The notes below the pieces were generated by a model. It saw nothing but the letters and a program-made list of their open reading frames with translations. It was not told the origin of the DNA and did not search any database. Shown here one piece after another: positions 1 through 64,000 of a DNA stretch of 64,000 nt. A program made the position numbers and the translations under genes. Source of the stretch: Roseibium album (GTDB lineage: Bacteria > Pseudomonadota > Alphaproteobacteria > Rhizobiales > Stappiaceae); contig NZ_CXWE01000002.1 of the NCBI RefSeq assembly GCF_001404515.1, positions 434,001 to 498,000 of the forward strand. The letters are read 5' to 3'. Numbering within the stretch: the first letter of the stretch is position 1; the number at the start of each line of letters is the position of its first letter.

Positions 1-836
1 GTCATCTGCGTGCAATGGATCAGGCACCAGTTTTGAGAAACGTCCTGGTTTTCCAATAGCCATTCAACAGGCCGTTTGCCCCTGACTTCCTGCACCTCTT
101 CCACTTCGGCAACCTGCTCGGCAAGGTGCATGTGAACCGGTCTCTGGCCAGCCAGGGCTACCGCATCCCTGAGGCCTTCTTCGTCGACCGCGCGCAGGGA
201 ATGCGGCGCAACCCCGAGAACCGCGTCATCCGGCAGCGATTTGATCGCCGTTTCGGATTTCTCGCGAAGCTTTGCAAATCGGTCGAAATCGTTTCCGAAG
301 CGGATCTGTCCCGCGGCAAGTCCGCGTTTGTCACAGCCGCCATACTGATAAAGCACCGGCAGATGGGTCAATCCGATCCCTGTTTCGGACGCTGCGCAGA
401 TGATGCGTTCGGACAGCTCGGCAAGGTTTTCATAAGGTGTGCCGCCAGGTTGGTGATGGAGATAGTGGAACTCGCCGACAGCGGCATAGCCGGCCTCAAG
501 CATTTCCATTTGAACGAAGGCGGAAATCGCCTCGACATCCTCCGGCGTCAGGGTATCAAGGAATCGGAACATGATTTGGCGCCAGGTCCAGAAACTGTCG
601 CGCGCGTTCTGCCCTCGTCGCTCGCTCATGCCGGCCATCGCACGCTGAAACGCATGGCTGTGCAGGTTCACGGGCGCTGGAAGCAGAATACCAACGGTTT
701 GTCCGGAAGGTTCGGCATCTCGCTCGACCGAAATTATTCTTCCTTCGTCTGAAACAGTTACGGCGACATTTTCCGCCCATCCATCGGGCAAAAGTGCCTT
801 CTGCGCAAAAACACCTGCTCCAGGGACTGCCGACAT
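1..836 (-). CDS. hutF: Formimidoylglutamate deiminase HutF (3' end outside window)
   Basis: Amidohydrolase-family enzyme that deiminates N-formimidoyl-L-glutamate to N-formylglutamate and ammonia in the five-step histidine pathway. Translating the minus strand from ATG at 836 gives an open frame to the window edge, starting MSAVPGAGVFAQKAL. It includes a metal-binding HSH (in LHSHAFQRAM), an FHYLHH segment and HMHLAEQ, as in HutF. A purine-rich site (GAAGGAAG) lies about 8 nt upstream of this ATG. It is divergent from hutI, and its product is the substrate of HutG encoded on the other side. About 278 codons are visible; the family is about 450, so the C-terminus lies left of position 1. Confidence 0.93.
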   Translation of the reverse strand, partial: MSAVPGAGVFAQKALLPDGWAENVAVTVSDEGRIISVERDAEPSGQTVGILLPAPVNLHSHAFQRAMAGMSERRGQNARDSFWTWRQIMFRFLDTLTPEDVEAISAFVQMEMLEAGYAAVGEFHYLHHQPGGTPYENLAELSERIICAASETGIGLTHLPVLYQYGGCDKRGLAAGQIRFGNDFDRFAKLREKSETAIKSLPDDAVLGVAPHSLRAVDEEGLRDAVALAGQRPVHMHLAEQVAEVEEVQEVRGKRPVEWLLENQDVSQNWCLIHCTQM

Positions 837-860
837 ACTGTGCTTCCTTCGTTGACACAT

Positions 861-880
861 TAATATGTGCATGCATATTA
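861..880. promoter_or_regulatory. Palindromic operator between hutF and hutI, probable HutC site
   Basis: TAATATG at 861-867 and CATATTA at 874-880 form a perfect 7-bp inverted repeat separated by 6 bp, in the 80-bp gap between the divergent hutF and hutI starts. Hut genes in proteobacteria are commonly repressed by HutC, a GntR-family protein that binds AT-rich palindromes of this size and is relieved by urocanate. No hutC gene is in the window, so the assignment is an inference from position and symmetry. Confidence 0.55.
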
Positions 881-916
881 TCTTATAACGCAATCTAATC
901 AAGCCGGAGATGGTTC

Positions 917-2122
917 TTGTCCCAGCGCCTCCTGATCAACGCCAGCCTGGCAACACTTGCTAACAACGGCACACCTTATGGCTTGATCGAAGAAGGTATC
1001 CTGGCGCTGGACGGCGGCAAGATCGCATGGATCGGCAAGGTGGCAGATCTTCCTGCTGCCTATCAGAACTGGGAACGGCAGGATCTCGCCGGACGCCTGG
1101 TAACACCCGGCCTGATCGATTGTCACACGCATGTCGTTTTCGGCGGCAATCGCGCACGAGAATTCGAAATGCGGCTCGAAGGCGCCACCTACGAGGAAGT
1201 CGCGAGAGCCGGTGGCGGCATTGTCTCGACAGTCAAGGCGACACGTTCAGCCAGCGAAGAAGACTTGCTGGACCAGGCCCTGATCCGGGTCGATGCCCTG
1301 ATCGCCGAGGGTGTCACCGCGCTTGAAATCAAGTCGGGTTATGGCCTCGACCTGGACACTGAATTGCGCATGTTGCGCGTTGCAAGAAAGATCGGCAGCG
1401 TCAGGCCCGTTCACGTCCGGACGAGTTTTCTCGGTGCACATGCCGTTCCAGCGGAATTCAAAAATCGTCCGGATGCCTATATCGATGAAGTCTGCCTGCC
1501 GGCACTTGAAGCTGCCAACGCAGAGGGACTGGTCGATGCGGTCGACGGATTTTGCGAGGGAATTGCCTTTTCGCCCAAACAGATTGACCGGGTCTTCGAC
1601 AAGGCGCGAAGGCTGGGTCTCCCGGTCAAGCTGCACGCCGAACAACTTTCAAACCTGGGCGGGGCCGCGCTCGCCGCTTCGTACGGTGCACTCTCGGCTG
1701 ATCACCTGGAGTACCTGGACGAGGCCGGAGCAATGGCGCTCGCCGAAAGCGGCAGCGTTGCCGTGCTTCTGCCTGGAGCTTTCTACACGCTGCGCGAAAC
1801 CCGGCAACCTCCCCTGGACCTCCTGCGGCAGGAAAAGGTGCCAATTGCGCTCGCGACCGATTGCAATCCCGGGTCTTCGCCGCTTGCCTCAATTCTCCTC
1901 ACCCTGAACATGGGCTGCACGTTGTTCCGCATGACACCGGAAGAAGCCCTGGCAGGCGTGACACGCGAGGCAGCTAGGGCCCTCGGCCTTGACGACCAGG
2001 GAACGCTGGAAGTTGGAAAACGCGCGGACCTGAACGTCTGGAATGTCAGTCATCCTGCCGAACTCAGCTACCGCATCGGTTTCAACGCGCTTCATGACCG
2101 TATTTTTGGAGGCTCTGAATGA
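917..2122 (+). CDS. hutI: Imidazolonepropionase HutI
   Basis: Hydrolyses 4-imidazolone-5-propionate to N-formimidoyl-L-glutamate, the third step of histidine degradation, in the cytoplasm. The 401-residue length is normal. The metal site [10 protein letters not shown] near residues 68-77 and the later [10 protein letters not shown] and DCNPGSSP motifs are typical of the family. The start is TTG at 917, preceded by GGAGA at 906-910; the ATG at 910 is out of frame. The last bases overlap hutH (ATGA), so the two are translationally coupled. First gene of the rightward hut operon. Confidence 0.94.
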
Positions 2123-3675
2123 GCACCCTCACGCTGACACCGGGGTCCGTGATCCTTGCCGATCTGGAACGCATCTACCGGGAAGAACTGCCCGTTCGCG
2201 TTGACCGGTCTGCCGAAGCTTCAATCAGGCAGGCATCTGAACGCGTGGCGAAGGCGGCTCGGGGCGTTGAGGCCGTCTATGGCGTCAACACCGGGTTCGG
2301 AAAGCTTGCCAGCGTCAAGATCGCGGCTGAGGACACGGAGACCCTTCAACGCAATCTGATCCTGTCGCATTGCTGCGGTGTTGGCGAAGCGCTTGACCGC
2401 ACGACGACCAGGCTGATGATGGTGCTGAAACTTCTCTCGCTTGGGCGCGGGGCCTCCGGGGTGAGGTTAGAAGTCCTGCAGCTGATCGAGGATTGTCTCC
2501 AAAATGGCGTGACGCCGGTTATCCCCTCCCAGGGTTCCGTTGGCGCTTCCGGCGACCTCGCCCCTCTCGCCCACATGACGGCGGTCATGATCGGAGAAGG
2601 CGAAGCAGTGCTGGACGGTGAGCGGATGCCGGGCGGCAAAGCGCTTGAAAGCGCGGGGCTTTCGCCTGTCGTACTCGGCCCAAAGGAAGGCCTCGGCCTC
2701 ATCAACGGCACACAATTTTCGACCGCTTGCGCGCTGACGGGTCTTTTCGATGCCTGGCGCCTCGCGGAGGCCACGCTCGTCACTGCAAGTCTTTCCACCG
2801 ATGCGATCATGGGGTCAACGGCTCCACTGCTTGCCGAAATTCACGAACTGCGTGGCCACCGCGGACAGATAGAAGTCGCAAGAACAATGCGGGACATCAT
2901 GTCCGGATCGGAAATCAGGGAAAGTCACCGGGAAGGCGACACCCGCGTCCAGGACCCTTACTGCATCCGCTGCCAGCCTCAGGTCGCAGGAGCCTGCGTG
3001 GACCTGATGCGCATGGCGGCAATGACGCTTGAAGTCGAAGCCAATGCGGCAACGGACAATCCCCTCGTTCTGATCGATGCCGACAGGATCGTATCAGGCG
3101 GCAACTTCCATGCGGAGCCCGTCGCTTTCGCCGCTGATCAACTCGCGCTAGCGGTTGCCGAACTCGGAGCAATTGCACAAAGACGCGTTGCGCTGATGGT
3201 CGACCCGACCCTGTCCTTCGACCTGCCGCCGTTCCTTGCAAGGGATCCCGGCCTCAACTCCGGCATGATGATCGCAGAGGTCACCACCGCGGCCCTGATG
3301 AGCGAGAACAAGCATCTTGCCAATCCCTGCTCGACAGACTCAACGCCAACCAGCGCCAATCAGGAAGATCACGTCTCCATGGCAGCGCATGGGGCCCGTC
3401 GCCTTGGCCGGATGAACGCGAACCTGTCACATATCCTGGGCGTCGAGATCCTGTGTGCGGTCGAGGGCATCGAACACAGGGCACCGCTCAGAACCAGCCC
3501 GTTACTTCTGTCGGTCATCGCCAAGCTGCGGGCGGAAATTCCAGCCCTGAGCGAAGACCGCTATCTCGCGCCAGATCTGGAAACGGCCGCAGACCTTGTT
3601 CGGTCCCGGGCACTGGTGTCGACGGTCTCGGGCGAGCACATGATAAAGCTGGGAACGCACCATGCAGCCGCTTGA
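2119..3675 (+). CDS. hutH: Histidine ammonia-lyase HutH
   Basis: Converts L-histidine to trans-urocanate and ammonia, the committing step of the pathway. The protein has 518 residues. The Ala-Ser-Gly triad that cyclises into the MIO prosthetic group is seen at residues 143-145 in [15 protein letters not shown], and the active-site YGVNTGFG segment is near residue 54. The start overlaps the hutI stop by 4 nt and the 3' end overlaps hutG by 14 nt. The gene order I-H-G-U resembles other alphaproteobacterial hut operons. Confidence 0.96.
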
Positions 3676-4495
3676 CGTCACACTGGGCGACGGCCCGCTC
3701 GTTCTCGGTGTGCCCCACTCGGGAACCTACATACCGGTAGATATCCGGGAACGGTTGAATTCACTGGGACAAAAGCGTGCCGATACCGACTGGCATGTTG
3801 ACCGTCTCTATTCAGATCTCCTGCCCGGTGCCACAATGGTGCGCGCCAATTTCCATAGGTATGTGATCGACGCCAACCGGGACCCTGAGGGCGTCAGCCT
3901 CTACCCCGGCCAGAACACCACGACCCTTTGCCCGACAACCGACTTTGACGGCAAGCCGATCTATCACGAAGGCCAGGAACCGAACGCCGACGAGATCGAA
4001 TCCAGACGCCTTGCCTGGCACGCGCCTTATCACGCAGCCCTTCGTGCCGAACTTGAGCGTGTCCGGGCAAAACACGGTGTCGCCATTCTCTATGACTGTC
4101 ATTCCATACGTTCGGTCGTACCGTTTCTCTTTGAGGGAACGCTGGCGGATTTCAACACGGGCACGAATAATGGCGTGACCTGTGCGCCGGAATTCGAAAC
4201 CGCTGTTTTTGATCGCACCAGAAACGCGGACGGGTATTCCGCCGTTCTCAATGGACGGTTCAAAGGCGGCTGGACAACACGTCACTATGGCCGCCCGTCG
4301 GAGGGCTTTCACGCCATTCAGATGGAACTGGCTCAAAAGACCCATCTGGCAACCGAAGATCTGCCCTTTGACTACGACGAAGACAAGGCACGCAGGCTTC
4401 GTACCCACCTCAAAGACATCCTCGCGGCACTTGAGGCCATAGCACCGGTGCTTGCCGACCAGAATTCAAAGATCGAGGGAGCGCATCATGAATGA
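3662..4495 (+). CDS. hutG: N-formylglutamate deformylase HutG
   Basis: Hydrolyses N-formyl-L-glutamate to glutamate and formate, the last step of the HutF/HutG branch. The 277-residue protein belongs to the N-formylglutamate amidohydrolase family: it has VPHSGTYIP near the N-terminus and YDCHSIRS with the metal-binding histidine in the middle. It starts inside the hutH 3' end and overlaps hutU by 8 nt. The formate released is a plausible substrate for the formate dehydrogenase encoded about 12 kb downstream, though nothing in the sequence links their expression. Confidence 0.94.
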
Positions 4496-6161
4496 TCGCC
4501 GACACAATGCGCGCGATGTTTATCCGCCGACCGGGACGGAACTGAATGCAAGGTCCTGGCTGACCGAGGCTCCGCTGCGCATGCTGATGAACAATCTTCA
4601 TCCGGACGTCGCGGAAAACCCGCACGAGCTCGTCGTATATGGCGGCATCGGTCGGGCAGCCCGCACATGGGACGATTTCGACCGTATTGTCGCCAGCCTG
4701 AAGCAGCTTGACGAAGACGAAACACTGCTTGTCCAGTCCGGAAAGCCGGTCGGCATTTTCAGAACCCACAAGGACGCCCCGCGCGTATTGATCGCCAATT
4801 CCAATCTGGTGCCGAACTGGGCGAACTGGGACCATTTCCACGAGTTGGATAAGATGGGTCTTGCCATGTACGGTCAGATGACGGCCGGATCCTGGATCTA
4901 TATCGGCACGCAGGGCATCGTTCAGGGCACTTACGAAACATTCATGGAAGCCGGACGGCAGCACTACGACGGCAACCTGAATGGGCGTTGGATTCTGACC
5001 GGTGGCCTGGGGGGCATGGGCGGCGCACAGCCGCTTGCTGCGGTCATGGCGGGCGCTTGCTGCCTGGCGGTCGAATGTGATGAAAAGAGTGCCGATTTCC
5101 GGCTGCGCACGCAATACGTGGACGAAAAGACCCATTCACTGGATGAAGCGCTGGAACTGATCGACCGCTGGACCAAGGCAGGCGAAGCGAAGTCCGTAGC
5201 CCTGATCGGCAATGCTGCGGACGTCTTTCCCGAACTGGTCAGACGCGGCGTGAAACCCGATATCGTCACAGATCAGACGTCGGCGCATGACCCGGTAAAC
5301 GGATACCTGCCACAGGGTTGGACAGTGGCCGAATGGCGCGCAAAGGCAGAGACAGATCCCAAGGCTGTCGAAAAGGCCGCGCGCGCCTCCATGCGGGTCC
5401 ATGTCGAGGCAATGGTTGATTTCTGGAATGCCGGAGTACCGACCCTCGACTATGGCAACAACATTCGCCAGGTGGCTCTGGAAGAGGGTTTTGAAAACGC
5501 GTTCGCATTCCCTGGCTTTGTCCCAGCCTATATCCGTCCGCTGTTCTGCCGCGGTATCGGTCCCTTCCGCTGGTGCGCTCTTTCCGGCGATCCGGAGGAC
5601 ATCTACAAGACCGACGCCAAGGTGAAGGAATTGATTCCGGACGATCCGCATCTGCACAACTGGCTCGACCTGGCGCGAGAGCGAATTTCTTTCCAGGGTC
5701 TGCCGGCGCGCATCTGCTGGGTCGGTCTCGGCCAGCGGCACCGGCTCGGTCTTGCCTTCAACGAGATGGTTCGCAGCGGCGAGTTGAAAGCGCCGATCGT
5801 GATCGGACGCGACCATCTGGATTCAGGATCTGTCGCATCTCCCAACCGCGAAACCGAGGCGATGCAGGACGGATCCGATGCTGTTTCGGACTGGCCTTTG
5901 TTGAACGCACTGCTCAACACCGCATCCGGTGCGACCTGGGTATCGCTGCATCATGGCGGTGGTGTCGGCATGGGATTTTCGCAACATTCGGGCATGGTCA
6001 TCTGCTGCGACGGTACCGAAGATGCCGACAGGCGGATCGGCCGCGTGCTTTGGAACGACCCGGCGACTGGTGTGATGCGTCACGCCGACGCCGGCTACGA
6101 GATCGCGCTGGACTGCGCGAAAGAACAGGGGCTCAACCTGCCGGGCATTTTGGGCAAGTAA
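4488..6161 (+). CDS. hutU: Urocanate hydratase HutU
   Basis: Converts urocanate to 4-imidazolone-5-propionate using tightly bound NAD+. Starting at ATG 4488, after the ribosome site GAGGGAG, gives 557 residues, the usual urocanase length; a longer frame from 4452 has no such site. The protein carries the glycine-rich [13 protein letters not shown] segment and the late [17 protein letters not shown] signature. It ends 52 bp before the TRAP binding-protein gene, so the transporter may be co-transcribed. Confidence 0.96.
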
Positions 6162-6213
6162 CGAACATGGCAGGACGCCCTGAACCGACGAATTTGAACT
6201 GAGGGGAATTAGC

Positions 6214-7314
6214 ATGAAAAGACGTGATTTTCTCAAAGCCGGTGCAACCGGAACCGCTGCCGCTGCGGCAGCAACAGCGCTCGCCGCTCCGGCGATTGCC
6301 CAGGACGTCCGCCAGTGGCGCATGGTCACTGCCTGGCCGAAAAACCTGCCAGGTCCCGGTGTCGCGGCCCAGATGCTTGCGGACCGCATCACGGCTCTGT
6401 CCGGTGGACGCATCGAGGTTAAACTCTTTGCAGCCGGCGAGATTGTTCCAGGCAACGGTGTCTTCGACGCGGTCGGTCAGGGCACAGCGGAGCTTTACCA
6501 CGCCGTACCGGCCTACTGGGGTTCCAAGTCAAAGGGTATCCTTCTGTTCGGATCCCAGCCTTTTGGTCTGACAGCGCCCGAACAGGCTGGATGGCTGATC
6601 CACGGCGGTGGCCAGGCGCTTTACGACGAGATCTATGGCGGGTTCAACCTGAAACCATTCCTCTGCGGCAACTCCGGTCCGCAATGGGCAGGCTGGTTCC
6701 GCACCGAAATCAACAGTGTCGACGACCTGAAAGGCTTGAAGTTCCGGTCGACAGGTCTGGCCTCCGAAATGTGTTCCAAGCTCGGCATGGCGGTTCAGGC
6801 CATGAGCGGTCCTGCCATGTTCCAGGCGCTTCAATCCGGCGCACTCGATGCAGGTGAATTCATCGGGCCATGGACCGACAGCGCACTCGGCTACTACCAG
6901 ATTGCCAAGAACTACTACTGGCCTGGCGTCGGCGAACCGTCTTCCGCGGAAGAGTGTGCGGTCAATCTGGAAGCCTACAATGATCTGCCGGACGACCTGA
7001 AGGCTGCCGTCTCGCACGCCTGTGCCAGCCTCTACAACGATGTCCTGACCGAATACAACACCAAGCATGCTCAAGCCCTGACCCAATTGGTCAACGAGCA
7101 TGACGTGATGGTGCGCAAGTTGCCGGACGAGGTCATCGTGGCCATGGGCAACGCGGCTGGTGAAGTCATCACGGATCTTCGTTCCAGCGATGACGAACTG
7201 GTCAAGCGTATCACGGAAAGTTTCCTCGCCTACCGTGCGCTGATGCATGAGTACATGCCGTATGCCGACAACGGCCAGATGAACGCACGGCTGCTGGACT
7301 ACAAGTACGACTAG
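6214..7314 (+). CDS. TRAP transporter substrate-binding protein, DctP/TakP-like
   Basis: Periplasmic receptor of a sodium-coupled TRAP importer. The 366-residue precursor begins with a Tat signal (KRRDFLKAG, then an alanine-rich stretch ending AIAQD), and a good ribosome site (GAGGGG) precedes ATG 6214. The mature part, with GLKFRSTGLASE and GALDAGEFIGPW, resembles the TakP branch, whose known members bind 2-oxo acids or related carboxylates. The position directly behind hutU suggests urocanate, imidazole-lactate/pyruvate or another histidine-related acid as ligand, but the sequence does not prove this. Confidence 0.88.
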   Translation: MKRRDFLKAGATGTAAAAAATALAAPAIAQDVRQWRMVTAWPKNLPGPGVAAQMLADRITALSGGRIEVKLFAAGEIVPGNGVFDAVGQGTAELYHAVPAYWGSKSKGILLFGSQPFGLTAPEQAGWLIHGGGQALYDEIYGGFNLKPFLCGNSGPQWAGWFRTEINSVDDLKGLKFRSTGLASEMCSKLGMAVQAMSGPAMFQALQSGALDAGEFIGPWTDSALGYYQIAKNYYWPGVGEPSSAEECAVNLEAYNDLPDDLKAAVSHACASLYNDVLTEYNTKHAQALTQLVNEHDVMVRKLPDEVIVAMGNAAGEVITDLRSSDDELVKRITESFLAYRALMHEYMPYADNGQMNARLLDYKYD

Positions 7315-7343
7315 GTTGCTGTTCCAACGGCTCTTTTCCAAAG

Positions 7344-7374
7344 TTTCGAGGGACCCCCAAAAGGCCCCTCGAAA
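7344..7374 (+). terminator. Stable hairpin after dctP, probable attenuator
   Basis: TTTCGAGGG at 7344-7352 pairs with CCCTCGAAA at 7366-7374. The stem can be extended inward across one mismatch. It lies 30 bp after the dctP stop and has no T-run, so it looks more like a 3'-end stabiliser or partial terminator. This would leave more binding-protein message than dctQM message, as is usual for periplasmic receptors. Confidence 0.6.
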
Positions 7375-7382
7375 CACCCTTT

Positions 7383-7484
7383 GTCGTCCCTGCGAAGGCT
7401 GGGATCCAGTAGCCGTGAACTTTGAAAAGAAAGATGAGCCTGGCGGCGTACCGGATCGCCGCTTTGCTCCGTCCGGGATGACAA
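7383..7484. repeat. Interspersed repeat-like element, copy A
   Basis: In the 401-bp gap between dctP and dctQ, this segment begins GTCGTCCCTGCGAAGG, continues with GGGATCCAGT and ends CCGTCCGGGATGACAA. Similar starts and ends (GTCATCC or GTCACCC, GGATCCA or GTATCCA, then CCGGGATGAC) recur at 7570, 14391 and 48325, always between genes. This pattern is characteristic of short non-coding interspersed repeats in alphaproteobacteria. No coding content was seen in the gap. Confidence 0.5.
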
Positions 7485-7569
7485 GACAGGGCGATGGTTT
7501 CGAAACCCGGGCCCGAATGGTTATGCCGGCATGACAGAAACAAGCGACTGGAAACCACCCCCTTCCAGG

Positions 7570-7670
7570 GTCATCCTCCGGCTTGACCACGGGATCCATT
7601 CCGCTTCCACTCCGCATTGGAATCGCGGCATGGTGACGGCACCGATTGCAGAGACCTGCTCTGCGATGAC
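7570..7670. repeat. Interspersed repeat-like element, copy B
   Basis: This segment begins GTCATCCTCCGGCTTGACC, contains GGGATCCATTCC and ends in a small hairpin (GCAGAG, loop, CTCTGC) followed by GATGAC. It lies in the same dctP-dctQ gap as copy A and shares its terminal words but not its middle. It sits within 50 bp of the dctQ start, so it is probably transcribed as part of the leader. Confidence 0.45.
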
Positions 7671-7715
7671 GTAGCATTAAGAGATCAGGCAACAACAGGG
7701 GCAGGACAAACCGCA

Positions 7716-8219
7716 ATGCTAAAACTCGCGGACGTGCTGGAGCGCGTCAATTCTCTCATAGGCAATACGCTGTGCTGGGCAGCGCTTGCCATGATGCTCC
7801 TGCAATTCGTGATCGTGCTCCTGCGATATGTCTTTGGCTACAGCTACATTTTTCTGGATGAGGGTGTCCTTTACTTCCACGCAGCCCTCTTCATGCTCGG
7901 CGCAGGTTACACATTCCTCGTCAATGCCCATGTCAGGGTAGATATCTTCTACGCCAAATGCACCGAACGGACCCAGGCATGGATCGACCTGTTCGGTCAC
8001 CTTTTTCTGCTCACGCCCGCACTCATCGTGCTGATCTGGTTTTCCTGGCCCTATGTGCGCGGCAGTTGGGCGATCCTGGAAGGTCCGATATCCGTCGGCG
8101 GCATTCCGGCCTCCTATCTGCTCAAATCCCTCATTCCGGCTTACTGCGTGCTTTTGCTCATCCAGGGCGTTGCGGCCTTCATCCGTGACATTGCGAAGCT
8201 GAGAGGTGCCCGTGCATGA
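7716..8219 (+). CDS. TRAP transporter small permease DctQ
   Basis: Small integral-membrane subunit with four predicted membrane helices, 167 residues from ATG 7716. A purine-rich AGGGGCAGGA site precedes this start; the longer frame from 7617 runs through the repeat region and is not credible. A DctQ-type FLDEGVLYFHAALFMLGAGYTF segment is split by the second helix. It overlaps dctM by 4 nt. Together with dctM and the dctP gene it would import a carboxylate with sodium. Confidence 0.88.
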   Translation: MLKLADVLERVNSLIGNTLCWAALAMMLLQFVIVLLRYVFGYSYIFLDEGVLYFHAALFMLGAGYTFLVNAHVRVDIFYAKCTERTQAWIDLFGHLFLLTPALIVLIWFSWPYVRGSWAILEGPISVGGIPASYLLKSLIPAYCVLLLIQGVAAFIRDIAKLRGARA

Positions 8220-9766
8220 GCCTGCCACTCGACCTCATCATGTTCGGAGCGCTGATCGCCTTCATTCTGCTCGGTTATCCGGTGGCTTTCACGATAGCCG
8301 GAGTTGCCACGGGATTTGCGCTTCTCGGCTGGATGCTCGGAGACTTCAATATCCAACTCATGGGAGCGATGGGCCAAAGGTTCTTTGGCGTCCTCGTCAA
8401 TCCCGTTCTGACTGCAATTCCGCTTTTCGTTCTGATGGGAGTCATTCTGGAAAAGAGCCGGATTGCCGAAGAACTGCTGGAGACCATGGGACGCCTTTTC
8501 GGGCGGATGAACGGCGGTCTCGGCGTCTCCGTCATACTCGTCGGAGCACTGCTTGCGGCCTCTACCGGCATTGTCGGCGCAACCGTCGTTGCCATGGGGC
8601 TTATTGCCCTGCCGACCATGCTGCGGAATGGCTATGATCCGAAACTCGCCTCCGGAATGGTCTGCACCGCCGGAACGCTCGGCCAGATCATCCCGCCATC
8701 GACCCTCTTGATTATCCTTGCCGACGTTATGTCGAATGCCTTCCAGCAGGCGCAATACGCACAAGGAAAATTCACGATAGAGACCATATCCGTGGGTCAG
8801 ACCTTTGCCGCCGCCATGGTCCCCGGCCTGCTGCTGGTTCTCGTCTATTGCGTCTATGTCCTGGCCCGTGCCAGGCTCTTTCCGGGTGATGCCCCGGCCA
8901 TGAACGAAAATGTCGACCGGCCCTCCGGCAAGGAAATCGCCGCCGCCATTGTTCCACCAATTCTACTGATCATCGCTGTTCTGGGTTCTATTCTCGGCGG
9001 CATCGCCTCTCCGAACGAAGCCGCATCCGTCGGTGCAGTCGGCGCAATTCTTCTTGCCGGGCGCCGGCTTGGCGTTTCCACGAAGCTGATTGTACTGGCA
9101 ACGCTCGCTTTGCTCGTCCTTGCAGTTGTCGCAACACTTATGCCGGTCCGTCTGCAACGATCCGACGTCACACCCGTTGGATATCTGCTTGCGGCAGTCT
9201 ATGCGGGCCTTGCCATCTTCGCCGTTGGCGTTGTGGTCCGCATCCTGCTGGCAGCATTTGCCGACGGTCTCTTGAAGGCCTCCCTCCTGTCGACCCTCAC
9301 GGTCACATCAATGATTTTCGCCACCATCCTCATGGCGAGTTTCTTTTCGCTCGTCTTTGTCGGCCTTGGCGGCGAAGACAGGGTGCATGCCATCCTGAAC
9401 GAAATGCCTGGCGGAGCAACCGGTGCGTTGATCTTTGCAATGCTGTTTGTCTTCGTCCTCGGCTTCTTCCTCGACTTCGTCGAAATCTCGGTAATCCTCC
9501 TGCCGGTGCTAATCCCGCCACTCATCCTGATGGGGATTGACCCGATCTGGCTGACTGTCCTGATCGCGATCAATCTCCAGACATCGTTCCTGACGCCACC
9601 GTTCGGCTTTTCGCTGTTCTACCTGCGCGGCGCGGCGCCCAAGGAAATCACCACAGGCCAGATCTATCGCGGAGTGGTGCCCTTCATAGGGCTTCAGATC
9701 ATCGCAGTGGCCATCTTGTGGCTGTTCCCGATCCTCGCAACCTGGTTGCCGCGTTCGCTTTACTGA
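8216..9766 (+). CDS. TRAP transporter large permease DctM
   Basis: Large membrane subunit of the TRAP importer, 516 residues with about a dozen hydrophobic segments. DctM features include the LLGYPVAFTIAG start, STGIVGATVVAMGLIALP, IIPPSTLLIILAD and the late NLQTSFLTPPFGFSLFYLRG. It is longer than the usual 425-440 residues because of an insert between about residues 225 and 345, as in the DctM branch paired with TakP-like receptors. The stop overlaps the converging nagZ-like gene by 7 bp. Confidence 0.92.
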   Translation: MSLPLDLIMFGALIAFILLGYPVAFTIAGVATGFALLGWMLGDFNIQLMGAMGQRFFGVLVNPVLTAIPLFVLMGVILEKSRIAEELLETMGRLFGRMNGGLGVSVILVGALLAASTGIVGATVVAMGLIALPTMLRNGYDPKLASGMVCTAGTLGQIIPPSTLLIILADVMSNAFQQAQYAQGKFTIETISVGQTFAAAMVPGLLLVLVYCVYVLARARLFPGDAPAMNENVDRPSGKEIAAAIVPPILLIIAVLGSILGGIASPNEAASVGAVGAILLAGRRLGVSTKLIVLATLALLVLAVVATLMPVRLQRSDVTPVGYLLAAVYAGLAIFAVGVVVRILLAAFADGLLKASLLSTLTVTSMIFATILMASFFSLVFVGLGGEDRVHAILNEMPGGATGALIFAMLFVFVLGFFLDFVEISVILLPVLIPPLILMGIDPIWLTVLIAINLQTSFLTPPFGFSLFYLRGAAPKEITTGQIYRGVVPFIGLQIIAVAILWLFPILATWLPRSLY

Positions 9767-11001
9767 TCCGGTGAGAGCAGACAAAGGTGCTCGCCGGGCG
9801 CGATCGCCGACAACCTGCTGTCCGGCATCCGTGAATCGGATGTCCTGGGATCATGTGATTCACGCAGACGATCTTTCAGGGTCAGTATCCGGCCATAGGC
9901 CGCATCGATTTTCCGAACCAGAAGCGGATCATTTTCGGCTGCCTCAAGGAGAATCTTTGCAACCTTTTCAGGAATTCTCGGGTCAGGCCGCTTGTCGTTG
10001 GCAAAGAGCAGGATGTCGGTTTGTGCTTGAACAGCCCGTAAGACGGCCTCTTCCAGCGAGAAGTTCCATCTGATGGCATCCATCTGGATGTCATCTGAAA
10101 TGACAACGCCGTCAAACCCAAGATCGTTTCGCAGAACTTCCACCAGCGCTGTCTCTGAAAGAGACATGGGTACATCCTCATTGACACTTTCAATCGACCG
10201 GTTGATGACATGGGCTGTCATGATCAGGTCGACATTTGCATCGTCGATCAGTTGCCGAAAGGGTTCCAACTCGTCCGATGACCAGGTAGCCGTTACGTCG
10301 ACTGCGCCCTTGTGGCTGTCTCGTCGGCTCGAACCATGCCCAGGAAAGTGTTTCAACGCGGTCAGAACACCATGATGCCTGTGGGCAGAAACAAAAGCTG
10401 CTCCGTAGTCTGCAACGCGGTCCGGATCTGAGGAATAGGACCGTCCAAGCCGCCCGATAATCGGATTGCGTGGGTTGACATCAACATCGACGACGGGTCC
10501 GAGATTGAGCGTGAAACCCCAGTCTGCAAGTGCACTGGCAAGCGCTCCGTAGGTCTTTGCCGCTTCGGGCAGGTTCCCCCGACGCGCCATTCGTTTTGCA
10601 GCTGGTGTATGCGGAAAGCCGTGATGCCGCTTCAAACGCTGCACTTTCCCGCCTTCCTGGTCGATCGCAATCAAAGGCGGCAGATGGGTTTGCGCAGCTT
10701 CCTTCAGCTCCGCATTCATCCGCCGCACGCTCTGCCTGTTCTTCAAATTCCGCCCAAGATAGAGAACCCCGCCGATCTCGCCGCTTTCCATTTGCGCCCG
10801 GACCTGCTTGAAGCCCGCTCGATCGACCGTGTTTCCCAAAAACCCGACCAGAATCATCTGGCCGATCTTTTCCTGCAATGTAGCGGTTTCTTCAGCCCGG
10901 ACAACGTTCTCAACGGCTTCCGCTCGCGTTTCACCGGGACCGCTAACAATCAACAGAAACGAATAGACAATTGCTGCTAAAAATCGGTGTGGCACCCTCA
11001 T
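9760..11001 (-). CDS. Glycoside hydrolase family 3 beta-N-acetylhexosaminidase, NagZ-like, with signal peptide
   Basis: Family-3 glycosidase, probably removing N-acetylglucosamine from peptidoglycan fragments or chitooligosaccharides. The 413-residue protein has IAIDQEGGKVQRL, then LKHFPGHGSSRRDSHKG, which carries the histidine-aspartate general-acid pair of NagZ enzymes, and VVISDDIQMDAI with the catalytic aspartate. Unlike the cytoplasmic NagZ of enterobacteria it begins with a hydrophobic signal (VYSFLLIVSGPGETRAEA), so a periplasmic or exported role is likely. It converges on dctM. Confidence 0.85.
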   Translation of the reverse strand: MRVPHRFLAAIVYSFLLIVSGPGETRAEAVENVVRAEETATLQEKIGQMILVGFLGNTVDRAGFKQVRAQMESGEIGGVLYLGRNLKNRQSVRRMNAELKEAAQTHLPPLIAIDQEGGKVQRLKRHHGFPHTPAAKRMARRGNLPEAAKTYGALASALADWGFTLNLGPVVDVDVNPRNPIIGRLGRSYSSDPDRVADYGAAFVSAHRHHGVLTALKHFPGHGSSRRDSHKGAVDVTATWSSDELEPFRQLIDDANVDLIMTAHVINRSIESVNEDVPMSLSETALVEVLRNDLGFDGVVISDDIQMDAIRWNFSLEEAVLRAVQAQTDILLFANDKRPDPRIPEKVAKILLEAAENDPLLVRKIDAAYGRILTLKDRLRESHDPRTSDSRMPDSRLSAIAPGEHLCLLSPDQ

Positions 11002-11055
11002 TTGGCCCTCCGAGCTCTCGACGACACGCCTCAGGCAGTAAATAAGGCACGAACC

Positions 11056-11078
11056 TGTGATTTCACATGAAAATCACA
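11056..11078. promoter_or_regulatory. Inverted repeat upstream of nagZ-like gene and CMD-family gene
   Basis: TGTGATTT at 11056-11063 and AAATCACA at 11071-11078 form an 8-bp palindrome in the 315-bp divergent gap 11002-11316. The outer TGTGA/TCACA words resemble a CRP/FNR-type operator, although the spacing is wider than the classical site. The rest of this gap shows no credible gene. Confidence 0.35.
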
Positions 11079-11316
11079 TTGCTTCCATTCAGACCCGCAA
11101 AGCGGACGAACCGACCCTGGGACACAGCTTCAAAACAGAGCTGCCGCTTGATGTTTCGAGCGCGCCGAATACCACGCAGGATGCGTGAAAGGCGCAACGA
11201 TCAGGGATAACTCGATTTTGCGCGAGTAAGGTTAGCTCTGTTGACGCGCCGAGTGACGACAGGCTTTGTTCAACAACGTACAAACCAAGAATGTTGCGAT
11301 CAAGCTGAGGTAAGAG

Positions 11317-11703
11317 ATGGATCAGGATCTGTTCGAAAAGGGACTGGAACAACGAAAGGCAACGCTCGGAGCCGAGTATGTCGAGAACAACCTGGCCAAG
11401 GCGGACGAGTTTACCCGCCCCTTTCAGGAGGCCATGACCGCCTGGTGCTGGGGGTTCGGCTGGGGCGATGACGTGATTGACGCCAAGACCCGCTCCATGA
11501 TGAATCTCGCCATGATCGGCGCGCTCGGCAAGATGACCGAGTGGGAAATTCACTGTCGCGGCGCAATCAACAACGGCGTCACCAGGGAGGAAATCCGCGC
11601 GATCATTCATGTGGTTGGAATCTACTGCGGCGTCCCGCAATCACTTGAGTGCTTCCGGGTCGCAAAGAAGGTGCTGGAGGAACAGGACCCGAACCGGAAG
11701 TGA
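11317..11703 (+). CDS. Carboxymuconolactone decarboxylase family protein
   Basis: 128-residue protein of the CMD/AhpD-like fold, related to 4-carboxymuconolactone decarboxylase (PcaC). Typical features are the TRSMMNLAMIGALGKM helix, the EIHCRGAINNGVTREEI segment with the conserved histidine and cysteine, and GVPQSLECFRVAKK. The family includes decarboxylases and uncharacterised small homologues; no beta-ketoadipate genes are nearby, so the substrate is unknown. The start is well placed after GAGGTAAGAG. It stands alone between the divergent glycosidase and the tungstate operon. Confidence 0.85.
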   Translation: MDQDLFEKGLEQRKATLGAEYVENNLAKADEFTRPFQEAMTAWCWGFGWGDDVIDAKTRSMMNLAMIGALGKMTEWEIHCRGAINNGVTREEIRAIIHVVGIYCGVPQSLECFRVAKKVLEEQDPNRK

Positions 11704-11737
11704 TTTTCCATGCCGATCCGGCGCGTGTCCGCTGCAA

Positions 11738-11802
11738 TTCCGGACCCGGGCCGGAAACGGCATCTTCAGGTGTTCAGATGTGACCCCGGTTCACGGCCGG
11801 GG
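11738..11802 (+). terminator. Two small GC hairpins between CMD gene and tup operon
   Basis: TTCCGG/CCGGAA at 11738-11756 and CCCCGG/CCGGGG at 11784-11802 form two successive stem-loops just after the CMD-family gene. Neither is followed by a clean T-run. They may end the upstream transcript. The remaining leader up to tupB (11969) shows no recognised molybdate or tungstate box. Confidence 0.35.
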
Positions 11803-11968
11803 AAGCATATTGGAGAGCGCGTTACGACAGCACGAAATACCAGAAACCGGCCAATTCACTGCACCTGTCCGGATTGCTGCGTTTTTTTCGCACCAAAACA
11901 TCAACAGTGAATTGGTTTTTTGTGCATTTTACGTTATTTTTTCCCAACAATCGGGAGGAAACGCAGAA

Positions 11969-12676
11969 ATGGACAGTTTCTGGAGCGTGCTGGGCGGGGC
12001 CTTTGCCCTTGTTTTCGCACTCGATCCGGATCTTTTGGAAATCATCGGCCTTTCCATGCGGGTCACGCTTACGGCTGTCCTGTTTGCCTGCCTGATCGGA
12101 CTGCCCCTTGGCGCGGCAGTCGGCGCCTTCCGATTTCCGGGGCGCACTTTGCTGGCGGTGATCCTGAATGCCCTCATGGGCTTGCCCCCCGTTGTGGTTG
12201 GCCTGGTCGTCTATCTTCTTCTTTCCGCGTCCGGACCGCTTGGCCCGCTCCGCCTGCTCTACACTCCAGGCGCAATGATAATTGCCCAGATGATTATCGT
12301 GATGCCGATCGTCGCCGCCCTCACCCGTCAGGTTGTCGAGGACATTGATCGTGAATATGCAGAACAGTTCGCTTCGCTCGGTGTAGGCGCCCTGGACCGA
12401 CTGCTGTCGCTCCTGTGGGACGCCCGCTACAGCCTTTTGACAGTGACCCTGGCCGGCTTCGGCCGTGCTGTCGCCGAAGTCGGTGCCGTCCTTATCGTCG
12501 GCGGCAACATCAATCATGTCACCCGCGTGATGACCACGACAATCGCGCTGGAAACCTCCAAGGGGAACCTGCAGCTTGCACTCGCACTTGGTGTCATTCT
12601 CCTGTTGATCGCATTTTCCGTGAATGCATGTGTCATGGCCCTGAGGGCCTCTGCCGTGAGAGCTGCCTATGCGTGA
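11969..12676 (+). CDS. tupB: Tungstate ABC transporter permease TupB
   Basis: Inner-membrane permease of a high-affinity tungstate importer, 235 residues with about five helices. The EAA loop of binding-protein-dependent permeases is seen as EQFASLGVGALDRLLSLLW, and the region around AGFGRAVAEVGAVLIVGGN is characteristic of the Tup/Mod-like group. ATG 11969 follows GGGAGGAA. A longer frame from 11609 overlaps the CMD gene and is an artefact. It overlaps tupC by 8 nt. Confidence 0.88.
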   Translation: MDSFWSVLGGAFALVFALDPDLLEIIGLSMRVTLTAVLFACLIGLPLGAAVGAFRFPGRTLLAVILNALMGLPPVVVGLVVYLLLSASGPLGPLRLLYTPGAMIIAQMIIVMPIVAALTRQVVEDIDREYAEQFASLGVGALDRLLSLLWDARYSLLTVTLAGFGRAVAEVGAVLIVGGNINHVTRVMTTTIALETSKGNLQLALALGVILLLIAFSVNACVMALRASAVRAAYA

Positions 12677-13487
12677 CGCCATATTCGACATGCCCGCCGC
12701 TCCATCCGGCTATCGTCCGATTGCCAGGGATGAAATGCTCCTTGAAGCCAGCAACCTCGTCTTTGAAGCAGGTGGTCAACGGCTTTTGTGCGGCATCGAT
12801 GTCTCGATCCGTAAAGGCGCACGCACACTCGTCATGGGCCCCAATGGCGCTGGAAAAAGCTTGCTCCTGCGGCTGCTCCACGGGCTGCTCAAACCAGCGC
12901 AAGGCGATGTTCTCTGGCAGGGCTCACCCCTGACGAAACAGGCAATGCGCGCGCAGGCGATGGTGTTCCAGCGCCCGGTTCTGCTGCGCCGCTCCGTCCT
13001 CGCAAATCTGAAGTTCGCCCTCTCCGTACGCGGTCTGCGCGGCGCCGAACGCGCCGAAAAAATCGACATGGCGCTTACCGCTGCCGGACTGTCTCATCTC
13101 GCCAAACAACCGGCGCGCGTTCTGTCCGGCGGAGAGCAGCAACGTCTTGCGGTTGTCCGGGCGCTCGCCTGTGAACCGGACCTGCTGTTTCTGGACGAAC
13201 CCACGGCAAATCTCGACCCGGCATCCACGGCAGCTATCGAAACCCTCGTTCTGGAGGCAAATGCACGTGGCGTCACGATCGTGCTCGTCACCCATGATTC
13301 GGGACAGGCAAAACGACTGGGACAAGACGTCATCTTTCTCCAGGACGGCTGCGTCGCCGAAGCCGGCCCGGCCAGCCAGGTCCTCGGCGCGCCGCGGAGC
13401 GAACCTGCCCGTGCCTGGCAAGACGGGCGGCTTTATCTCGGAGCCAACACCAGATCCATCAACGACCGTTCCAGGAGGACCTTTTGA
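12669..13487 (+). CDS. tupC: Tungstate ABC transporter ATP-binding protein TupC
   Basis: 272-residue ATPase that powers tungstate uptake. Walker A GPNGAGKS is at about residues 57-64, the ABC signature is LSGGEQQRLAVVRALA, and Walker B is LLFLDEPTANLD followed by the switch histidine in LVTHDSGQAKRLG. It lies between tupB and tupA with overlapping ends, so the three are one translational unit. The binding-protein gene comes last here, rather than first as in the commonly described tupABC order. Confidence 0.88.
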   Translation: MRDAIFDMPAAPSGYRPIARDEMLLEASNLVFEAGGQRLLCGIDVSIRKGARTLVMGPNGAGKSLLLRLLHGLLKPAQGDVLWQGSPLTKQAMRAQAMVFQRPVLLRRSVLANLKFALSVRGLRGAERAEKIDMALTAAGLSHLAKQPARVLSGGEQQRLAVVRALACEPDLLFLDEPTANLDPASTAAIETLVLEANARGVTIVLVTHDSGQAKRLGQDVIFLQDGCVAEAGPASQVLGAPRSEPARAWQDGRLYLGANTRSINDRSRRTF

Positions 13488-14320
13488 ACAGACGCTTTTT
13501 CGCGGCAATCCTAGCAGCCGCCCTGATTGGGAGCGCAACCGTCCAGTCTGCGAGTGGGGAAGACAGGTTCATTGTCGTCCAGTCAACAACCTCAACCCAG
13601 AATTCCGGTCTGTTCGACGAAATCCTGCCGGAATTCCAGGAAAAGAGCGGAATTGAAGTCCGGGTCGTCGCCGTGGGAACCGGTCAGGCAATCAGGAATG
13701 CAGCCAACGGGGATGGTGATGTTCTCCTGGTGCACTCCAAACCGTCGGAAGAAAAATTCGTTGCCGACGGCCTGGGCGTGTCCCGTGCAGATGTGATGTA
13801 CAACGATTTCGTTATAGTCGGCCCCGATGCGGACCCGGCCGGCATTGCTGGTGGACGGGACGTTATCGCAGCGCTGAAGGCAATTGCGAAAGGCGCGGCA
13901 CCGTTTGCATCACGAGGTGACGACAGCGGCACGCACAAGGCGGAACTTCGCCTCTGGAAAGCAGCAGACATCGACGCGGGAGCGGAGTCCGGCAGCTGGT
14001 ACCGCGAGACCGGTTCCGGAATGGGGGCTACACTGAACACCGGAATTGGCATGGATGCCTACATCATGACCGACCGCGCCACCTGGATCGCATTCGGCAA
14101 CAAGGGCAGCCACCAAATTCTGGTCGAAGGTGACCCCAGGATGTTCAATCAGTACGGCGTGATCCTCGTCAGCCCCAAAATCCATCCGCATGTGAAGGCG
14201 GAAATGGCACAGACCTTCATCGACTGGCTCTTGTCCAGGGAAGGCCAACAGGCGATCGCCGGCTACAAGGTCGACGGCCAGCAGCTGTTCTTTCCAAATG
14301 CGAATGACGGTTCGAGCTGA
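13484..14320 (+). CDS. tupA: Tungstate-binding periplasmic protein TupA
   Basis: Periplasmic receptor for tungstate, 278 residues with an N-terminal signal peptide ending near SASGED. The ligand-binding VQSTTSTQNSGLFDEILP segment and the central SRGDDSGTHKAELRLW are diagnostic of TupA, as opposed to the molybdate receptor ModA. The start is TTG 13484, preceded by AGGAGG and overlapping the tupC stop as TTGA. Tungstate uptake next to a formate dehydrogenase operon suggests that metal is supplied for its pterin cofactor. Confidence 0.92.
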   Translation: MNRRFFAAILAAALIGSATVQSASGEDRFIVVQSTTSTQNSGLFDEILPEFQEKSGIEVRVVAVGTGQAIRNAANGDGDVLLVHSKPSEEKFVADGLGVSRADVMYNDFVIVGPDADPAGIAGGRDVIAALKAIAKGAAPFASRGDDSGTHKAELRLWKAADIDAGAESGSWYRETGSGMGATLNTGIGMDAYIMTDRATWIAFGNKGSHQILVEGDPRMFNQYGVILVSPKIHPHVKAEMAQTFIDWLLSREGQQAIAGYKVDGQQLFFPNANDGSS

Positions 14321-14390
14321 GTTGCAGAAAGCAGGGACGGTGTGCCGGGGCAACAACAGTCTTTTTCGCTGATCGCCTGAAGCAGAAAAA

Positions 14391-14440
14391 CCGGGCCGGG
14401 TCACGACAGATCCATTCGGCGATCCGGCTCCGGGATGACG
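14391..14440. repeat. Interspersed repeat-like element, short copy
   Basis: After tupA, this segment reads CCGGGCCGGGTCACGACAG, then GATCCATTCGG, and ends CTCCGGGATGACG. It shares the GGATCCA/GATCCA core and CCGGGATGAC terminal words with the elements at 7383, 7570 and 48325 but is about half their length. No gene is seen in the 237-bp gap that holds it. Confidence 0.4.
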
Positions 14441-14557
14441 TTGCACATGGTTTGGCCTGTGCGCGGCCAGGTTCGCACACGAGACTGTTATCGAGCTGTG
14501 ATTGTTTGGAAACAAGAAGATACTGCATGGTGCTTTCCCAACATATTGGAGCGAAAC

Positions 14558-15115
14558 ATGCTGCACCGGCTCATTCCAGCGTTGCTGGCACTTGTTCTGG
14601 CAACTCCGTCAATGGCCGTTGTTCTTGGCGGTGAGATTGTCGACCAGCGTGGCAACGGTAGATTTGTCCTGCTGGACACGAACGTGCCCTTCGATGTCGG
14701 CGCCGACAATTTCAATACCGACAATCTTTATGCCTTCGACGAGGACCAGAACATTCTCCTCACGGAACCGATCCGCGTCGACTTCGGTGGTGACAATGGC
14801 GTCATCGCGCAAGGCGAGACTGTTGCAAGTCACTATGTCTTCTTCGACAGCCTGGCCGGTGTTCACTACGGATACGTCGATTTCGACGCGCCGGTATTGG
14901 GGATTGCAGCCTTTCAGGACACGATGGCAGCGACCGATTTTCTCGCAAACAACAGCGTGAACTACATAAGCACGGAACTGCGGGGACTTGAGCCGGGAGA
15001 CAGGGTATGGGTCGATGGGCAGGACCCGCATCGACTTTGGGTATTCTGGGCCGGCTCTTCACCTGGAGACTACATCCGGGTGTTCACCGAGAAATCCCTG
15101 GGCGCGATGATGTAG
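14558..15115 (+). CDS. Small exported protein of unknown function
   Basis: 185-residue protein with a clear signal peptide (LIPALLALVLATPSMA) at the N-terminus when started at ATG 14558, behind TTGGAGCG. The mature part is acidic, rich in Asp, Phe and Val, and probably all-beta, with phrases such as GRFVLLDTNVPFDVGADNF and VDFDAPVLGIAAFQDT. I do not recognise the family. It stands alone between the tungstate operon and the converging formate dehydrogenase operon. The frame extends further upstream but without a ribosome site. Confidence 0.7.
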   Translation: MLHRLIPALLALVLATPSMAVVLGGEIVDQRGNGRFVLLDTNVPFDVGADNFNTDNLYAFDEDQNILLTEPIRVDFGGDNGVIAQGETVASHYVFFDSLAGVHYGYVDFDAPVLGIAAFQDTMAATDFLANNSVNYISTELRGLEPGDRVWVDGQDPHRLWVFWAGSSPGDYIRVFTEKSLGAMM

Positions 15116-15216
15116 GCGCGGGTGCTGCTGAAGTGCGCAATGCAACTTTTCGACAGGATTTCAAATCTGATATCACTCACCTCATGGCGGCTATTTCGGG
15201 GCCCCGTTTTGCCGTC

Positions 15217-15345
15217 TTACTCCCCAAGTCTCACCGACGAACTGGTTGCCTGTTCAGCACTGGAAAAGCCTGACCGTTCCAGGATCTGGTGGGCTCCTAT
15301 CGCGATCACCACGATAGCGGCAAAAGCCGCGAACATCGCCTTCAT
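15217..15345 (-). CDS. 42-residue membrane peptide at the end of the fdh operon
   Basis: A short frame starting at ATG 15345 overlaps the stop of the WD40-cytochrome gene as ATGA. It encodes a peptide beginning MKAMFAAFAAIVVIAIGAHQ and ending SSSVRLGE. It has one hydrophobic segment near the N-terminus and a polar tail. The 4-nt overlap is the same coupling used elsewhere in this operon, which is the main argument that it is translated. Small single-helix peptides often accompany membrane dehydrogenase or cytochrome complexes. Homology is unknown to me. Confidence 0.5.
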   Translation of the reverse strand: MKAMFAAFAAIVVIAIGAHQILERSGFSSAEQATSSSVRLGE

Positions 15346-16712
15346 TGTGTTTCTCCATTGGTTTCTTGTCCGGCCGTTGCCGCTTTCAGGTAGTCGACCA
15401 GGTCAATCCGGTCTTGCGGACGGGCGATGATCTGCATCGGCATTTTCGAACCGGGAATGAAATGATCCGGTCCGTCAAGAAACAGCTGATCAATGGTCTC
15501 TTCATTCCAGACAATATCAGATCCGGTGAGTGTTTCCGAGTAGGGATAGTCCGGCAGGGTTCCTGCCCGGCGGCCAAACACGGCGTGAAGCGTTGGACCG
15601 GCCTTGCGGCCTCCATCCGGGCTCAGTGCATGGCAGATGGAGCATTTGCGTGCAAACTGACGCTCACCATTGGTCATGTCTTCGGGTTTGCGCAGGAACT
15701 GGGGGGTCTCCTGCGCCATCGGATCGAACGCTCCCAAATCTTCGACCGGCCAGGAATAAACGATGTCCTCGATACCGCCGGCATGCAGCAATTCACCATC
15801 CTTCGAGAAGGCAAGCGCCCAGATCGGTCCCTTCAATGCCGCCTTGAAATCGGATTCGATGGACCAGGACTTCGTGTCGAATACGGTGATGTATCCATGT
15901 CCGTCACCTGTCGCCATCCTGCTACCGTCCGGACTGAGCGCCATTGCGAGGATCGGACGGCGCTCCAGAGTGAAGTCATGCAGCCGTTCACCGGTTTCAA
16001 TGTCAACGATGCGGGTCACGCCGTCCTGCGAGCCGTAGGCCACCCATGTCTCGTTGCTGTTGCCACCACCAAGCACCATCACGTTGATGCCGAAGCCGTT
16101 GCGTTCAATGACACGCACTTCACTCTTTTTGGCAAAATCCCAAAGCTTGATCGACCCGTCGACGGAAGCGGAGTAAAGCCAGGCGCCGTCGGCTGAAAAG
16201 GCGACCTTGTTTACACCCGCGTTGTGCCCGCTCAGGAATGTCGGCTCGCCTCCTTCCACCGGCCAAAGCCCGATCCGCGAATCCCAGCTTGCACTGGCGA
16301 TCGTCTTGCCATCAGGCGATATCGCCAGTCCCGTGACCTTGGCCGTATGGCCTTCCAGTCGTCTCCGCGAACCGTCGTCGAGACTCCACAGGATCAGATC
16401 ATTGTCGTCGCCGGCAGAAACGATATGTTTCTCGTCGACGAACCTGACGACCTTGACGGCTGCTGCATGGCCGTCGAACCAGCGCGGTTTCCGTCCTGCC
16501 CAGACCCCGACGGCATTGTCGAAGCTTGCTGTTGCAACGATGCCGTTTGTCGGCGACACGGAAATATCCATCACCGGACCGCCATGCCCTTTCAGGGTCT
16601 GGAACTCCGCTGCAGTTGCTGACGGTGCCAGGCTGAAGAAGGCAAGGCATGACAGATAGAGCGAGAAGCTCCACGCTCCTGTGGCAATTTTTCGGAAGCA
16701 GAAGGCCTTCAT
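15342..16712 (-). CDS. WD40-repeat protein fused to a C-terminal cytochrome c domain
   Basis: 456-residue exported protein with signal peptide SLAPSATAAEF. Residues about 40-330 hold WD40-type repeats (GHGGPVMDISVS, DGHAAAVKVVRFV, GHTAKVTGLAISPDG, SGHNAGVNKVAFSADG) that would form a beta-propeller. Residues about 345-450 form a class-I cytochrome c domain with the haem site CSICH and a distal methionine candidate in PGSKMPMQI. Located directly after fdhC, it is a plausible periplasmic electron carrier or docking partner for formate oxidation. That role is an inference. Confidence 0.85.
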   Translation of the reverse strand: MKAFCFRKIATGAWSFSLYLSCLAFFSLAPSATAAEFQTLKGHGGPVMDISVSPTNGIVATASFDNAVGVWAGRKPRWFDGHAAAVKVVRFVDEKHIVSAGDDNDLILWSLDDGSRRRLEGHTAKVTGLAISPDGKTIASASWDSRIGLWPVEGGEPTFLSGHNAGVNKVAFSADGAWLYSASVDGSIKLWDFAKKSEVRVIERNGFGINVMVLGGGNSNETWVAYGSQDGVTRIVDIETGERLHDFTLERRPILAMALSPDGSRMATGDGHGYITVFDTKSWSIESDFKAALKGPIWALAFSKDGELLHAGGIEDIVYSWPVEDLGAFDPMAQETPQFLRKPEDMTNGERQFARKCSICHALSPDGGRKAGPTLHAVFGRRAGTLPDYPYSETLTGSDIVWNEETIDQLFLDGPDHFIPGSKMPMQIIARPQDRIDLVDYLKAATAGQETNGETQ

Positions 16713-16724
16713 TGACTACCTGCC

Positions 16725-17945
16725 TTATTCAGCAGGAACCGTATTTTTGTCCGGCGCTTTCGAACTTCGCTGCGCCTCTTCGACTTCCTTGACCCACAGG
16801 CCATGGTGTTCACGAGCCCATTGAAGCTCGACTTCACCGGACCCCATGGCGTCGTAAGCCCCCTCCATGCCGACCGACCCGATATAGATATGGGCCAGGA
16901 TCATAGCAATCATGAGGAACGCAACGATCGAATGCCAAAGCTGCGCATATTGCATTTCCTCGTGCGGGGCGAGTTCGGTCGGCAGGGGTCCAAGTCCGAC
17001 CAGTTGCGGCAGACCCAGAGCATTCAGCTTCTCGAACGTGACAGCGAACATCGGGAATTCGAACGGAAACAGCAGCGAGATGCCGGAAGCGGAGATCGAC
17101 ACACCGAGCACGATCACTCCCCAGAACACCAGCTTCTGTCCGAAATTGAATTTCCGTGCGGGCGGATGCACGCCTTTTTTCAAGAGCCCGCCGCCTACGG
17201 CAATCCATTTAAGATCCGTCTTGTTCGGAATGTTGTGCGCCACCCACATGACAAAGACCATGACGAGGCCCAGCATAAAGGCCCAGGACACATTGTTGTG
17301 GACCCATTTGGAGGCGAACGCGACCGGACCGAACGCATCCTTGCCGATCAGCGGAATGATCGCGAATCGTCCAAACAGTGTGATCAGACCCGTGATGGCA
17401 AGCAGAATGAAGCTGCCGGCAAGCAACCAGTGCCCGAACCTTTCGATAGCCTTGAACCGCGTGATCGTATGGCCGGTTTTCTCCCCGTCGATCCGGATTC
17501 GGCCACGCAGGAGGAAAAACAGCACCAGGAAGACAAGCGTTCCCGCAAGGAGATAGGCGCCATAGGTCGCCAGCGGCCCCTTGCGCCAGGCAAGCCAGCG
17601 CATACCGCCGTCCTGCATCAGCACGGTTGCCTCCTTGCCACCGGAAGAAACAGTAATATCGGCCGATCCGTAACGCAGTGCCCGCCAGAGCTCCGGATCG
17701 GACGCGCCGCCCAGAGTGCCGAGTTGCGAGGAGATTCCAGCCGCGGAGTTCGGATCGCCGGTCTCATTGCGCCGGAACCCGGTATCGACCTTTTCGCCGC
17801 GTTGACGCTTCATGATGTCTTCGAGCGTCTGCGCTCCTCCGGTCGCGGAGCGGTCTACCGGTTGCTGACCTTGCGTCTGATCCTGAGCAATTCCCTGAAC
17901 CAGAAACGCAAACAGCAGAACCACAGCCAGAGCCAAACGTTTCAT
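16725..17945 (-). CDS. Formate dehydrogenase gamma subunit (cytochrome b556)
   Basis: Membrane subunit that takes electrons from the FdhA-FdhB pair through b-haems to quinone. ATG 17945 follows GAGGG and gives 406 residues: a signal peptide, about 100 periplasmic residues, then at least five membrane helices. Haem-ligand histidines are likely in FGHWLLAGSFI, WVHNNVSWAF and LWHSIVAFLMIAMILAHIY. The long periplasmic N-terminal region is characteristic of the FdoI/FdhC type found with Tat-exported enzymes. Downstream comes the WD40-cytochrome gene after only 12 bp. Confidence 0.9.
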   Translation of the reverse strand: MKRLALAVVLLFAFLVQGIAQDQTQGQQPVDRSATGGAQTLEDIMKRQRGEKVDTGFRRNETGDPNSAAGISSQLGTLGGASDPELWRALRYGSADITVSSGGKEATVLMQDGGMRWLAWRKGPLATYGAYLLAGTLVFLVLFFLLRGRIRIDGEKTGHTITRFKAIERFGHWLLAGSFILLAITGLITLFGRFAIIPLIGKDAFGPVAFASKWVHNNVSWAFMLGLVMVFVMWVAHNIPNKTDLKWIAVGGGLLKKGVHPPARKFNFGQKLVFWGVIVLGVSISASGISLLFPFEFPMFAVTFEKLNALGLPQLVGLGPLPTELAPHEEMQYAQLWHSIVAFLMIAMILAHIYIGSVGMEGAYDAMGSGEVELQWAREHHGLWVKEVEEAQRSSKAPDKNTVPAE

Positions 17946-17981
17946 GAAAGGACCCTCGAACAAATGCCGTTAAGGACAAAC

Positions 17982-18021
17982 GGGGCGGCTGGATACCAAT
18001 CGGATTGGTAAGCGCCGCCCC
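17982..18021. repeat. Hairpin between fdhB and fdhC (first of two)
   Basis: GGGGCGGC at 17982-17989 pairs with GCCGCCCC at 18014-18021. A second inner palindrome (ACCAATC with GATTGGT) lies in the loop. It lies within the leftward fdh operon in the 151-bp gap after fdhB. Without a T-run it is more likely an RNA stability or processing element than a full terminator. Confidence 0.55.
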
Positions 18022-18044
18022 AGCTCTTTGTCATTTTGAATTAC

Positions 18045-18094
18045 AACGGATCTGGCGATGCCGGGTTCACCCCGGCATCGCAGAATGATCCGTT
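18045..18094. repeat. Long nested hairpin between fdhB and fdhC (second of two)
   Basis: Outer arms AACGGATC (18045-18052) and GATCCGTT (18087-18094) enclose a perfect 11-bp stem, GCGATGCCGGG/CCCGGCATCGC (18055-18081). This very stable structure directly follows the fdhB stop on the transcribed strand. It probably separates the soluble-subunit message from the membrane-subunit message. Confidence 0.6.
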
Positions 18095-18096
18095 GG

Positions 18097-18690
18097 TCAG
18101 CCGCCTCTCTGGCCGTAGGCAGAGCCCCAGCCCCAGGCGCCGGAGCCGAACCCGCGGGCGACGACGCGCTCGCGGTAAATGGCTGAAACGACATCGCCGT
18201 CACCTGCCAAAAGGGCCTTGGTGGAGCACATTTCAGCGCAAAGCGGCAACTTGCCTTCCGCAATACGGTTTGCACCGTATTTGGCACGCTCGGCGGTCGA
18301 ATTGTTTTCTTCCGGACCACCTGCACAGAAGGTGCATTTATCCATCTTGCCACGCGATCCGAAATTGCCCGCTTGCGGGAATTGCGGTGCGCCGAACGGA
18401 CAGGCGTAAAAGCAGTAGCCGCAGCCAATGCACAGGTCCTTCGAGTGAAGAACCACGCCTTCTTCGGTCTGGTAGAAACAATCGACCGGGCACACCGCCA
18501 TACACGGTGCATCCGAACAATGCATGCAGGCCACGGAAATCGACCGTTCGCCAGGCCGGCCATCATTGATGGTTACGACACGGCGGCGGTTGATCCCCCA
18601 CGGCACCTCATTTTCGTTCTTACACGCCGTAACGCAGGCATTGCACTCAATGCAGCGTTCGGCGTCACAAAGGAACTTTGATCTTGCCAT
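18097..18690 (-). CDS. Formate dehydrogenase iron-sulfur (beta) subunit
   Basis: 197-residue ferredoxin-like subunit carrying four [4Fe-4S] clusters that wire FdhA to the membrane subunit. The cysteine groups are CIECNACVTACKNE, CMHCSDAPCMAVCPVDC, CIGCGYCFYACPFG, and CTFC with the late CAEMCSTKAL. The length is short compared with E. coli FdnH because the C-terminal membrane anchor is missing. It ends in a glycine-rich GFGSGAWGWGSAYGQRGG tail. It follows fdhA after 12 bp. Confidence 0.92.
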   Translation of the reverse strand: MARSKFLCDAERCIECNACVTACKNENEVPWGINRRRVVTINDGRPGERSISVACMHCSDAPCMAVCPVDCFYQTEEGVVLHSKDLCIGCGYCFYACPFGAPQFPQAGNFGSRGKMDKCTFCAGGPEENNSTAERAKYGANRIAEGKLPLCAEMCSTKALLAGDGDVVSAIYRERVVARGFGSGAWGWGSAYGQRGG

Positions 18691-18702
18691 TGCGTATCCT
18701 CC

Positions 18703-21594
18703 TTACGCTGCCGAGATCTTGCAGAGAGTCGCTTTGGTCTCCTGCATCTGCGTCACCGAATCGTAGCCATAGGTTTGAGCGGTATTGGAGCTCTCACCAA
18801 GGACATACGGATCGGCCCCTTTCGGGTACTTCGACCGCTGGTCTTCGCCCTGGAAATGACCGCCGAAGTGGAACGGCATGAAGGCTACGCCTTCGCCGAC
18901 CCGCTCGGTCACCATTGCCATGACCTTGACCTTGCCGCCTTCAGGACCTTCAACCCAGACCTGCGCACCATCGCGCACACCAAGATTGTTGGCGTCCCTC
19001 GGATTAATCTCGACGAACATGTCCTGCTGAAGTTCGGCGAGCCACGGATTGGACCGGGACTCGTCACCGCCACCCTCGTATTCCACAAGACGTCCCGAGG
19101 TCAGGATTATCGGGTAATCCTTCGAGAAGTCCTGTTTTTGGATCGAGGCATAGAGCGTCGGCAAACGATAGAACTTCCGATCCTCATAGGTCGGATAGTC
19201 TGCCACCAGATCCCGGCGGTTGGTATAGAGCGGCTCGCGGTGCAGCGGAACCGGATCCGGGAACGTCCACACGACGGCGCGTGCCTTGGCGTTGCCGAAC
19301 GGTGCACAGCCATGCTTGATGGCCACCCTCTGGATACCGCCGGAAAGGTCGGTCTTCCAGTTGGTTTTCGGCCCGGCAACCGCCTCAATGGCAGCCCGCT
19401 CCTCATCGGTCAGGTCGCCGTCCCAGCCAAGATCCATCAGCATCTGCATGGTGAACTCGGGGTAGCCGTCCTGAATTTCCGCGCCTGGGTTCGAAACACC
19501 GTCAGCGAGGAGATTGTCGCCATCACGTTCCACACCGAAACGGGCGCGGAAGCACAAACCGCCTTCTGCGACAGGCTTGGACATGTCGTAGAGGTTCGGA
19601 GTACCCGGATGTTTCATTTCCGGGGTTCCCCAGCACGGCCACGGCATGCCGTAATATTCGCCATCATTCGGGCCGCCGACCGCCTGAAGCGTCGTCCGGT
19701 CAAATGTGTGCTGGTTCGCCATGTGCGACTTGATCCGCTCCGGCGACTGGCCGGTATAGCCGATTGTCCACAGACCGCGATTGAGTTCGCGGGTGATGTC
19801 TTCGACATTCGGCGTTTCCGGATCTTCCATTTCGATATTGCGGAAGAGCCTGTCACCCCAGCCGAACTTGTTCGCAAACTTGGCCATGATGACTTCATCG
19901 GGCAGGCTTTCGAACAGCGGTTCAACCACCTTGTCACGCCATTGCAGAGACCGGTTCGAAGCGGTCACTGAACCGCGTGTTTCGAACTGCGTACAGGCCG
20001 GCAGCAGATAGACACCGTCGGTACGATCATGAAGAACGGCGGAGACCGTCGGATACGGGTCGATCACGACCAGAGTATCCAGCTTTTCCATGGCCGTTTT
20101 CATTTCCGTCATGCGGGTCTGCGAATTCGGTGCATGGCCCCACAGGACCATTGCCCGAACCGCGTTCGGCTGATCGGTATTATCGGGATCTTCCAGAACA
20201 CCGTCGATCCAGCGACTGACCGGAATACCAGTCAGGTTCTGAAGGCTTTTTTCCTTGCCGTCGGAACCTTTGACGGTGGCAAACTGACCCTTCAGCCAAT
20301 CGGAGTCTTCTTCCCAGACACGCGCCCAATGGCCCCAGGCACCTGCACTCAGGCCGTAGTAGCCAGGCAATGTGTGGCTGAGCACGCCCAGATCCGTCGC
20401 ACCCTGCACGTTGTCGTGGCCGCGGAAAATGTTGGTGCCGCCGCCTGACGTACCCATGTTGCCGAGGGCAAGCTGGAGAACGCAGTATGCGCGAGTGTTG
20501 TTGTTACCGTTCGTGTGCTGGGTTCCACCCATGCACCAGATAACCGTGCCCGGACGATTGTTCGCCAGTGTCCGCGCAACGCGCTTCATCTGGCTTCCCG
20601 GAGTACCGGTAACCCGTTCGACTTCTTCCGGGTTCCACTTGGCAACTTCTTCACGGATCTGGTCCATGCCCCACACGCGGGTGCGGATGAACTCCTTGTC
20701 CTCCCAGCCGTTGTCGAAGATGTGCCAGAGGATGCCCCAGACCAGGGCAACGTCCGTACCGGGACGGAAACGCACATATTCATCTGCATGTGCGGCCGTG
20801 CGGGTAAAGCGCGGATCGCAAACGATCACCGGAGCATTGTTCTGCTCCTTGGCACGCAGCAAATGCAGCAGTGAGACCGGATGAGCCTCTGCCGGATTGC
20901 CGCCGATGATGAAGATGGCCTTTGAATTGTGGATGTCGTTGTAGCTGTTGGTCATGGCGCCGTAGCCCCATGTGTTGGCTACGCCGGCAACCGTTGTCGA
21001 GTGACAGATACGCGCCTGGTGGTCGACGTTGTTCGTCCCCCAATAGGCCGCGAATTTGCGGAACAGGTAAGCCTGTTCGTTGTTGTGCTTGGCTGATCCG
21101 AGCCAGTAAACACTGTCAGGTCCGCTTTCCTCGCGGATCTGCATCATCTGGTCACCGATCTCGTTGATCGCCTCGTCCCAGCTGATTCTGGTCCACTCGC
21201 CACCGACCTTTTTCATCGGATACTTCAGCCGGCGCTCACCGTGCGCGTGCTCGCGCACCGCAGCGCCCTTGGCGCAATGGGCACCAAGATTGAATGGGCT
21301 GTCCCATCCCGGCTCCTGGCCGGTCCAGACACCATTCTTGACTTCGGCAATCACGGTACAGCCAACCGAACAGTGGGTGCAGACCGACTTTACGAGATTG
21401 ACGGCATCGTCAGATGACTGAGCCTGGGCCTTGGTAACGGAACCACCCGTTGCGGTGATGGCAGCCAGGCCACCCGCGGCGACACCGGATCCCTTGAGGA
21501 ATGTCCGGCGGTCTACCGATTTATGTGCAGTGTCTCTGAGGATACTTGCACCCTGGGGGCGTCGCGCGACCCCATTTGTCTTTTTCCTAAGCAT
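18703..21594 (-). CDS. fdhA: Formate dehydrogenase catalytic (alpha) subunit, Tat-exported
   Basis: Molybdenum or tungsten bis-pterin enzyme that oxidises formate to CO2 in the periplasm. It has 963 residues with a Tat motif, DRRTFLKGSG (Arg 29-30). The [4Fe-4S] site is CTHC-x3-C with a fourth cysteine in GAHCAKG (Cys 72, 75, 79, 107). The metal ligand is cysteine, not selenocysteine: DHQARICHST, Cys197, with the usual following histidine. ATG 21594 follows AAGGTAGGG. It is expressed with chaperone genes upstream and fdhB/fdhC downstream. The nearby tungstate importer favours, without proving, tungsten. Confidence 0.95.
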   Translation of the reverse strand: MLRKKTNGVARRPQGASILRDTAHKSVDRRTFLKGSGVAAGGLAAITATGGSVTKAQAQSSDDAVNLVKSVCTHCSVGCTVIAEVKNGVWTGQEPGWDSPFNLGAHCAKGAAVREHAHGERRLKYPMKKVGGEWTRISWDEAINEIGDQMMQIREESGPDSVYWLGSAKHNNEQAYLFRKFAAYWGTNNVDHQARICHSTTVAGVANTWGYGAMTNSYNDIHNSKAIFIIGGNPAEAHPVSLLHLLRAKEQNNAPVIVCDPRFTRTAAHADEYVRFRPGTDVALVWGILWHIFDNGWEDKEFIRTRVWGMDQIREEVAKWNPEEVERVTGTPGSQMKRVARTLANNRPGTVIWCMGGTQHTNGNNNTRAYCVLQLALGNMGTSGGGTNIFRGHDNVQGATDLGVLSHTLPGYYGLSAGAWGHWARVWEEDSDWLKGQFATVKGSDGKEKSLQNLTGIPVSRWIDGVLEDPDNTDQPNAVRAMVLWGHAPNSQTRMTEMKTAMEKLDTLVVIDPYPTVSAVLHDRTDGVYLLPACTQFETRGSVTASNRSLQWRDKVVEPLFESLPDEVIMAKFANKFGWGDRLFRNIEMEDPETPNVEDITRELNRGLWTIGYTGQSPERIKSHMANQHTFDRTTLQAVGGPNDGEYYGMPWPCWGTPEMKHPGTPNLYDMSKPVAEGGLCFRARFGVERDGDNLLADGVSNPGAEIQDGYPEFTMQMLMDLGWDGDLTDEERAAIEAVAGPKTNWKTDLSGGIQRVAIKHGCAPFGNAKARAVVWTFPDPVPLHREPLYTNRRDLVADYPTYEDRKFYRLPTLYASIQKQDFSKDYPIILTSGRLVEYEGGGDESRSNPWLAELQQDMFVEINPRDANNLGVRDGAQVWVEGPEGGKVKVMAMVTERVGEGVAFMPFHFGGHFQGEDQRSKYPKGADPYVLGESSNTAQTYGYDSVTQMQETKATLCKISAA

Positions 21595-21700
21595 ATTGCC
21601 CTACCTTGCTTGTACCGAAATCGATACGGCTGGGTTGGATTTCAGCGAACCGGTCAGCGGGCGTCACGCAACCATAGACCGGGTGTGATACAGGGTCCGG

Positions 21701-21901
21701 TTAGAACCGGGCGCTGTCGAAGTATGCGCGTGTGTGCGCCGTGTCCTGCATTTTGCTGGACGTGGGATCAACTTCCGCTGCTTCAGCGGTTCCTGTTGCT
21801 GCTGTCGCAGCGACGGCAGCAGGAGCTGACAAAGCAGCCAGCTTCAGGAAATCCCGGCGGCCAGACCCACTTTTGGGCACCGCTTGATCGGGTTTTTTCA
21901 T
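21701..21901 (-). CDS. Formate dehydrogenase region Tat-target peptide
   Basis: 66-residue protein that is little more than a Tat signal (SGRRDFLKLAALSAPAAVAA) plus a 30-residue acidic tail ending TRAYFDSARF. A small Tat-target peptide with this tail is a known constant companion of exported formate dehydrogenases in proteobacteria; its role is unknown. A ribosome site (GGAGAGGAGG) lies just upstream. It sits between the TorD-like chaperone and fdhA, where chaperone-enzyme recognition would take place. Confidence 0.85.
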   Translation of the reverse strand: MKKPDQAVPKSGSGRRDFLKLAALSAPAAVAATAATGTAEAAEVDPTSSKMQDTAHTRAYFDSARF

Positions 21902-21959
21902 CGTTGCAATCCTCCTCTCCTTGCAGCGGCTGGCAGCCGCCTAAATTGCCAACGTGAAC

Positions 21960-22568
21960 TCAATTGGGCAGCATGCCGAAACCTTCGGCCTCGATCTCCA
22001 TGAATTGCCGCCCCAAAGCACCGACAGCTCCGTAAAAGACGGAACTCTTCGTTGCCTGAAGATCTGAGAAAAAGTGTATTGACCAAGGCTCGATATGCGC
22101 CTGGAAGAATATTTTCTGTTCCGCAACAGAAGTGACCGTTCCAAAGCGCCCGACAATCATGCCCGCCATCATTTCCATGAGGGACGCGATATGGTCTTCC
22201 GGTTCGCGCTTGCCTTCCGCGCGGCCGATCCCCCGGCTCGACATGTCACTACGCAGATTGGCGAGTGGTTTTTCGTTGAGGAATCCGGTGAGGTAGTGGC
22301 TCGCATAGGGCAGCAGTTCACCGCGCCCCAGACCGATAAAAAGAGCATTGAATTCGCGTTCGGCCGCTTCGGGAGACGTAACCGAGGCGATCTTCGCCAG
22401 AACGGTCAGTGCGCTACCGAGAGGTGTTTCATCACCACCAAGTTGAGAAACCTGACGCAACAGCGCAGCATTCGCCGATTTGACCAGCAGCAATCCAATA
22501 AAATCATAGAGTTCCGATCGAGCCCGGTCTTCCGGATCGATTACGTATTCCGTCATCGCTGCGGACAT
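21960..22568 (-). CDS. TorD/FdhE-like molecular chaperone for formate dehydrogenase
   Basis: 202-residue, mostly helical protein of the TorD family, cytoplasmic chaperones that protect cofactor-loaded enzymes and their Tat signals. Family-like features are RSELYDFIGLLLVKSAN, the LPYASHYLTGFLNEKPLANLR segment (the PYAS/YLTGFL motif) and EDHIASLMEMMAGMI. The first ATG at 22568 is used because GGGAGGA lies at the right distance. Its position ahead of the Tat-target peptide and fdhA points to FdhA as client. Confidence 0.87.
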   Translation of the reverse strand: MSAAMTEYVIDPEDRARSELYDFIGLLLVKSANAALLRQVSQLGGDETPLGSALTVLAKIASVTSPEAAEREFNALFIGLGRGELLPYASHYLTGFLNEKPLANLRSDMSSRGIGRAEGKREPEDHIASLMEMMAGMIVGRFGTVTSVAEQKIFFQAHIEPWSIHFFSDLQATKSSVFYGAVGALGRQFMEIEAEGFGMLPN

Positions 22569-22626
22569 CCGCGATGTTCCTCCCTCATGCGCGGTACTAG
22601 TTTCAACGTTTTACTGCTCCCCATAT

Positions 22627-22656
22627 ATTCGACTTTAGTACTAAGAGTAGTCGAAT
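22627..22656 (-). terminator. Hairpin over the DUF3306 stop codon
   Basis: ATTCGACT at 22627-22634 and AGTCGAAT at 22649-22656 pair as an 8-bp stem. The TAG stop of the DUF3306 gene (22643-22641 on the minus strand) lies in the loop region. The structure separates the DUF3305-DUF3306 messages from the torD-fdh genes. It belongs to a set of stop-associated hairpins in this window. Confidence 0.5.
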
Positions 22657-23321
22657 CGGAGACGCCTCCGCACATTTCGTGGTTCTGCGTCTATTGGAAT
22701 TTCTTCCGTTTCTTGAATTTGCGTTGGGTTCGCGCGCATTTCGTCAGCCTGCACGACCTGATCAGCTTGCGTCAATTGCACAGATGCTTTTTCATTTTCA
22801 ATATAATCATTGTGCAGTGCAGTATTTTCTTCTGGCTCTTCGCTGCTTGTCTTGTCGGCATCTGCCGGCAACGGATTTTCGTCGTTTGCGGCAAGAACAT
22901 CAATTTCTTCGTCTTCGGCCTGCGCGAACTGATCCAGCATGCCTTTGCCGATCCGGTACACGGTCTGCATGTTCTCAACGACTGTTGCAGCATCCGTGAA
23001 GTCGTCGCCGTAGTCGACCAGCCCATCGAGATTGGCAAGGACCGGATTTATCCCCCAAAGTTTCCTGAGGGCTCGCCGCCGAAGCCGTTCTGGGACGGTT
23101 GCCGACAGAAATCCGGAAAAATCGTCTTCCTTCGTCAACGTGTCCGGATCGGGAAGCCCCAGCTCTTCCAGAATTTCCTGGTCGCTCTTCTGCTCCAGCT
23201 CGGCCCGCTCTTCCGCGACGGCGTCTGCTTCCTTCTCCGCCAGTTCGGCCTGTTCCGCCTTGCGAACAGCCACTTTCCGCCTCGACCAGAAGTCGCCGCC
23301 TGTTTCGTCGTGCCCACTCAT
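22641..23321 (-). CDS. DUF3306 family protein, formate dehydrogenase accessory
   Basis: 226-residue soluble protein. It starts FWSRRKVAVRKAEQ, followed by a charged Glu/Ala coiled-coil-like stretch, then a conserved centre (FSGFLSATVPERLRRRALRKLW, interrupted only by length) and DYGDDFTDAA. The C-terminal 80 residues are acidic and low-complexity. DUF3306 genes occur next to DUF3305 and TorD genes in alphaproteobacterial fdh clusters; the molecular role is unknown. The start ATGA overlaps the DUF3305 stop. Confidence 0.85.
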   Translation of the reverse strand: MSGHDETGGDFWSRRKVAVRKAEQAELAEKEADAVAEERAELEQKSDQEILEELGLPDPDTLTKEDDFSGFLSATVPERLRRRALRKLWGINPVLANLDGLVDYGDDFTDAATVVENMQTVYRIGKGMLDQFAQAEDEEIDVLAANDENPLPADADKTSSEEPEENTALHNDYIENEKASVQLTQADQVVQADEMRANPTQIQETEEIPIDAEPRNVRRRLRFDYS

Positions 23322-23887
23322 TGCAAAGTGTCCTTGGGCTTTCGTCCCGGTGCCCGGTAAACATCGCTGATCTGGCGAATACGGGCGTCCCCGATCCCGT
23401 CTTCTTTGAGATCGATCCTCTTCTTGTCACGCTTGCGCTTGATGAAGATCTCGTCCTGGTGATGGAGTTCGACGAACTCGCGGATCCATGCAATCAGCCC
23501 CGGAGGCATGGGAACTTTCTCGACCATGACATCCGTCGTATCCGCATAGTCCTGTCCCTCGTAGGCCGATGCGGTCAGCAGCATCACGTCCATCGGCACG
23601 TCGCGCTCGACCTCGTCGGCCGGACGCATGATCACGTAAATGGACGGCACTTTGTCGGAAAGCGCGGTCAGGTAGGCTTCGGTATCAGTGCGGTGCAGTT
23701 CCAGGCTCAGCGTTGCGGCGTGATATTCGACCGCCTCGCCTTCTTTGCGCAGAACGGTCCAATCGGCAGCTTTGGCGCCGGGAAGCAGGGAAACGGGGCG
23801 CCAGCTCCATTTCTGCCATTTCGTAACACCGGGCAATCTTCTAACCACGACACCAACCGGCATCGCTCGCATTCTTTCGCCTGTCAC
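23318..23887 (-). CDS. DUF3305 family protein, formate dehydrogenase accessory
   Basis: 189-residue protein beginning, after a GTG start at 23887, TGERMRAMPVGVVVRRLPG. The GTG is chosen because GGGAGGAG lies 8 nt upstream; a longer frame to 23953 lacks such a site. The core has WQKWSWRPVSLLPGA and the YHAATLSLELHRTDTEAYL stretch seen in DUF3305. First gene of the leftward fdh operon, coupled to DUF3306. It probably acts in enzyme maturation, but no reaction is known to me. Confidence 0.85.
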   Translation of the reverse strand: MTGERMRAMPVGVVVRRLPGVTKWQKWSWRPVSLLPGAKAADWTVLRKEGEAVEYHAATLSLELHRTDTEAYLTALSDKVPSIYVIMRPADEVERDVPMDVMLLTASAYEGQDYADTTDVMVEKVPMPPGLIAWIREFVELHHQDEIFIKRKRDKKRIDLKEDGIGDARIRQISDVYRAPGRKPKDTLQ

Positions 23888-24089
23888 TGCGGATTCTCCT
23901 CCCACCCGCGGGTCACAAATCGCTTTCGCGGATTTCCCTACATGCTGTAGCAAGCTGAATAAAATTCAAGCCCCGCAGAAGTCGAACTTGACCTGACACG
24001 ACATCCGCCCTTGTTATGTGGGCTGGAACACCTGCATCCGGTGAGGAGAAAACGGAGCTGACGGTTCCCGGGAGAGGACGCGAACAATT

Positions 24090-26057
24090 ATGAGTGACAG
24101 CAAGATTCTGCTGTGCGATTGCCGGAAAAGTCAGGTAATCGAGCCAGAACGGATTGAACAAACCACCGGATTATCCTGCTCGAAAATTCACACCGAACTC
24201 TGCCGCGCGGAAGCCGGAATTGCCGAAGAAGCGATTCGCGCGGGCAACGTTCTGATCGCCTGCGGTCAGGAACAGACCTTTTTCGAAGAGATCGCAGCCG
24301 ACATCGACGCCGACGATCCGATCTTCGTCGACCTGCGCGATCGCGCCGGTTGGACTGCGAGCACAAACGCGCCGACCCCCAAGATGGCGGCGCTGATTGC
24401 AGACGCCCTGCTGCCGTTGCCGGCCGAAAAGGTTCTCGATGTCCAGTCCGCCGGAACCTGCATCATTCTTGGCGATGCGGAGGTTGCGCTTTCTGCTGCC
24501 GGTCATCTGTGTGACGCGTTGAGTGTCACGGTCGTGCTTGCACCGGACGCGGACTTGCCGGTCACGGACGACCGGCGTTTCGATATCGTCCGCGGCAGGG
24601 TCAAGGCGGCGACCGGCGCGCTCGGACAGTTCAGCCTGTCGTTCGAACAACTTCAGGAGCGCATTCCAGGAGGCCGGGGAACCTTCGGCTGGACGGAACC
24701 ACGCAGTGGTGGCCGGACTGAATGCGACATTATTCTGGACCTGCGCAAGGCGGTGCAACCGCTCTTTCCGGCACCGGACAAGCGGGAAGGGTATCTGCGA
24801 ACCGATCCCGGCAACACCGAGGCCCGCATAAAGGCCCTGCTCGAAGCCTCTCAGCTCACCGGCACATTCGAAAAACCGATCTACGTCAAGCTGAACGAAC
24901 AGCTCTGTGCGCATTCGCGCGCTCAAAAGACCGGCTGCACACGTTGCCTCGATCTTTGCCCGACCGGGGCGATCTCTCCGGCAGGTGACCATGTCGTTGT
25001 CGACGCGATGACCTGCGCCGGATGCGGAAGTTGCTCTGCTGTCTGTCCATCCGGCGCAATTTCCTACGATGCACCGCCCGTGGAGCATATCTTTCAACGG
25101 ATCCGGACACTTTCCTCCACATGGCGAAAACTGGATACCGGCAGTCCGCATCTTCTCGTGCACGACGGCAGTCACGGACTTGAATTGATCCGTCTCAGCG
25201 CGCGCTACGGCAAGGGTCTGCCCTACGATGTGATCCCCCTGGAAATACAGGCACTCGCCGGATTCGGTCATTCGGAGATGCTCTCAGCCCTGGCCAGCGG
25301 CTTCGGGTCGGTGACGCTGTTGTTGTCACCGGAAACGGAAAGGGACGGCCTTTCGTTCCAGTTGGAGCTGGCAAACGCGATTGCCCGGAACGATCAGATC
25401 CGATCGATTGAGCCGACGGATCCGGACCAGCTTGAAGCATATCTTTACGAGGAAAGGCAGGTCGAGCCTGTCGCCCAGCCTATCCTGCCCATCGGGTCGC
25501 GCCGGCAGGTTACCCGTCTTGCGGCAAAGGCGCTGAATGACACGGATGAACCGATCGTGCTGCCGAAAGGCGCGCCTTATGGTGCGGTCGATCTGAACCT
25601 GAGCAGTTGCACACTTTGTCTGTCATGCGTCTCTCTGTGTCCTGCAGGTGCTCTGAAGGAAAATCCGGACAAGCCGCAGCTGCGCTTCCAGGAAGATGCC
25701 TGCCTGCAATGCGGGATCTGCGTAAATCTTTGCCCGGAAAGCGCCTTGTCTTTGGAGCCACGCCTGAACCTTGCGGACGACGCGTTGACACCTGTTGTCC
25801 TCAAGGAGGAGGAGCCGTTCAATTGTGTCGAATGCGGCAAGCCGTTCGGTGTCCGCTCGATGGTGGAGCGAATGACCGAGAAACTCGCCGGCAAACATGG
25901 AATGTTCCAGGACAACAAGGCAGCCAAGCTCATTCAGATGTGCGACGACTGCCGCGTCAACGCGGTGTATCACTCGGAGAACAACCCATTCGCCATGGGC
26001 GAAAAACCAAAGGTACGCACCACCGAAGACTACATCAGCAAGCGGCGCGACCATTGA
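24090..26057 (+). CDS. Polyferredoxin-like 4Fe-4S protein next to the fdh operon
   Basis: 655-residue cytoplasmic protein with four classical [4Fe-4S] motifs in two pairs. The first pair is CTRCLDLCPTGA (about 283-294) and CAGCGSCSAVCP (about 309-320). The second is CTLCLSCVSLCPAG (about 507-520) and CLQCGICVNLCPES (about 538-551). A late CVECGKPF and CDDCR may bind another metal. The N-terminal 200 residues have CDC and ACGQ motifs reminiscent of heterodisulfide-reductase-like electron carriers. Divergent from DUF3305, it probably exchanges electrons with formate oxidation or cofactor assembly. Confidence 0.85.
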   Translation: MSDSKILLCDCRKSQVIEPERIEQTTGLSCSKIHTELCRAEAGIAEEAIRAGNVLIACGQEQTFFEEIAADIDADDPIFVDLRDRAGWTASTNAPTPKMAALIADALLPLPAEKVLDVQSAGTCIILGDAEVALSAAGHLCDALSVTVVLAPDADLPVTDDRRFDIVRGRVKAATGALGQFSLSFEQLQERIPGGRGTFGWTEPRSGGRTECDIILDLRKAVQPLFPAPDKREGYLRTDPGNTEARIKALLEASQLTGTFEKPIYVKLNEQLCAHSRAQKTGCTRCLDLCPTGAISPAGDHVVVDAMTCAGCGSCSAVCPSGAISYDAPPVEHIFQRIRTLSSTWRKLDTGSPHLLVHDGSHGLELIRLSARYGKGLPYDVIPLEIQALAGFGHSEMLSALASGFGSVTLLLSPETERDGLSFQLELANAIARNDQIRSIEPTDPDQLEAYLYEERQVEPVAQPILPIGSRRQVTRLAAKALNDTDEPIVLPKGAPYGAVDLNLSSCTLCLSCVSLCPAGALKENPDKPQLRFQEDACLQCGICVNLCPESALSLEPRLNLADDALTPVVLKEEEPFNCVECGKPFGVRSMVERMTEKLAGKHGMFQDNKAAKLIQMCDDCRVNAVYHSENNPFAMGEKPKVRTTEDYISKRRDH

Positions 26058-26073
26058 ACCACGGAAATCAAGA

Positions 26074-26853
26074 TCACTGGTACTGTATGGGTGCGCCGAG
26101 ATCTGCCGGAGGGATCCTTGAAACGAAAGCCAGGATGGCATCAAGGTCGTCCAGCGTGAGTTCAAGCGGTGCTATTGGCGATGGCCGGCTGATATCGAAC
26201 GGTTCCGTAACACCTTCAACTTGGGTAAAGGATGGGTGCGGGTTGAGCACGAAAAACGCCTCAAATCGTACTTTCCAGTCCGAAAAACTGCGCATGACGG
26301 CAAACGACGGTGACGACCCGATCGTCGTCAACCGGGTTGCCTCATTGACCATGTGGCAGCGCCCGCAATGCAGTACCGCCAGTTTCTCGCCGAAGACGAC
26401 ATCACCGGAAACCGCCTCGGAAATATCTGCCTTCGGTTTTGCGACCGCCGCGGTGAAAAGCTGCGCGCCCCCCGATTTGAAGGCGTCTATTGTTTTTCTG
26501 CCTATATCGCCTGTTATCCAGTCTTCAAAACGGATGACAAACTCGTTCCCGGTATCGGTGACGGCAAAGTACCAGTCGCTTCCTATTCCCGAAAAAGCCG
26601 GCACCCCTTCGGAAGTTCTTGAGAAAGCGGCATCTGCAGCGGTATCTTCCGGAACGATTTCAATTCGGATACCGGTCTTGAGTGAAAACCGCGGCAGCAG
26701 ATGTTTCAGGAAGCCCGACGCCACCAAGTCTTCCGGCGCACTCACGCGAAACGATTTTGCCGAAGCCATGCCTGACGGCAGCAGCCCGGCACCAAAAACC
26801 AGTCCGAACAGGACTACAAGAAAAAGACGACAGCACACGCGCTCCTCCCTCAC
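26074..26853 (-). CDS. Periplasmic protein with binding-protein-like N-terminus and a c-type haem site
   Basis: 259-residue exported protein with a signal peptide ending near MASAKSF. Residues about 35-130 resemble the first lobe of a periplasmic solute-binding protein (FRVSAPEDLVASGFLKHLLPRF interrupted, then GIRIEIVPEDTAADAAF). The C-terminal half carries a single covalent haem motif, CGRCH (163-167), in a cytochrome c context. It converges on the polyferredoxin gene, with its stop 17 bp away. Its place among formate genes suggests electron transfer or metal-ligand sensing; this is inference. Confidence 0.75.
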   Translation of the reverse strand: MREERVCCRLFLVVLFGLVFGAGLLPSGMASAKSFRVSAPEDLVASGFLKHLLPRFSLKTGIRIEIVPEDTAADAAFSRTSEGVPAFSGIGSDWYFAVTDTGNEFVIRFEDWITGDIGRKTIDAFKSGGAQLFTAAVAKPKADISEAVSGDVVFGEKLAVLHCGRCHMVNEATRLTTIGSSPSFAVMRSFSDWKVRFEAFFVLNPHPSFTQVEGVTEPFDISRPSPIAPLELTLDDLDAILAFVSRIPPADLGAPIQYQ

Positions 26854-26925
26854 GTTGCCGAAACCAGACGTTAGGGTACACGGGCACGGGCCGTCAATTC
26901 ACACAACGCTTATTGGGAGGATAAA

Positions 26926-27114
26926 ATGAGCGACGAATTCAACATGTCCATGCGCAAATTCCTGAAACAGGTCGGGGTCACCTCTCAGCAGGCTATTGAA
27001 GAAGCGGTCAGAAATGCGGGTCCATCGCAAGGCAAGAAATACAGGATCAAGGCGGTCGTGACCATCGAGGAAATCGGTCTGGCGCACGAAGTCAACGGCG
27101 AGATCGAGGGGTAA
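26926..27114 (+). CDS. DUF6494 family small protein
   Basis: 62-residue protein, NMSMRKFLKQVGVTSQQAIE followed by a short alpha/beta tail ending HEVNGEIEG. The pattern of a basic helix, then KYRIKAVVTIEEIGL, matches the DUF6494 group as I remember it. A strong ribosome site (GGGAGG) precedes ATG 26926. It starts a tightly packed rightward operon with Mrp, the ligase-like protein and the DUF6505-like protein. Possible role: a small factor in Fe-S or enzyme assembly; no evidence beyond context. Confidence 0.75.
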   Translation: MSDEFNMSMRKFLKQVGVTSQQAIEEAVRNAGPSQGKKYRIKAVVTIEEIGLAHEVNGEIEG

Positions 27115-27121
27115 ACCGGTC

Positions 27122-28213
27122 GTGCCCCTGACGCGTGAAACCGTTCTGAATACACTGAAATCCGTCAAGGATCCGAACACCGGCGAGAACATCGTCGCCT
27201 CGGGCATGGTGCGCGCCCTCCAGATCGGAGACGGTACCATCCGTTTCGTGATGGAGATCGACGCAAGCCGCATGAGTGAGATGGAAGCGCTCAAGGCCGA
27301 TGCCGAAAGCCGCCTGTCCGTCCTCGAAGGTTGTGGAAATGTCCAGATAATCCTGACAGCCCACTCCGAAACGGCGGCTGAAGCAGCAAAACCGAGCGAA
27401 CCGACACCGATCAAACCGCGTCCGGCGCCACCAGGATCGTCCGGACCGCAAAAGGTGCCGGGCATCGACAGGATCATCGCTGTAGCCTCGGGAAAAGGCG
27501 GCGTCGGCAAATCGACGGTTGCTGCCAACCTCGCCTGTGCGCTGGCCGCCGAGGGCCGCAAGGTCGGTCTGCTCGATGCGGACGTTTACGGTCCGTCGCA
27601 GCCAAAGATGCTCGGCATATCCGGACGGCCGACATCTCCGGACGGCCAGATGATCCTGCCCCTCCGCAACCACGGCGTTACGATGATCTCCATCGGCCTG
27701 ATGACGTCGGGCGACCAGGCTGTCGTCTGGCGCGGCCCCATGCTGATGGGTGCGCTGCAGCAGATGATGGGTCAAGTGCAATGGGGCGCCCTGGATGTGC
27801 TGATTGTCGACTTGCCGCCGGGCACCGGTGACGTCCAGATGACGCTCTGCCAGAAGTTCATTGTCGACGGTGCGATCATCGTATCGACACCGCAGGACGT
27901 TGCCCTTCTGGACGCCCGCAAGGGCATCGACATGTTCCAGCAGATGCAGGTCCCCATCATTGGCATGATTGAAAACATGTCGACGCATATCTGTTCCAGT
28001 TGCGGGCACGAGGAACACGTCTTCGGACATGGCGGCGTGGCGGCGGAAGCTGAAAAACTCGGCGTCCCGCTTCTGGCTGAAGTGCCGCTGCACCTGAACA
28101 TCCGTCTCGCCGGAGACGGCGGAACGCCGATTGCCGTGCAGGCACCCGATGCACCCGAGGCGAACGTTTTCAGACAACTTGCCAGGACACTGGTTGCGGA
28201 GAGCCAGGCATGA
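27122..28213 (+). CDS. Mrp/NBP35 (ApbC) family iron-sulfur carrier ATPase
   Basis: 363-residue P-loop ATPase that carries and delivers Fe-S clusters. The N-terminal MIP18-like domain (ETVLNTLKSVKDPNTGENIV) is followed by a proline-rich linker, the deviant Walker A GKGGVGKS, VYGPSQPKMLG, the DLPPGTGDVQMTL switch, and HICSSCGHEE with the paired CxxC cysteines that hold the bridging cluster. The start is GTG at 27122. Clustering with fdh genes suggests cluster supply to formate dehydrogenase. It overlaps the next gene as ATGA. Confidence 0.93.
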   Translation: MPLTRETVLNTLKSVKDPNTGENIVASGMVRALQIGDGTIRFVMEIDASRMSEMEALKADAESRLSVLEGCGNVQIILTAHSETAAEAAKPSEPTPIKPRPAPPGSSGPQKVPGIDRIIAVASGKGGVGKSTVAANLACALAAEGRKVGLLDADVYGPSQPKMLGISGRPTSPDGQMILPLRNHGVTMISIGLMTSGDQAVVWRGPMLMGALQQMMGQVQWGALDVLIVDLPPGTGDVQMTLCQKFIVDGAIIVSTPQDVALLDARKGIDMFQQMQVPIIGMIENMSTHICSSCGHEEHVFGHGGVAAEAEKLGVPLLAEVPLHLNIRLAGDGGTPIAVQAPDAPEANVFRQLARTLVAESQA

Positions 28214-28911
28214 GCGAACCGACTTTCCCACCATTGTTTCAGGGCGAGGCACTAACCGGTCAGGCCGATCCGTTCGAGCGCGCGCTCGCACTTGCCATTG
28301 CCGGAACAGACCCTGGAACCGTTGTCCATAATCTTACCGGCGACACGTTGCAGGCGAGCCTGATATTCGCGCCTGAGGTTCCGCTCGAAGAGGCCATGGC
28401 AATGTTGCCTATATGCGGTCTCGGTTTTCAGGCCGCCCTCGGCGCACTGGCGCCTCCCGAAGTCGCGGTCCATCTGGAGTGGGATGGCACAATCCGTGTC
28501 AATGGCGCAGTCTGCGGCCGAATACGCATCAGGTCGTCGACAACCGATAGTGCAGAAACACCCGATTGGCTGATCGTTGGACTGGAGCTCAACATGTCGA
28601 GTTCGGAACCCAATCCCGGCATCACATCCGACAAGACCTGGCTTTGGGAAGAAGGTTGTGCCGAGATCACGGCTGAGGACTTGCTTGAAGCCTGGGTGCG
28701 TCACAGCCTTTACTGGATCAACCGATGGCTTGATGAAGGCCTGCGCCCGGTTCATGCAGACTGGCGCGGCCTGGTGCCGACGCTCGGGGAACCCGTGGAA
28801 ATCGACGAACGCACGGGAACTTTCGTTGGTGTAGACGAGAATTTCGGCATGTTGCTCCGGGATGGAGACGAGACAATTCTCATCCCGCTTTCGAGCCGAC
28901 TGGAGACCTAG
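28210..28911 (+). CDS. Biotin/lipoate protein ligase-like protein (DUF4444 type)
   Basis: 233-residue protein related to biotin/lipoate protein ligases with the C-terminal DUF4444-like region. The core has FQAALGALAPPEVAVHLEWD, then GRIRIRSS and DWLIVGLELNMS, which correspond to the ligase beta-sheet. The classical GRG-type biotin-binding glycine motif is not obvious, so ligase activity is uncertain. It follows mrp with a 4-nt overlap and precedes the DUF6505-like gene by 4 nt, suggesting a shared maturation task. Confidence 0.7.
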   Translation: MSEPTFPPLFQGEALTGQADPFERALALAIAGTDPGTVVHNLTGDTLQASLIFAPEVPLEEAMAMLPICGLGFQAALGALAPPEVAVHLEWDGTIRVNGAVCGRIRIRSSTTDSAETPDWLIVGLELNMSSSEPNPGITSDKTWLWEEGCAEITAEDLLEAWVRHSLYWINRWLDEGLRPVHADWRGLVPTLGEPVEIDERTGTFVGVDENFGMLLRDGDETILIPLSSRLET

Positions 28912-28915
28912 GATC

Positions 28916-29392
28916 ATGAAACTCGCCCGTGCCATTCACATGGATGACAGCGACCGCAACGTCTATTTCTCCCCGGCCCGGACAGGCGAATGGTGCCTTT
29001 CGGGCGGGTTTGAGTTTTCCGACTGGACCGAGGCAGACTTGGTCGGCAAGGCACGGCAGGCTTTTGCCAATGGCTGGTTGGGTCTGGAAACCTTCGGTCG
29101 CGTGACCTTTGTTGCAATCACGCCGATCGAGGAGACGGAGTATTCAGATCTCGTCGATCGCCTCGCGCGGCACTTTGTCGACGTCTACGGCGCACCGTCT
29201 GTCGATGCCGCAAGGGGCGTTGCAGAAGACGAATTGCGCTACATGGCAGATCTTTGTTCCGAGCACGATGAGAACATGCTGTTGGCTGTTCACCGGGAAC
29301 TCTCGGATGAAGGCGTCAGGGAAAGTTACAGCGCCATCGAGGCCCCGGCAGCGGAACTTGACCTGGTGGCGATGCACGGGGATCTGGAGTGA
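28916..29392 (+). CDS. Small acidic protein, DUF6505-like
   Basis: 158-residue acidic cytoplasmic protein starting MKLARAIHMDDSDRNVYFSP, with EWCLSGGFEFSDW and GWLGLETFGRVTFVAI as the most recognisable core. I associate this with the DUF6505 group found beside formate-related operons in alphaproteobacteria, with moderate certainty. ATG 28916 is 4 nt after the previous stop. Last gene of the DUF6494-mrp operon. No known activity. Confidence 0.7.
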   Translation: MKLARAIHMDDSDRNVYFSPARTGEWCLSGGFEFSDWTEADLVGKARQAFANGWLGLETFGRVTFVAITPIEETEYSDLVDRLARHFVDVYGAPSVDAARGVAEDELRYMADLCSEHDENMLLAVHRELSDEGVRESYSAIEAPAAELDLVAMHGDLE

Positions 29393-29574
29393 GGCTCCGT
29401 TTCGGCGACACAGGATCCAATATCTGAGCGGCGATCGCGGCGAAAAGGAACTTGTCGCCGACATTTGTGAAGATTAATGTCCCGAAGAGAGGGCTAATTT
29501 TGACATTCGAATTCCACATCGTGGTGAGAGACAGACGCATGGACCGTTAAAGGCGTTCCAAATCGCCTGCCATG

Positions 29575-29606
29575 TGCCTCCGGTTCCAATCGGAGGCATT
29601 TTTTTT
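29575..29606 (+). terminator. Strong intrinsic terminator
   Basis: TGCCTCCG at 29575-29582 and CGGAGGCA at 29591-29598 form a perfect 8-bp stem with loop GTTCCAAT, followed by eight T residues. It ends the DUF6494-to-DUF6505 operon or a small RNA. A second smaller hairpin (AGGCG, loop TTCCAAAT, CGCCT) lies just upstream. Confidence 0.85.
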
Positions 29607-29620
29607 GAAAGATACATGAG

Positions 29621-30811
29621 TTGAAGACAAGGCATCGCACACCTCCGCATCTCGTCACGATCATCCTGCTGACGGCGTTTTCTCCGTTGTCGCTGAACAT
29701 GTTCCTGCCGTCACTGGGGCATATCGCCGAGGACCTGGAGACCAACTACGCGCTCGCAAGCATGGCTATCGCCGGCTATCTGGCGGTGACTGCAGTCATT
29801 CAATTGATCGCCGGCCCCCTTGCCGATCACTTTGGCAGGCGGCCGGTTCTGCTGGTCGCGCTGATAATCTTCAGCCTTTCCTCCATCATCTGTGCAACCG
29901 CGCAGGACATCTGGGTGTTTCTCTTTTTCCGGATGCTGCAGGGCGGCATTACCGCCGGCTACACGCTGTCTATGGCAATCGTCCGCGATACGCACGCACC
30001 TCAGAAGGCAGCGGGCCTCATCGGTTACATCAGCATGTGCATGGCCATTGCGCCGATGCTCGGTCCCGTTTTCGGCGGGCTCCTTGACACGGCCTTTGGG
30101 TGGCGCGCGAATTTCTATCTCTACGGAATATGCGGGGTCCTGCTGTTTGTGCTCTGCTGGATTGATCTGGGAGAAACGAAACCCGACAGGCAGGATGACC
30201 AGCAGCCCATGGCGGCAGCGATACTGGCCCTCATCGGTGAGTTTCGCTTCTGGGCCTATGCTCTTTGCACAATGTTCACCGTCGGCGCCTTCTATATCTT
30301 TCTGGCCGGGGCGCCGCTGGTCGCTACCACGTCCTTCGGCGTGACGACAGCCGAACTTGGATTTCTGATCGGGAGCATCACGGTCGGGTTTTCCGCCGGT
30401 GGTTTCCTGGCCGGCAGGTTTTCCTCAAGACTGTCGCTACCCGCGATGATGCTGGTCGGGCGCGTCACCGCATGCATCGGCCTCGTGGTCGGCCTGACGG
30501 TCTTCCTCGTGGGCTCGGCGTCCCCGATTGCCTTTTTCGCAAGCACGATTTTCGTTGGGATCGGAAATGGTCTCACCATTCCGGGCAGCAATTCCGGTGC
30601 GATGTCCATTCGTCCGGACCTTGCCGGCAGCGCCGCCGGACTTGTCGGAGCCCTCACCCTCGGCGGTGGTGCCGCGCTGACCAGCCTTGCAGGCATCGCC
30701 ATCGGCCAGGGAGAGCAACCTGTCACCGTACTGATCCTCATGCTGGCCAGTTCCGCGCTTGGGCTATTGTTTGCCTTTGCCGCCCTGGTACTGGAGCGGA
30801 GGCAAGGTTGA
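29621..30811 (+). CDS. MFS drug efflux transporter, Bcr/CflA family
   Basis: 396-residue transporter with twelve predicted helices, probably exporting drugs or metabolites by proton antiport. Family-like motifs are the first-helix LSLNMFLPSLGHIAEDL, the loop motif GPLADHFGRRPVLL and the motif-C region GLIGYISMCMAIAPMLGP. The start used is TTG 29621, because an ATG 5 bp earlier is out of frame and closed at once; no strong ribosome site is visible, so a later start is possible. It stands alone after the terminator. Confidence 0.88.
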   Translation: MKTRHRTPPHLVTIILLTAFSPLSLNMFLPSLGHIAEDLETNYALASMAIAGYLAVTAVIQLIAGPLADHFGRRPVLLVALIIFSLSSIICATAQDIWVFLFFRMLQGGITAGYTLSMAIVRDTHAPQKAAGLIGYISMCMAIAPMLGPVFGGLLDTAFGWRANFYLYGICGVLLFVLCWIDLGETKPDRQDDQQPMAAAILALIGEFRFWAYALCTMFTVGAFYIFLAGAPLVATTSFGVTTAELGFLIGSITVGFSAGGFLAGRFSSRLSLPAMMLVGRVTACIGLVVGLTVFLVGSASPIAFFASTIFVGIGNGLTIPGSNSGAMSIRPDLAGSAAGLVGALTLGGGAALTSLAGIAIGQGEQPVTVLILMLASSALGLLFAFAALVLERRQG

Positions 30812-30994
30812 AAATTTAACGGAAATAGCTCGTTCTGGGATGGCAGCCGCGCAGTGGAACCGGCCCCTGTCGCACCTCAAGGAGACTTGGAACAAAACCT
30901 GATTTCCTTCAAAATTGGGTAAGGTCAATCGGCAACAAATTCGAAATTGCGCTGTTTTCCACCGACTTTCAAATTCATGAACAGGAATCGAGAC

Positions 30995-32575
30995 ATGCCG
31001 AGTATTGAACTGACGCGCCGGACACTGCTTGGTTCCGCCAGTGCCACAACATTCGGTTTGCTGCCATACGCAACTGCCGCCAGAGCGTTGTCACCGGCCC
31101 AGACTTCGGGTGTCGACGTACCGCAAGGACAAATCGAAAGGGCTGTTGGTGAACTCGATCGGATCATAGCAAACGTGATGGAACGCAGTGGTGTTCCGGG
31201 GATTGCGGTTGCGGTAGTTCATGGAGGTAGTACCGTCTATGCCAGAGGTTTCGGTGTCCGCGCATTCGGCTCGGCCGACGAGATCACAGCAGATACCGCC
31301 TTCCAGATCGCTTCCTTGTCGAAATCCGTCGGTGCGACTGTGGTGGCCACACAGGTCAGCAGAGGGATCGTTTCCTGGGACAGCCGGATGCGGGATCTTT
31401 TGCCATGGTTTTCATTATCTGATCCGGATCGCACCAAAAAATTGACGATTGGCGACCTCTACAGTCATCGCTCGGGCCTGCCGGACCATGCCGGTGACGA
31501 CCTGGAAGACCTCGGCTTCGATCGAACCACCATTTTGGAGCGGCTCAGGCTTTTGCCACTCAGCCCCTTCCGTATTTCCTATGCCTATACCAATTTCGGC
31601 CTTACCGCCGCCGCTGAAGCGGTCGCGCAGGCAGCAGGCACCGACTGGGAAAACCTGTCTGCGGAAATGCTTTACCAGCCACTCGGCATGATCAACACAA
31701 GTTCGCGTTTCGACGATTTCATGGCTTTGAACAATCGCGCCACTCCACACACGCGAACAGACAACGGGTTTGCCGCATTGCTGCAGCGCGATCCCGATCC
31801 GGAATCACCGGCAGGCGGCGTCAGTTCAACTGTCGACGATCTTGCAAAATGGCTAAAGCTGATCTTGGCGAACGGGACATCTGACGGAAAACAGATATTC
31901 ACTCAGGAAGCGTTGCTGCCTGCAATCAGCCCGCAGAGCATTTCCGGCCGGCCCCATGCGCCAGATGCTCGCGCGAGCTTTTACGGTTATGGCTTCGGTG
32001 TTGGCGTCGGAGCGTCCGGCCGGGTTGTCATAAGCCATTCCGGAGCCTTCCTCATGGGAACCGGCACCAATTTCTCGATGATCCCTTCCCTTGATCTCGC
32101 TATCGTGGTCCTGACGAATGCGTCCCCGGTGGGAGCTGCCGAAGCCATTTCCGCTTCCTTTAGTGACATTGCCCAGTTCGGACACGAGACCCGCGACTGG
32201 TATGCGGGTTATTCGGGGATATTCGAAAGCTTTTTCGTCAAGCGCGGGAGAACCGTTGGCCACATGCCCCCTGCGGGAGCAGCAGCTCCACTGCCCGCTG
32301 CAACCTGTGTAGGAACCTATTCCAATCCCTATTTCGGCACGGTTGAGGTGCGGGAAGACGGCGACGATCTGGTCCTTGCGGCAGGTCCGGAACCGCAACT
32401 CTACCCGCTCCACCCCTGGGACGGCGCCGTCATGGTATTCGACTTCGTCACCGAAAACGCGCCGATAGGCTCCCGCTCGACACTGACTTTCGGCGGCATC
32501 ACCGGTAGCCTTGCCCAAACTGTCGAGGTGGAGCTTTTCGCGGAAACCGAACCGGCGTTATTTACGCGCGTCTAA
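30995..32575 (+). CDS. Tat-exported serine hydrolase, class C beta-lactamase family
   Basis: Penicillin-binding-protein-like serine hydrolase, 526 residues from ATG 30995 (AGGAA 7 nt upstream). A Tat signal (ELTRRTLLGSASATTFG) targets it to the periplasm. Catalytic motifs are SLSKS (SxxK serine-lysine), YTN in YAYTNFGLTA, and HSG in VVISHSGAF, in the class C order. Residues after about 410 form an extra beta-rich C-terminal domain, as in esterase or D-aminopeptidase relatives. It may act as an esterase, peptidase or beta-lactamase; the substrate cannot be told. Confidence 0.88.
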   Translation: MPSIELTRRTLLGSASATTFGLLPYATAARALSPAQTSGVDVPQGQIERAVGELDRIIANVMERSGVPGIAVAVVHGGSTVYARGFGVRAFGSADEITADTAFQIASLSKSVGATVVATQVSRGIVSWDSRMRDLLPWFSLSDPDRTKKLTIGDLYSHRSGLPDHAGDDLEDLGFDRTTILERLRLLPLSPFRISYAYTNFGLTAAAEAVAQAAGTDWENLSAEMLYQPLGMINTSSRFDDFMALNNRATPHTRTDNGFAALLQRDPDPESPAGGVSSTVDDLAKWLKLILANGTSDGKQIFTQEALLPAISPQSISGRPHAPDARASFYGYGFGVGVGASGRVVISHSGAFLMGTGTNFSMIPSLDLAIVVLTNASPVGAAEAISASFSDIAQFGHETRDWYAGYSGIFESFFVKRGRTVGHMPPAGAAAPLPAATCVGTYSNPYFGTVEVREDGDDLVLAAGPEPQLYPLHPWDGAVMVFDFVTENAPIGSRSTLTFGGITGSLAQTVEVELFAETEPALFTRV

Positions 32576-32577
32576 GG

Positions 32578-34008
<1,431 letters not shown>

Positions 34009-34017
34009 TCATATCCA

Positions 34018-34078
34018 CCTGGCGGCAAACGTGTCGCAGAGTTTCGTCAGAAACGAACTCCTGCTGGCATCCGCCAGG
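34018..34078 (-). ncRNA. Y-RNA-like unit 6, short form without tRNA-like body
   Basis: On the minus strand CCTGGCGG (34078-34071) and CCGCCAGG (34025-34018) form a perfect 8-bp closing stem. As in the other units, ATGCC follows the 5' strand and a TTTG precedes the 3' strand. The 61-nt interior holds only a hairpin (GAGTT-CGT with ACG-AAACTC) and no T-loop or D-arm. It ends 18 nt before the rtcB start, so it is also part of the rtcB leader. It resembles a minimal Rsr-binding Y RNA. Confidence 0.6.
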
Positions 34079-34083
34079 CTGCG

Positions 34084-34221
34084 CGGGGCAAGGTTTGGCA
34101 AGAGTGTCTTTCCGCCACCGGATTGCTCCGGGCCAGACTTGAACTGGCACGGGAAGCGCTGCGCGCCTCCCCTCCCGGCCACGCCGGGAGGCGTCTGCCT
34201 GTAGTCCTGCCGGCATCCCCG
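34084..34221 (-). ncRNA. Y-RNA-like unit 5 with permuted tRNA-like body
   Basis: Closing stem CGGGG (34221-34217) with CCCCG (34088-34084), flanked by the shared ATGCC and ACCTTG. Inside, in order: a GC hairpin (CTCCCGGC, loop GTG, GCCGGGAG), a perfect T-arm (GCCAG, loop TTCAAGT, CTGGC), an acceptor-like stem capped by a GNRA tetraloop (CCGGA, GCAA, TCCGG), and a D-arm-like stem (TGGC with GCCA). T-arm before D-arm is the permuted order known for bacterial YrlA RNAs. It lies between the hypothetical gene and unit 6. Confidence 0.72.
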
Positions 34222-34260
34222 AATTCGCGGCAGAGCCACGTGTTGAATTCCGTTTCAGCC

Positions 34261-34746
34261 TCAATGCACCAGTCTTGGTGACAAGTGCGGAAGAGAAGAG
34301 CGAATTATTCGCTTCGTAGTACGCGAACCGTATGGTCCGCCGGAACGCAACTCCACGATGGGATCATGAGGCCTGACATCTGCAAACGTTTCAGCCGAAT
34401 ACTCTCTTCCCAAGTCGGTTTTCACTCGAGAGGTGCACAAGATCTTCTCATTCGAAACGCTCTGAATATCGATTGCCGCATATCGGATCCAGGCCTCGGA
34501 GATCTTCCGAGAATAGGAGATCCTGAGGAGCACGTCGCCGTAGAATTCTGTGAGCTCAAAAAAAATTTTATCCGATTTTTCCAGCTCTCGTGTCACGAGA
34601 TCTAGACAGAGTTTCCGTCTCTTGCCCTGTTGCAAATGGGTCTGGATCTTTCCCAACGCCCAATAACCATCGAGATCATTGTTTCGACTTGTGAAGGTTT
34701 CCAGAAGATCCCGGCAAACTCCCCTCAATTCTGCTCGGCGTGCCAT
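34261..34746 (-). CDS. Unrecognised protein embedded in the rsr-rtcB RNA array
   Basis: 161-residue basic protein beginning MARRAELRGVCRDLLETFTS, with a helical first half (DLVTRELEKSDKIFFELTEF) and a beta-rich, arginine-containing second half (VKTDLGREYSAETFADV, GSRTTKRIIRS). ATG 34746 has AAGGA 9 nt upstream and follows unit 4 directly, so it is translated from the same operon. I do not recognise the family. The basic character and location suggest an RNA-binding or RNA-repair accessory protein. GC content is lower than that of rtcB, hinting at a different history. Confidence 0.65.
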   Translation of the reverse strand: MARRAELRGVCRDLLETFTSRNNDLDGYWALGKIQTHLQQGKRRKLCLDLVTRELEKSDKIFFELTEFYGDVLLRISYSRKISEAWIRYAAIDIQSVSNEKILCTSRVKTDLGREYSAETFADVRPHDPIVELRSGGPYGSRTTKRIIRSSLPHLSPRLVH

Positions 34747-34782
34747 GTGTTTTTGTCCTTCTTTGTTAAGTCATGGACCCCG

Positions 34783-34923
34783 TCAGGGCGACGAGAAGAA
34801 TGCGAACCACGTTTGTATCTCGCAATGCGAGACCTGCTAAACCACTCAGCTACGTGCCTGTTTCCCGGTCACGGCGGGAGTCGAACCCGCGTACGATGGA
34901 GGCTCGCACAGCATCCGCCCTGA
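34783..34923 (-). ncRNA. Y-RNA-like unit 4 with permuted tRNA-like body
   Basis: Closing stem TCAGGGCG (34923-34916) with CGCCCTGA (34790-34783), perfect over 8 bp. The interior contains a canonical T-arm (GCGGG, loop TTCGACT, CCCGC), then an acceptor-like stem (CGTGACC with GGCACG, one bulged A) closed by a short loop, then a D-arm (GCT, loop GAGTGGTTT, AGC). A long hairpin (TCTCGCA with TGCGAGA) lies before the 3' strand. The 5' strand is followed by GATGC rather than ATGCC, and the 3' strand is preceded by CTCGT. It is 36 nt upstream of the hypothetical gene start. Confidence 0.75.
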
Positions 34924-35025
34924 TCGGATTTTCTGATGCGGCTTCCTGCTCTTGGCCGTCGCCGCAACCTATCGTTTGCTCTCTGTTTCAGTGGTGATCC
35001 GAATTCGGACCAGTCGGGAAGTCGT

Positions 35026-35170
35026 CCGGTCAGGGCGACAAGGTGAGTGCAAAACGTTCCTGCTCTATCCGTTGAGCTACGCTGCATCAGATGGTTGCAG
35101 CGGCGGGATTCGAACCCGCAACCTGGCGATTCATAGTCGATGTAGTTCTGCAGGCATTCGCCCTGACCGG
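35026..35170 (-). ncRNA. Y-RNA-like unit 3, best preserved permuted tRNA with encoded ACCA
   Basis: A perfect 13-bp closing stem joins CCGGTCAGGGCGA (35170-35158) and TCGCCCTGACCGG (35038-35026). Inside, the 3' half of a tRNA comes first: T-arm GCGGG, TTCGAAT, CCCGC, then acceptor strand CGCTGCA and the tail ACCA. After only TCTGA the 5' half follows: acceptor strand TGCAGCG, TA, and D-arm GCTC, AACGGATA, GAGC. The two acceptor strands match over all 7 bp. The closing stem stands where the anticodon arm would be. This is the tRNA-mimic layout of bacterial YrlA RNAs. Confidence 0.85.
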
Positions 35171-35178
35171 TTGAAAAT

Positions 35179-35310
35179 TGCGGCGGCAAGTTGGTGATGA
35201 AATTAGCTCCGTTGCCTTTCCTCGTTAGACGACATCGCGACTTCGCGAAGGCGTGGCTCGACCCACGCATTTCCGGAGGTAACAGTGTAATTCCATCGGC
35301 ATCCGCCTCA
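35179..35310 (-). ncRNA. Y-RNA-like unit 2, diverged tRNA-like body
   Basis: TGAGGCGG (35310-35303) pairs with CCGCCGCA (35186-35179) over 8 positions with one mismatch. The 5' strand is followed by ATGCC and the 3' strand preceded by AACTTG, as in units 1, 3 and 5. A T-arm-like hairpin (GCGTG, loop GGTCGAG, CCACGC) is followed by a short acceptor-like stem TCGCG, AAGT, CGCGA; the D-arm region is degenerate. It is separated from unit 3 by only 8 nt, so processing must separate the two RNAs. Confidence 0.65.
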
Positions 35311-35330
35311 GTCAAAAAATTTCTGGAAAA

Positions 35331-35563
35331 ACCAGGCGACAAAGGTGAAGAAACCCGGGAGTCCCGCTCGAGCCTGAGAGCGCATGCTTGATCAACCTGC
35401 GCTCAAGAGAGCGCAGACAAGTTGATCGGCTTTTAAAGACCGATCAGCTTATGGACATTCCATCGGTTCCGATTGAGTGTCCGCTGATCCGGAGGGGAGT
35501 CGAACCCGCTCGGACTTTGTTCCCATTGTTGGAGCAATGTAGTTCCCTCGGCATTCGCCTGGT
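35331..35563 (-). ncRNA. Y-RNA-like unit 1, long form
   Basis: ACCAGGCGA (35563-35555) and TCGCCTGGT (35339-35331) form a perfect 9-bp closing stem. ATGCC follows the 5' strand and ACCTTTG precedes the 3' strand. The 233-nt interior has a T-arm-like element around GGGTTCGACTCCC and two further strong hairpins: AAGCTGATCGG with CCGATCAACTT, and GATCAAC-CTGCGCTC with GAGCGCAG-GTTGATC. The 3' strand runs into TTTTTCC, which could act as a release site. First unit after rsr, longer than the others. Confidence 0.65.
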
Positions 35564-35571
35564 CTTCCGGC

Positions 35572-35602
35572 GACCATGGCAGGCAGTGTGCCCGCCATGG
35601 TC
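35572..35602 (-). terminator. Long hairpin between rsr and the Y-RNA array
   Basis: GACCATGGC (35572-35580) pairs with GCCATGGTC (35594-35602). After one mismatch the stem continues as GGCA with TGCC around loop GTG, giving 13 paired positions. It begins 7 nt after the rsr stop. Without a T-run it is likely a processing or stability element that separates rsr mRNA from the structured RNAs. Confidence 0.65.
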
Positions 35603-35609
35603 CAAATCG

Positions 35610-37184
35610 TCAGGTCAGATCGATCGCTTCGATCTCGCCGACCCATTGGTCTACGTTCATCGTGCCTTTGGCAAAGGCCGCGATCTGGTCGAACACCGCA
35701 TCGGAGAAACCTCCGATGTTGAGGATATCCGGCCGCGACCTGGCCTGGCTCGTGCCGTAGGGCGCGATATCGATGCACACCAGCTTGGCATCCGGGTTGC
35801 GCCGTTTCAGCGTCTCCCATTCGCGCATCACACCGGTCCCGCGACCCTGCTGGACGCCTGCCCAGGACTGGTTGTCCGAGACCAGGATCACCAGGTCCGG
35901 TGCCCGGCGTTTTTCGTTCAGCCACGCCAGCGGTGCCGCGCAGTTCGTCCCGCCACCCCACTGCTCCGTGAGCTTTTGGGCGTTGGTCAGAATCGTGTCT
36001 CGCGCCACCAGCTTCACCGGCCGGACGTTGACCTCGAACGGCAGGACCGTGGCCCCGCGGTTACGCCGCAAGACGGCTGCGGACACCAGGGCAGCAACAT
36101 CGACGCAGCGCGTTACCGTCGTCGCCCCTTTCCTGTATCCGGTCACCGGGGAGACCATGGAGCCGGAGACGTCCGGGCACACAACAACCTGTCCCTTGAA
36201 GGCCGGCACGTTGGCGACCGAGATCTCCATGGCTTCATGCATCGCCTCGCGGATTTCGGACGGCATGTCCTCTGACAGCGCCTGAAAACCCGTGAGCAGC
36301 TGATACGGGAAGGCACGTGCCTTCCTGATCCGCTTCGGATCCTTCAGGATATCCGCAACCATGCGAACCGCCGGTGCCTTTTCGAACCGTTTGCCTTCGA
36401 AAACGCCGTGGCGCAGGAAGGTGTTCAAGTTCATGCGCACCATGTTCCAGCTCCCGCGTTCCGCCAACATCGTCCAGTCTTCCCTGGCGAGCTGCAGATG
36501 CGTCAGCATCTGGAAGGGAACGTCTGGCACTTCGCGACCGTTCGGATTCTCCAGGAAGGCCACATAATCGCGGACCTGCGCCGGGAGCTTCTCGACATCG
36601 CACGGCTTGCCGATCAACCAGGCGAACAGAGCAGCACGCTCGGCATCACGCGGTTTCGGGTGCACCATCTTGATGACGTCGGCAAGCGATGGATCATTGC
36701 CGATATTTGCCTGCAGCAACTGGTAGTCCGTTGCCGCATTCAACCATCCGCGCACCAGTGCTTTCGGCCTGGTGCCGAGCGACTTGCGGCCGGTCTGCCC
36801 GGAACGCAGGATCTGCACGAAATTACGCAGCATCCTGCCATCGGTCACGACAAACGGAAATGCCTTGGCCAGCAGAACCGGATCACGGGATGCCAGTACC
36901 GCCAGCAACAGCGCCGGCAGATCTTTCATCTTGCCTTTCTGGCGGGCATAGACGGCTGTCTTAGCCAGGAAGGCATCCGGAACCGCCGCCGCCGTTTCCA
37001 GAACGGCCTTCAGTTCAAGATCGGCGGACTGGTAGAACGTGTCGCCAATGGAACCCGTCGCGGCCAGCTGAGCCAGCTTGTGACGGTCTTCGTAGGTGTA
37101 GGCTTTTCCACCCGCCAGATTCCGGGCACCGGCCTTGCCGGAAGTGCGTCCACGCTGTGATGCAAACAGAGATTTGTTCGCCAT
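35610..37184 (-). CDS. rsr: Rsr, bacterial Ro60 orthologue (TROVE and vWA domains)
   Basis: Ring-shaped RNA-binding protein that binds Y RNAs and structured or damaged RNA ends and, with nucleases, assists RNA quality control. ATG 37184 (behind GAGGAG) gives 524 residues; a longer frame has no ribosome site. Residues about 30-330 are the helical-repeat TROVE ring (GLAR-like LKAVLETAAAVPDAF, YARQKGKMKDLPALLLAVLA). The C-terminal vWA domain carries the metal-site DVSGSM (about 338-343) and SDNQSW. It heads the operon that continues with the Y-RNA units and rtcB, divergent from rtcR. Confidence 0.92.
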   Translation of the reverse strand: MANKSLFASQRGRTSGKAGARNLAGGKAYTYEDRHKLAQLAATGSIGDTFYQSADLELKAVLETAAAVPDAFLAKTAVYARQKGKMKDLPALLLAVLASRDPVLLAKAFPFVVTDGRMLRNFVQILRSGQTGRKSLGTRPKALVRGWLNAATDYQLLQANIGNDPSLADVIKMVHPKPRDAERAALFAWLIGKPCDVEKLPAQVRDYVAFLENPNGREVPDVPFQMLTHLQLAREDWTMLAERGSWNMVRMNLNTFLRHGVFEGKRFEKAPAVRMVADILKDPKRIRKARAFPYQLLTGFQALSEDMPSEIREAMHEAMEISVANVPAFKGQVVVCPDVSGSMVSPVTGYRKGATTVTRCVDVAALVSAAVLRRNRGATVLPFEVNVRPVKLVARDTILTNAQKLTEQWGGGTNCAAPLAWLNEKRRAPDLVILVSDNQSWAGVQQGRGTGVMREWETLKRRNPDAKLVCIDIAPYGTSQARSRPDILNIGGFSDAVFDQIAAFAKGTMNVDQWVGEIEAIDLT

Positions 37185-37326
37185 TGTCTCGCTCCTCAAA
37201 TCCTTGCCCTGGAAGGCGTTGGTGTTCGTGTCTGTGTTGAGAAGGAGATTGCCGTTTCGAAGCGCAGAGCAAAACAAAAATGTGAAATCGCAATAACTAT
37301 TTGTTTTTTATGAGTTTTTCCGGATA

Positions 37327-37385
37327 TTGACATTTGTGGCACGAGAATATCTTATACGAAAAGATACTCTTTTATAAAAAGGTAT
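37327..37385 (+). promoter_or_regulatory. rtcR promoter and overlapping palindromes
   Basis: TTGACA (37327-37332) and CTTATA (37351-37356), 18 bp apart, form a sigma70-like promoter reading toward rtcR. Overlapping it are the inverted repeat TATCTT...AAGATA (37348-37366) and an imperfect 22-bp palindrome, ATACTCTTTTA with TAAAAAGGTAT (37364-37385). These are candidate binding sites for RtcR. A perfect TGGCACG at 37337 resembles a sigma54 -24 element but its -12 (TATC) is poor. I find no sigma54 site on the minus strand ahead of rsr. Confidence 0.5.
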
Positions 37386-37391
37386 AGCTCG

Positions 37392-38972
37392 TTGAAAAAG
37401 AACGTTGTCATCGGCTTCCTCGGCATCCAGCTGGACGCCGGCAAAAAGCGTCGATGGCGCCCGTCGATCGCCGTCACCCAGCATGGCAGCTTTCCGGTTC
37501 ACCGTATTGAACTCTTGTACGACAGGGCATTTCATCGCCTTGCAAGCAACGTCAAGAAAGACATCGAGGATGCAAGTCCGGCAACAGAGGTTCTGTTGCA
37601 GCAGGTTGACCTGCGCGATCCCTGGGACTTTCAGGAGGTTTACGGCGCTCTGTTTGACTTCGCGCGTGACTACGGCTTCGACGAGGATCGCGAGGACTAC
37701 TTCGTCCATTTGACGACAGGAACGCACGTTGCCCAGATCTGCTGGTTTTTGTTGACGGAGTCCCGACATGTGCCAGCCAAGCTGGTGCAGACATCGCCGC
37801 CACGCGGTGACGATGGTGAAGTAACCGGCCGCTACAACATCGTAGATCTCGACCTTTCCCGTTATGACGCCTTGCAGCAACGATTTGATCTGATCGCGGA
37901 AGAATACAATGCACTCCTGAAAGCAGGCATTGAAACCCGGAACACGGCATTCAACAGCCTGATCGAACGGATAGAGCTTGTCGCCACAAACTCGGACGCG
38001 CCGCTGCTTCTGCTCGGCGATACGGGAACAGGCAAGAGCGAGCTGGCGGAACGAATCTACGAGCTGAAATTGCAGCGGCGCCGGGTCAAGGGCCGGCTTG
38101 TTCATGTGAATTGCGCCACGCTGAAGGGCGAGCGCGCGATGTCGAGCCTGTTCGGCCATCGCCGGGGGACCATGGGAACCGGCAGTCCGGACCGGCGCGG
38201 CTTGTTGCGTGAGGCTGATGGCGGTGTGCTCTTCCTGGATGAGATCAACGAACTTGGCCTCGATGAACAGGCAATGATCCTTCACGCGGTCGAAACCGGC
38301 CGGTTTCTGGCTGTTGGCTCCGATCACGAGATCACCAGCCGCTTTCAACTGATTGCGGGAACCAACCGCAACCTCGGCCAGCTCGTCTCGGAGGGAAAGT
38401 TCCGACCGGATCTCTATGCCAGGCTGAACCTCTGGACATTCCGGTTGCCCTCTCTCACGGAACGGCGGGAAGACATCGAACCCAACATAGAATTCGAACT
38501 CAACCGCGCTGAAAAACTGCTCGGCAACAGGGTGGGCTTCAATGTCGATGCAAGAGCGCGATATCTTGACTTTGCCGTGTCCCCGGCAACGCCCTGGCCG
38601 GGCAATTTTCGCGACCTCGGCGCTTCTGTCCAGAGATTGTGCACCCTGGCACCGCGAGGCCGTATCACGCTTACGCTCGTTGAACAGGAAATCGACGCAC
38701 TGGAAAGCCAGTGGACGAGTGCCTTGGCCAACCCGGATGATACGCTCCTGCGGGATCTCCTCGGCGACAGAACAGATGAAATCGACGTCTTCGACAGGGT
38801 TCAGCTCGCCTATGTCATTCGCATGTGCCGGAAGAGCCCGTCCTTGAGCGCAACCGGACGGGTCCTGTTCGCGGCATCCCGCGCCTCGAAGACAAGCCGC
38901 AACGATGCTGATCGCCTCAAGAAGTACCTGGACCGGTTTGACCTGAACTGGTCGGCTATCACGGCGGAATGA
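37392..38972 (+). CDS. rtcR: RtcR, CARF-AAA+ transcription regulator of the RNA-repair operon
   Basis: 526-residue activator. Residues 1-185 are the CARF domain (HLTTGTHVAQICWFLL, 106-121), which senses oligonucleotide or RNA ends with cyclic phosphate. Residues about 190-430 are the AAA+ domain with Walker A GDTGTGKS (209-216) and Walker B VLFLDEINE (279-287). A C-terminal helix-turn-helix follows. The sigma54-contact loop, normally GAFTGA, reads GTMGTG (259-264). The start is TTG 37392 with a weak ribosome site, chosen because it aligns with the RtcR N-terminus. Divergent from rsr. Confidence 0.92.
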   Translation: MKKNVVIGFLGIQLDAGKKRRWRPSIAVTQHGSFPVHRIELLYDRAFHRLASNVKKDIEDASPATEVLLQQVDLRDPWDFQEVYGALFDFARDYGFDEDREDYFVHLTTGTHVAQICWFLLTESRHVPAKLVQTSPPRGDDGEVTGRYNIVDLDLSRYDALQQRFDLIAEEYNALLKAGIETRNTAFNSLIERIELVATNSDAPLLLLGDTGTGKSELAERIYELKLQRRRVKGRLVHVNCATLKGERAMSSLFGHRRGTMGTGSPDRRGLLREADGGVLFLDEINELGLDEQAMILHAVETGRFLAVGSDHEITSRFQLIAGTNRNLGQLVSEGKFRPDLYARLNLWTFRLPSLTERREDIEPNIEFELNRAEKLLGNRVGFNVDARARYLDFAVSPATPWPGNFRDLGASVQRLCTLAPRGRITLTLVEQEIDALESQWTSALANPDDTLLRDLLGDRTDEIDVFDRVQLAYVIRMCRKSPSLSATGRVLFAASRASKTSRNDADRLKKYLDRFDLNWSAITAE

Positions 38973-38990
38973 CAGCCGTGATAGCCGACC
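38950..38990 (+). terminator. 16-bp perfect hairpin over the rtcR stop codon
   Basis: GGTCGGCTATCACGGC (38950-38965) pairs perfectly with GCCGTGATAGCCGACC (38975-38990). The rtcR TGA stop (38970-38972) is in the 9-nt loop, so the last codons of rtcR form one arm. No T-run follows. It probably ends or protects the rtcR transcript. Confidence 0.7.
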
Positions 38991-39140
38991 GGCTCACGCA
39001 CAGATGGAGTTTCCGTGATCTCGATGCATCCGAACTTGAATAAAACGTCAGAACTTCACGCATTGAGTTGAATGCACGTTATCGAATGCCTTCCCAAATA
39101 AAGGGCGCAACAAGATTTGTTATCTGGAAGGCTAATGGAC

Positions 39141-39653
39141 ATGATGACACTCACTTCTGAAAACCGGCTGGTTGGCGCTCTGCCCTCCGTCAATTTCGCC
39201 ACACTGGGACTGATGTTCGTCTCGGGATTCTTCGCAACCATCGCGTTCGACCTCTGGGGCCAGGTGATCAGCCCCGCGCTCGGTTTCGCCACTTTATCTC
39301 CGCACGGTCTTGCCAGAAGTCTGCTTGGCGCGCTCGGCTTGCCAAATAGCAATTTCGCCGGCTATTTCGTGCATTTTTACGTTGTCGGCCTGATCGGCTA
39401 CCCGATTGGCTGGATGTTCATCTTCGCACCACTCTGGCAACGCGTCGTTGGCAACACGCACTGGTTCGTGCCGTCTGCGATCTATGGTTTTGGTCTTTGG
39501 ATCTTCGCGATCGGTGGCATCACCTCTCTCGCAGGTCTGCCGTTCTTCTTGAACTTCACTGGAATCGTCTGGGTCGCCCTGGTCGGACACGTTCTCTACG
39601 GCATCGTCATGGTCGCCATGCTGAAACTCATCGAAATGCAGCAGAACGCCTGA
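39141..39653 (+). CDS. Four-helix inner-membrane protein of unknown function
   Basis: 170-residue membrane protein (MMTLTSENRLVGALPSVNFA at the start) with four hydrophobic segments, including LGLMFVSGFFATIAFDLWG, GYFVHFYVVGLIGYPIGWMF (interrupted by loops) and GIVWVALVGHVLYGIVMVAM. GGAAGG at 39126-39131 is best spaced for ATG 39141, though 39135 is also possible. Family not recognised. It is a single gene followed by a strong terminator. Confidence 0.7.
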   Translation: MMTLTSENRLVGALPSVNFATLGLMFVSGFFATIAFDLWGQVISPALGFATLSPHGLARSLLGALGLPNSNFAGYFVHFYVVGLIGYPIGWMFIFAPLWQRVVGNTHWFVPSAIYGFGLWIFAIGGITSLAGLPFFLNFTGIVWVALVGHVLYGIVMVAMLKLIEMQQNA

Positions 39654-39701
39654 TCCTCAACAACAGCCATGCGGGCGAACCACGCCCACATCCAAAAAAA
39701 T

Positions 39702-39729
39702 CGCGCCACATTGTGGCGCGTTTTTTTTT
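39702..39729 (+). terminator. Strong, bidirectional-looking intrinsic terminator
   Basis: CGCGCCACA (39702-39710) pairs with TGTGGCGCG (39712-39720), and nine T residues follow. A run of seven A residues just before the stem would also allow it to work on the minus strand. It ends the four-helix membrane protein transcript. Confidence 0.85.
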
Positions 39730-39852
39730 GCATGACGTGACTGCGCCAACACGTGTTGAAATGGGCCTTTAAAAAATGAAACAAGATGGTGGTACTTTTG
39801 ACTTGCATCTCAGCTGGGCTTCTTTTTGATAAGTCCAAACGGAGGCTGGCAT

Positions 39853-40536
39853 TTGAATATTTGTTTGCGCGTGCTGGCTGACCAGGTCCGGCTCTTGTCC
39901 TTCAGAGCCTTCAAGCCATCGCTTGCAGAGCATTGGCTCATTTATCTCGGTTGGGGTCTCTTCACCACCTGGCTCGTCGGGATTGGCAGGTATTGGGATC
40001 ACCCGCGTGCAGATTGGTGGCAATATGCGGGCCTTGGCTCTCTTGGATATGTTTTTGTTCTGGCGGCTATTGTCTGGGCCATTTCCGCCCCGCTCAAACC
40101 GCAGAATCTCAGCTACCGCAACATTCTGATCTTCATCACCCTGACCTCGCTGCCGGCGCTCTTCTATGCCATTCCAGTCGAGCGTTTCATGGCGCTCTCC
40201 TCGGCCCAGACGGCAAATGTCTGGTTTCTCTTGATCGTTGCCACCTGGCGGGTCGCTTTGTTTGCGGTCTTTCTAAGACGCGTCGGCAAACTTGGCGCAA
40301 TTGCAGTTGTTGTCGCGATGCTCTTGCCGCTTGCGCTCATTGTAACGACCCTGACGCTGCTCAATCTCGAGCAAGCCGTTTTCAACATCATGGGTGGACT
40401 TCGTGATCCGACCTCCAATGATATGGCCTATGGTGTCTTGGCCTTGATCACTTTCTTCTCCGTGATCGCCACACCTGTGCTCCTCATCATGTATGCGGTT
40501 TTGTTGATACGCATTCAGTTGAGGAAAAAATCCTGA
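39853..40536 (+). CDS. Integral membrane protein of unknown function
   Basis: 227-residue protein with five or six predicted helices (for example YVFVLAAIVWAISAP and GAIAVVVAMLLPLALIVTTL). The start is TTG 39853, because GGAGG at 39841-39845 is ideally spaced and an earlier TTG (39826) is not. The stop overlaps the radical SAM gene (TGATG), so the pair is coupled and the membrane protein may present or receive the lipid or metabolite changed by that enzyme. The Yip1-like spacing of helices is only a loose resemblance. Confidence 0.65.
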   Translation: MNICLRVLADQVRLLSFRAFKPSLAEHWLIYLGWGLFTTWLVGIGRYWDHPRADWWQYAGLGSLGYVFVLAAIVWAISAPLKPQNLSYRNILIFITLTSLPALFYAIPVERFMALSSAQTANVWFLLIVATWRVALFAVFLRRVGKLGAIAVVVAMLLPLALIVTTLTLLNLEQAVFNIMGGLRDPTSNDMAYGVLALITFFSVIATPVLLIMYAVLLIRIQLRKKS

Positions 40537-41852
40537 TGAGGCTCGGCATGATCGCTATGAGCGGCATTCGGGTCCAGAACGCGGACCTGATGCAACTCGG
40601 CCTGACGCTGCCGGGATTTGTGGAACGCAGCAAGGTGGTTGCCTCCTTGCCCAGCCTTGCCCTATTGACGCTTGCCGGTCTAACGCCGTCCGACGTCGAT
40701 ATCTGTTACCTTGAAATCGCAGACCTTGCCGCGTTGGACGATCTTCCATGTGAATTTGATGCCGTTGCGATTTCAAGTTACTCCGCCCAGATCAGGGAAA
40801 CCTATGCACTTGCAGATCGCTATCGCCGGGAAGGAACCAAGGTCATCCTTGGTGGCCTGCATATCACTGCATGTCCGCAGGAAGCCGGTCGGCACGCCGA
40901 CGCGATTGTCCTCGGCGAATCCGAGCCAGTCTGGCGGCAAGTCGTGCAAGACCTTAAAGATGAAGATCTAAAGCCGGTTTACGATGCCCGCCCGCTATCT
41001 TTCGATCTCCGAAATGCCCCGATGCCCGCGTTCGAACTGCTTGACTTCGAGCGCTACAACAGGCTCACGGTCCAGACCCAGCGCGGCTGTCCACTGTCCT
41101 GTGATTTCTGCGCGTCCTCTATCCGCATCTCACCGAAGTTCAAGACCAAACCGGTGGAGAAAGTCATTGCCGAAATCCACCGCATCAAGGACATCTGGGC
41201 AAAGCCGTTCATTGAGTTAGCGGATGACAACACTTTCGCCAACAAGGCCCATGCAAAGCGGTTGGTCAAGGCGCTTGCTGGTGAGAAAATTCGCTGGTTC
41301 ACGGAAACGGACGTCTCAGTTGCTGATGACCCTGAGCTGCTTGCGATGCTACGTGACGCCGGGTGCAGCCAGTTGTTGATCGGTCTTGAAGCCACCGACA
41401 AAGCTGTTCTGGACGGCATCGAGCAGAAGACAAACTGGAAGGCCAAGCGCGCCGACACGTATCTGGAAGCAGTTCGCCGCATTCAGGAGCACGGCATCAC
41501 CGTGAATGGATGCTTTGTTCTGGGGCTCGACGGACAGACCGAGGAAAGTTTCGACGCCGTGATCAACTTTGTGAGGGAAAGCGGTCTCTACGACGTCCAG
41601 GTAACTGTCCAGACCCCATTCCCCGGAACCCCGCTCCATGACCGCTTAAGGTCAGAGGGACGGCTTATCCGTGCAGATGCCTGGGAAACCTGCACGCTTT
41701 TTGATGTCAATTTCCAACCTGACGGCATGACAGTGGAAGAGCTTGAAGACAGGTTCAAGAACCTTGTGGCAACGCTTTACACGGACAACTTCATTCAATG
41801 GCGCCACGGTGCCTTTCGGCGGCAGATGCGCACGACAACTCGGTTCGCTTAG
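40536..41852 (+). CDS. B12-binding-domain radical SAM protein
   Basis: 438-residue enzyme. Residues about 60-170 form a cobalamin-binding-like Rossmann domain (FDAVAISSYSAQIRETYALA, VILGGLHITACPQEA). The radical SAM core follows, with CPLSCDFC, whose cysteines hold the [4Fe-4S] cluster that cleaves S-adenosylmethionine, then ELADDNTFANK and IGLEATDKAVLDGIEQ. The order and spacing are as in the B12-dependent radical SAM family of methyltransferases and rearranging enzymes. The substrate is unknown; the coupled membrane-protein gene upstream is the only hint. Confidence 0.88.
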   Translation: MRLGMIAMSGIRVQNADLMQLGLTLPGFVERSKVVASLPSLALLTLAGLTPSDVDICYLEIADLAALDDLPCEFDAVAISSYSAQIRETYALADRYRREGTKVILGGLHITACPQEAGRHADAIVLGESEPVWRQVVQDLKDEDLKPVYDARPLSFDLRNAPMPAFELLDFERYNRLTVQTQRGCPLSCDFCASSIRISPKFKTKPVEKVIAEIHRIKDIWAKPFIELADDNTFANKAHAKRLVKALAGEKIRWFTETDVSVADDPELLAMLRDAGCSQLLIGLEATDKAVLDGIEQKTNWKAKRADTYLEAVRRIQEHGITVNGCFVLGLDGQTEESFDAVINFVRESGLYDVQVTVQTPFPGTPLHDRLRSEGRLIRADAWETCTLFDVNFQPDGMTVEELEDRFKNLVATLYTDNFIQWRHGAFRRQMRTTTRFA

Positions 41853-41868
41853 TGCCTTGGACTTGGCA

Positions 41869-42441
41869 TCACCCAGGCCATTCGCTCCGGATGAGATCGA
41901 CACCTGCTCGTCCCGCATCCAGAATGGATTGCGCAGTATCTTTGGTTTCAGCAAGACGTGCGAGCGTCACTGTTCCGAGCATCAGCGCCAGAAGGGCGAC
42001 ACCTTGCCCGGTGTCAGGCCCTTCACGCAGTTGGTCTGACACTCTTTCCGAGGCTTGAAAACCTGCCGCCCTGGCGTCCTGCGGGCCTCTGGAAAGGTTC
42101 CCTGCGAGCGCGGCCAACGGGCAACCCTCGGGCCGGTTGTCGACGTGGCACATTGACAGATACGTGTCGATATAGGCCTCCCGCGCTTTTTCTCTCTCTT
42201 CATCCGAAGCAGCGTCTTCCATGTCGGCGAGCACACCATCAACCGCGTTCCTGAAAGCGGCAACCACAAGATCATCCTTCGATTTGAAGTGCCGGTAAAA
42301 GCCACCATGCGTGAGACCGGCTGCCTGCATGACATCCGAAACGCTGGTCGTTTCCGTTCCTTTCTCGCGAAAGATCCGGGCCGCCTGCTCGAGTATCCTT
42401 TCATGGGTTTTACGTTTTTCAGCTTCAGACATTCTGGGCAT
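41869..42441 (-). CDS. TetR family transcriptional repressor
   Basis: 190-residue regulator with the N-terminal helix-turn-helix (TTSVSDVMQAAGLTHGGFYR, then HFKSKDDLV) that defines the TetR family; the ligand-binding C-terminal half has CPLAALAGNLSRG. It is divergent from the NmrA-like gene with an AT-rich palindrome between them and presumably represses both. It belongs to the group of TetR proteins that control redox or quinone-responsive oxidoreductases; the ligand is unknown. Confidence 0.9.
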   Translation of the reverse strand: MPRMSEAEKRKTHERILEQAARIFREKGTETTSVSDVMQAAGLTHGGFYRHFKSKDDLVVAAFRNAVDGVLADMEDAASDEEREKAREAYIDTYLSMCHVDNRPEGCPLAALAGNLSRGPQDARAAGFQASERVSDQLREGPDTGQGVALLALMLGTVTLARLAETKDTAQSILDAGRAGVDLIRSEWPG

Positions 42442-42469
42442 CGTGCCGTCTTTCTTCGGGGCTTGACAA

Positions 42470-42493
42470 TTTAGATTTCATATATCATCTATA
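42470..42493. promoter_or_regulatory. Operator-promoter region between tetR and nmrA-like genes
   Basis: TTTAGAT (42470-42476) and ATCTATA (42487-42493) form an inverted repeat with one mismatch. The words TATCATCTA recur at 42483 and 42509. TTGACA at 42463-42468 is a candidate -35 for the nmrA-like gene, with the -10 falling inside the palindrome (CATCTATA). The layout fits repression by the adjacent TetR-family product. Confidence 0.5.
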
Positions 42494-42527
42494 ATTTAAG
42501 ATTACAATTATCATCTAAAGGTGGCGC

Positions 42528-43634
42528 ATGGCATTGAAACCGAAAATTCTCGTGACCAGCGCGGCGGGTAAAACCGGCCTGCCGGTCGTTTTGCAACTGC
42601 TTGAAAGGGGCTTTCCCGTCAGGGCATTCGTCAGAAGGCGAGACAAACGCTCGGAGCTTCTGGAGCGCGAGGGCGCTGAAATCTTCATCGGCAATCAATA
42701 TGCGCTCGCAGACATGCGCAAGGCCATGGAAAACGTGCACAGGGCCTATCAATGTGCACCAACGGCGCCGAACGGCTTGCACTTCAACGCCATCTTCACC
42801 GTGGCGGCAAACGAAGCCCGCCTTGAACATGTCGTAACGCTCGGTCAATGGCTCACGTCGGTCGACCACCCGTCGCTGTTCACGCGCGAGGTCTACCTGT
42901 CCGATGCCCTGATCCGCCTGCCGTCCGGCATGAGTGTTACTTCGGTCAATCCCGGATGGTTCGCCGACAACTACCTGATGGTCATCGACATGGCGGCACA
43001 TCTGGGACTTTTCACAATGCCGCTGGGGCCGGGTGATGAGCGGAAAAACGCACCTCCTTCAAACGAGGACATCGCCAGCGTCGCTGTCGCAGCCCTGGTC
43101 GACCCTGAGACCCATGCAGGCAAGAACTACCGTCCGACCGGGCCGGAGCTTCTGTCCCCCAAAGAGATCGCCGAAGCGATGGGGCGAGCCCTTGGACGCC
43201 GCGTGAGATACATGGACATTTCGGAAAAGATGATGACCAAGGCCTTGCGCGCCCTGCCGCCGTCAAATTACTCGGAAGCCGCGGTTTCCCAGCTCGCGAT
43301 CTATGCGGAAGAATATCGACGGGGCAGCTTCGCGGTGAACGCACCGACACAGGACGTACACCGTGTCGGAGGTCGTGTTCCGGAAGAGTTCGAAAGCATT
43401 GTCCGCAGGCTGGTCGCCACCCGCCCCGAACTTCAAGCCAGCCGTGCGGCAAGCGTCCGCACGCTGGTCGGTTTCCTCAAAATCGTACTGACGCCTGCAC
43501 TTGATCTCGAGCGCGTGCAGTCGGCGCGGGATTATGTCCGGATCGCAAATCCGAGATTCAGCCAGCAGACACCCGATTGGGTCGCGACCCATGCCGGTCA
43601 ATCGGCACAGTCAACAACAGCCAAGGTTGCCTGA
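42528..43634 (+). CDS. NmrA-like NAD(P)-binding protein (atypical short-chain dehydrogenase)
   Basis: 368-residue Rossmann-fold protein. The N-terminal LVTSAAGKTGLPVVLQLLER has the glycine pattern of NmrA/HSCARG-like proteins, and residues about 70-240 contain SVNPGWFADNYLMV and YRPTGPELLSPKEIAEAMG. The usual catalytic Tyr-x3-Lys is not evident, so it may sense or bind dinucleotides or act on a quinone-like substrate. Residues beyond 290 form an extra helical tail. Transcribed divergently from the TetR gene, 86 bp away. Confidence 0.82.
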   Translation: MALKPKILVTSAAGKTGLPVVLQLLERGFPVRAFVRRRDKRSELLEREGAEIFIGNQYALADMRKAMENVHRAYQCAPTAPNGLHFNAIFTVAANEARLEHVVTLGQWLTSVDHPSLFTREVYLSDALIRLPSGMSVTSVNPGWFADNYLMVIDMAAHLGLFTMPLGPGDERKNAPPSNEDIASVAVAALVDPETHAGKNYRPTGPELLSPKEIAEAMGRALGRRVRYMDISEKMMTKALRALPPSNYSEAAVSQLAIYAEEYRRGSFAVNAPTQDVHRVGGRVPEEFESIVRRLVATRPELQASRAASVRTLVGFLKIVLTPALDLERVQSARDYVRIANPRFSQQTPDWVATHAGQSAQSTTAKVA

Positions 43635-43659
43635 CTGCCAAGAGTAAACAGGAAAAATC

Positions 43660-44226
43660 ATGAGTAACAATTCTCTTCTTCTTGAACGGAACGACCGCTT
43701 CGCGGAAACGTTCTCATCCGCCGACCTCCCGATACTGCCAAAACTTGGCACCCTCGTTTTGACGTGCATCGATGCTCGTGTCGATCCCGCTCATGTGCTT
43801 GGCCTGGAACTCGGGGATGCCGTGGTCCTGCGCAACAATGGCGGGCGCGTGACAAAGAGCGTGATCAACGAGATCGCCACTCTCGCCTTCATGGTTGCGA
43901 AGATGGCACCAGATCGAGACCCGGATTTCCATGTCGTCCTGATGCAGCACACACAATGCGGCGCACAAAATTTCGCCAATCCTGATTTCCGGGATGCGCT
44001 TCGCGACAAACTCGGAATCGATGTTTCCGACTATGCGATCACGGATCAGGAAACGGATCTCTTGCGTGACATCAACCGGCTACGTGATGCAGCCGAAATC
44101 CCCGGCCACTTGACCGTCTCGGCACTCCTCTATGATGTCAAATCTGGTCAAGTCAGGGAAATAGTTCCGCCGCGTGAACTCGCGCGGTTGCGCGAGCCGC
44201 CCAAAAACGAGAATACCGGTGGTTAG
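43660..44226 (+). CDS. Beta-class carbonic anhydrase
   Basis: 188-residue zinc enzyme that interconverts CO2 and bicarbonate. Zinc ligands and the catalytic dyad are visible: Cys36, Asp38 and Arg40 in TCIDARVDP, and His97 and Cys100 in HTQCGAQ. Typical RNNGGRVT follows the first motif. It is shorter than plant-type enzymes and matches the small bacterial group. It starts 25 bp after the NmrA-like gene and is probably co-transcribed. It would connect to CO2 made by formate oxidation only in a general metabolic sense. Confidence 0.9.
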   Translation: MSNNSLLLERNDRFAETFSSADLPILPKLGTLVLTCIDARVDPAHVLGLELGDAVVLRNNGGRVTKSVINEIATLAFMVAKMAPDRDPDFHVVLMQHTQCGAQNFANPDFRDALRDKLGIDVSDYAITDQETDLLRDINRLRDAAEIPGHLTVSALLYDVKSGQVREIVPPRELARLREPPKNENTGG

Positions 44227-44287
44227 ACCCTGTCAGAATTCCCGGGACACGGACCCGGCCACAGCAATAGGCTTCTTCCATTGGCAA

Positions 44288-44309
44288 TGTCGGGAAACAG
44301 GGCCCGACA
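44288..44309. terminator. Small hairpin between converging genes
   Basis: TGTCGGG (44288-44294) pairs with CCCGACA (44303-44309) in the 101-bp gap between the carbonic anhydrase and the caspase-like gene. No T-run is present, so any terminator activity would be weak or factor-assisted. Confidence 0.35.
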
Positions 44310-44327
44310 GCCGCTCGGCCGCAACAC

Positions 44328-45854
44328 CTACTGGCAACCGCCTTCGGCCCACACCTGCAGCAATTGTTTGAAGACGCCCCCGAACGGGTGATCCTTCGAA
44401 AGCGCCCGCGTCTTGTCATCCACATAAGTCTTGGCCTGGGTACACAGGTTGGCCTGCTCCCATTGATGACAGGAAGCACACGTCTTGTCTTTCCAGGCAG
44501 CTTCCGGAAGTCCCTCAATCGGCGGGAACTGCGGGCTCGCCGAGATCAGGTCCGATATGCTCCGGGTGGCCAGCTCCGGACCGCCCGCGCCAAGAGGCTT
44601 GTTGAATGCAACGACATTCGGAAGCGCGCCCGCTCCGTCCTGGGTTGATGATTTGGGCTCAACGGCAACAGCGACGGGTGGCTCCGAAATCGGGTCCGTT
44701 CGCGGTTCGTTTTGCTGGATCGTCTGAAGCTCCAGCCGGGCCAGTTCGGCAAAGTGGCCGTCCGGGAAGGCATCCAGATAAATCTTGTATGCGTCTTCCG
44801 TTCCGGCCCGTCGTGCTTCCTCGATCAGGTCGCGTTCAGCGTCGCTGGGATCCACGGACACAGGTTCTTTTGCCGGGGTCGGAGCAACGTCTGTGCTCAC
44901 TGTTTCCTTGACTTCCGCAGAAACAAGGTCCTGCAGGAGCTTGCGTGCGTCACCTGAAAAACGACTTTCCGGGTTGGCGCGAAGATAGAGCATGACCTGG
45001 ATCGGATCCTTGCTCAGCTTCACGGTCTCCCAGAGCTGGCGCTCCTGGATCTCCGCAGGAGACGGCATGACCGCAGGAACGAACTGAAAGTTCACGGTCA
45101 TGGACGATGTATCCCATGGCGTCTGGATGCCGTTGGTCGCATCAAGAACATCCCGCCGGACATTCTTGAACAGCGCCTCGATCGGAACACCTGGTGTCGA
45201 CATCCGCCGTGCGAGAGAGCCTGTAAAGGGACTGTTGTCTTCCGACCCGTCCAGGGCGACCTCCCCGGGGCCTGTGGAATAGGCAAGAAAGGTTCCCCGA
45301 GGGGCTTTCATTTCGGCAAGACCGTTTTCATTCAGGTCTGGAATTGAAACGAAAGGATTGTCCCGGCAGGCATCAAGGATGACGATATTGGTCTTGTTGT
45401 TCGCCGAAAACATCTGCCGGAGCAATGCCTGCGCGGGCACCCCGACCAGGCTGAGATCAGCCGCATCCATGAGATTAATGTCAACGGGGAGCAGAAAGTT
45501 GGCGCCGAAGGACTGCACGCCATGCCCGGCGTAATAAAACAGGCCGGTCGCGTCGTCATCAGCTTCCCGCAGCCTGCGGCCGAAATCCGAGATGGCCTTG
45601 ATCAAGGTATCGCGCGTCGCATCCGTGACCAGCATTACCTCAAAGCCGACATCTTCCAACGACGCAGCCATCAGTTCCGCGTCGTTCACCGGGTTGTCCA
45701 GTGGAGCGACATGAGTATAGGAGCCGTTCCCGACAACAAGCGCCAGGCGAAGCGGTTCCTGTGAATCGCTATCATCGGCCTGAACCTGCGTAAACAGGAA
45801 CAGCACGGGCAGGACGATTGCCAAAAGCCGGCAGATTTTGAACCTAGTCGACAA
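44328..45854 (-). CDS. Exported caspase-like protein with C-terminal CxxCH segment
   Basis: Peptidase C14-type (orthocaspase) protein, about 508 residues if started at TTG 45854; ATG 45902 in the same frame is the alternative. A signal peptide (LAIVLPVLFLFTQVQADD) exports it. The p20-like domain has the catalytic histidine in YYAGHGVQ and cysteine in ILDACRDNP. A linker with helical repeats follows. The last 60 residues include CASCH, a possible covalent haem site, and two more cysteines. Co-transcribed with the YceI-OmpA gene, whose end it overlaps. No protease substrate is known. Confidence 0.83.
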   Translation of the reverse strand: MSTRFKICRLLAIVLPVLFLFTQVQADDSDSQEPLRLALVVGNGSYTHVAPLDNPVNDAELMAASLEDVGFEVMLVTDATRDTLIKAISDFGRRLREADDDATGLFYYAGHGVQSFGANFLLPVDINLMDAADLSLVGVPAQALLRQMFSANNKTNIVILDACRDNPFVSIPDLNENGLAEMKAPRGTFLAYSTGPGEVALDGSEDNSPFTGSLARRMSTPGVPIEALFKNVRRDVLDATNGIQTPWDTSSMTVNFQFVPAVMPSPAEIQERQLWETVKLSKDPIQVMLYLRANPESRFSGDARKLLQDLVSAEVKETVSTDVAPTPAKEPVSVDPSDAERDLIEEARRAGTEDAYKIYLDAFPDGHFAELARLELQTIQQNEPRTDPISEPPVAVAVEPKSSTQDGAGALPNVVAFNKPLGAGGPELATRSISDLISASPQFPPIEGLPEAAWKDKTCASCHQWEQANLCTQAKTYVDDKTRALSKDHPFGGVFKQLLQVWAEGGCQ

Positions 45855-46902
45855 CGATAAACTCGATACGGCGGTTGCGGCGTTTGCCGTCAGGTGTGTC
45901 ATTCGACGCTATCGGACTGGCTTCACCATACCCGACACTCGTGATCCTGTTACCAGATACCTTCTTTCCATAAAGATAATTTTCAACCGAAGCGGCCCTG
46001 CGTTCGGACAAACGCTTGTTGGCAGCTGCACTGCCATCACTGTCTGTATGACCGCCGACTTCGATCTTCAGGTCCGGGCAGCGAAGGATGATATCGACCA
46101 GACTGTCAAGCAGTGGTTCGCTGCGCTTGTCGAGGCTGGCGCTGCCGCTGGCAAAATAGATATTGTCAGTGCGCGAAAGGATCTCGAACCGGCCCTTGCA
46201 GGCCTCCTCGTCCAGATTGCCTTCCGGTTCAATTGCAGTGGCCGCCGCCTGCTGTGCTTCGGGCGCGGTCTCTTGCGCAACCTGTTGGCCTGAATTCCTG
46301 GAGAACATGAAATCGAAGGTCACGGTCGCCGAAGGCACAATCGCAACGTTTGCGGCTTCTTCGAGTTTCTTGATACCGCCTTCAAGATTGAAGTCGGCTG
46401 CCGCCACAGACACCGGCGCTGTTGACGAAACCGCAACGATCTCGTCTCCGACGAGCGTGACGGCCACTTCCGTTTCAAGCGTCTTGGTCACCCCATGGAG
46501 TTTCAGCTCGAAGGCAAGTGGAATGACCTTCCGTCGCTGCGTCGGCAGATCGGCCAGAACCGAGGGATCTATCTGCGCGGTGATGACCGCTTCGGGAAAC
46601 TCAAACGTTTCAAAGAACAGAAAACGCATCCGAACGTTTCTGAGGTCGATCTTCGTATCGACGGAGTCCAGGAAGATGCGGATCTGCGCCTTTCCATCCG
46701 GATCGATTTGGCCATCGAATTGAACGAAGCCGCTCGACTCTACCTTTGTGAGGTTCTTGACCGATTGAAACCGGATGGTGGACGCCTCGGGTTGAAGTGT
46801 CCACCCGGGTCCGAGACCGCTGCTTTGTGCGCTCACCACCTGCGGAGAGAAAACAAGACACGCGAACCACAGGAAAGAAAAAACTACCCGCGAGACCGTC
46901 AT
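45844..46902 (-). CDS. YceI-domain and OmpA-domain fusion protein
   Basis: 352-residue exported protein from ATG 46902 (behind GAGGGGAA). After the signal peptide (VFSPQVVSAQ), residues about 25-200 resemble a YceI lipocalin-like barrel (FQSVKNLTKVESSGFVQFDG, ending FNLEGGIKKLEE). Residues about 240-350 are an OmpA-type peptidoglycan-binding domain (GHTDSDGSAAANKRLSERRA, VSGNRITSVGYGE). It would tether an isoprenoid or fatty-acid-binding barrel to the cell wall. It is followed directly by the caspase-like gene, suggesting a shared periplasmic function. Confidence 0.85.
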   Translation of the reverse strand: MTVSRVVFSFLWFACLVFSPQVVSAQSSGLGPGWTLQPEASTIRFQSVKNLTKVESSGFVQFDGQIDPDGKAQIRIFLDSVDTKIDLRNVRMRFLFFETFEFPEAVITAQIDPSVLADLPTQRRKVIPLAFELKLHGVTKTLETEVAVTLVGDEIVAVSSTAPVSVAAADFNLEGGIKKLEEAANVAIVPSATVTFDFMFSRNSGQQVAQETAPEAQQAAATAIEPEGNLDEEACKGRFEILSRTDNIYFASGSASLDKRSEPLLDSLVDIILRCPDLKIEVGGHTDSDGSAAANKRLSERRAASVENYLYGKKVSGNRITSVGYGEASPIASNDTPDGKRRNRRIEFIVVD

Positions 46903-47074
46903 TATCAGTTCCCCTCGTATCAATCAGGCGTTAGCCGCTACATTAATGGGTCATTCCTTACGTTACTCTTACAGCCTTCCGGGAACCATGCAACGCCCTG
47001 CACAGGCGATCCGCGATCGCCCGCGCAAATGCGCAGTTCCAGGAACAGTTTTCCCACAGGCCCCTGGTGACGGT

Positions 47075-48238
47075 TCAGATCGTCCCCAGCTGTGCCTTGT
47101 CGAATATTTCAAGGGCACCGTCCTTGGTCAATTCGACGGGATTGCCTCCAGCCGTCGGATCGACAATCGCCATCTCCGCGATCAGGTCGCGTTTGCCTCC
47201 GTCGACATTCAATCCTGACAAGGTGTGCGGGACGTCAAGATCATCGCGCAGTTTCAGGACAGCCTCAAGCACGCCCCGGTATCCTCCGCCAATGCCCAGG
47301 AAACCCGCAAGGCGTTCGAATTTCTGTTCTATGGCCACCTTGTTGAACTGCATCACGTAAGGCATGAACACCGCGTTTGTCATGCCGTGATGCGTGTCAT
47401 AAAGCGCACCGACCGGATGGGACAGGGAGTGGATTGCCCCAAGCCCTTTCTGGAAAGCGACGGCGCCCATCGCGGCCGCACTCATCAGGTGCCCGCGAGC
47501 TTCCAGGTCGGATCCGTCAGCCGCGACCCTCGGCAAATTCTCCAGGACAAGTCTCACGCCTTCAAGCGCGATGCCTTCGGACATCGGGTGGTACATCGGC
47601 GCCGAGTAGGCTTCAAGGCAATGCGCAAGCGCGTCCATGCCTGTGCCGACAGTGATGAAGCGCGGCATCCCGACGGTCAGTTCCGGATCACAGATCACGA
47701 TTTCCGGAAGCATCTTCGGATGGAAGATCACTTTCTTCGTGTGGGTCGCCTCGTTGGTGACGACACCCGCCCGCCCGACTTCCGAACCTGTGCCCGCAGT
47801 TGTCGGGACGGCAACGATAGGTGCGATACCGTCCGGGTCGGCACGGGTCCACCAGTCACCGATGTCCTCGAAGTCCCAGATCGGGCGGGACTGCCCGGAC
47901 ATGAATGCGATCAACTTGCCGGCGTCCAGCCCGGATCCCCCACCGAAGGCAATTACACCATCATGGCCACCGGATGTGAACGCTTCAACGCCTGCGGAAA
48001 TGTTGCTGTCGACCGGGTTCGGCTTGACGTCGCAAAATACGGCAGCCGTGAGGCCTGCATCTCGCAGGCTGGCGATCGCGTCCGCCACCATCGGCAAGCT
48101 GGCAAGTCCGGGATCGGTCACCAGCAACGGGTTCGACATGCCTGTCGCCTTGACGGCGTCGGGCAGTTCCTTGATGCGGCCAACACCGAAACGCACGGAA
48201 GTTGGATAAGACCAGTTGACGGAAGGAAGTGAGCTCAT
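47075..48238 (-). CDS. Iron-containing alcohol dehydrogenase
   Basis: 387-residue group III alcohol dehydrogenase, NAD-dependent, acting on a primary alcohol or aldehyde. Diagnostic regions are GGGSGLDAGKLIAF, PTTAGTGSEVGRAGV, GTGMDALAHCLEAYSAP and HSLSHPVGALYDTHHG, which together carry the conserved metal-ligand histidines and aspartate. It is the last gene of the leftward operon with an aldehyde dehydrogenase and a glutamine-synthetase-like ligase. This suggests that it oxidises a gamma-glutamylated amino alcohol or the free alcohol; that is inference. Confidence 0.92.
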   Translation of the reverse strand: MSSLPSVNWSYPTSVRFGVGRIKELPDAVKATGMSNPLLVTDPGLASLPMVADAIASLRDAGLTAAVFCDVKPNPVDSNISAGVEAFTSGGHDGVIAFGGGSGLDAGKLIAFMSGQSRPIWDFEDIGDWWTRADPDGIAPIVAVPTTAGTGSEVGRAGVVTNEATHTKKVIFHPKMLPEIVICDPELTVGMPRFITVGTGMDALAHCLEAYSAPMYHPMSEGIALEGVRLVLENLPRVAADGSDLEARGHLMSAAAMGAVAFQKGLGAIHSLSHPVGALYDTHHGMTNAVFMPYVMQFNKVAIEQKFERLAGFLGIGGGYRGVLEAVLKLRDDLDVPHTLSGLNVDGGKRDLIAEMAIVDPTAGGNPVELTKDGALEIFDKAQLGTI

Positions 48239-48324
48239 GGGTGTCTCGTTGGTTTTGAGTTCTCTAAAATCTTAGGTTTGCGAGCGATCAAAATCTGAAG
48301 TCGGGGTCGAAATTTCCACCTTTT

Positions 48325-48436
48325 GTCACCCCTGCGCAGGCAGGGGTCTGGTATCCATCAGCTTATGCCACCTAAGTCTTGGTGGCTGCATCGGTTACTG
48401 GATCCCCGCCTTCAACTTCGTTTCAGCCGGGATGAC
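48325..48436. repeat. Interspersed repeat-like element, copy C
   Basis: Between the alcohol and aldehyde dehydrogenase genes, this element begins GTCACCCCTGCGCAGGCAGG, forming a CCCCTGC/GCAGGGG hairpin, includes GTATCCATCAG and CTGGATCCCCGCC, and ends CAGCCGGGATGAC. Start and end words match the elements at 7383, 7570 and 14391. The 238-bp gap shows no gene. Confidence 0.5.
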
Positions 48437-48476
48437 AATTGCAAAGGATCTGCAAGGCGCTAATTCCTTCTTCCCC

Positions 48477-49865
48477 TCAGTGCTCCACCCGGAAGTGGAA
48501 GGACTTCGGCCGTGTCAGGTTATGGAATCCGATTTCGGAAAGCGCGGCGCCCTTGCCGGTATCCTTGACGCCAGTCCACACCAGCGCCGGGTCGAGATAA
48601 TCGCAGCGGTTCATGAAGACGGTTCCGGTCTCGATCCTGTCGCCGATCGCCGCGGCGGCCTCGACATCCTCGGACCAGATCGAAGCGGTCAGGCCGTAGG
48701 GGCTGTCATTCATGAACTGCAGGGCTTCCTCGTCATCCTTGACCTTCATGATGCCGACCACCGGACCGAAGCTCTCTTCGCGCATGACCGACATCTGGTG
48801 ATTGACATCGGTCAGGACCTGGGGCGCCAGGTAGGGTGTGCCATCCTTGTTTTCGGAATAGGCGGACACATCGATATGTGCCTTGGCACCCTTGCGCAGG
48901 GCCTCGTCGGTCTGTTCACGCACCCAGGCGGCAAAACGGGCCTGTGCCATCGGTCCCAGCGTTGTCGCTTCGTCCAGCGGGTTGCCCAGCTGATACTGCT
49001 TTGTCAGATCGACAAACCCGTCGACGAACCTGTCGAACTGGCTTTCATGCACATAGACGCGTTCGATACCGCAACAGCACTGACCGGCATTGTAGAACGC
49101 GCCGTCGACCAGATTGCCGATGGCATAGTCGAGATCGGCGTCGGCACGGACATAGGCCGGGTCCTTGCCTCCAAGTTCAAGACCAACGGTCGCAAATGTA
49201 CCGGCAAGCGCCTTTTCGATCGCACGACCGCCGCCGACAGAGCCGGTGAAATTGACATGATCGATCACGCCGGAACCGAGCAGTTTCTCGGTCCCGCCAT
49301 GGGTCAGGACGATGTTCTGGAATACGTCTTTCGGCAATCCGGCGATCTCGAACGCCTTTGCCAGGCGTTCACCGACCAGAAGCGTCTGTGCGGCGTGTTT
49401 CAGCACCACGACATTGCCGGCCATCAGCGCGGGCATGATCGTGTTGACAGCCGTCATGAAAGGATAGTTCCACGGCGCAATCACCATGACGATGCCGAGC
49501 GGCACACGCCGGAGGTAGCGCCTGAAGCCCGGCTTGTCCGTGCGCTCGATATCAGCCAGCGCCTCTTCGGCGATCGACGCACAATATTCCGTGCGCTCGA
49601 TCGTACCGCCCATTTCGCCGCCATAGCGGATCGGGCGACCCATCTGCCAGGCCAGTTCCGGCACGACATCGTCGTTCATTGCCTTCAGGGCTTCCAGCGC
49701 ATTCTCGCAATAGGCGACACGCTCGGCAATCGGCGTTGCCGCCCAACCGGCCTGTGCCCGTCTTGCGGCCGACACGATCTTTTCGACGGCAGCTTCTTCC
49801 AGGGCGGGACGTTCGGCATAAACCGAGCCGTCAACGGGTGAGATCAGCTTGATCACATCAGACAT
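48477..49865 (-). CDS. Aldehyde dehydrogenase family protein
   Basis: 462-residue NAD(P)-dependent aldehyde dehydrogenase. Catalytic features are the cysteine region YNAGQCCCGIERVYV, the glutamate in VGLELGGKDPAYV, and the late EESFGPVVGIMKV. The cofactor-binding WNYPFMTAVNTIMPALMAGN is present. ATG 49865 follows GAGAGG; an earlier in-frame ATG does not have a site. Its position after the glutamine-synthetase-like gene parallels puuC after puuA, so a gamma-glutamylated aldehyde is a plausible substrate. Confidence 0.93.
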   Translation of the reverse strand: MSDVIKLISPVDGSVYAERPALEEAAVEKIVSAARRAQAGWAATPIAERVAYCENALEALKAMNDDVVPELAWQMGRPIRYGGEMGGTIERTEYCASIAEEALADIERTDKPGFRRYLRRVPLGIVMVIAPWNYPFMTAVNTIMPALMAGNVVVLKHAAQTLLVGERLAKAFEIAGLPKDVFQNIVLTHGGTEKLLGSGVIDHVNFTGSVGGGRAIEKALAGTFATVGLELGGKDPAYVRADADLDYAIGNLVDGAFYNAGQCCCGIERVYVHESQFDRFVDGFVDLTKQYQLGNPLDEATTLGPMAQARFAAWVREQTDEALRKGAKAHIDVSAYSENKDGTPYLAPQVLTDVNHQMSVMREESFGPVVGIMKVKDDEEALQFMNDSPYGLTASIWSEDVEAAAAIGDRIETGTVFMNRCDYLDPALVWTGVKDTGKGAALSEIGFHNLTRPKSFHFRVEH

Positions 49866-49987
49866 TTGAAACCTCTCATTCCGCATCTTCATGTGCGGTC
49901 TGTTGAAAGTGGTGGCTCTCGCGTATTTCGTTGTTCCCGCTCAACACCGGCTCAGGACGAGGGTGTGGACGGTATGCTGGTTGTTCA

Positions 49988-51355
49988 TCACGCCCGTTCG
50001 AATCCGCGGGCGATTTCATAATCCGTGACAGCCCGATCGAATTCCTCGATCTCCCACTCGGCAGCCCGTGCATAGTGTTCGATAACTTCGTCGGAAAACG
50101 CCTCGCGCAGGAATTTCGACTTGCGCAGCGTTTCGCGTGCATCGCGCAGCGTATGCGGAATTTCCCTGGCCTTCCGGGCCTCGTAGACATCACCGGTCGC
50201 TGGCGGATCAAGCGGCAGCTTCTCCTCCAGTCCCTTGATGCCAGCGGCAATCAACGCGGCCAGCGCGAGATAGGGATTGAGGTCCGAGCCACCGATGCGG
50301 CATTCGACACGCAACGCCTTTGTGCCTTCTCCGCAAAGACGGAATCCGGCCGTGCGGTTGTCGACGGACCAGACTGTCTTGGTCGGCGCAAACGTTCCTT
50401 TTTGGAAACGCTTGTAGCTGTTGATGTAGGGCGCCAGGAAATACGTGTATTCCGGCGCATATTTGATCATTCCGGCAAGGTAGTGTCGCATCGTATCCGA
50501 CATGCCGAGTTCGGCCTTGGCATCGCAAAAGACGTTGTTGCCTTTCTTGTCGAACAAGGAGTGGTGAACATGCGAGGAAGAGCCCACCTTGTCGCTGCGC
50601 CACTTGGCCAGGAAGGAAACGGAACGCCCCTTTGCCCAGGCAATCTCCTTGACCGCATGCTTGGCAATTGTGTGGTACTCGGCCGTTTCAAGCGCGGGAG
50701 CGTATTTGATGTTCAGCTCCTCCTGCCCCGTTTCAGCTTCACCCTTGGTGTTTTCGACCGGAATTCCCGCGCCAAAGAGGCAATTGCGAACCGGACGCAG
50801 AACGTCCTCTTCCTTGGTGGTCTGCAGGATATGGTAGTCTTCGTTATAGCCGGAGATCGGTTCCAGATTGCGGAAGCCTTCCTTGCGAATCTCGTCGAAA
50901 CTCTTTTCGAACAGGAAAAATTCCAGTTCGGTCGCCATGATCGGCGACAGCCCCATTTCGGACAGTCGGGCAACTTGAGCCTTCAGCATTGCGCGCGGCG
51001 AGTGCGGCACGTCCTTGTGTGTATGGTGATCCTGGACATCGCACATCACCATGGCCGTTGCTTCCAGCCAGGGTATTTTCCGAAGGCTCGACAGGTCCGG
51101 TTTCATCACATAGTCGCCGTAGCCGCCTGACCAGCTGGTCGCCGCATAGCCTTCGACCGTATACATTTCCAGGTCTGTCGCCAGAAGGTAGTTGCAGCAA
51201 TGTGTTTCGTCATAGGCGGTGTCGACGAAGTGCTGGGCGTGAAAACGCTTGCCCATCAGCCGTCCCTGCATGTCGACGATGCACGCGAGCACCGTATCAA
51301 TCTCACCGGACGAGACGAGAGTTTTAAGTGCATCGAATGTCAGGTTGCCAGGCAT
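49988..51355 (-). CDS. Glutamine synthetase family ligase, gamma-glutamylamide synthetase type
   Basis: 455-residue ATP-dependent ligase that likely joins glutamate to an amine rather than ammonia (PuuA/GlnT-like). GS signatures present are MATELEFFLFE, KVGSSSHVHHSLFD (the ATP-site histidine motif), and the R-rich RVECRIGGSDLNPYLALAAL. ATG 51355 lies 6 nt after GGAAG. No adenylylation-site tyrosine context is evident, as expected for the catabolic group. It lies between the TRAP receptor and the aldehyde dehydrogenase. Substrate candidates are polyamines or amino alcohols. Confidence 0.9.
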   Translation of the reverse strand: MPGNLTFDALKTLVSSGEIDTVLACIVDMQGRLMGKRFHAQHFVDTAYDETHCCNYLLATDLEMYTVEGYAATSWSGGYGDYVMKPDLSSLRKIPWLEATAMVMCDVQDHHTHKDVPHSPRAMLKAQVARLSEMGLSPIMATELEFFLFEKSFDEIRKEGFRNLEPISGYNEDYHILQTTKEEDVLRPVRNCLFGAGIPVENTKGEAETGQEELNIKYAPALETAEYHTIAKHAVKEIAWAKGRSVSFLAKWRSDKVGSSSHVHHSLFDKKGNNVFCDAKAELGMSDTMRHYLAGMIKYAPEYTYFLAPYINSYKRFQKGTFAPTKTVWSVDNRTAGFRLCGEGTKALRVECRIGGSDLNPYLALAALIAAGIKGLEEKLPLDPPATGDVYEARKAREIPHTLRDARETLRKSKFLREAFSDEVIEHYARAAEWEIEEFDRAVTDYEIARGFERA

Positions 51356-51404
51356 TTGTGTCTTCCGCTGGTTCATGGGCTTGAATTATCGGCAATGGAT
51401 CGGT

Positions 51405-51434
51405 GAGCTCCGGAGAAACAAGTCTCCGGAGCTC
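51405..51434 (-). terminator. Perfect 12-bp hairpin after the TRAP binding-protein gene
   Basis: GAGCTCCGGAGA (51405-51416) pairs perfectly with TCTCCGGAGCTC (51423-51434), leaving a 6-nt loop. It lies 13 bp after the binding-protein stop and about 50 bp before the ligase start, on the transcribed strand. It is placed like the hairpin after the first TRAP receptor gene (7344), consistent with partial termination or protection of the receptor message. Confidence 0.65.
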
Positions 51435-51447
51435 GTCAGTGCTTGTC

Positions 51448-52497
51448 TCAACCGAAATTGTAGGGAGGTCCTGCCTGGTTGATGACATCGTTGTATTCCT
51501 GGAAGATCGATATGATCTTTGCCTGAAGCTCGCCTTCTGCGGCGATCTCTTTCCAGAAGTCCTTTGCCGCGTCTTCGACCTGTGCCCATTCGGCAGCCGG
51601 AACGGTGCGAAGTTGCAGCTTGTCGCCTTTTGCGCGAAGGCGCGCCTCTCCGCCCCAGTACCACTGGTTCCGGTAGGTATGACCGGCTTCGGTGGCTGCC
51701 AGCACGAGTTGCTGGAGATGCGGCGGCAGATCGGCCCAACGTTTCTGGTTGACGAACCACGAACCGATCCAGGCACCGGAAATGTTGTTGGTCAGGAAGT
51801 AGTCCGTCACGTCAGCCCAACCGACTGTGTAATCTTCCGTGATACCTGACCAGGCCATGCCGTCGAGTTCACCGGTCTGCACGGCGACTTCGGCATCTTC
51901 ATACGGTATCGACACGGGCACGACGCCGAATTTCGAAAGGAAGCGGCCGGCTGTCGGGAACGTGTAAAGCTTCAGGCCTTCAAGATCTGCAACCGACTTG
52001 ATTTCCTTCTTGGTGTTGAAGTTGCAGGGATCCTGACCCGCTGCGGAAATCCACGCGACACCGACCTTCTCGTATTCCGACCGCCAGATGTCGGCAAGGC
52101 CGTACTGGTTGAACAGAACAGGCACGTCGAGGATATGCTTGGTTGCAAACGGGAAGTAGCCGCCGAACTGGCGCAACGGTGTCGGCGAGGCCATGGAGTC
52201 GTCGTCGGAATGCACCGCGTCTATTGTGCCGCGTTGCAGTGCCTGGAACAGTTCGCCTGTCGGTACGATCTGGTCGGCGTAGAACAGCTCGATCTGCAAC
52301 TCGCCGTTCGAGGCGTTGTTTACATAGTCGACCATCGGCTTCGTCACGTGCTCACCCAATGCACCACCGGCATAGGTCTGCAAACGCCACTTGATGGGCT
52401 CCTGGGCAAGCACAGCCGGTGCGGCCAACGTCGTTGCACCGGCGGCAGCGGCAGTCCCCAACCCTGCATTTTTGAGAAAATTACGTCTATTGGTCAT
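51448..52497 (-). CDS. TRAP transporter substrate-binding protein DctP
   Basis: 349-residue periplasmic receptor from ATG 52497 (behind GGGGAA), with a Tat signal (NRRNFLKNAGLGTAAAAGAT). The DctP-family core contains GLKLYTFPTAGRFLSKFG and the ligand-contact region LDGMAWSGITEDYTVGW. It belongs to the same broad TakP-like branch as the first receptor in the window but is clearly distinct from it. It is encoded after dctQ and dctM of the same operon, in the order Q-M-P. Confidence 0.9.
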   Translation of the reverse strand: MTNRRNFLKNAGLGTAAAAGATTLAAPAVLAQEPIKWRLQTYAGGALGEHVTKPMVDYVNNASNGELQIELFYADQIVPTGELFQALQRGTIDAVHSDDDSMASPTPLRQFGGYFPFATKHILDVPVLFNQYGLADIWRSEYEKVGVAWISAAGQDPCNFNTKKEIKSVADLEGLKLYTFPTAGRFLSKFGVVPVSIPYEDAEVAVQTGELDGMAWSGITEDYTVGWADVTDYFLTNNISGAWIGSWFVNQKRWADLPPHLQQLVLAATEAGHTYRNQWYWGGEARLRAKGDKLQLRTVPAAEWAQVEDAAKDFWKEIAAEGELQAKIISIFQEYNDVINQAGPPYNFG

Positions 52498-52620
52498 CTT
52501 AAGTTCCCCTAATTTCAGTTTACGGTCCATGCGGTCAGACCATTTGCCGGTCCTCGTTTTCTACCGCTGCTCATAGTCCGTTTCCTCCAGACCTTATTGT
52601 TTTTGTCTCGCTTGTCGCCG

Positions 52621-53961
52621 CTACTTTCCATAGATCAGGTTGGGTAGCCAAAGCGCGATTTGCGGGAATACCATTACGATCACGAGCGCCAGGATCATCA
52701 CCAGCACAAATGGCGTGATCGATCCGTAAATGTCACGCATGGTGATGCTCTTGGGCGCCATCGCCCGCATCAGGAAAAGGTTGTAGCCGAACGGTGGCGT
52801 CATATAGGCGATCTGCGTTGTGATTGTATAAAGCACGCCATACCAGATCAGAATATCGCCACGCGGCATACCCAGGTCCAGCGAGCCAACCAGGGGCACG
52901 TAGAGCGGTGCAACGATCACCAGCATCGCCGTGTCGTCAAGGAATGTTCCCATGACCAGGAAGGAAAGCTGCATCAGGATCAGGATCATCCAGGGCGACA
53001 GGCCGAGCCGCTCGGTAAACAGACTCTCGATTGCCTTAACGGCACCGAGACCGTCGAACACAGCGCCGAAGCCAAGGGCTGCCAGAATGATCCACATGAA
53101 CATGCAGGAGATACCGAGCGTGTTTCTGAGACACAGGATCAGGATATCCCATGTCATCCGCCGCCGGAGAACCGAAGCGATCAGCGCCGTGAGCGCGCCG
53201 ACGGCCGAGGCCTCGACCAGGCTGGTTTTGCCCATGACAAAGGGCACCATCATCATCGCGAAGATGATGAGTGGCAAAAGACCGGCAAGCAACAATCGAT
53301 ATTTTTCGCCCCGCGAAACATCCCGTTCATTTACGGCAAGTGCAGGCCCCAGCTCAGGCTGAATGCGACAACGGACTGCAATGTAAATGATGAACAGTGC
53401 CGCCATCATCAGTCCCGGCACCGCGCCTGCAAGCCAGAGCTGGCCCACCGGTGCCCGGGCGATCATCGCATACAGAACAAGCACCACCGACGGTGGCACA
53501 AGGATTCCCAAAGAGGATCCTGCCTGGATGACCCCCGTGACCATGCGTTTGTCGTAATTTCGCTTCAGCAGCTCCGGCAACGCGATTGTCGCGCCAATCG
53601 CCATTCCGGCGACCGAAAGGCCGTTCATGGCCGAGATCAGCACCATCAGAAGGATCGTGCCGATGGCAAGACCACCATTGATCGGCCCCATCCAGACATG
53701 GAACATCTTGTAAAGATCGTCGGCGATCTTGGTTTCCGACAAGACGTAGCCCATGAAGATGAACATCGGCAGCGTCAGCAGCGGGTACCATTTCATCAGT
53801 TTCATTGCGGCAGAAAACGGAATGTCCCCACCGCCGGTTCCCCAGAGCAGAATCGCCGCGATGGACGCGATGCCGCCTATGGCACCGAAGACCCGCTGCC
53901 CCGTCAACAGCATCAGCATCATGGACGAGAACATGAGAAGAGCGATCATCTCATATGACAT
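52621..53961 (-). CDS. TRAP transporter large permease DctM
   Basis: 446-residue permease with about twelve hydrophobic segments, the usual size for DctM. Landmarks are GIASIAAILLWGTGG, SAMNGLSVAGMAIGATIALP, GSSLGILVPPSVVLVLYAMI and the terminal TQIAYMTPPFGYNLFLMRAM. The start overlaps the dctQ stop (TGATG). A 123-bp gap then precedes the receptor gene. Imports the substrate of the downstream catabolic enzymes, probably with sodium. Confidence 0.92.
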   Translation of the reverse strand: MSYEMIALLMFSSMMLMLLTGQRVFGAIGGIASIAAILLWGTGGGDIPFSAAMKLMKWYPLLTLPMFIFMGYVLSETKIADDLYKMFHVWMGPINGGLAIGTILLMVLISAMNGLSVAGMAIGATIALPELLKRNYDKRMVTGVIQAGSSLGILVPPSVVLVLYAMIARAPVGQLWLAGAVPGLMMAALFIIYIAVRCRIQPELGPALAVNERDVSRGEKYRLLLAGLLPLIIFAMMMVPFVMGKTSLVEASAVGALTALIASVLRRRMTWDILILCLRNTLGISCMFMWIILAALGFGAVFDGLGAVKAIESLFTERLGLSPWMILILMQLSFLVMGTFLDDTAMLVIVAPLYVPLVGSLDLGMPRGDILIWYGVLYTITTQIAYMTPPFGYNLFLMRAMAPKSITMRDIYGSITPFVLVMILALVIVMVFPQIALWLPNLIYGK

Positions 53962-54557
53962 CAGATCGTCTCTCCCTTGATACGGGCGATATCTTTGAGG
54001 AATTCAGCAAAAACCTGAAGGAGCATCAGGAAGAATCCGATTATCATGATCAGCTTGACCGGCCAGACATAGGGGCGCCACGCAGTTGGACTGCGCTCTA
54101 CAAAACCAAGCACCTCGTTTGCGGCATCCGGACCTCCCGTGACAAAGGCAAAGGCCAGGTCGCGGTAAAACGAGAAAGGCTCCTGGGTAAAGTGCCCCAG
54201 GGAATAGGCAAATGAATTCAGCGCCCCATAGAGAAGAACACCGAGATAGAAGAGCAACAGCAACACCGTGAAGGCATCGAACCATGCCTTTTTCTTCAAG
54301 CTCCAGTCCGCATAGAAAAGATCCATGCGCACGTTCGATCCGAGCTGTATCGAATACGGCCCGCCCAGAACGTAATAGGCCACCATTGCAAATTGAGCGA
54401 CTTCCAGCGTCCAGAGTGACGGGCTGAAGAATGTCTTGGAAACGGACGACCAGAGCAGAATGCCCGCCATGACAAACAGCCCCCACATCACGACCTTGCC
54501 GAGCCGACGATTGAAGCTGTCCACAACACGGACGTAAGCGCGCGCGACTTTAAGCAT
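53961..54557 (-). CDS. TRAP transporter small permease DctQ
   Basis: 198-residue protein with four predicted helices. DctQ-like stretches include VVMWGLFVMAGILLWSSVSK and LGSNVRMDLFYADWSLKKKAW, the latter around the conserved arginine-methionine-aspartate. The start (ATG CTT AAA) overlaps the end of the amidohydrolase gene by 8 nt and the stop overlaps dctM, so all are one transcript. Works with DctM and DctP of the same operon. Confidence 0.88.
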   Translation of the reverse strand: MLKVARAYVRVVDSFNRRLGKVVMWGLFVMAGILLWSSVSKTFFSPSLWTLEVAQFAMVAYYVLGGPYSIQLGSNVRMDLFYADWSLKKKAWFDAFTVLLLLFYLGVLLYGALNSFAYSLGHFTQEPFSFYRDLAFAFVTGGPDAANEVLGFVERSPTAWRPYVWPVKLIMIIGFFLMLLQVFAEFLKDIARIKGETI

Positions 54558-55359
54558 CAGCGCCTCCCGCCGCGGTCATGCGGCTGTTTCTTGTGCATGC
54601 GCCTGCAGCCTTTTCCAGAAGCGGGGCCAGCAGACCTGCCCAATGAGCTTCCTGTTCCGGTGTCGTTATCTCATCATTTCGGATTTCGATCATCAGGCAC
54701 GGCAGGTGCCGGTTCTCACCGTGCCGCCGGATTGTGTAATAGACACCGTCCGAGGGCGCGTAGGGTTCATTGTCACCGACGGAATACGCACCCAGGCTGT
54801 TGAGATCAGCAATCACCGGATCGGCAAGGCTGCGATCCCTGTCCGAAATCAGTCCGATTTCCCAGGGACGGCTTTGGCCCTTGTAAATCGGGGTGAAGGA
54901 ATGGATCGACACCACCGCGGTCGGCAGGCCGCGCTCCATCCGCTTTTCGATGACGCCGTCGATCGAAGCGTGAAACGGCCGGTGCACCAGGTCTAGGCGG
55001 AAGGATTTCTCGTCATCCGACAGGTTGCGGTTGCCTTCAATCTCGATCGTCTCGCTCAGGCTCGGGATCAGGTCGGCCCGGTCTTCCTCGCGATTGCAGT
55101 CAATGATCAAGCGCGAGATCCTTGTGCGAATGAGCGGCGAGTCGAGCTGTTCGGAAAGGCCTCTGGCAACACCGAGCGCTCCCGGGTCCCAGGAAATATG
55201 TGCTGATTTTTCGGCTTCGGTGACACCCAGACAGTGATCGTAGGGCGGCGGAAAATAATTGGACGCGTGATCGCAGACAAAGACAAAAGGTCCAGTCCCG
55301 TCAGCGTTCTCGATCGCTACAGCCCCGGCTGTTTCGCCATTTGGAGGGCTTGCTCCCAT
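54550..55359 (-). CDS. N-formylglutamate amidohydrolase family hydrolase
   Basis: About 269 residues from ATG 55359, which follows AAGGGGAACGGGGA; ATG 55386 in frame is the alternative. Zinc-site motifs CDHASNYFP, the RLIIDCNREEDR stretch and SIHSFTPIY place it in the N-formylglutamate amidohydrolase family, but in a branch distinct from HutG in this window. In an operon with a gamma-glutamyl ligase and two dehydrogenases it could hydrolyse a gamma-glutamylamide, releasing glutamate. That is inference. First gene of the operon, facing the RpiR-type regulator. Confidence 0.85.
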   Translation of the reverse strand: MGASPPNGETAGAVAIENADGTGPFVFVCDHASNYFPPPYDHCLGVTEAEKSAHISWDPGALGVARGLSEQLDSPLIRTRISRLIIDCNREEDRADLIPSLSETIEIEGNRNLSDDEKSFRLDLVHRPFHASIDGVIEKRMERGLPTAVVSIHSFTPIYKGQSRPWEIGLISDRDRSLADPVIADLNSLGAYSVGDNEPYAPSDGVYYTIRRHGENRHLPCLMIEIRNDEITTPEQEAHWAGLLAPLLEKAAGACTRNSRMTAAGGADA

Positions 55360-55393
55360 TCCCCGTTCCCCTTGAAAACCCTGCATGTCAGAT

Positions 55394-55448
55394 TGTAATG
55401 TTTGTTACAGGATTGCCGCTGAAGTCAATATCTGTAATATTTGATACG
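55394..55448. promoter_or_regulatory. Repeated operator-like motifs between the catabolic operon and rpiR-like gene
   Basis: TGTAATGTTTGTTACA at 55394-55409 is a palindrome (TGTAA/TTACA). A related copy, TGTAATATTTGATACG, is at 55433-55448, 39 bp away start to start, and matches 13 of 16 positions. Both lie in the divergent promoter region, so they are good candidates for binding of the adjacent RpiR-family protein. Confidence 0.5.
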
Positions 55449-55468
55449 CAGATTGACGCCGCTGTCAA

Positions 55469-56377
55469 ATGAAAATGCACCGTCAGGGACACAAGCAGGC
55501 AAGACTCATGGAACGCCCACTTCTGGATGACATTCGCGACCGCCTGGACGAATTCACCGCCACGGAAAAAAAGGCCGCGCACGCCCTCATGGCAAACTAT
55601 CCCGTTCAGGGGCTGGGCACGGTTGCGCAATTCGCGGAAGCTGCAGGCGTGAGTTCTCCAACGATCCTTCGTTTCATCGGCCGGCTGGGATTTCCGGGGT
55701 TCGCAGAGTTTCAGAAAAAACTCCGCAGCGAATTGGAAAGTCAGCTGAATTCACCACTTGCCCGCAGCGCGACACTTGAAGATGAACAAGGCGGTGATCC
55801 GCATGTCGGACAGTTGCTGGAAAATGTACGCGAAACCTTTGCCCACCTGCCACGGGGCGAACTTGAAGGCCTCATCAGGCTGCTGGCAGACGAAAAGAAG
55901 ACATTGCATCTGATCGGTGGCCGGTTTACCGACGGCCTTGCCCGCTACATGGCAGCTCATCTGCGGATTGTTCGCTCAGGTGTCAATCACGTCGCCGGGC
56001 AGCAGGGAAACTGGCTTGACCAGCTTCTGGGCATGGGTCCCAGGGACGTGGTTCTGATTTTCGATATCCGGCGCTACCAGACGGAGATCATCCAGTTTGC
56101 GGAAGCGGCGGCAAAACAGGGCGCAACGGTAACCCTCGTCACCGACAGCTGGATGTCGCCTGTCGGCCGCATTGCCAGTTTTGTTCTGCCGGCGCGGGTC
56201 GCGGTTCCCTCGCCCTGGGATTCATCCCTTGCACTCATGGCTATCGCAGAAGTGCTGATTGCCGGCGTCACGCGCGAAAACCAGCAACGGGCGCAGGAAC
56301 GTATGCAGTCCCTGGAGATTCTTCGAAACGAGATCGATCCAACGACCGAAAGCCGGACAACGGGTCCCGATGTCTGA
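55469..56377 (+). CDS. RpiR family transcriptional regulator
   Basis: 302-residue regulator. The N-terminal helix-turn-helix includes VAQFAEAAGVSSPTILRFIG, and the C-terminal SIS sugar-phosphate-binding domain spans about residues 130-280 (LHLIGGRFTDGLARYMAAHL, VVLIFDIRRYQTE). Several in-frame starts are possible; ATG 55508 (MERPLLDDIRDRL) would remove 13 residues. It is divergent from the amidohydrolase-TRAP operon and probably represses it until a ligand binds the SIS domain. Confidence 0.9.
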   Translation: MKMHRQGHKQARLMERPLLDDIRDRLDEFTATEKKAAHALMANYPVQGLGTVAQFAEAAGVSSPTILRFIGRLGFPGFAEFQKKLRSELESQLNSPLARSATLEDEQGGDPHVGQLLENVRETFAHLPRGELEGLIRLLADEKKTLHLIGGRFTDGLARYMAAHLRIVRSGVNHVAGQQGNWLDQLLGMGPRDVVLIFDIRRYQTEIIQFAEAAAKQGATVTLVTDSWMSPVGRIASFVLPARVAVPSPWDSSLALMAIAEVLIAGVTRENQQRAQERMQSLEILRNEIDPTTESRTTGPDV

Positions 56378-56672
56378 TCGCTTCAGGTGCCGCAGGCCAA
56401 CTGTTCAACTTCCGCACTGAAGGTCTTCCACGCGGCTGCAGAAAGGTATTCTTTGGCCGCGCTGTGAAGACTCATCTATGATGTCGGCGACGCGCTTGTC
56501 CGCAAACGGCCAGACAGCAATTCGACCGGATGGTCGAACCTCCTTTGTGACCGGACGGGCATGACTTGGCTGGGAGTAAAGTCCAATCACCGAAGCGACG
56601 CCTCCGAATCACTCGGTCTTCAGGCCCCACATCCGTTCTACTCCGCGGGCGCTGATCCTGAGCGGGCAAAAT
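56378..56672. other. Intergenic region without a visible gene
   Basis: This 295-bp stretch between the rpiR-like gene and the NUDIX gene shows no credible open frame with a ribosome site and no clear terminator. Its last 93 bases are in frame with the NUDIX gene and would extend it with a NUDIX-like N-terminus (RSTPRALILSGQNLLVQEK), but no ATG, GTG or TTG is present there after the in-frame TAA at 56577. Confidence 0.5.
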
Positions 56673-57074
56673 TTGTTGGTGCAGGAAAAACGTCATCCCG
56701 TGAAGGGGCATCATTACACTCTGCCGGGAGGAAAACAGGAACCCGGCGAGGACCTTGTTCAAGCCCTGAGACGTGAGTGCCTGGAGGAAATCGGAACTGA
56801 AATCTCGGTCGGAAAACTACTGCATATCGCTGAAATATATCGCGAAAAAACTGATAGCGGAGAGCGACAACACCAACTTGACTTCGTCTTCGAGTGCCTG
56901 GTTCCCGAGGACTACGAGCCGATCCTCGGACCTTCACCCGACCCCCACCAGGTTGCAACGTGCTGGCTCACACGAGAAAACGCTCAACAGCTGCGTCCGG
57001 CTTATGTCACAAAACTGTTTTCAATTGACTGTAGGCGGGACCTCGAAGTCTATCTCGGATCCTTTTATGACTAA
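56673..57074 (+). CDS. NUDIX hydrolase of the GAK-type cluster, start uncertain
   Basis: Hydrolase of nucleoside-diphosphate-linked substrates, 133 residues from TTG 56673. The NUDIX box GGKQEPGEDLVQALRRECLE followed by EIGTEI matches GX5EX7REUXEEXGU. The first beta-strand of the fold (RALILSGQNLLVQEK) is encoded upstream of TTG 56673 without a canonical start codon, so translation may begin at a rare codon such as ATC or CTG, or the protein may be trimmed. The stop overlaps the next gene by 8 nt, so it is part of the cluster. Confidence 0.75.
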   Translation: MLVQEKRHPVKGHHYTLPGGKQEPGEDLVQALRRECLEEIGTEISVGKLLHIAEIYREKTDSGERQHQLDFVFECLVPEDYEPILGPSPDPHQVATCWLTRENAQQLRPAYVTKLFSIDCRRDLEVYLGSFYD

Positions 57075-58701
57075 CCTGCCAAAAACCATCCGGGAAAATC
57101 TCCATTTTCTGTGCGCGGAGATCGACGGTCAGCTGCTACAGCTTGAGGCTTTCTTCAAGGAGCCGACAATTGCGCGTGCCAGACGGATCCTGGAGCGCGC
57201 AGGCTATGCCCATAATCTGAAGGCCCGCATTCATGCCGCCTGCGTCCGTCAGCTGGCAAACACCAGAAAAGACAATCGAAAACACCTCACTCTGCGCAGC
57301 CTGGAACTCGTCGCAACCGATCTGCAGCGGATCGCCAACCTCGCGCGTCAGTCGCTGCGGCATGTCGAGCGCATCGATGCATTTGCAACGCTTTTACCTG
57401 AAAGGTATCCGGCGGTCGTCAGGTCCGTGCGCAAGGGCGTCGGCAAGATCGAAAACGCGTTTTTCGACAATGACAGCAAGCAGGCGATCGAGATCGGCGA
57501 GCTTCAGAAAAAGATCGAGACCGACTACCGGAAGCTGTTCAAGGCTTACACCAGGGACATGGGAAATCCGAAACTCAGGCCCGCGGACATTGCCAACAGT
57601 CTTCTGGTGGCAAACGAATTCCAGAGAATGGGAGATTCACTGAACACGATAAGCGAAGCGCTGATTTCGGCCAATATCGGCCAGGCGGTCAATCTTGAAC
57701 GCTATTTCTCCCTGCAGAGCTTGAAGTCGGATCTAGAGGGTGCAGGTGGTGGCCTCAAGATCGAAACAATCGCCGAAACGCGTTCGGGAAGTTCCGTCTC
57801 TGCCCTCAAGAACAAGAAGACCGAAGAAGTCGCCGCCGTGTTCAAGGATGGTGAAAAAAGCAAGGTCAGGGAAGAACGGGCGGGCGTGAAGAGCTGGCAC
57901 GAAATCTACCCCGGTCTGGCACCGAAGATCCTCTCCTACGAAAAACGCGACCAGTCCGCAGCGTTGCTGATCGAGCACCTGCCCGGCACGACGTTCGAGC
58001 ACATCGTCCTCAACGGGTCCGAGGAAATCTGCAAAAAGGCGCTCGCGAGCCTTTCAACTACACTCAAGGACGTCTGGAAACAGACAAAGACGTCAGAACC
58101 GGCCGAGCTTGGCAGCATGCAGCAATTGGCGGAACGCCTGGACGAAGTGCGTCGGATTCATCCTGAATTCAAGGATCCTGCCACACGTTTTGCCGGCCAG
58201 AAGCTGCCTTGCCTGGATGAGCTTGTCGCTGAAGCAAATGCACGCGAAATGAAAGTGTCGGCGCCGTTTTCCGTCTATATTCACGGCGACTTCAATGTCG
58301 ACAACATCATTTACGATCCGGATGAAAACAGGATCCACTTCATCGACCTGCATCGCTCCCGCTACATGGACTATGTCCAGGACGTCTCGGTCTTCCTGGT
58401 ATCGAATTATCGGCTTCAGGTGCGCGACCGGGACACGCGACATCGGATCATGCGGCTTTGCCTGGACTTTCATAAATCCGCCAAGGCCTTCGCCCGCAAG
58501 CATGGCGACGATACATTCGAGTTTCGCCTCGCGCTTGGACTTGCACGATCCTTTGCCAGCTCCACCCGGTTCATTTTCGACAAGCAACTCTCGAGGCGCA
58601 TGTGGCTGAGGGCGCGCTATCTGATCGAACAGACGATCGCCTGCAAGGCCGGCGAGGAAGCAAGGCTCCGGCTCCCCATGAAGGAGATCTTTGTTGACTG
58701 A
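57067..58701 (+). CDS. PhoU-like and aminoglycoside-phosphotransferase-like fusion protein
   Basis: 544-residue two-domain protein from ATG 57067. Residues about 1-210 are helical and PhoU-like (RSLELVATDLQRIANLARQS and NSLLVANEFQRMGDSLNTIS). Residues about 250-520 form an APH/choline-kinase-type phosphotransferase with HGDFNVDNIIYDPDENRIHF, which carries the catalytic HxDxxxxN motif, and FIDLHRSRYMDYVQD with the metal-binding aspartate. It overlaps the NUDIX gene and ends with the ribosome site of the ATP-grasp gene. It belongs to the GAK-type cluster; the kinase substrate is unknown. Confidence 0.8.
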   Translation: MTNLPKTIRENLHFLCAEIDGQLLQLEAFFKEPTIARARRILERAGYAHNLKARIHAACVRQLANTRKDNRKHLTLRSLELVATDLQRIANLARQSLRHVERIDAFATLLPERYPAVVRSVRKGVGKIENAFFDNDSKQAIEIGELQKKIETDYRKLFKAYTRDMGNPKLRPADIANSLLVANEFQRMGDSLNTISEALISANIGQAVNLERYFSLQSLKSDLEGAGGGLKIETIAETRSGSSVSALKNKKTEEVAAVFKDGEKSKVREERAGVKSWHEIYPGLAPKILSYEKRDQSAALLIEHLPGTTFEHIVLNGSEEICKKALASLSTTLKDVWKQTKTSEPAELGSMQQLAERLDEVRRIHPEFKDPATRFAGQKLPCLDELVAEANAREMKVSAPFSVYIHGDFNVDNIIYDPDENRIHFIDLHRSRYMDYVQDVSVFLVSNYRLQVRDRDTRHRIMRLCLDFHKSAKAFARKHGDDTFEFRLALGLARSFASSTRFIFDKQLSRRMWLRARYLIEQTIACKAGEEARLRLPMKEIFVD

Positions 58702-59584
58702 TCTGAAAATCGGGGTTGTCGGTATTCCCGGCAGATGGTCCACCGAGACACTGGCAGATGCTCTGGAAGCGGAAACAGGTTACCGTTGCGTGGTCGACAT
58801 GGCAGACGTTGCGCTTGACCTGCAAAACCGCGCCCTGATGGCCGGCGATACAAACTTGTGCGACCTGGACGGCCTGGTGATCAAGAAGATCAGTCAGGAC
58901 TACAACCCGGCTATGCTGGACCGGCTCGAGATGCTGCGGGTAGCCGAAAGCGCCGGTGTACGTATCTTTTCCAGAACGTCCTCGATCCTGGGTCTGGTCA
59001 ACCGGTTGAGCTGCACGGTAACTCTTTCGAATGCGGGCATACCGATGCCAGCAACCTGCGTGACGGAAAGTACAAGCGAAGCGCTTGCCGCCGTGCAGCG
59101 TTTCGGTAGCGCCGTCTTCAAGCCGCTGTTCTCCACAAAGGCACGTGGCATGTCGCTGATGGACGCCGGCATGGGTGCAGCCGCTCTCAGGAATGGGATT
59201 ACCGCCTTCAAGGCCGAAAATCCGGTGATGTATCTACAGAAGAAGGTCAATCTGTCCAGCCGGGATCTCGGCATGGTGTTCCTTGGCGGAAAGTACCTGG
59301 GAACCTACGCAAGAGTTTCGCAGACCGACAGCTGGAACACCACGATCCTCCATGGTGGCAAATATGAGCCCTTCGAGCCGGATCAGGACGTGATCGACCT
59401 GGCTGAAAGGGCGCAGGCTCCCTTCGAACTTGATTTCACGACGGTCGATGTCGGACTGACGGCTGACGGGCCGATCGTTTTCGAAGTCTCCGCCTTCGGT
59501 GGTTTCAAGGGGGCTCTGGAAGGTGCATCCATCGACGCCGCCAAGCTCTATGCAGGTCACATGGTTTCAAGGCTCCGAAAATGA
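58694..59584 (+). CDS. ATP-grasp enzyme, GAK system type
   Basis: About 296 residues. ATP-grasp features are SAVFKPLFSTKARGMSLMDA (ATP-binding loop), VMYLQKKVNLSSRDLGMVFL and the metal-site DVGLTADGPIVFEVSAFGG. The nearest family I recognise is the ATP-grasp protein that always accompanies an HprK-related kinase in the so-called GAK system. TTG 58694, 7 nt after AAGGAG, is the likely start; TTG 58691 is also possible. It presumably ligates a carboxylate to an amine or thiol; the substrates are unknown. Confidence 0.85.
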   Translation: MTDLKIGVVGIPGRWSTETLADALEAETGYRCVVDMADVALDLQNRALMAGDTNLCDLDGLVIKKISQDYNPAMLDRLEMLRVAESAGVRIFSRTSSILGLVNRLSCTVTLSNAGIPMPATCVTESTSEALAAVQRFGSAVFKPLFSTKARGMSLMDAGMGAAALRNGITAFKAENPVMYLQKKVNLSSRDLGMVFLGGKYLGTYARVSQTDSWNTTILHGGKYEPFEPDQDVIDLAERAQAPFELDFTTVDVGLTADGPIVFEVSAFGGFKGALEGASIDAAKLYAGHMVSRLRK

Positions 59585-60681
59585 CCGGTATCAGCGTAAG
59601 GGATCTGGTCGACACACTGGCACCGGTCCGGGCGACAATGGCCTCCGACCCGTTTTGCCTGTCGGTCGGCGGTTACGTGCTCGAGATCCGTTGTACATCC
59701 GGTGCGCTCCTTGCCGAACTTCTGAGATACTTTCAGCATGTCATCACCGCGCCATCCGAACCGGACATGACGGTGTATGCTCTTGGCCCGGCAGAATTTC
59801 CGTTTGATTTCAAATACAAAGATTGGGTTCGCGAGCCCGGCAAGACCAACCGGAAGGATATGATTTGCGATCTGGAAAACGGTAGGTTGGTCCACAAGGT
59901 GCGCACCGGCGTGCAATTTCTGCAATCGCCGGACTGGGCAATTGCCTTTGGCCCGACAGACACAAACTCCAACCAGGTCATCAACTTCATCAACACCCAG
60001 ATCCTCAACCATTTTCAAAGAAACGGCTGGGTTGCCTGTCATGCGGCAGCTGTGAAGACCGCAGACAAAGGTCTCGCGATCGCCGGCCTGTCCGGCGGCG
60101 GTAAATCAACCACGATGCTACGCCTGATGGAAGTGGCCGGCACTCAATATGTCACCAACGACAGGCTGCTTGTGCGCGGGAATCAGGATGGGGCGAACGC
60201 ACTCGGTGTTCCGAAGCTCCCGCGCATCAATCCCGGCACCATCGTTACCAACACGCGCCTGTTCGGCCTCATCGACGAAGAGCGCGAAGAAGAACTCAGG
60301 AACATGGAACCCGACGAGCTTTGGCATCTTGAGGAAAAGTACGATCTTTTCATCGATGACATTTATGGGCCCGGACGCATTTCCCACGATGCTCGCCTGA
60401 CTGACTTCTGGGTCCTGAACTGGTCGAGAGACAGCAGGGCACCGACCAACGTGTCCAGGGTGAAGCTCGGCGACCGGTCGGATCTCCTGTCCGCCATCAT
60501 GAAAAACCCCGGACCTTTCTACCAGACCAAGGCCGGGCCGTTCTGGACGGACCGGTCTTCCGTGGAACGCAACGCGTACCTTGCAGCCCTAGAAGGCATC
60601 CAGGTCTGGGAAGTCACGGGACATATCGATTTCGATGCACTCTTCGATGCAGGCACCGAACTCCTGGGGCAACGCGGATGA
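59581..60681 (+). CDS. HprK-related kinase B
   Basis: 366-residue kinase with a P-loop (GLSGGGKST, about 169-177) like that of HPr kinase/phosphorylase, but without a neighbouring HPr gene. The preceding VACHAAAVKT and following YVTNDRLLVRG correspond to conserved HprK strands. The N-terminal 140 residues are unlike HprK. Overlap of 4 nt with the ATP-grasp gene and with the phosphatase gene gives strict coupling. The kinase's protein or small-molecule substrate is unknown. Confidence 0.87.
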   Translation: MTGISVRDLVDTLAPVRATMASDPFCLSVGGYVLEIRCTSGALLAELLRYFQHVITAPSEPDMTVYALGPAEFPFDFKYKDWVREPGKTNRKDMICDLENGRLVHKVRTGVQFLQSPDWAIAFGPTDTNSNQVINFINTQILNHFQRNGWVACHAAAVKTADKGLAIAGLSGGGKSTTMLRLMEVAGTQYVTNDRLLVRGNQDGANALGVPKLPRINPGTIVTNTRLFGLIDEEREEELRNMEPDELWHLEEKYDLFIDDIYGPGRISHDARLTDFWVLNWSRDSRAPTNVSRVKLGDRSDLLSAIMKNPGPFYQTKAGPFWTDRSSVERNAYLAALEGIQVWEVTGHIDFDALFDAGTELLGQRG

Positions 60682-61379
60682 CTGATCGTTTTGCCATCCT
60701 TGTGCGCCACGCCGCTTATCATCAAAAACCGGGAACGCCGAGTGCACTTCAACCTTTTGGGCTTACAGATGCCGGCAAGGAACAGGCAATGGCCGCAGGC
60801 CGGGAAGTTGCAGCTCTCGCGCAAAGCCAAAAGTGGCGGCTGGCAGGGGAAATCTTCTGCTCCAGGCAGCTGCGGGCCTGGCAAACTGCGACACTTTTGA
60901 GCCATTCACTGTCCGATGCGACCGGTCTTGATCTTCGGATCAAGGAAGACGAAGCGCTTGCCGAACGCAGCGTCGGCGCTCTTGCCAATTTGACTATCCC
61001 CGAAATCGAACGAACCCTGCAAGAAGACCCCCGCTACCAGATACCACCGGAAAACTGGAAAGCCGACAGTCACTACCGACTGCCTGCCCAAGGGGCTGAA
61101 AGCCTGCTGGAGGCCGGCACACGTGTCGCTGATTTTCTGAAGAACCGGCTAAGCGTATTGAATAATCTAGCTGACGCAAACGCACAGGTTTTTGTTGGCC
61201 ATGGCGCTGCCTTGCGCCATGCGGCCCATCATCTGGGTGTGCTCGGATTTGAGGATATTCGCCGCCTCAGCATGCATCACGCCAGACCCGTGGTGCTGAA
61301 GCGCGCGCAGGACAAAACCTGGCATCACCACACAGGTGCCTGGAAAGAGCGAAGTTTGCTGGAAAACACAACGGACTGA
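60678..61379 (+). CDS. Histidine phosphatase family protein
   Basis: 233-residue phosphoglycerate-mutase-like phosphatase. The catalytic histidine lies in LVRHAAYHQ (RHA instead of RHG), a partner arginine in FCSRQLRAWQTA, and the second histidine in VFVGHGAALRH. The start overlaps the HprK-related kinase gene. In the cluster it could reverse phosphorylation made by the two kinases. The substrate is not known. Confidence 0.87.
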   Translation: MTDRFAILVRHAAYHQKPGTPSALQPFGLTDAGKEQAMAAGREVAALAQSQKWRLAGEIFCSRQLRAWQTATLLSHSLSDATGLDLRIKEDEALAERSVGALANLTIPEIERTLQEDPRYQIPPENWKADSHYRLPAQGAESLLEAGTRVADFLKNRLSVLNNLADANAQVFVGHGAALRHAAHHLGVLGFEDIRRLSMHHARPVVLKRAQDKTWHHHTGAWKERSLLENTTD

Positions 61380-61400
61380 GATTCACGGCAAAGAACAAAG

Positions 61401-62750
61401 ATGACAAACAGAACCCTGACCCCGTTTCTCCCGCCGATCGCTGCCGGTGCCTCCGACAGCTTCGGTATACCGGAGAGTTTCGTGCCCTGGCCGCTCGGTA
61501 CGGATCACGACTTCATGCCCTCTGCGGACGCAGAACCGGATCTTGCCGCGAGCCTGGTCAGGGCAAACGCGCTCGGGCCATGGGACTGGCCGGAAAAGCC
61601 GGTCGTTTTCATTTCAGATCCGCACGCTGATGCGGAAAGTCTTCTCAGATCCCTTGTTGCAGCCCGTGTCGTCGACCGCATCGGAACCGGATTGACGGAG
61701 TTCGGTCTCACCGGGTTCGGCAGAAGCTGCCAGATCATCATAGGTGGCGACTGTCTCGACAAGGGGCCAAGCAATCTGGACTTGCTGGATTGTCTCGCCG
61801 CATTGATGAAGTCCGGTGCAGACGTGGTGCTTCTGGCAGGCAATCACGACTTGCGCCTCTTCCTCGGACTGGAATCCCTTGCGGGAAGCCGAAAGTCGAT
61901 CAATGCGCACATGTTTGTCCGTATGGGGAAAAAGGTCCTGCCGCTCATGCGAGAGATATTCGACCGTCATGTCGACGAGGAAACAGCTATGGCAGGCCTT
62001 CCGGACGAAAAAACCTGTCTGGCCTGCATGTTTCCGGGCAGGAAATGGAAAAAACACTTTCCCAGGGCCGCCGCGGGCTATCTCAACGAGGCCGCGATCC
62101 GCAAGGAAATGCGCCGGCTGAAAAAGAAAACGGAAAAGTTCACGGATCATGTGGAAGAAGCCGGCTTGTCGATCCGGCAACTCTATGCCGCTGCTCTGAC
62201 ATGCAGAGACCTGTTTATCAATCCCGCCGGGCGCTACGCCTGGTTTTTTCAGTCCATGAAGGCCGTTCACAAAAGCGGTTCGCTCCTTTTCGTTCATGCG
62301 GGCGTCGATGACAACATGGCAGACCAGATCGCCACCAGGGGCATCGCTCACGTGAACCGGCGCTTCAGGAAGGAAAGCCGGAAGGACCCTTTTGTCTTCT
62401 ATTCCGGCAGCATCGCGAACCTGATGCGCACAAAGTACCGCGACATCGATCATCCACTGACAGAAAGGGGTGTCGAAGACCTTCACCAGGCAGGCGTCAG
62501 GATGCTTGTACACGGTCACATAAACCGTCACAGCGGCCAGGAACTGAAATCCAGGCACGGTCTGCTGCACCTGGAGGCGGACATAACCCTTGACCGGTAT
62601 TCCAGAAGCAATGAAGGTCTGGAGGGCATTGGAACGGGGGCCACAATCATTCATCCGGACGGCAATATCATCGGGATCAGCTGCGACTATCCGCATGCCA
62701 AGTTATTCAACCCGGTCCAGATACTTCATCAGCACGGGATGGCGCGATGA
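61401..62750 (+). CDS. Calcineurin-like metallophosphatase of the GAK-type cluster
   Basis: 449-residue protein with the metallophosphoesterase motifs in order: ISDPHAD (D-x-H), GGDCLDKGP (GDxxDRG variant), LLAGNHDLR (GNH[DE]), FVHAG, and the late VHGHINRH. A 130-residue helical, basic insert (about 185-300) separates the first and second halves. This looks like the Shewanella-like phosphatase branch. The stop overlaps the amphi-Trp gene. A second phosphatase beside two kinases suggests a phosphorylation cycle. Confidence 0.87.
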   Translation: MTNRTLTPFLPPIAAGASDSFGIPESFVPWPLGTDHDFMPSADAEPDLAASLVRANALGPWDWPEKPVVFISDPHADAESLLRSLVAARVVDRIGTGLTEFGLTGFGRSCQIIIGGDCLDKGPSNLDLLDCLAALMKSGADVVLLAGNHDLRLFLGLESLAGSRKSINAHMFVRMGKKVLPLMREIFDRHVDEETAMAGLPDEKTCLACMFPGRKWKKHFPRAAAGYLNEAAIRKEMRRLKKKTEKFTDHVEEAGLSIRQLYAAALTCRDLFINPAGRYAWFFQSMKAVHKSGSLLFVHAGVDDNMADQIATRGIAHVNRRFRKESRKDPFVFYSGSIANLMRTKYRDIDHPLTERGVEDLHQAGVRMLVHGHINRHSGQELKSRHGLLHLEADITLDRYSRSNEGLEGIGTGATIIHPDGNIIGISCDYPHAKLFNPVQILHQHGMAR

Positions 62751-63022
62751 TGGAACGCAAGGGCCGTTTCCGGCATCAGTCGCTTCAGGACAGGAAATCC
62801 ATCCAGAAACTGCTGGACGCGGTCAAACGCGGGATCTCGAAGGGAGAACTGCAGTTCGGTGACGATACTGGCGATATCACGCTCGAACCGAATGGCCTGA
62901 TGAACCTGCGGGTTACTGCAACCAACGAAGACGGCCAGTCCAGGCTCGATCTGCGCATCACCTGGACAAACGACACCCAGGACAAGAAAGACAGCGGCAA
63001 GCTGAAGGTCAAGGGCGGGTGA
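62747..63022 (+). CDS. Amphi-Trp domain-containing protein
   Basis: 91-residue protein. The C-terminal 60 residues show the amphi-Trp pattern: KGELQFGDDTGDITLEPNGL, then alternating hydrophobic and charged residues (NLRVTATNEDGQSRLDLRITW) ending at a conserved tryptophan. Such small proteins are the third defining member of GAK systems. It starts inside the end of the metallophosphatase gene. The stop is in the loop of a 10-bp hairpin. It may be the phosphorylated or ligated target of the pathway; that is only a guess. Confidence 0.85.
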   Translation: MMERKGRFRHQSLQDRKSIQKLLDAVKRGISKGELQFGDDTGDITLEPNGLMNLRVTATNEDGQSRLDLRITWTNDTQDKKDSGKLKVKGG

Positions 63023-63033
63023 TCCCGCCCTTG
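63010..63033. terminator. Hairpin over the amphi-Trp stop codon
   Basis: CAAGGGCGGG (63010-63019) pairs perfectly with CCCGCCCTTG (63024-63033); the 4-nt loop TGAT contains the stop. It lies just before the end of the converging M56 gene and could serve both strands, although no T-run follows. Confidence 0.65.
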
Positions 63034-63040
63034 TGGCCCG

Positions 63041-64000
63041 TTATCGCAGCGGGCGTTGTCCGAACGTGTTGATCGTCTCGAGGCGCTCCAGATTGATGAT
63101 TGTGGAGAGCATGAGCCGGTCCTGGGTCCAGTCGGCAGGTTTCTGGATCGACAGTGCCGACAGGAACACGACAGCAATCATCGGCAGGACCGCAAGGCAG
63201 ACGAAACCCCAGTGAGGCCGCAGACGGTCCCGTTCCAGAAGAGCCTCGACCCGACGCCGCAGTTTTTGAGCCGGAGACCTGCGCAGCAACCGGTTCTGCA
63301 CCTCGATGAGGGCAACAGCGGCAACATTGCCGACACGGTCTTTCGCGCTAAGATTCTGTCTCTTCCTGAGACCGGCCTGAGCCGCGCGAAGCAGGCACAT
63401 GCAGTAGGACCTCAGATCGACATTGGCGTCGTCGGTTACTTTCTGATCGCATGCCAGTTCCCGAAGCCGTTCGACCTCGGACTTCCAGAGATAGAAAAAC
63501 GGATTCCAGAAGAAGAACGGACGCAGCAACTCCAATCCGATTTCCCAGGTCACGTCGCCCTGACGCACATGCTGCAACTCGTGTTTGAGCACCAGTTTCA
63601 GATCCTCCGATCTTGCCAGAAGATCGGACGGGATCACAACATAGTGGCGACGCAGACCGCGTGCCGAAAACGGAACCAGAGCCCGGTCCGACAGCAGAAG
63701 ATGCAACCGCCCTGCACAACGCCATGTGTGACACGCCGCCAGCATGCGGTTAAGCCGAACGACACTGACAGCCAGCTTCGCGCCGAAATAGGTAAAGCCT
63801 GCGAGCAAAAACAGGACCACTGCCATGCCCGCACCTGGTGCAAACGAGAGCACGCTTTCCGTCAGACGACTTCGAAGCCCCAGGATAGACTGAAAATCTT
63901 CCGCCGGGATGGCTATGCCACCCCGAAGATATTGTGAAACCGCATAGTCGGTCAGATTTACGGTACCTGCGACAGGGACAACCTGCGCCATTTGCATCTG
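63041..64000 (-). CDS. M56 family (BlaR1-like) membrane metallopeptidase, 5' end outside window
   Basis: Antirepressor-type integral-membrane zinc peptidase. About 320 codons are visible and the frame is open to the window edge. The zinc site HELQHVRQGD (HExxH) is followed by ELACDQKVTDD with the third ligand region. Hydrophobic segments near VVLFLLAGFTYFGAKLAV and VCLAVLPMIAVVFLSAL span the membrane. Such genes usually pair with a BlaI-type repressor, which would lie to the right of the window. It converges on the GAK-type cluster. Confidence 0.87.
   Translation of the reverse strand, partial: QMQMAQVVPVAGTVNLTDYAVSQYLRGGIAIPAEDFQSILGLRSRLTESVLSFAPGAGMAVVLFLLAGFTYFGAKLAVSVVRLNRMLAACHTWRCAGRLHLLLSDRALVPFSARGLRRHYVVIPSDLLARSEDLKLVLKHELQHVRQGDVTWEIGLELLRPFFFWNPFFYLWKSEVERLRELACDQKVTDDANVDLRSYCMCLLRAAQAGLRKRQNLSAKDRVGNVAAVALIEVQNRLLRRSPAQKLRRRVEALLERDRLRPHWGFVCLAVLPMIAVVFLSALSIQKPADWTQDRLMLSTIINLERLETINTFGQRPLR

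Follow-up and report, generated by a model that had tools for sequence, protein, structure and literature searches.

Six Y RNA-like units between rsr and rtcB of Roseibium album and a possible tRNA first-aid operon

The gap between rsr and rtcB in Roseibium album raises the question of what six small RNA-like segments would do between the genes of a Ro60-like protein and an RNA ligase, and whether they are RNAs of one kind at all. We addressed this question by a computational analysis of the 64,000-nucleotide stretch that carries the locus (hereafter the window) and of related loci.

The locus and the shared base of the units

The rsr gene (35610–37187, minus strand) encodes a Ro60-like protein whose vWA_Ro60 (3e-17) and TROVE (2.5e-06) domains both lie above the Pfam cut-offs, and its alignment profile matches D. 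radiodurans Rsr among the solved structures (2nvo, 2.9e-32). DxSxS is the metal-binding motif of the vWA domain; the corresponding DVSGSM is invariant across six aligned Rsr sequences, and the product thus has the TROVE domain and the DxSxS-bearing vWA domain that define Rsr/Ro60. Its score against the NCBIfam Rsr equivalog is far below the cut-off (77.5 against 900 bits), which indicates a divergent subfamily. The rtcB gene (32587–33999, minus strand) encodes the RNA ligase (Pfam RtcB, 4.2e-35), and rtcR (37392–38972, plus strand) encodes the divergent regulator of the RNA-repair operon (NCBIfam NF038308, 728.6 bits against a cut-off of 650). The window locus therefore has the divergent rtcR and the rtcB of an RtcR-type RNA-repair operon, and the rsr/rtcB context that the first-pass annotation had assigned was confirmed by these Pfam, NCBIfam and structure matches. 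The window is a member of the Roseibium/Labrenzia group, and Labrenzia sp. DG1229 (L023) has an rsr 99% identical to that of the window.

Six minus-strand units occupy the rsr-rtcB gap, as had been noticed at first pass, with a span of 34017–35568 in place of the 34018–35563 given then. These are unit 1 (35326–35568, 243 nt), unit 2 (35182–35307, 126 nt), unit 3 (35026–35170, 145 nt), unit 4 (34783–34923, 141 nt), unit 5 (34084–34221, 138 nt) and unit 6 (34017–34079, 63 nt), the last of which ends 17 nt from the start of rtcB. With G-U pairs counted, their closing stems measure 14, 5, 13, 9, 5 and 9 bp, so that the lower bound of the earlier range of 5 to 13 bp stands and the upper one moves to 14 bp. 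The 5′ strand is followed by ATGCC in five of the six units and by ATGCT in unit 4, where the GATGC read previously begins one base too early, ATGC itself lying directly after the strand; TTG precedes the 3′ strand in the five units for which it had been reported, and TCG does so in unit 4. A closing stem with AUGC and U(U/C)G, the base of Rfam YrlA, is common to all six. A 161-codon open reading frame at 34261–34746, between units 4 and 5, was rejected as a component of the system, since neither the near-identical L023 nor any of the six remaining loci of the same genus has it.

Units were called automatically where a stem strand is followed by ATGC or ATGT and its partner preceded by T[TAC]G, and more strictly where ATGC and TTG are flanked by the stem. 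The relaxed rule gave 6 units in the array against a shuffle mean of 0.154 (maximum 2; 500 dinucleotide shuffles) and the strict rule 5 against 0.108 (maximum 2; 500 shuffles), counts that exclude chance hairpins. Across both strands of the whole 64 kb, the strict motifs with a stem of at least 8 bp occur only in units 1, 3 and 6. The single-fold z-scores of units 1–6 were −6.84, −1.88, −4.44, −2.60, −2.32 and −3.63; for unit 2, 11 of 200 shuffles folded equally well, and the parser found no T loop in it. These results show that the six-unit array is real.

The Y-RNA identity proposed at first pass gained support from matches of the Rfam YrlA model (RF02553) to unit 3 (65.9 bits, E 1.3e-13, full model 1–114), unit 4 (38.6 bits) and unit 2 (30.7 bits), all of them below the curated cut-off of 69 bits. 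Noise elsewhere in the genome reached 27.7 bits, with at least one of the weak matches at tRNA-Asp genes, and a search at E ≤ 10 returned matches in 13 of 14 control genomes too, none above the cut-off. Because its score is so near this tRNA noise, unit 2 is assigned by its base and its orthologues and not by Rfam. Unit 5 had no match to the model up to E 10 in the searched stretch.

Compensatory changes in the closing stems across relatives, a check that had been set beforehand, were found for the pooled units and for the types to which units 1 and 5 belong. Among 349 distinct strict-motif units, stem position 6 was paired in 93.7% within the unit and in 45.2% when partners were swapped between loci (maximum of 100 swaps, 52.0%), and position 7 in 89.7% and 43.6%, respectively (maximum 49.3%); both positions lie outside the 5-bp minimum of the detector, which favours longer stems and so introduces a small bias in favour of covariation. 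A pairing test that ignored the stem and was anchored blindly on the first TTG gave pairing over five positions in 66 of 101 cases (swapped mean 53, maximum 60) and adds nothing to the case for covariation. All six units thus lie next to rsr and carry an Rsr-type closing stem that covaries in the pooled set, and in this broad sense they are bacterial Y RNAs. They are likely six small RNAs built on one common stem, and probable ligands of Rsr.

Heads that resemble differently opened tRNAs

As modelled, the heads are not one module, and three of them resemble tRNAs opened at different places. Unit 3 follows YrlA in the order of its elements (closing stem with AUGC/UUG, second stem, T arm, closed acceptor stem, D arm); its head is opened at the anticodon arm, which the Y stem replaces. 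Unit 4 has a four-armed head in which an anticodon-arm-like hairpin follows the D arm, after the T arm and the acceptor, and this fourth hairpin places the predicted opening in the variable loop. Apart from the window, only the near-identical strain L023 showed such a topology. When the units were rotated and locally aligned to the tRNAs of this genome, unit 3 favoured tRNA-Arg and unit 4 tRNA-Ser above 15 shuffles; rotated units 1, 2, 5 and 6 did not rise above their 15 shuffles in the same alignment.

Unit 1 is long and Y RNA-like with a T arm, and corresponds to a shorter unit type into which ~100 nt are inserted mid-unit in the window and in G023; in an alignment of this type from six loci, 13 of 34 pairs were changed on both sides. 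Unit 2 is diverged. Unit 6 is stem-only in the window and has a T arm in its L017 (G019) version, and units shorter than 90 nt make up 101 of 406. The four structural grades recognised at first pass missed the main difference, the site at which the tRNA body is opened, with unit 5 left unmatched by YrlA.

Unit 5 belongs to class B, in which a tRNA-Leu-like body appears to be opened in the D loop. It starts at its 5′ side with the 3′ half of the D arm, GGCAGACGC, followed by a hairpin at the anticodon position, a long variable arm and a T arm; the acceptor strands are linked by GCAA, and the 3′ end of the head is the D 5′ half, TGGCGGAA. The latter occurs in three of the 42 distinct tRNAs of this genome and GGYAGACGC in four of them, all tRNA-Leu. 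Since one D half stands at either end of the head and the YrlA model finds no match, we regard unit 5 as a putative Y RNA that is not YrlA.

Class B comprises 33 distinct units collected by parser and pattern, after removal by eye of two parser calls (L046 and L058). For 13 of the 19 distinct Leu-like units, RNAalifold recovered the closing stem, second stem, D stem, T arm and acceptor without a given structure, the D stem bridging nearly 90 columns, and 19 of 26 pairs were changed on both sides. The D stem is invariant within this alignment and is absent from the single fold of unit 5 (z −2.32). Over the 33 units, the paired halves read GCGG:CGC in 19, GCTC:GAGC in 7, GCTT:GAGC in 2 and GCTC:GAGT in 1, with 4 not cleanly parsed; in the predicted stem, the two halves switch in step across class B.

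Rotation at the acceptor loop led ARAGORN to call tRNAs in 21 of 32 class B units, two of the 21 depending on one construct each; without rotation it did so in 2, and with wrong cuts in none of the 32. By construct, the calls were 1025 of 7644 for the right cut and 0 of 2061 for wrong cuts, where the right-cut grid was the wider one and an ACCA end was added to all constructs. In the window, ARAGORN found no linear tRNA gene and called unit 5 only after the permutation was undone. Judged as a tRNA gene, with a linear cloverleaf, an anticodon loop and a free acceptor end, unit 5 does not qualify. The loop at the anticodon position is 3–6 nt in all 32 parsed class B units (33 in total, one unparsed), being GAAA in 5 and UUCG in 2; these loops come from minimum-energy segment folds, which are biased to tight loops, and that of L031 can be drawn with 7 nt. 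The anticodons that ARAGORN reported for close Roseibium versions disagree (gtg, gcg, agg and acg), as would be expected if class B decodes nothing.

Related arrays and the tRNA genes within them

We detected rsr in 7 of 25 genomes of the same genus and in none of 16 genomes from other families of the order (E 1e-20), a patchy distribution. For comparison, the best 80 of 438 confirmed loci were combined with the window and six same-genus loci; of these 87, three duplicates (L016, L017 and L018 of L022, L024 and L026) were set aside, which left 84 records, among them the near-duplicate pairs window/L023 and L015/L025. Nine records lacked rtcB within 4 kb, and for these a stretch of at most 2 kb following rsr was taken instead. 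The 84 records hold 391 units, with a median of 4.5 and a maximum of 8 per region, and ~11 of 406 relaxed units are expected by chance. At least three units occur in 78 of the 84 regions and at least six in 23. The view that six units are exceptional, put forward at first pass, does not hold: multi-unit arrays are the rule in the clade, and six is ordinary. Y units are separated by a median of 17 nt, and the content of the arrays varies between close relatives.

In 42 of the 84 related gaps, ARAGORN identified tRNA genes, 73 in total, all 73 on the operon strand and 71 with an encoded CCA; calls made mistakenly on class B units of L016, L021 and L022 had been dropped beforehand, as had an undetermined one in L068. 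The types are Asn (23), Gln (16), Lys (13), Pro (13) and others (8), all eight of the last from L094, a Hellea sp. bin with twelve tRNA genes in its array. Their density is 0.746 per kb inside the arrays and 0.010 per kb elsewhere in these loci. The tRNA genes alternate with Y units, with median gaps of 8 nt from Y unit to tRNA and 17 nt from tRNA to Y unit. In the window's own array, ARAGORN found no tRNA gene, and the replacement step proposed below is therefore not part of the window locus.

Where tested, the array tRNAs are distinct in sequence from the housekeeping tRNAs. With L094 left out, same-type array tRNAs have median identities of 85.5 to 90.7% between records, and in the L030 genome the array Pro, Asn and Gln genes share 68, 73 and 75% identity with the most similar other gene of their type. 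Searches of ten genomes (E 0.001) with the array Pro gene returned a single match, the array copy, in all ten. With Gln the array copy was the best match in 8 of 10 genomes (others at most 82% over at least 48 bases), with Lys in 9 of 10 (others at most 82%) and with Asn in 9 of 10 (others at most 81%); where the array copy did not come first, the match listed was one other than this copy. The idea that these genes are, as a general rule, cleavage-resistant spares with altered anticodon loops was rejected. In the L030 genome the array tRNA-Pro loop CTTGGAC does differ from the housekeeping TTTGGGA, including position 37, and the array Gln loop TTTTGAT from TTTTGGT, but array and housekeeping Asn have the same loop there, TTTTGGT is retained by many other Gln genes of the arrays, and array Lys(UUU) loops, for example in L061, equal those of housekeeping Lys(UUU) in the L030 and window genomes.

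Regulation, proposed role and known systems

GAFTGA is the sigma54 contact of regulators such as RtcR. It is intact in 9 of 85 RtcR sequences, and the same nine records have a −24/−12-like site before rsr that scores at least 13 of 16; L100 has a site scoring 13 at 130 nt without GAFTGA. In the RtcR of the window, GTMGTG replaces GAFTGA and the best site before rsr scores 9 of 16, despite the presence of RpoN in the genome, and for this reason the regulator is likely independent of sigma54 here. A scan of the window for the sigma54 pattern gave chance numbers, and the GAFTGA and −24/−12 promoter that mark sigma54 control were not found at the window locus.

In the portion of the Salmonella work drawn on here, RtcR is activated by tRNA fragments with a cyclic phosphate (PMC7790460), and, in the part of a second paper so used, the tRNA-like head of YrlA joins Rsr to PNPase (PMC8394870). 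The account that we favour, and hold to be rather probable, is that the six are Y RNAs with one Rsr base and differing heads, three of them like a tRNA body, which dock partners while RtcB re-seals. Cleaved tRNAs with cyclic-phosphate ends would switch on RtcR; rsr, the Y RNAs and rtcB would be made as a single transcript, with which the common strand and tight spacing of the array are consistent, and then be cut apart. The Y RNA stem would load the Rsr ring, and the head would dock on proteins that hold tRNA bodies, PNPase being the known partner of YrlA. Different heads may thereby direct Rsr, together with damaged structured RNA, to distinct partners, and RtcB would re-seal those RNAs that can be salvaged. 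Class B heads such as that of unit 5 would be neither charged nor decoding, because the acceptor end is closed and so is the anticodon loop.

In relatives, separate array tRNAs may replace lost ones, and the tRNA genes there point to such a replacement. That half of the related clusters carry tRNA genes suggests a first-aid kit for damaged tRNAs: a damage-induced transcript that supplies a ligase, Rsr-bound tRNA blanks with three openings, of which those opened in the D loop have lost anticodon loop and acceptor end, and, for half of the lineages, functional spare tRNAs of Lys, Asn, Gln and Pro type that form an evolutionary line of their own. The D-loop-opened blank would then represent a novel type of Y RNA, and RtcR would have left sigma54 control. 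This wider reading we hold tentatively, at slightly less than an even chance.

The features of the tRNA body retained by the heads would also suit decoys, that is, induced tRNA mimics that soak up a tRNA nuclease or tRNA-modifying enzymes while Rsr merely stabilises them. In the parts of the papers drawn on here, Hughes et al. propose a competitive-inhibitor role for YrlA (PMC7790460), and DusA and TruB modify YrlA (PMC8394870). We nevertheless consider this explanation unlikely: none of the 32 predicted class B folds has a 7-nt loop at the anticodon position, so that nucleases reading the anticodon loop would find nothing to cut and a role as their decoys fits less well, an argument that bears on such nucleases and not on those that read only the body.

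The tight packing of the array (the 17-nt median between Y units), the end of unit 6 just ahead of rtcB and the alternation of tRNA genes with units in relatives could instead mean that the units punctuate processing, RNase P and others cutting the transcript so that rsr and rtcB mRNA levels are separated, and do not act as partners of Rsr. A covarying YrlA base common to the units exceeds the needs of a cutting signal, however, and the closed acceptor ends remove the usual RNase P product end, and we judge punctuation improbable. Less credible still, and the least probable of the alternatives, is that only unit 3, perhaps with unit 4, works as a Y RNA and that the rest are decaying duplicates. 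Unit 3 alone comes near the Rfam cut-off and array content varies among close relatives, but 13 aligned relatives retain the class of unit 5 with compensatory changes and six loci retain the unit 1 type, where decay would break pairs. Within the favoured account of Rsr-bound docking heads, class B heads, with neither anticodon loop nor free acceptor end, argue for the tRNA body as the recognised feature, and the tRNA genes of related arrays connect the operon with tRNA loss through what it contains, beyond the regulator alone. The clade is a natural comparison, with heads that would show different faces of the tRNA body on a constant Rsr base, so that each head could be matched to its own partners.

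Y RNAs next to rsr and rtcB were already known, as were loci with more than one of them (yrlBA). In the passages drawn on, Salmonella rsr-yrlBA-rtcBA has, like the window, rsr, Y RNAs and rtcB under a divergent rtcR. The window units have the same closing stem with AUGC and UUG as YrlA and YrlB (RF02553 and RF02565), and the T arm, acceptor and D arm of unit 3 follow one another as in the YrlA model. Salmonella has two Y RNAs and the window six; unlike in YrlA and YrlB, the opening of unit 5 lies in the D loop and the fold of unit 4 suggests one in the variable loop, rtcA is not among the genes named in the window, and the window RtcR lacks GAFTGA. The Rsr of the window is of the same family as that of the D. 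radiodurans Rsr-Y RNA-PNPase complex RYPER (2nvo), for which the material drawn on proposes the head as a tether, as we do here; in the window, several differently opened tRNA-like heads would share one Rsr base, and PNPase binding is putative. A full-text literature search, whose scope did not extend to the primary Y-RNA papers, yielded in the text covered neither D-loop-opened anticodon-less Y RNAs nor tRNA genes in rsr-rtcB arrays.

For the replacement tRNAs, the Anabaena trn operon and archaeal TROVE clusters are partial precedents. In the excerpts used of the first report, a reserve tRNA set and RtcB are induced together under translation stress, with TrcR as repressor (PMC10272220), and the pairing of tRNAs with RtcB recalls the relatives studied here. 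Those excerpts do not mention Y RNA, Rsr or Ro60, and they describe rtcB as a separate gene under the same repressor, whereas here Y RNAs, and in relatives also tRNAs, lie between rsr and rtcB. In archaeal tRNA gene clusters, a TROVE gene occurs in 20 of 29 according to the part of that study used (PMC6333295), which has no mention of Y RNA or RtcB. The association of a Ro60-like gene with tRNA genes is common to those clusters and our relatives; the array tRNAs here differ in being few, mostly of four types and alternating with Y units.

RtcR and sigma54 control

In the RtcR encoded divergently beside rsr (rtcR, window 37392–38972, plus strand), the sigma54-contact motif GAFTGA is replaced by GTMGTG, and the gap between the two genes (37188–37391) contains no clear -24/-12 site upstream of rsr. 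The motif is intact in only nine of the 85 RtcR proteins from related loci, and a -24/-12 site was found in those same nine records. These observations suggest that sigma54 control has been lost.

Inverted repeats and a hairpin around rtcR and rsr

Long inverted repeats, perfect or near-perfect, are located at the end of rtcR (38944–38996) and past the gene (39692–39801). The second repeat is flanked by A and T runs and resembles a two-way terminator (weak Rfam matches).

A 14-bp hairpin lacking a T run (35572–35602, minus strand) lies immediately 3' of the rsr stop codon. A comparable post-rsr hairpin, altered in sequence, was observed in 11 of the 12 related loci that were folded. The hairpin may mark the 3' end of the rsr mRNA or act as a pausing signal for it.

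Insertions and tRNA genes in the arrays

An ORF of 161 codons (34261–34746, minus strand) is inserted between Y-RNA-like units 4 and 5. It is missing from the near-identical locus of Labrenzia sp. DG1229 and from six same-genus loci and has no match above cut-off in Pfam or NCBIfam. Its only relatives are two remote ones, at 36% and 33% identity.

In the related locus L030, the array tRNA-Pro (8430–8507) and tRNA-Gln (8763–8838) each differ at position 37, which adjoins the anticodon, from their housekeeping counterparts in that genome (G to A in both cases), a difference that is not general across isotypes or records. The rsr–rtcB interval of L094, a Hellea sp. metagenome bin, holds a row of twelve tRNA genes with Y units (7830–9112).
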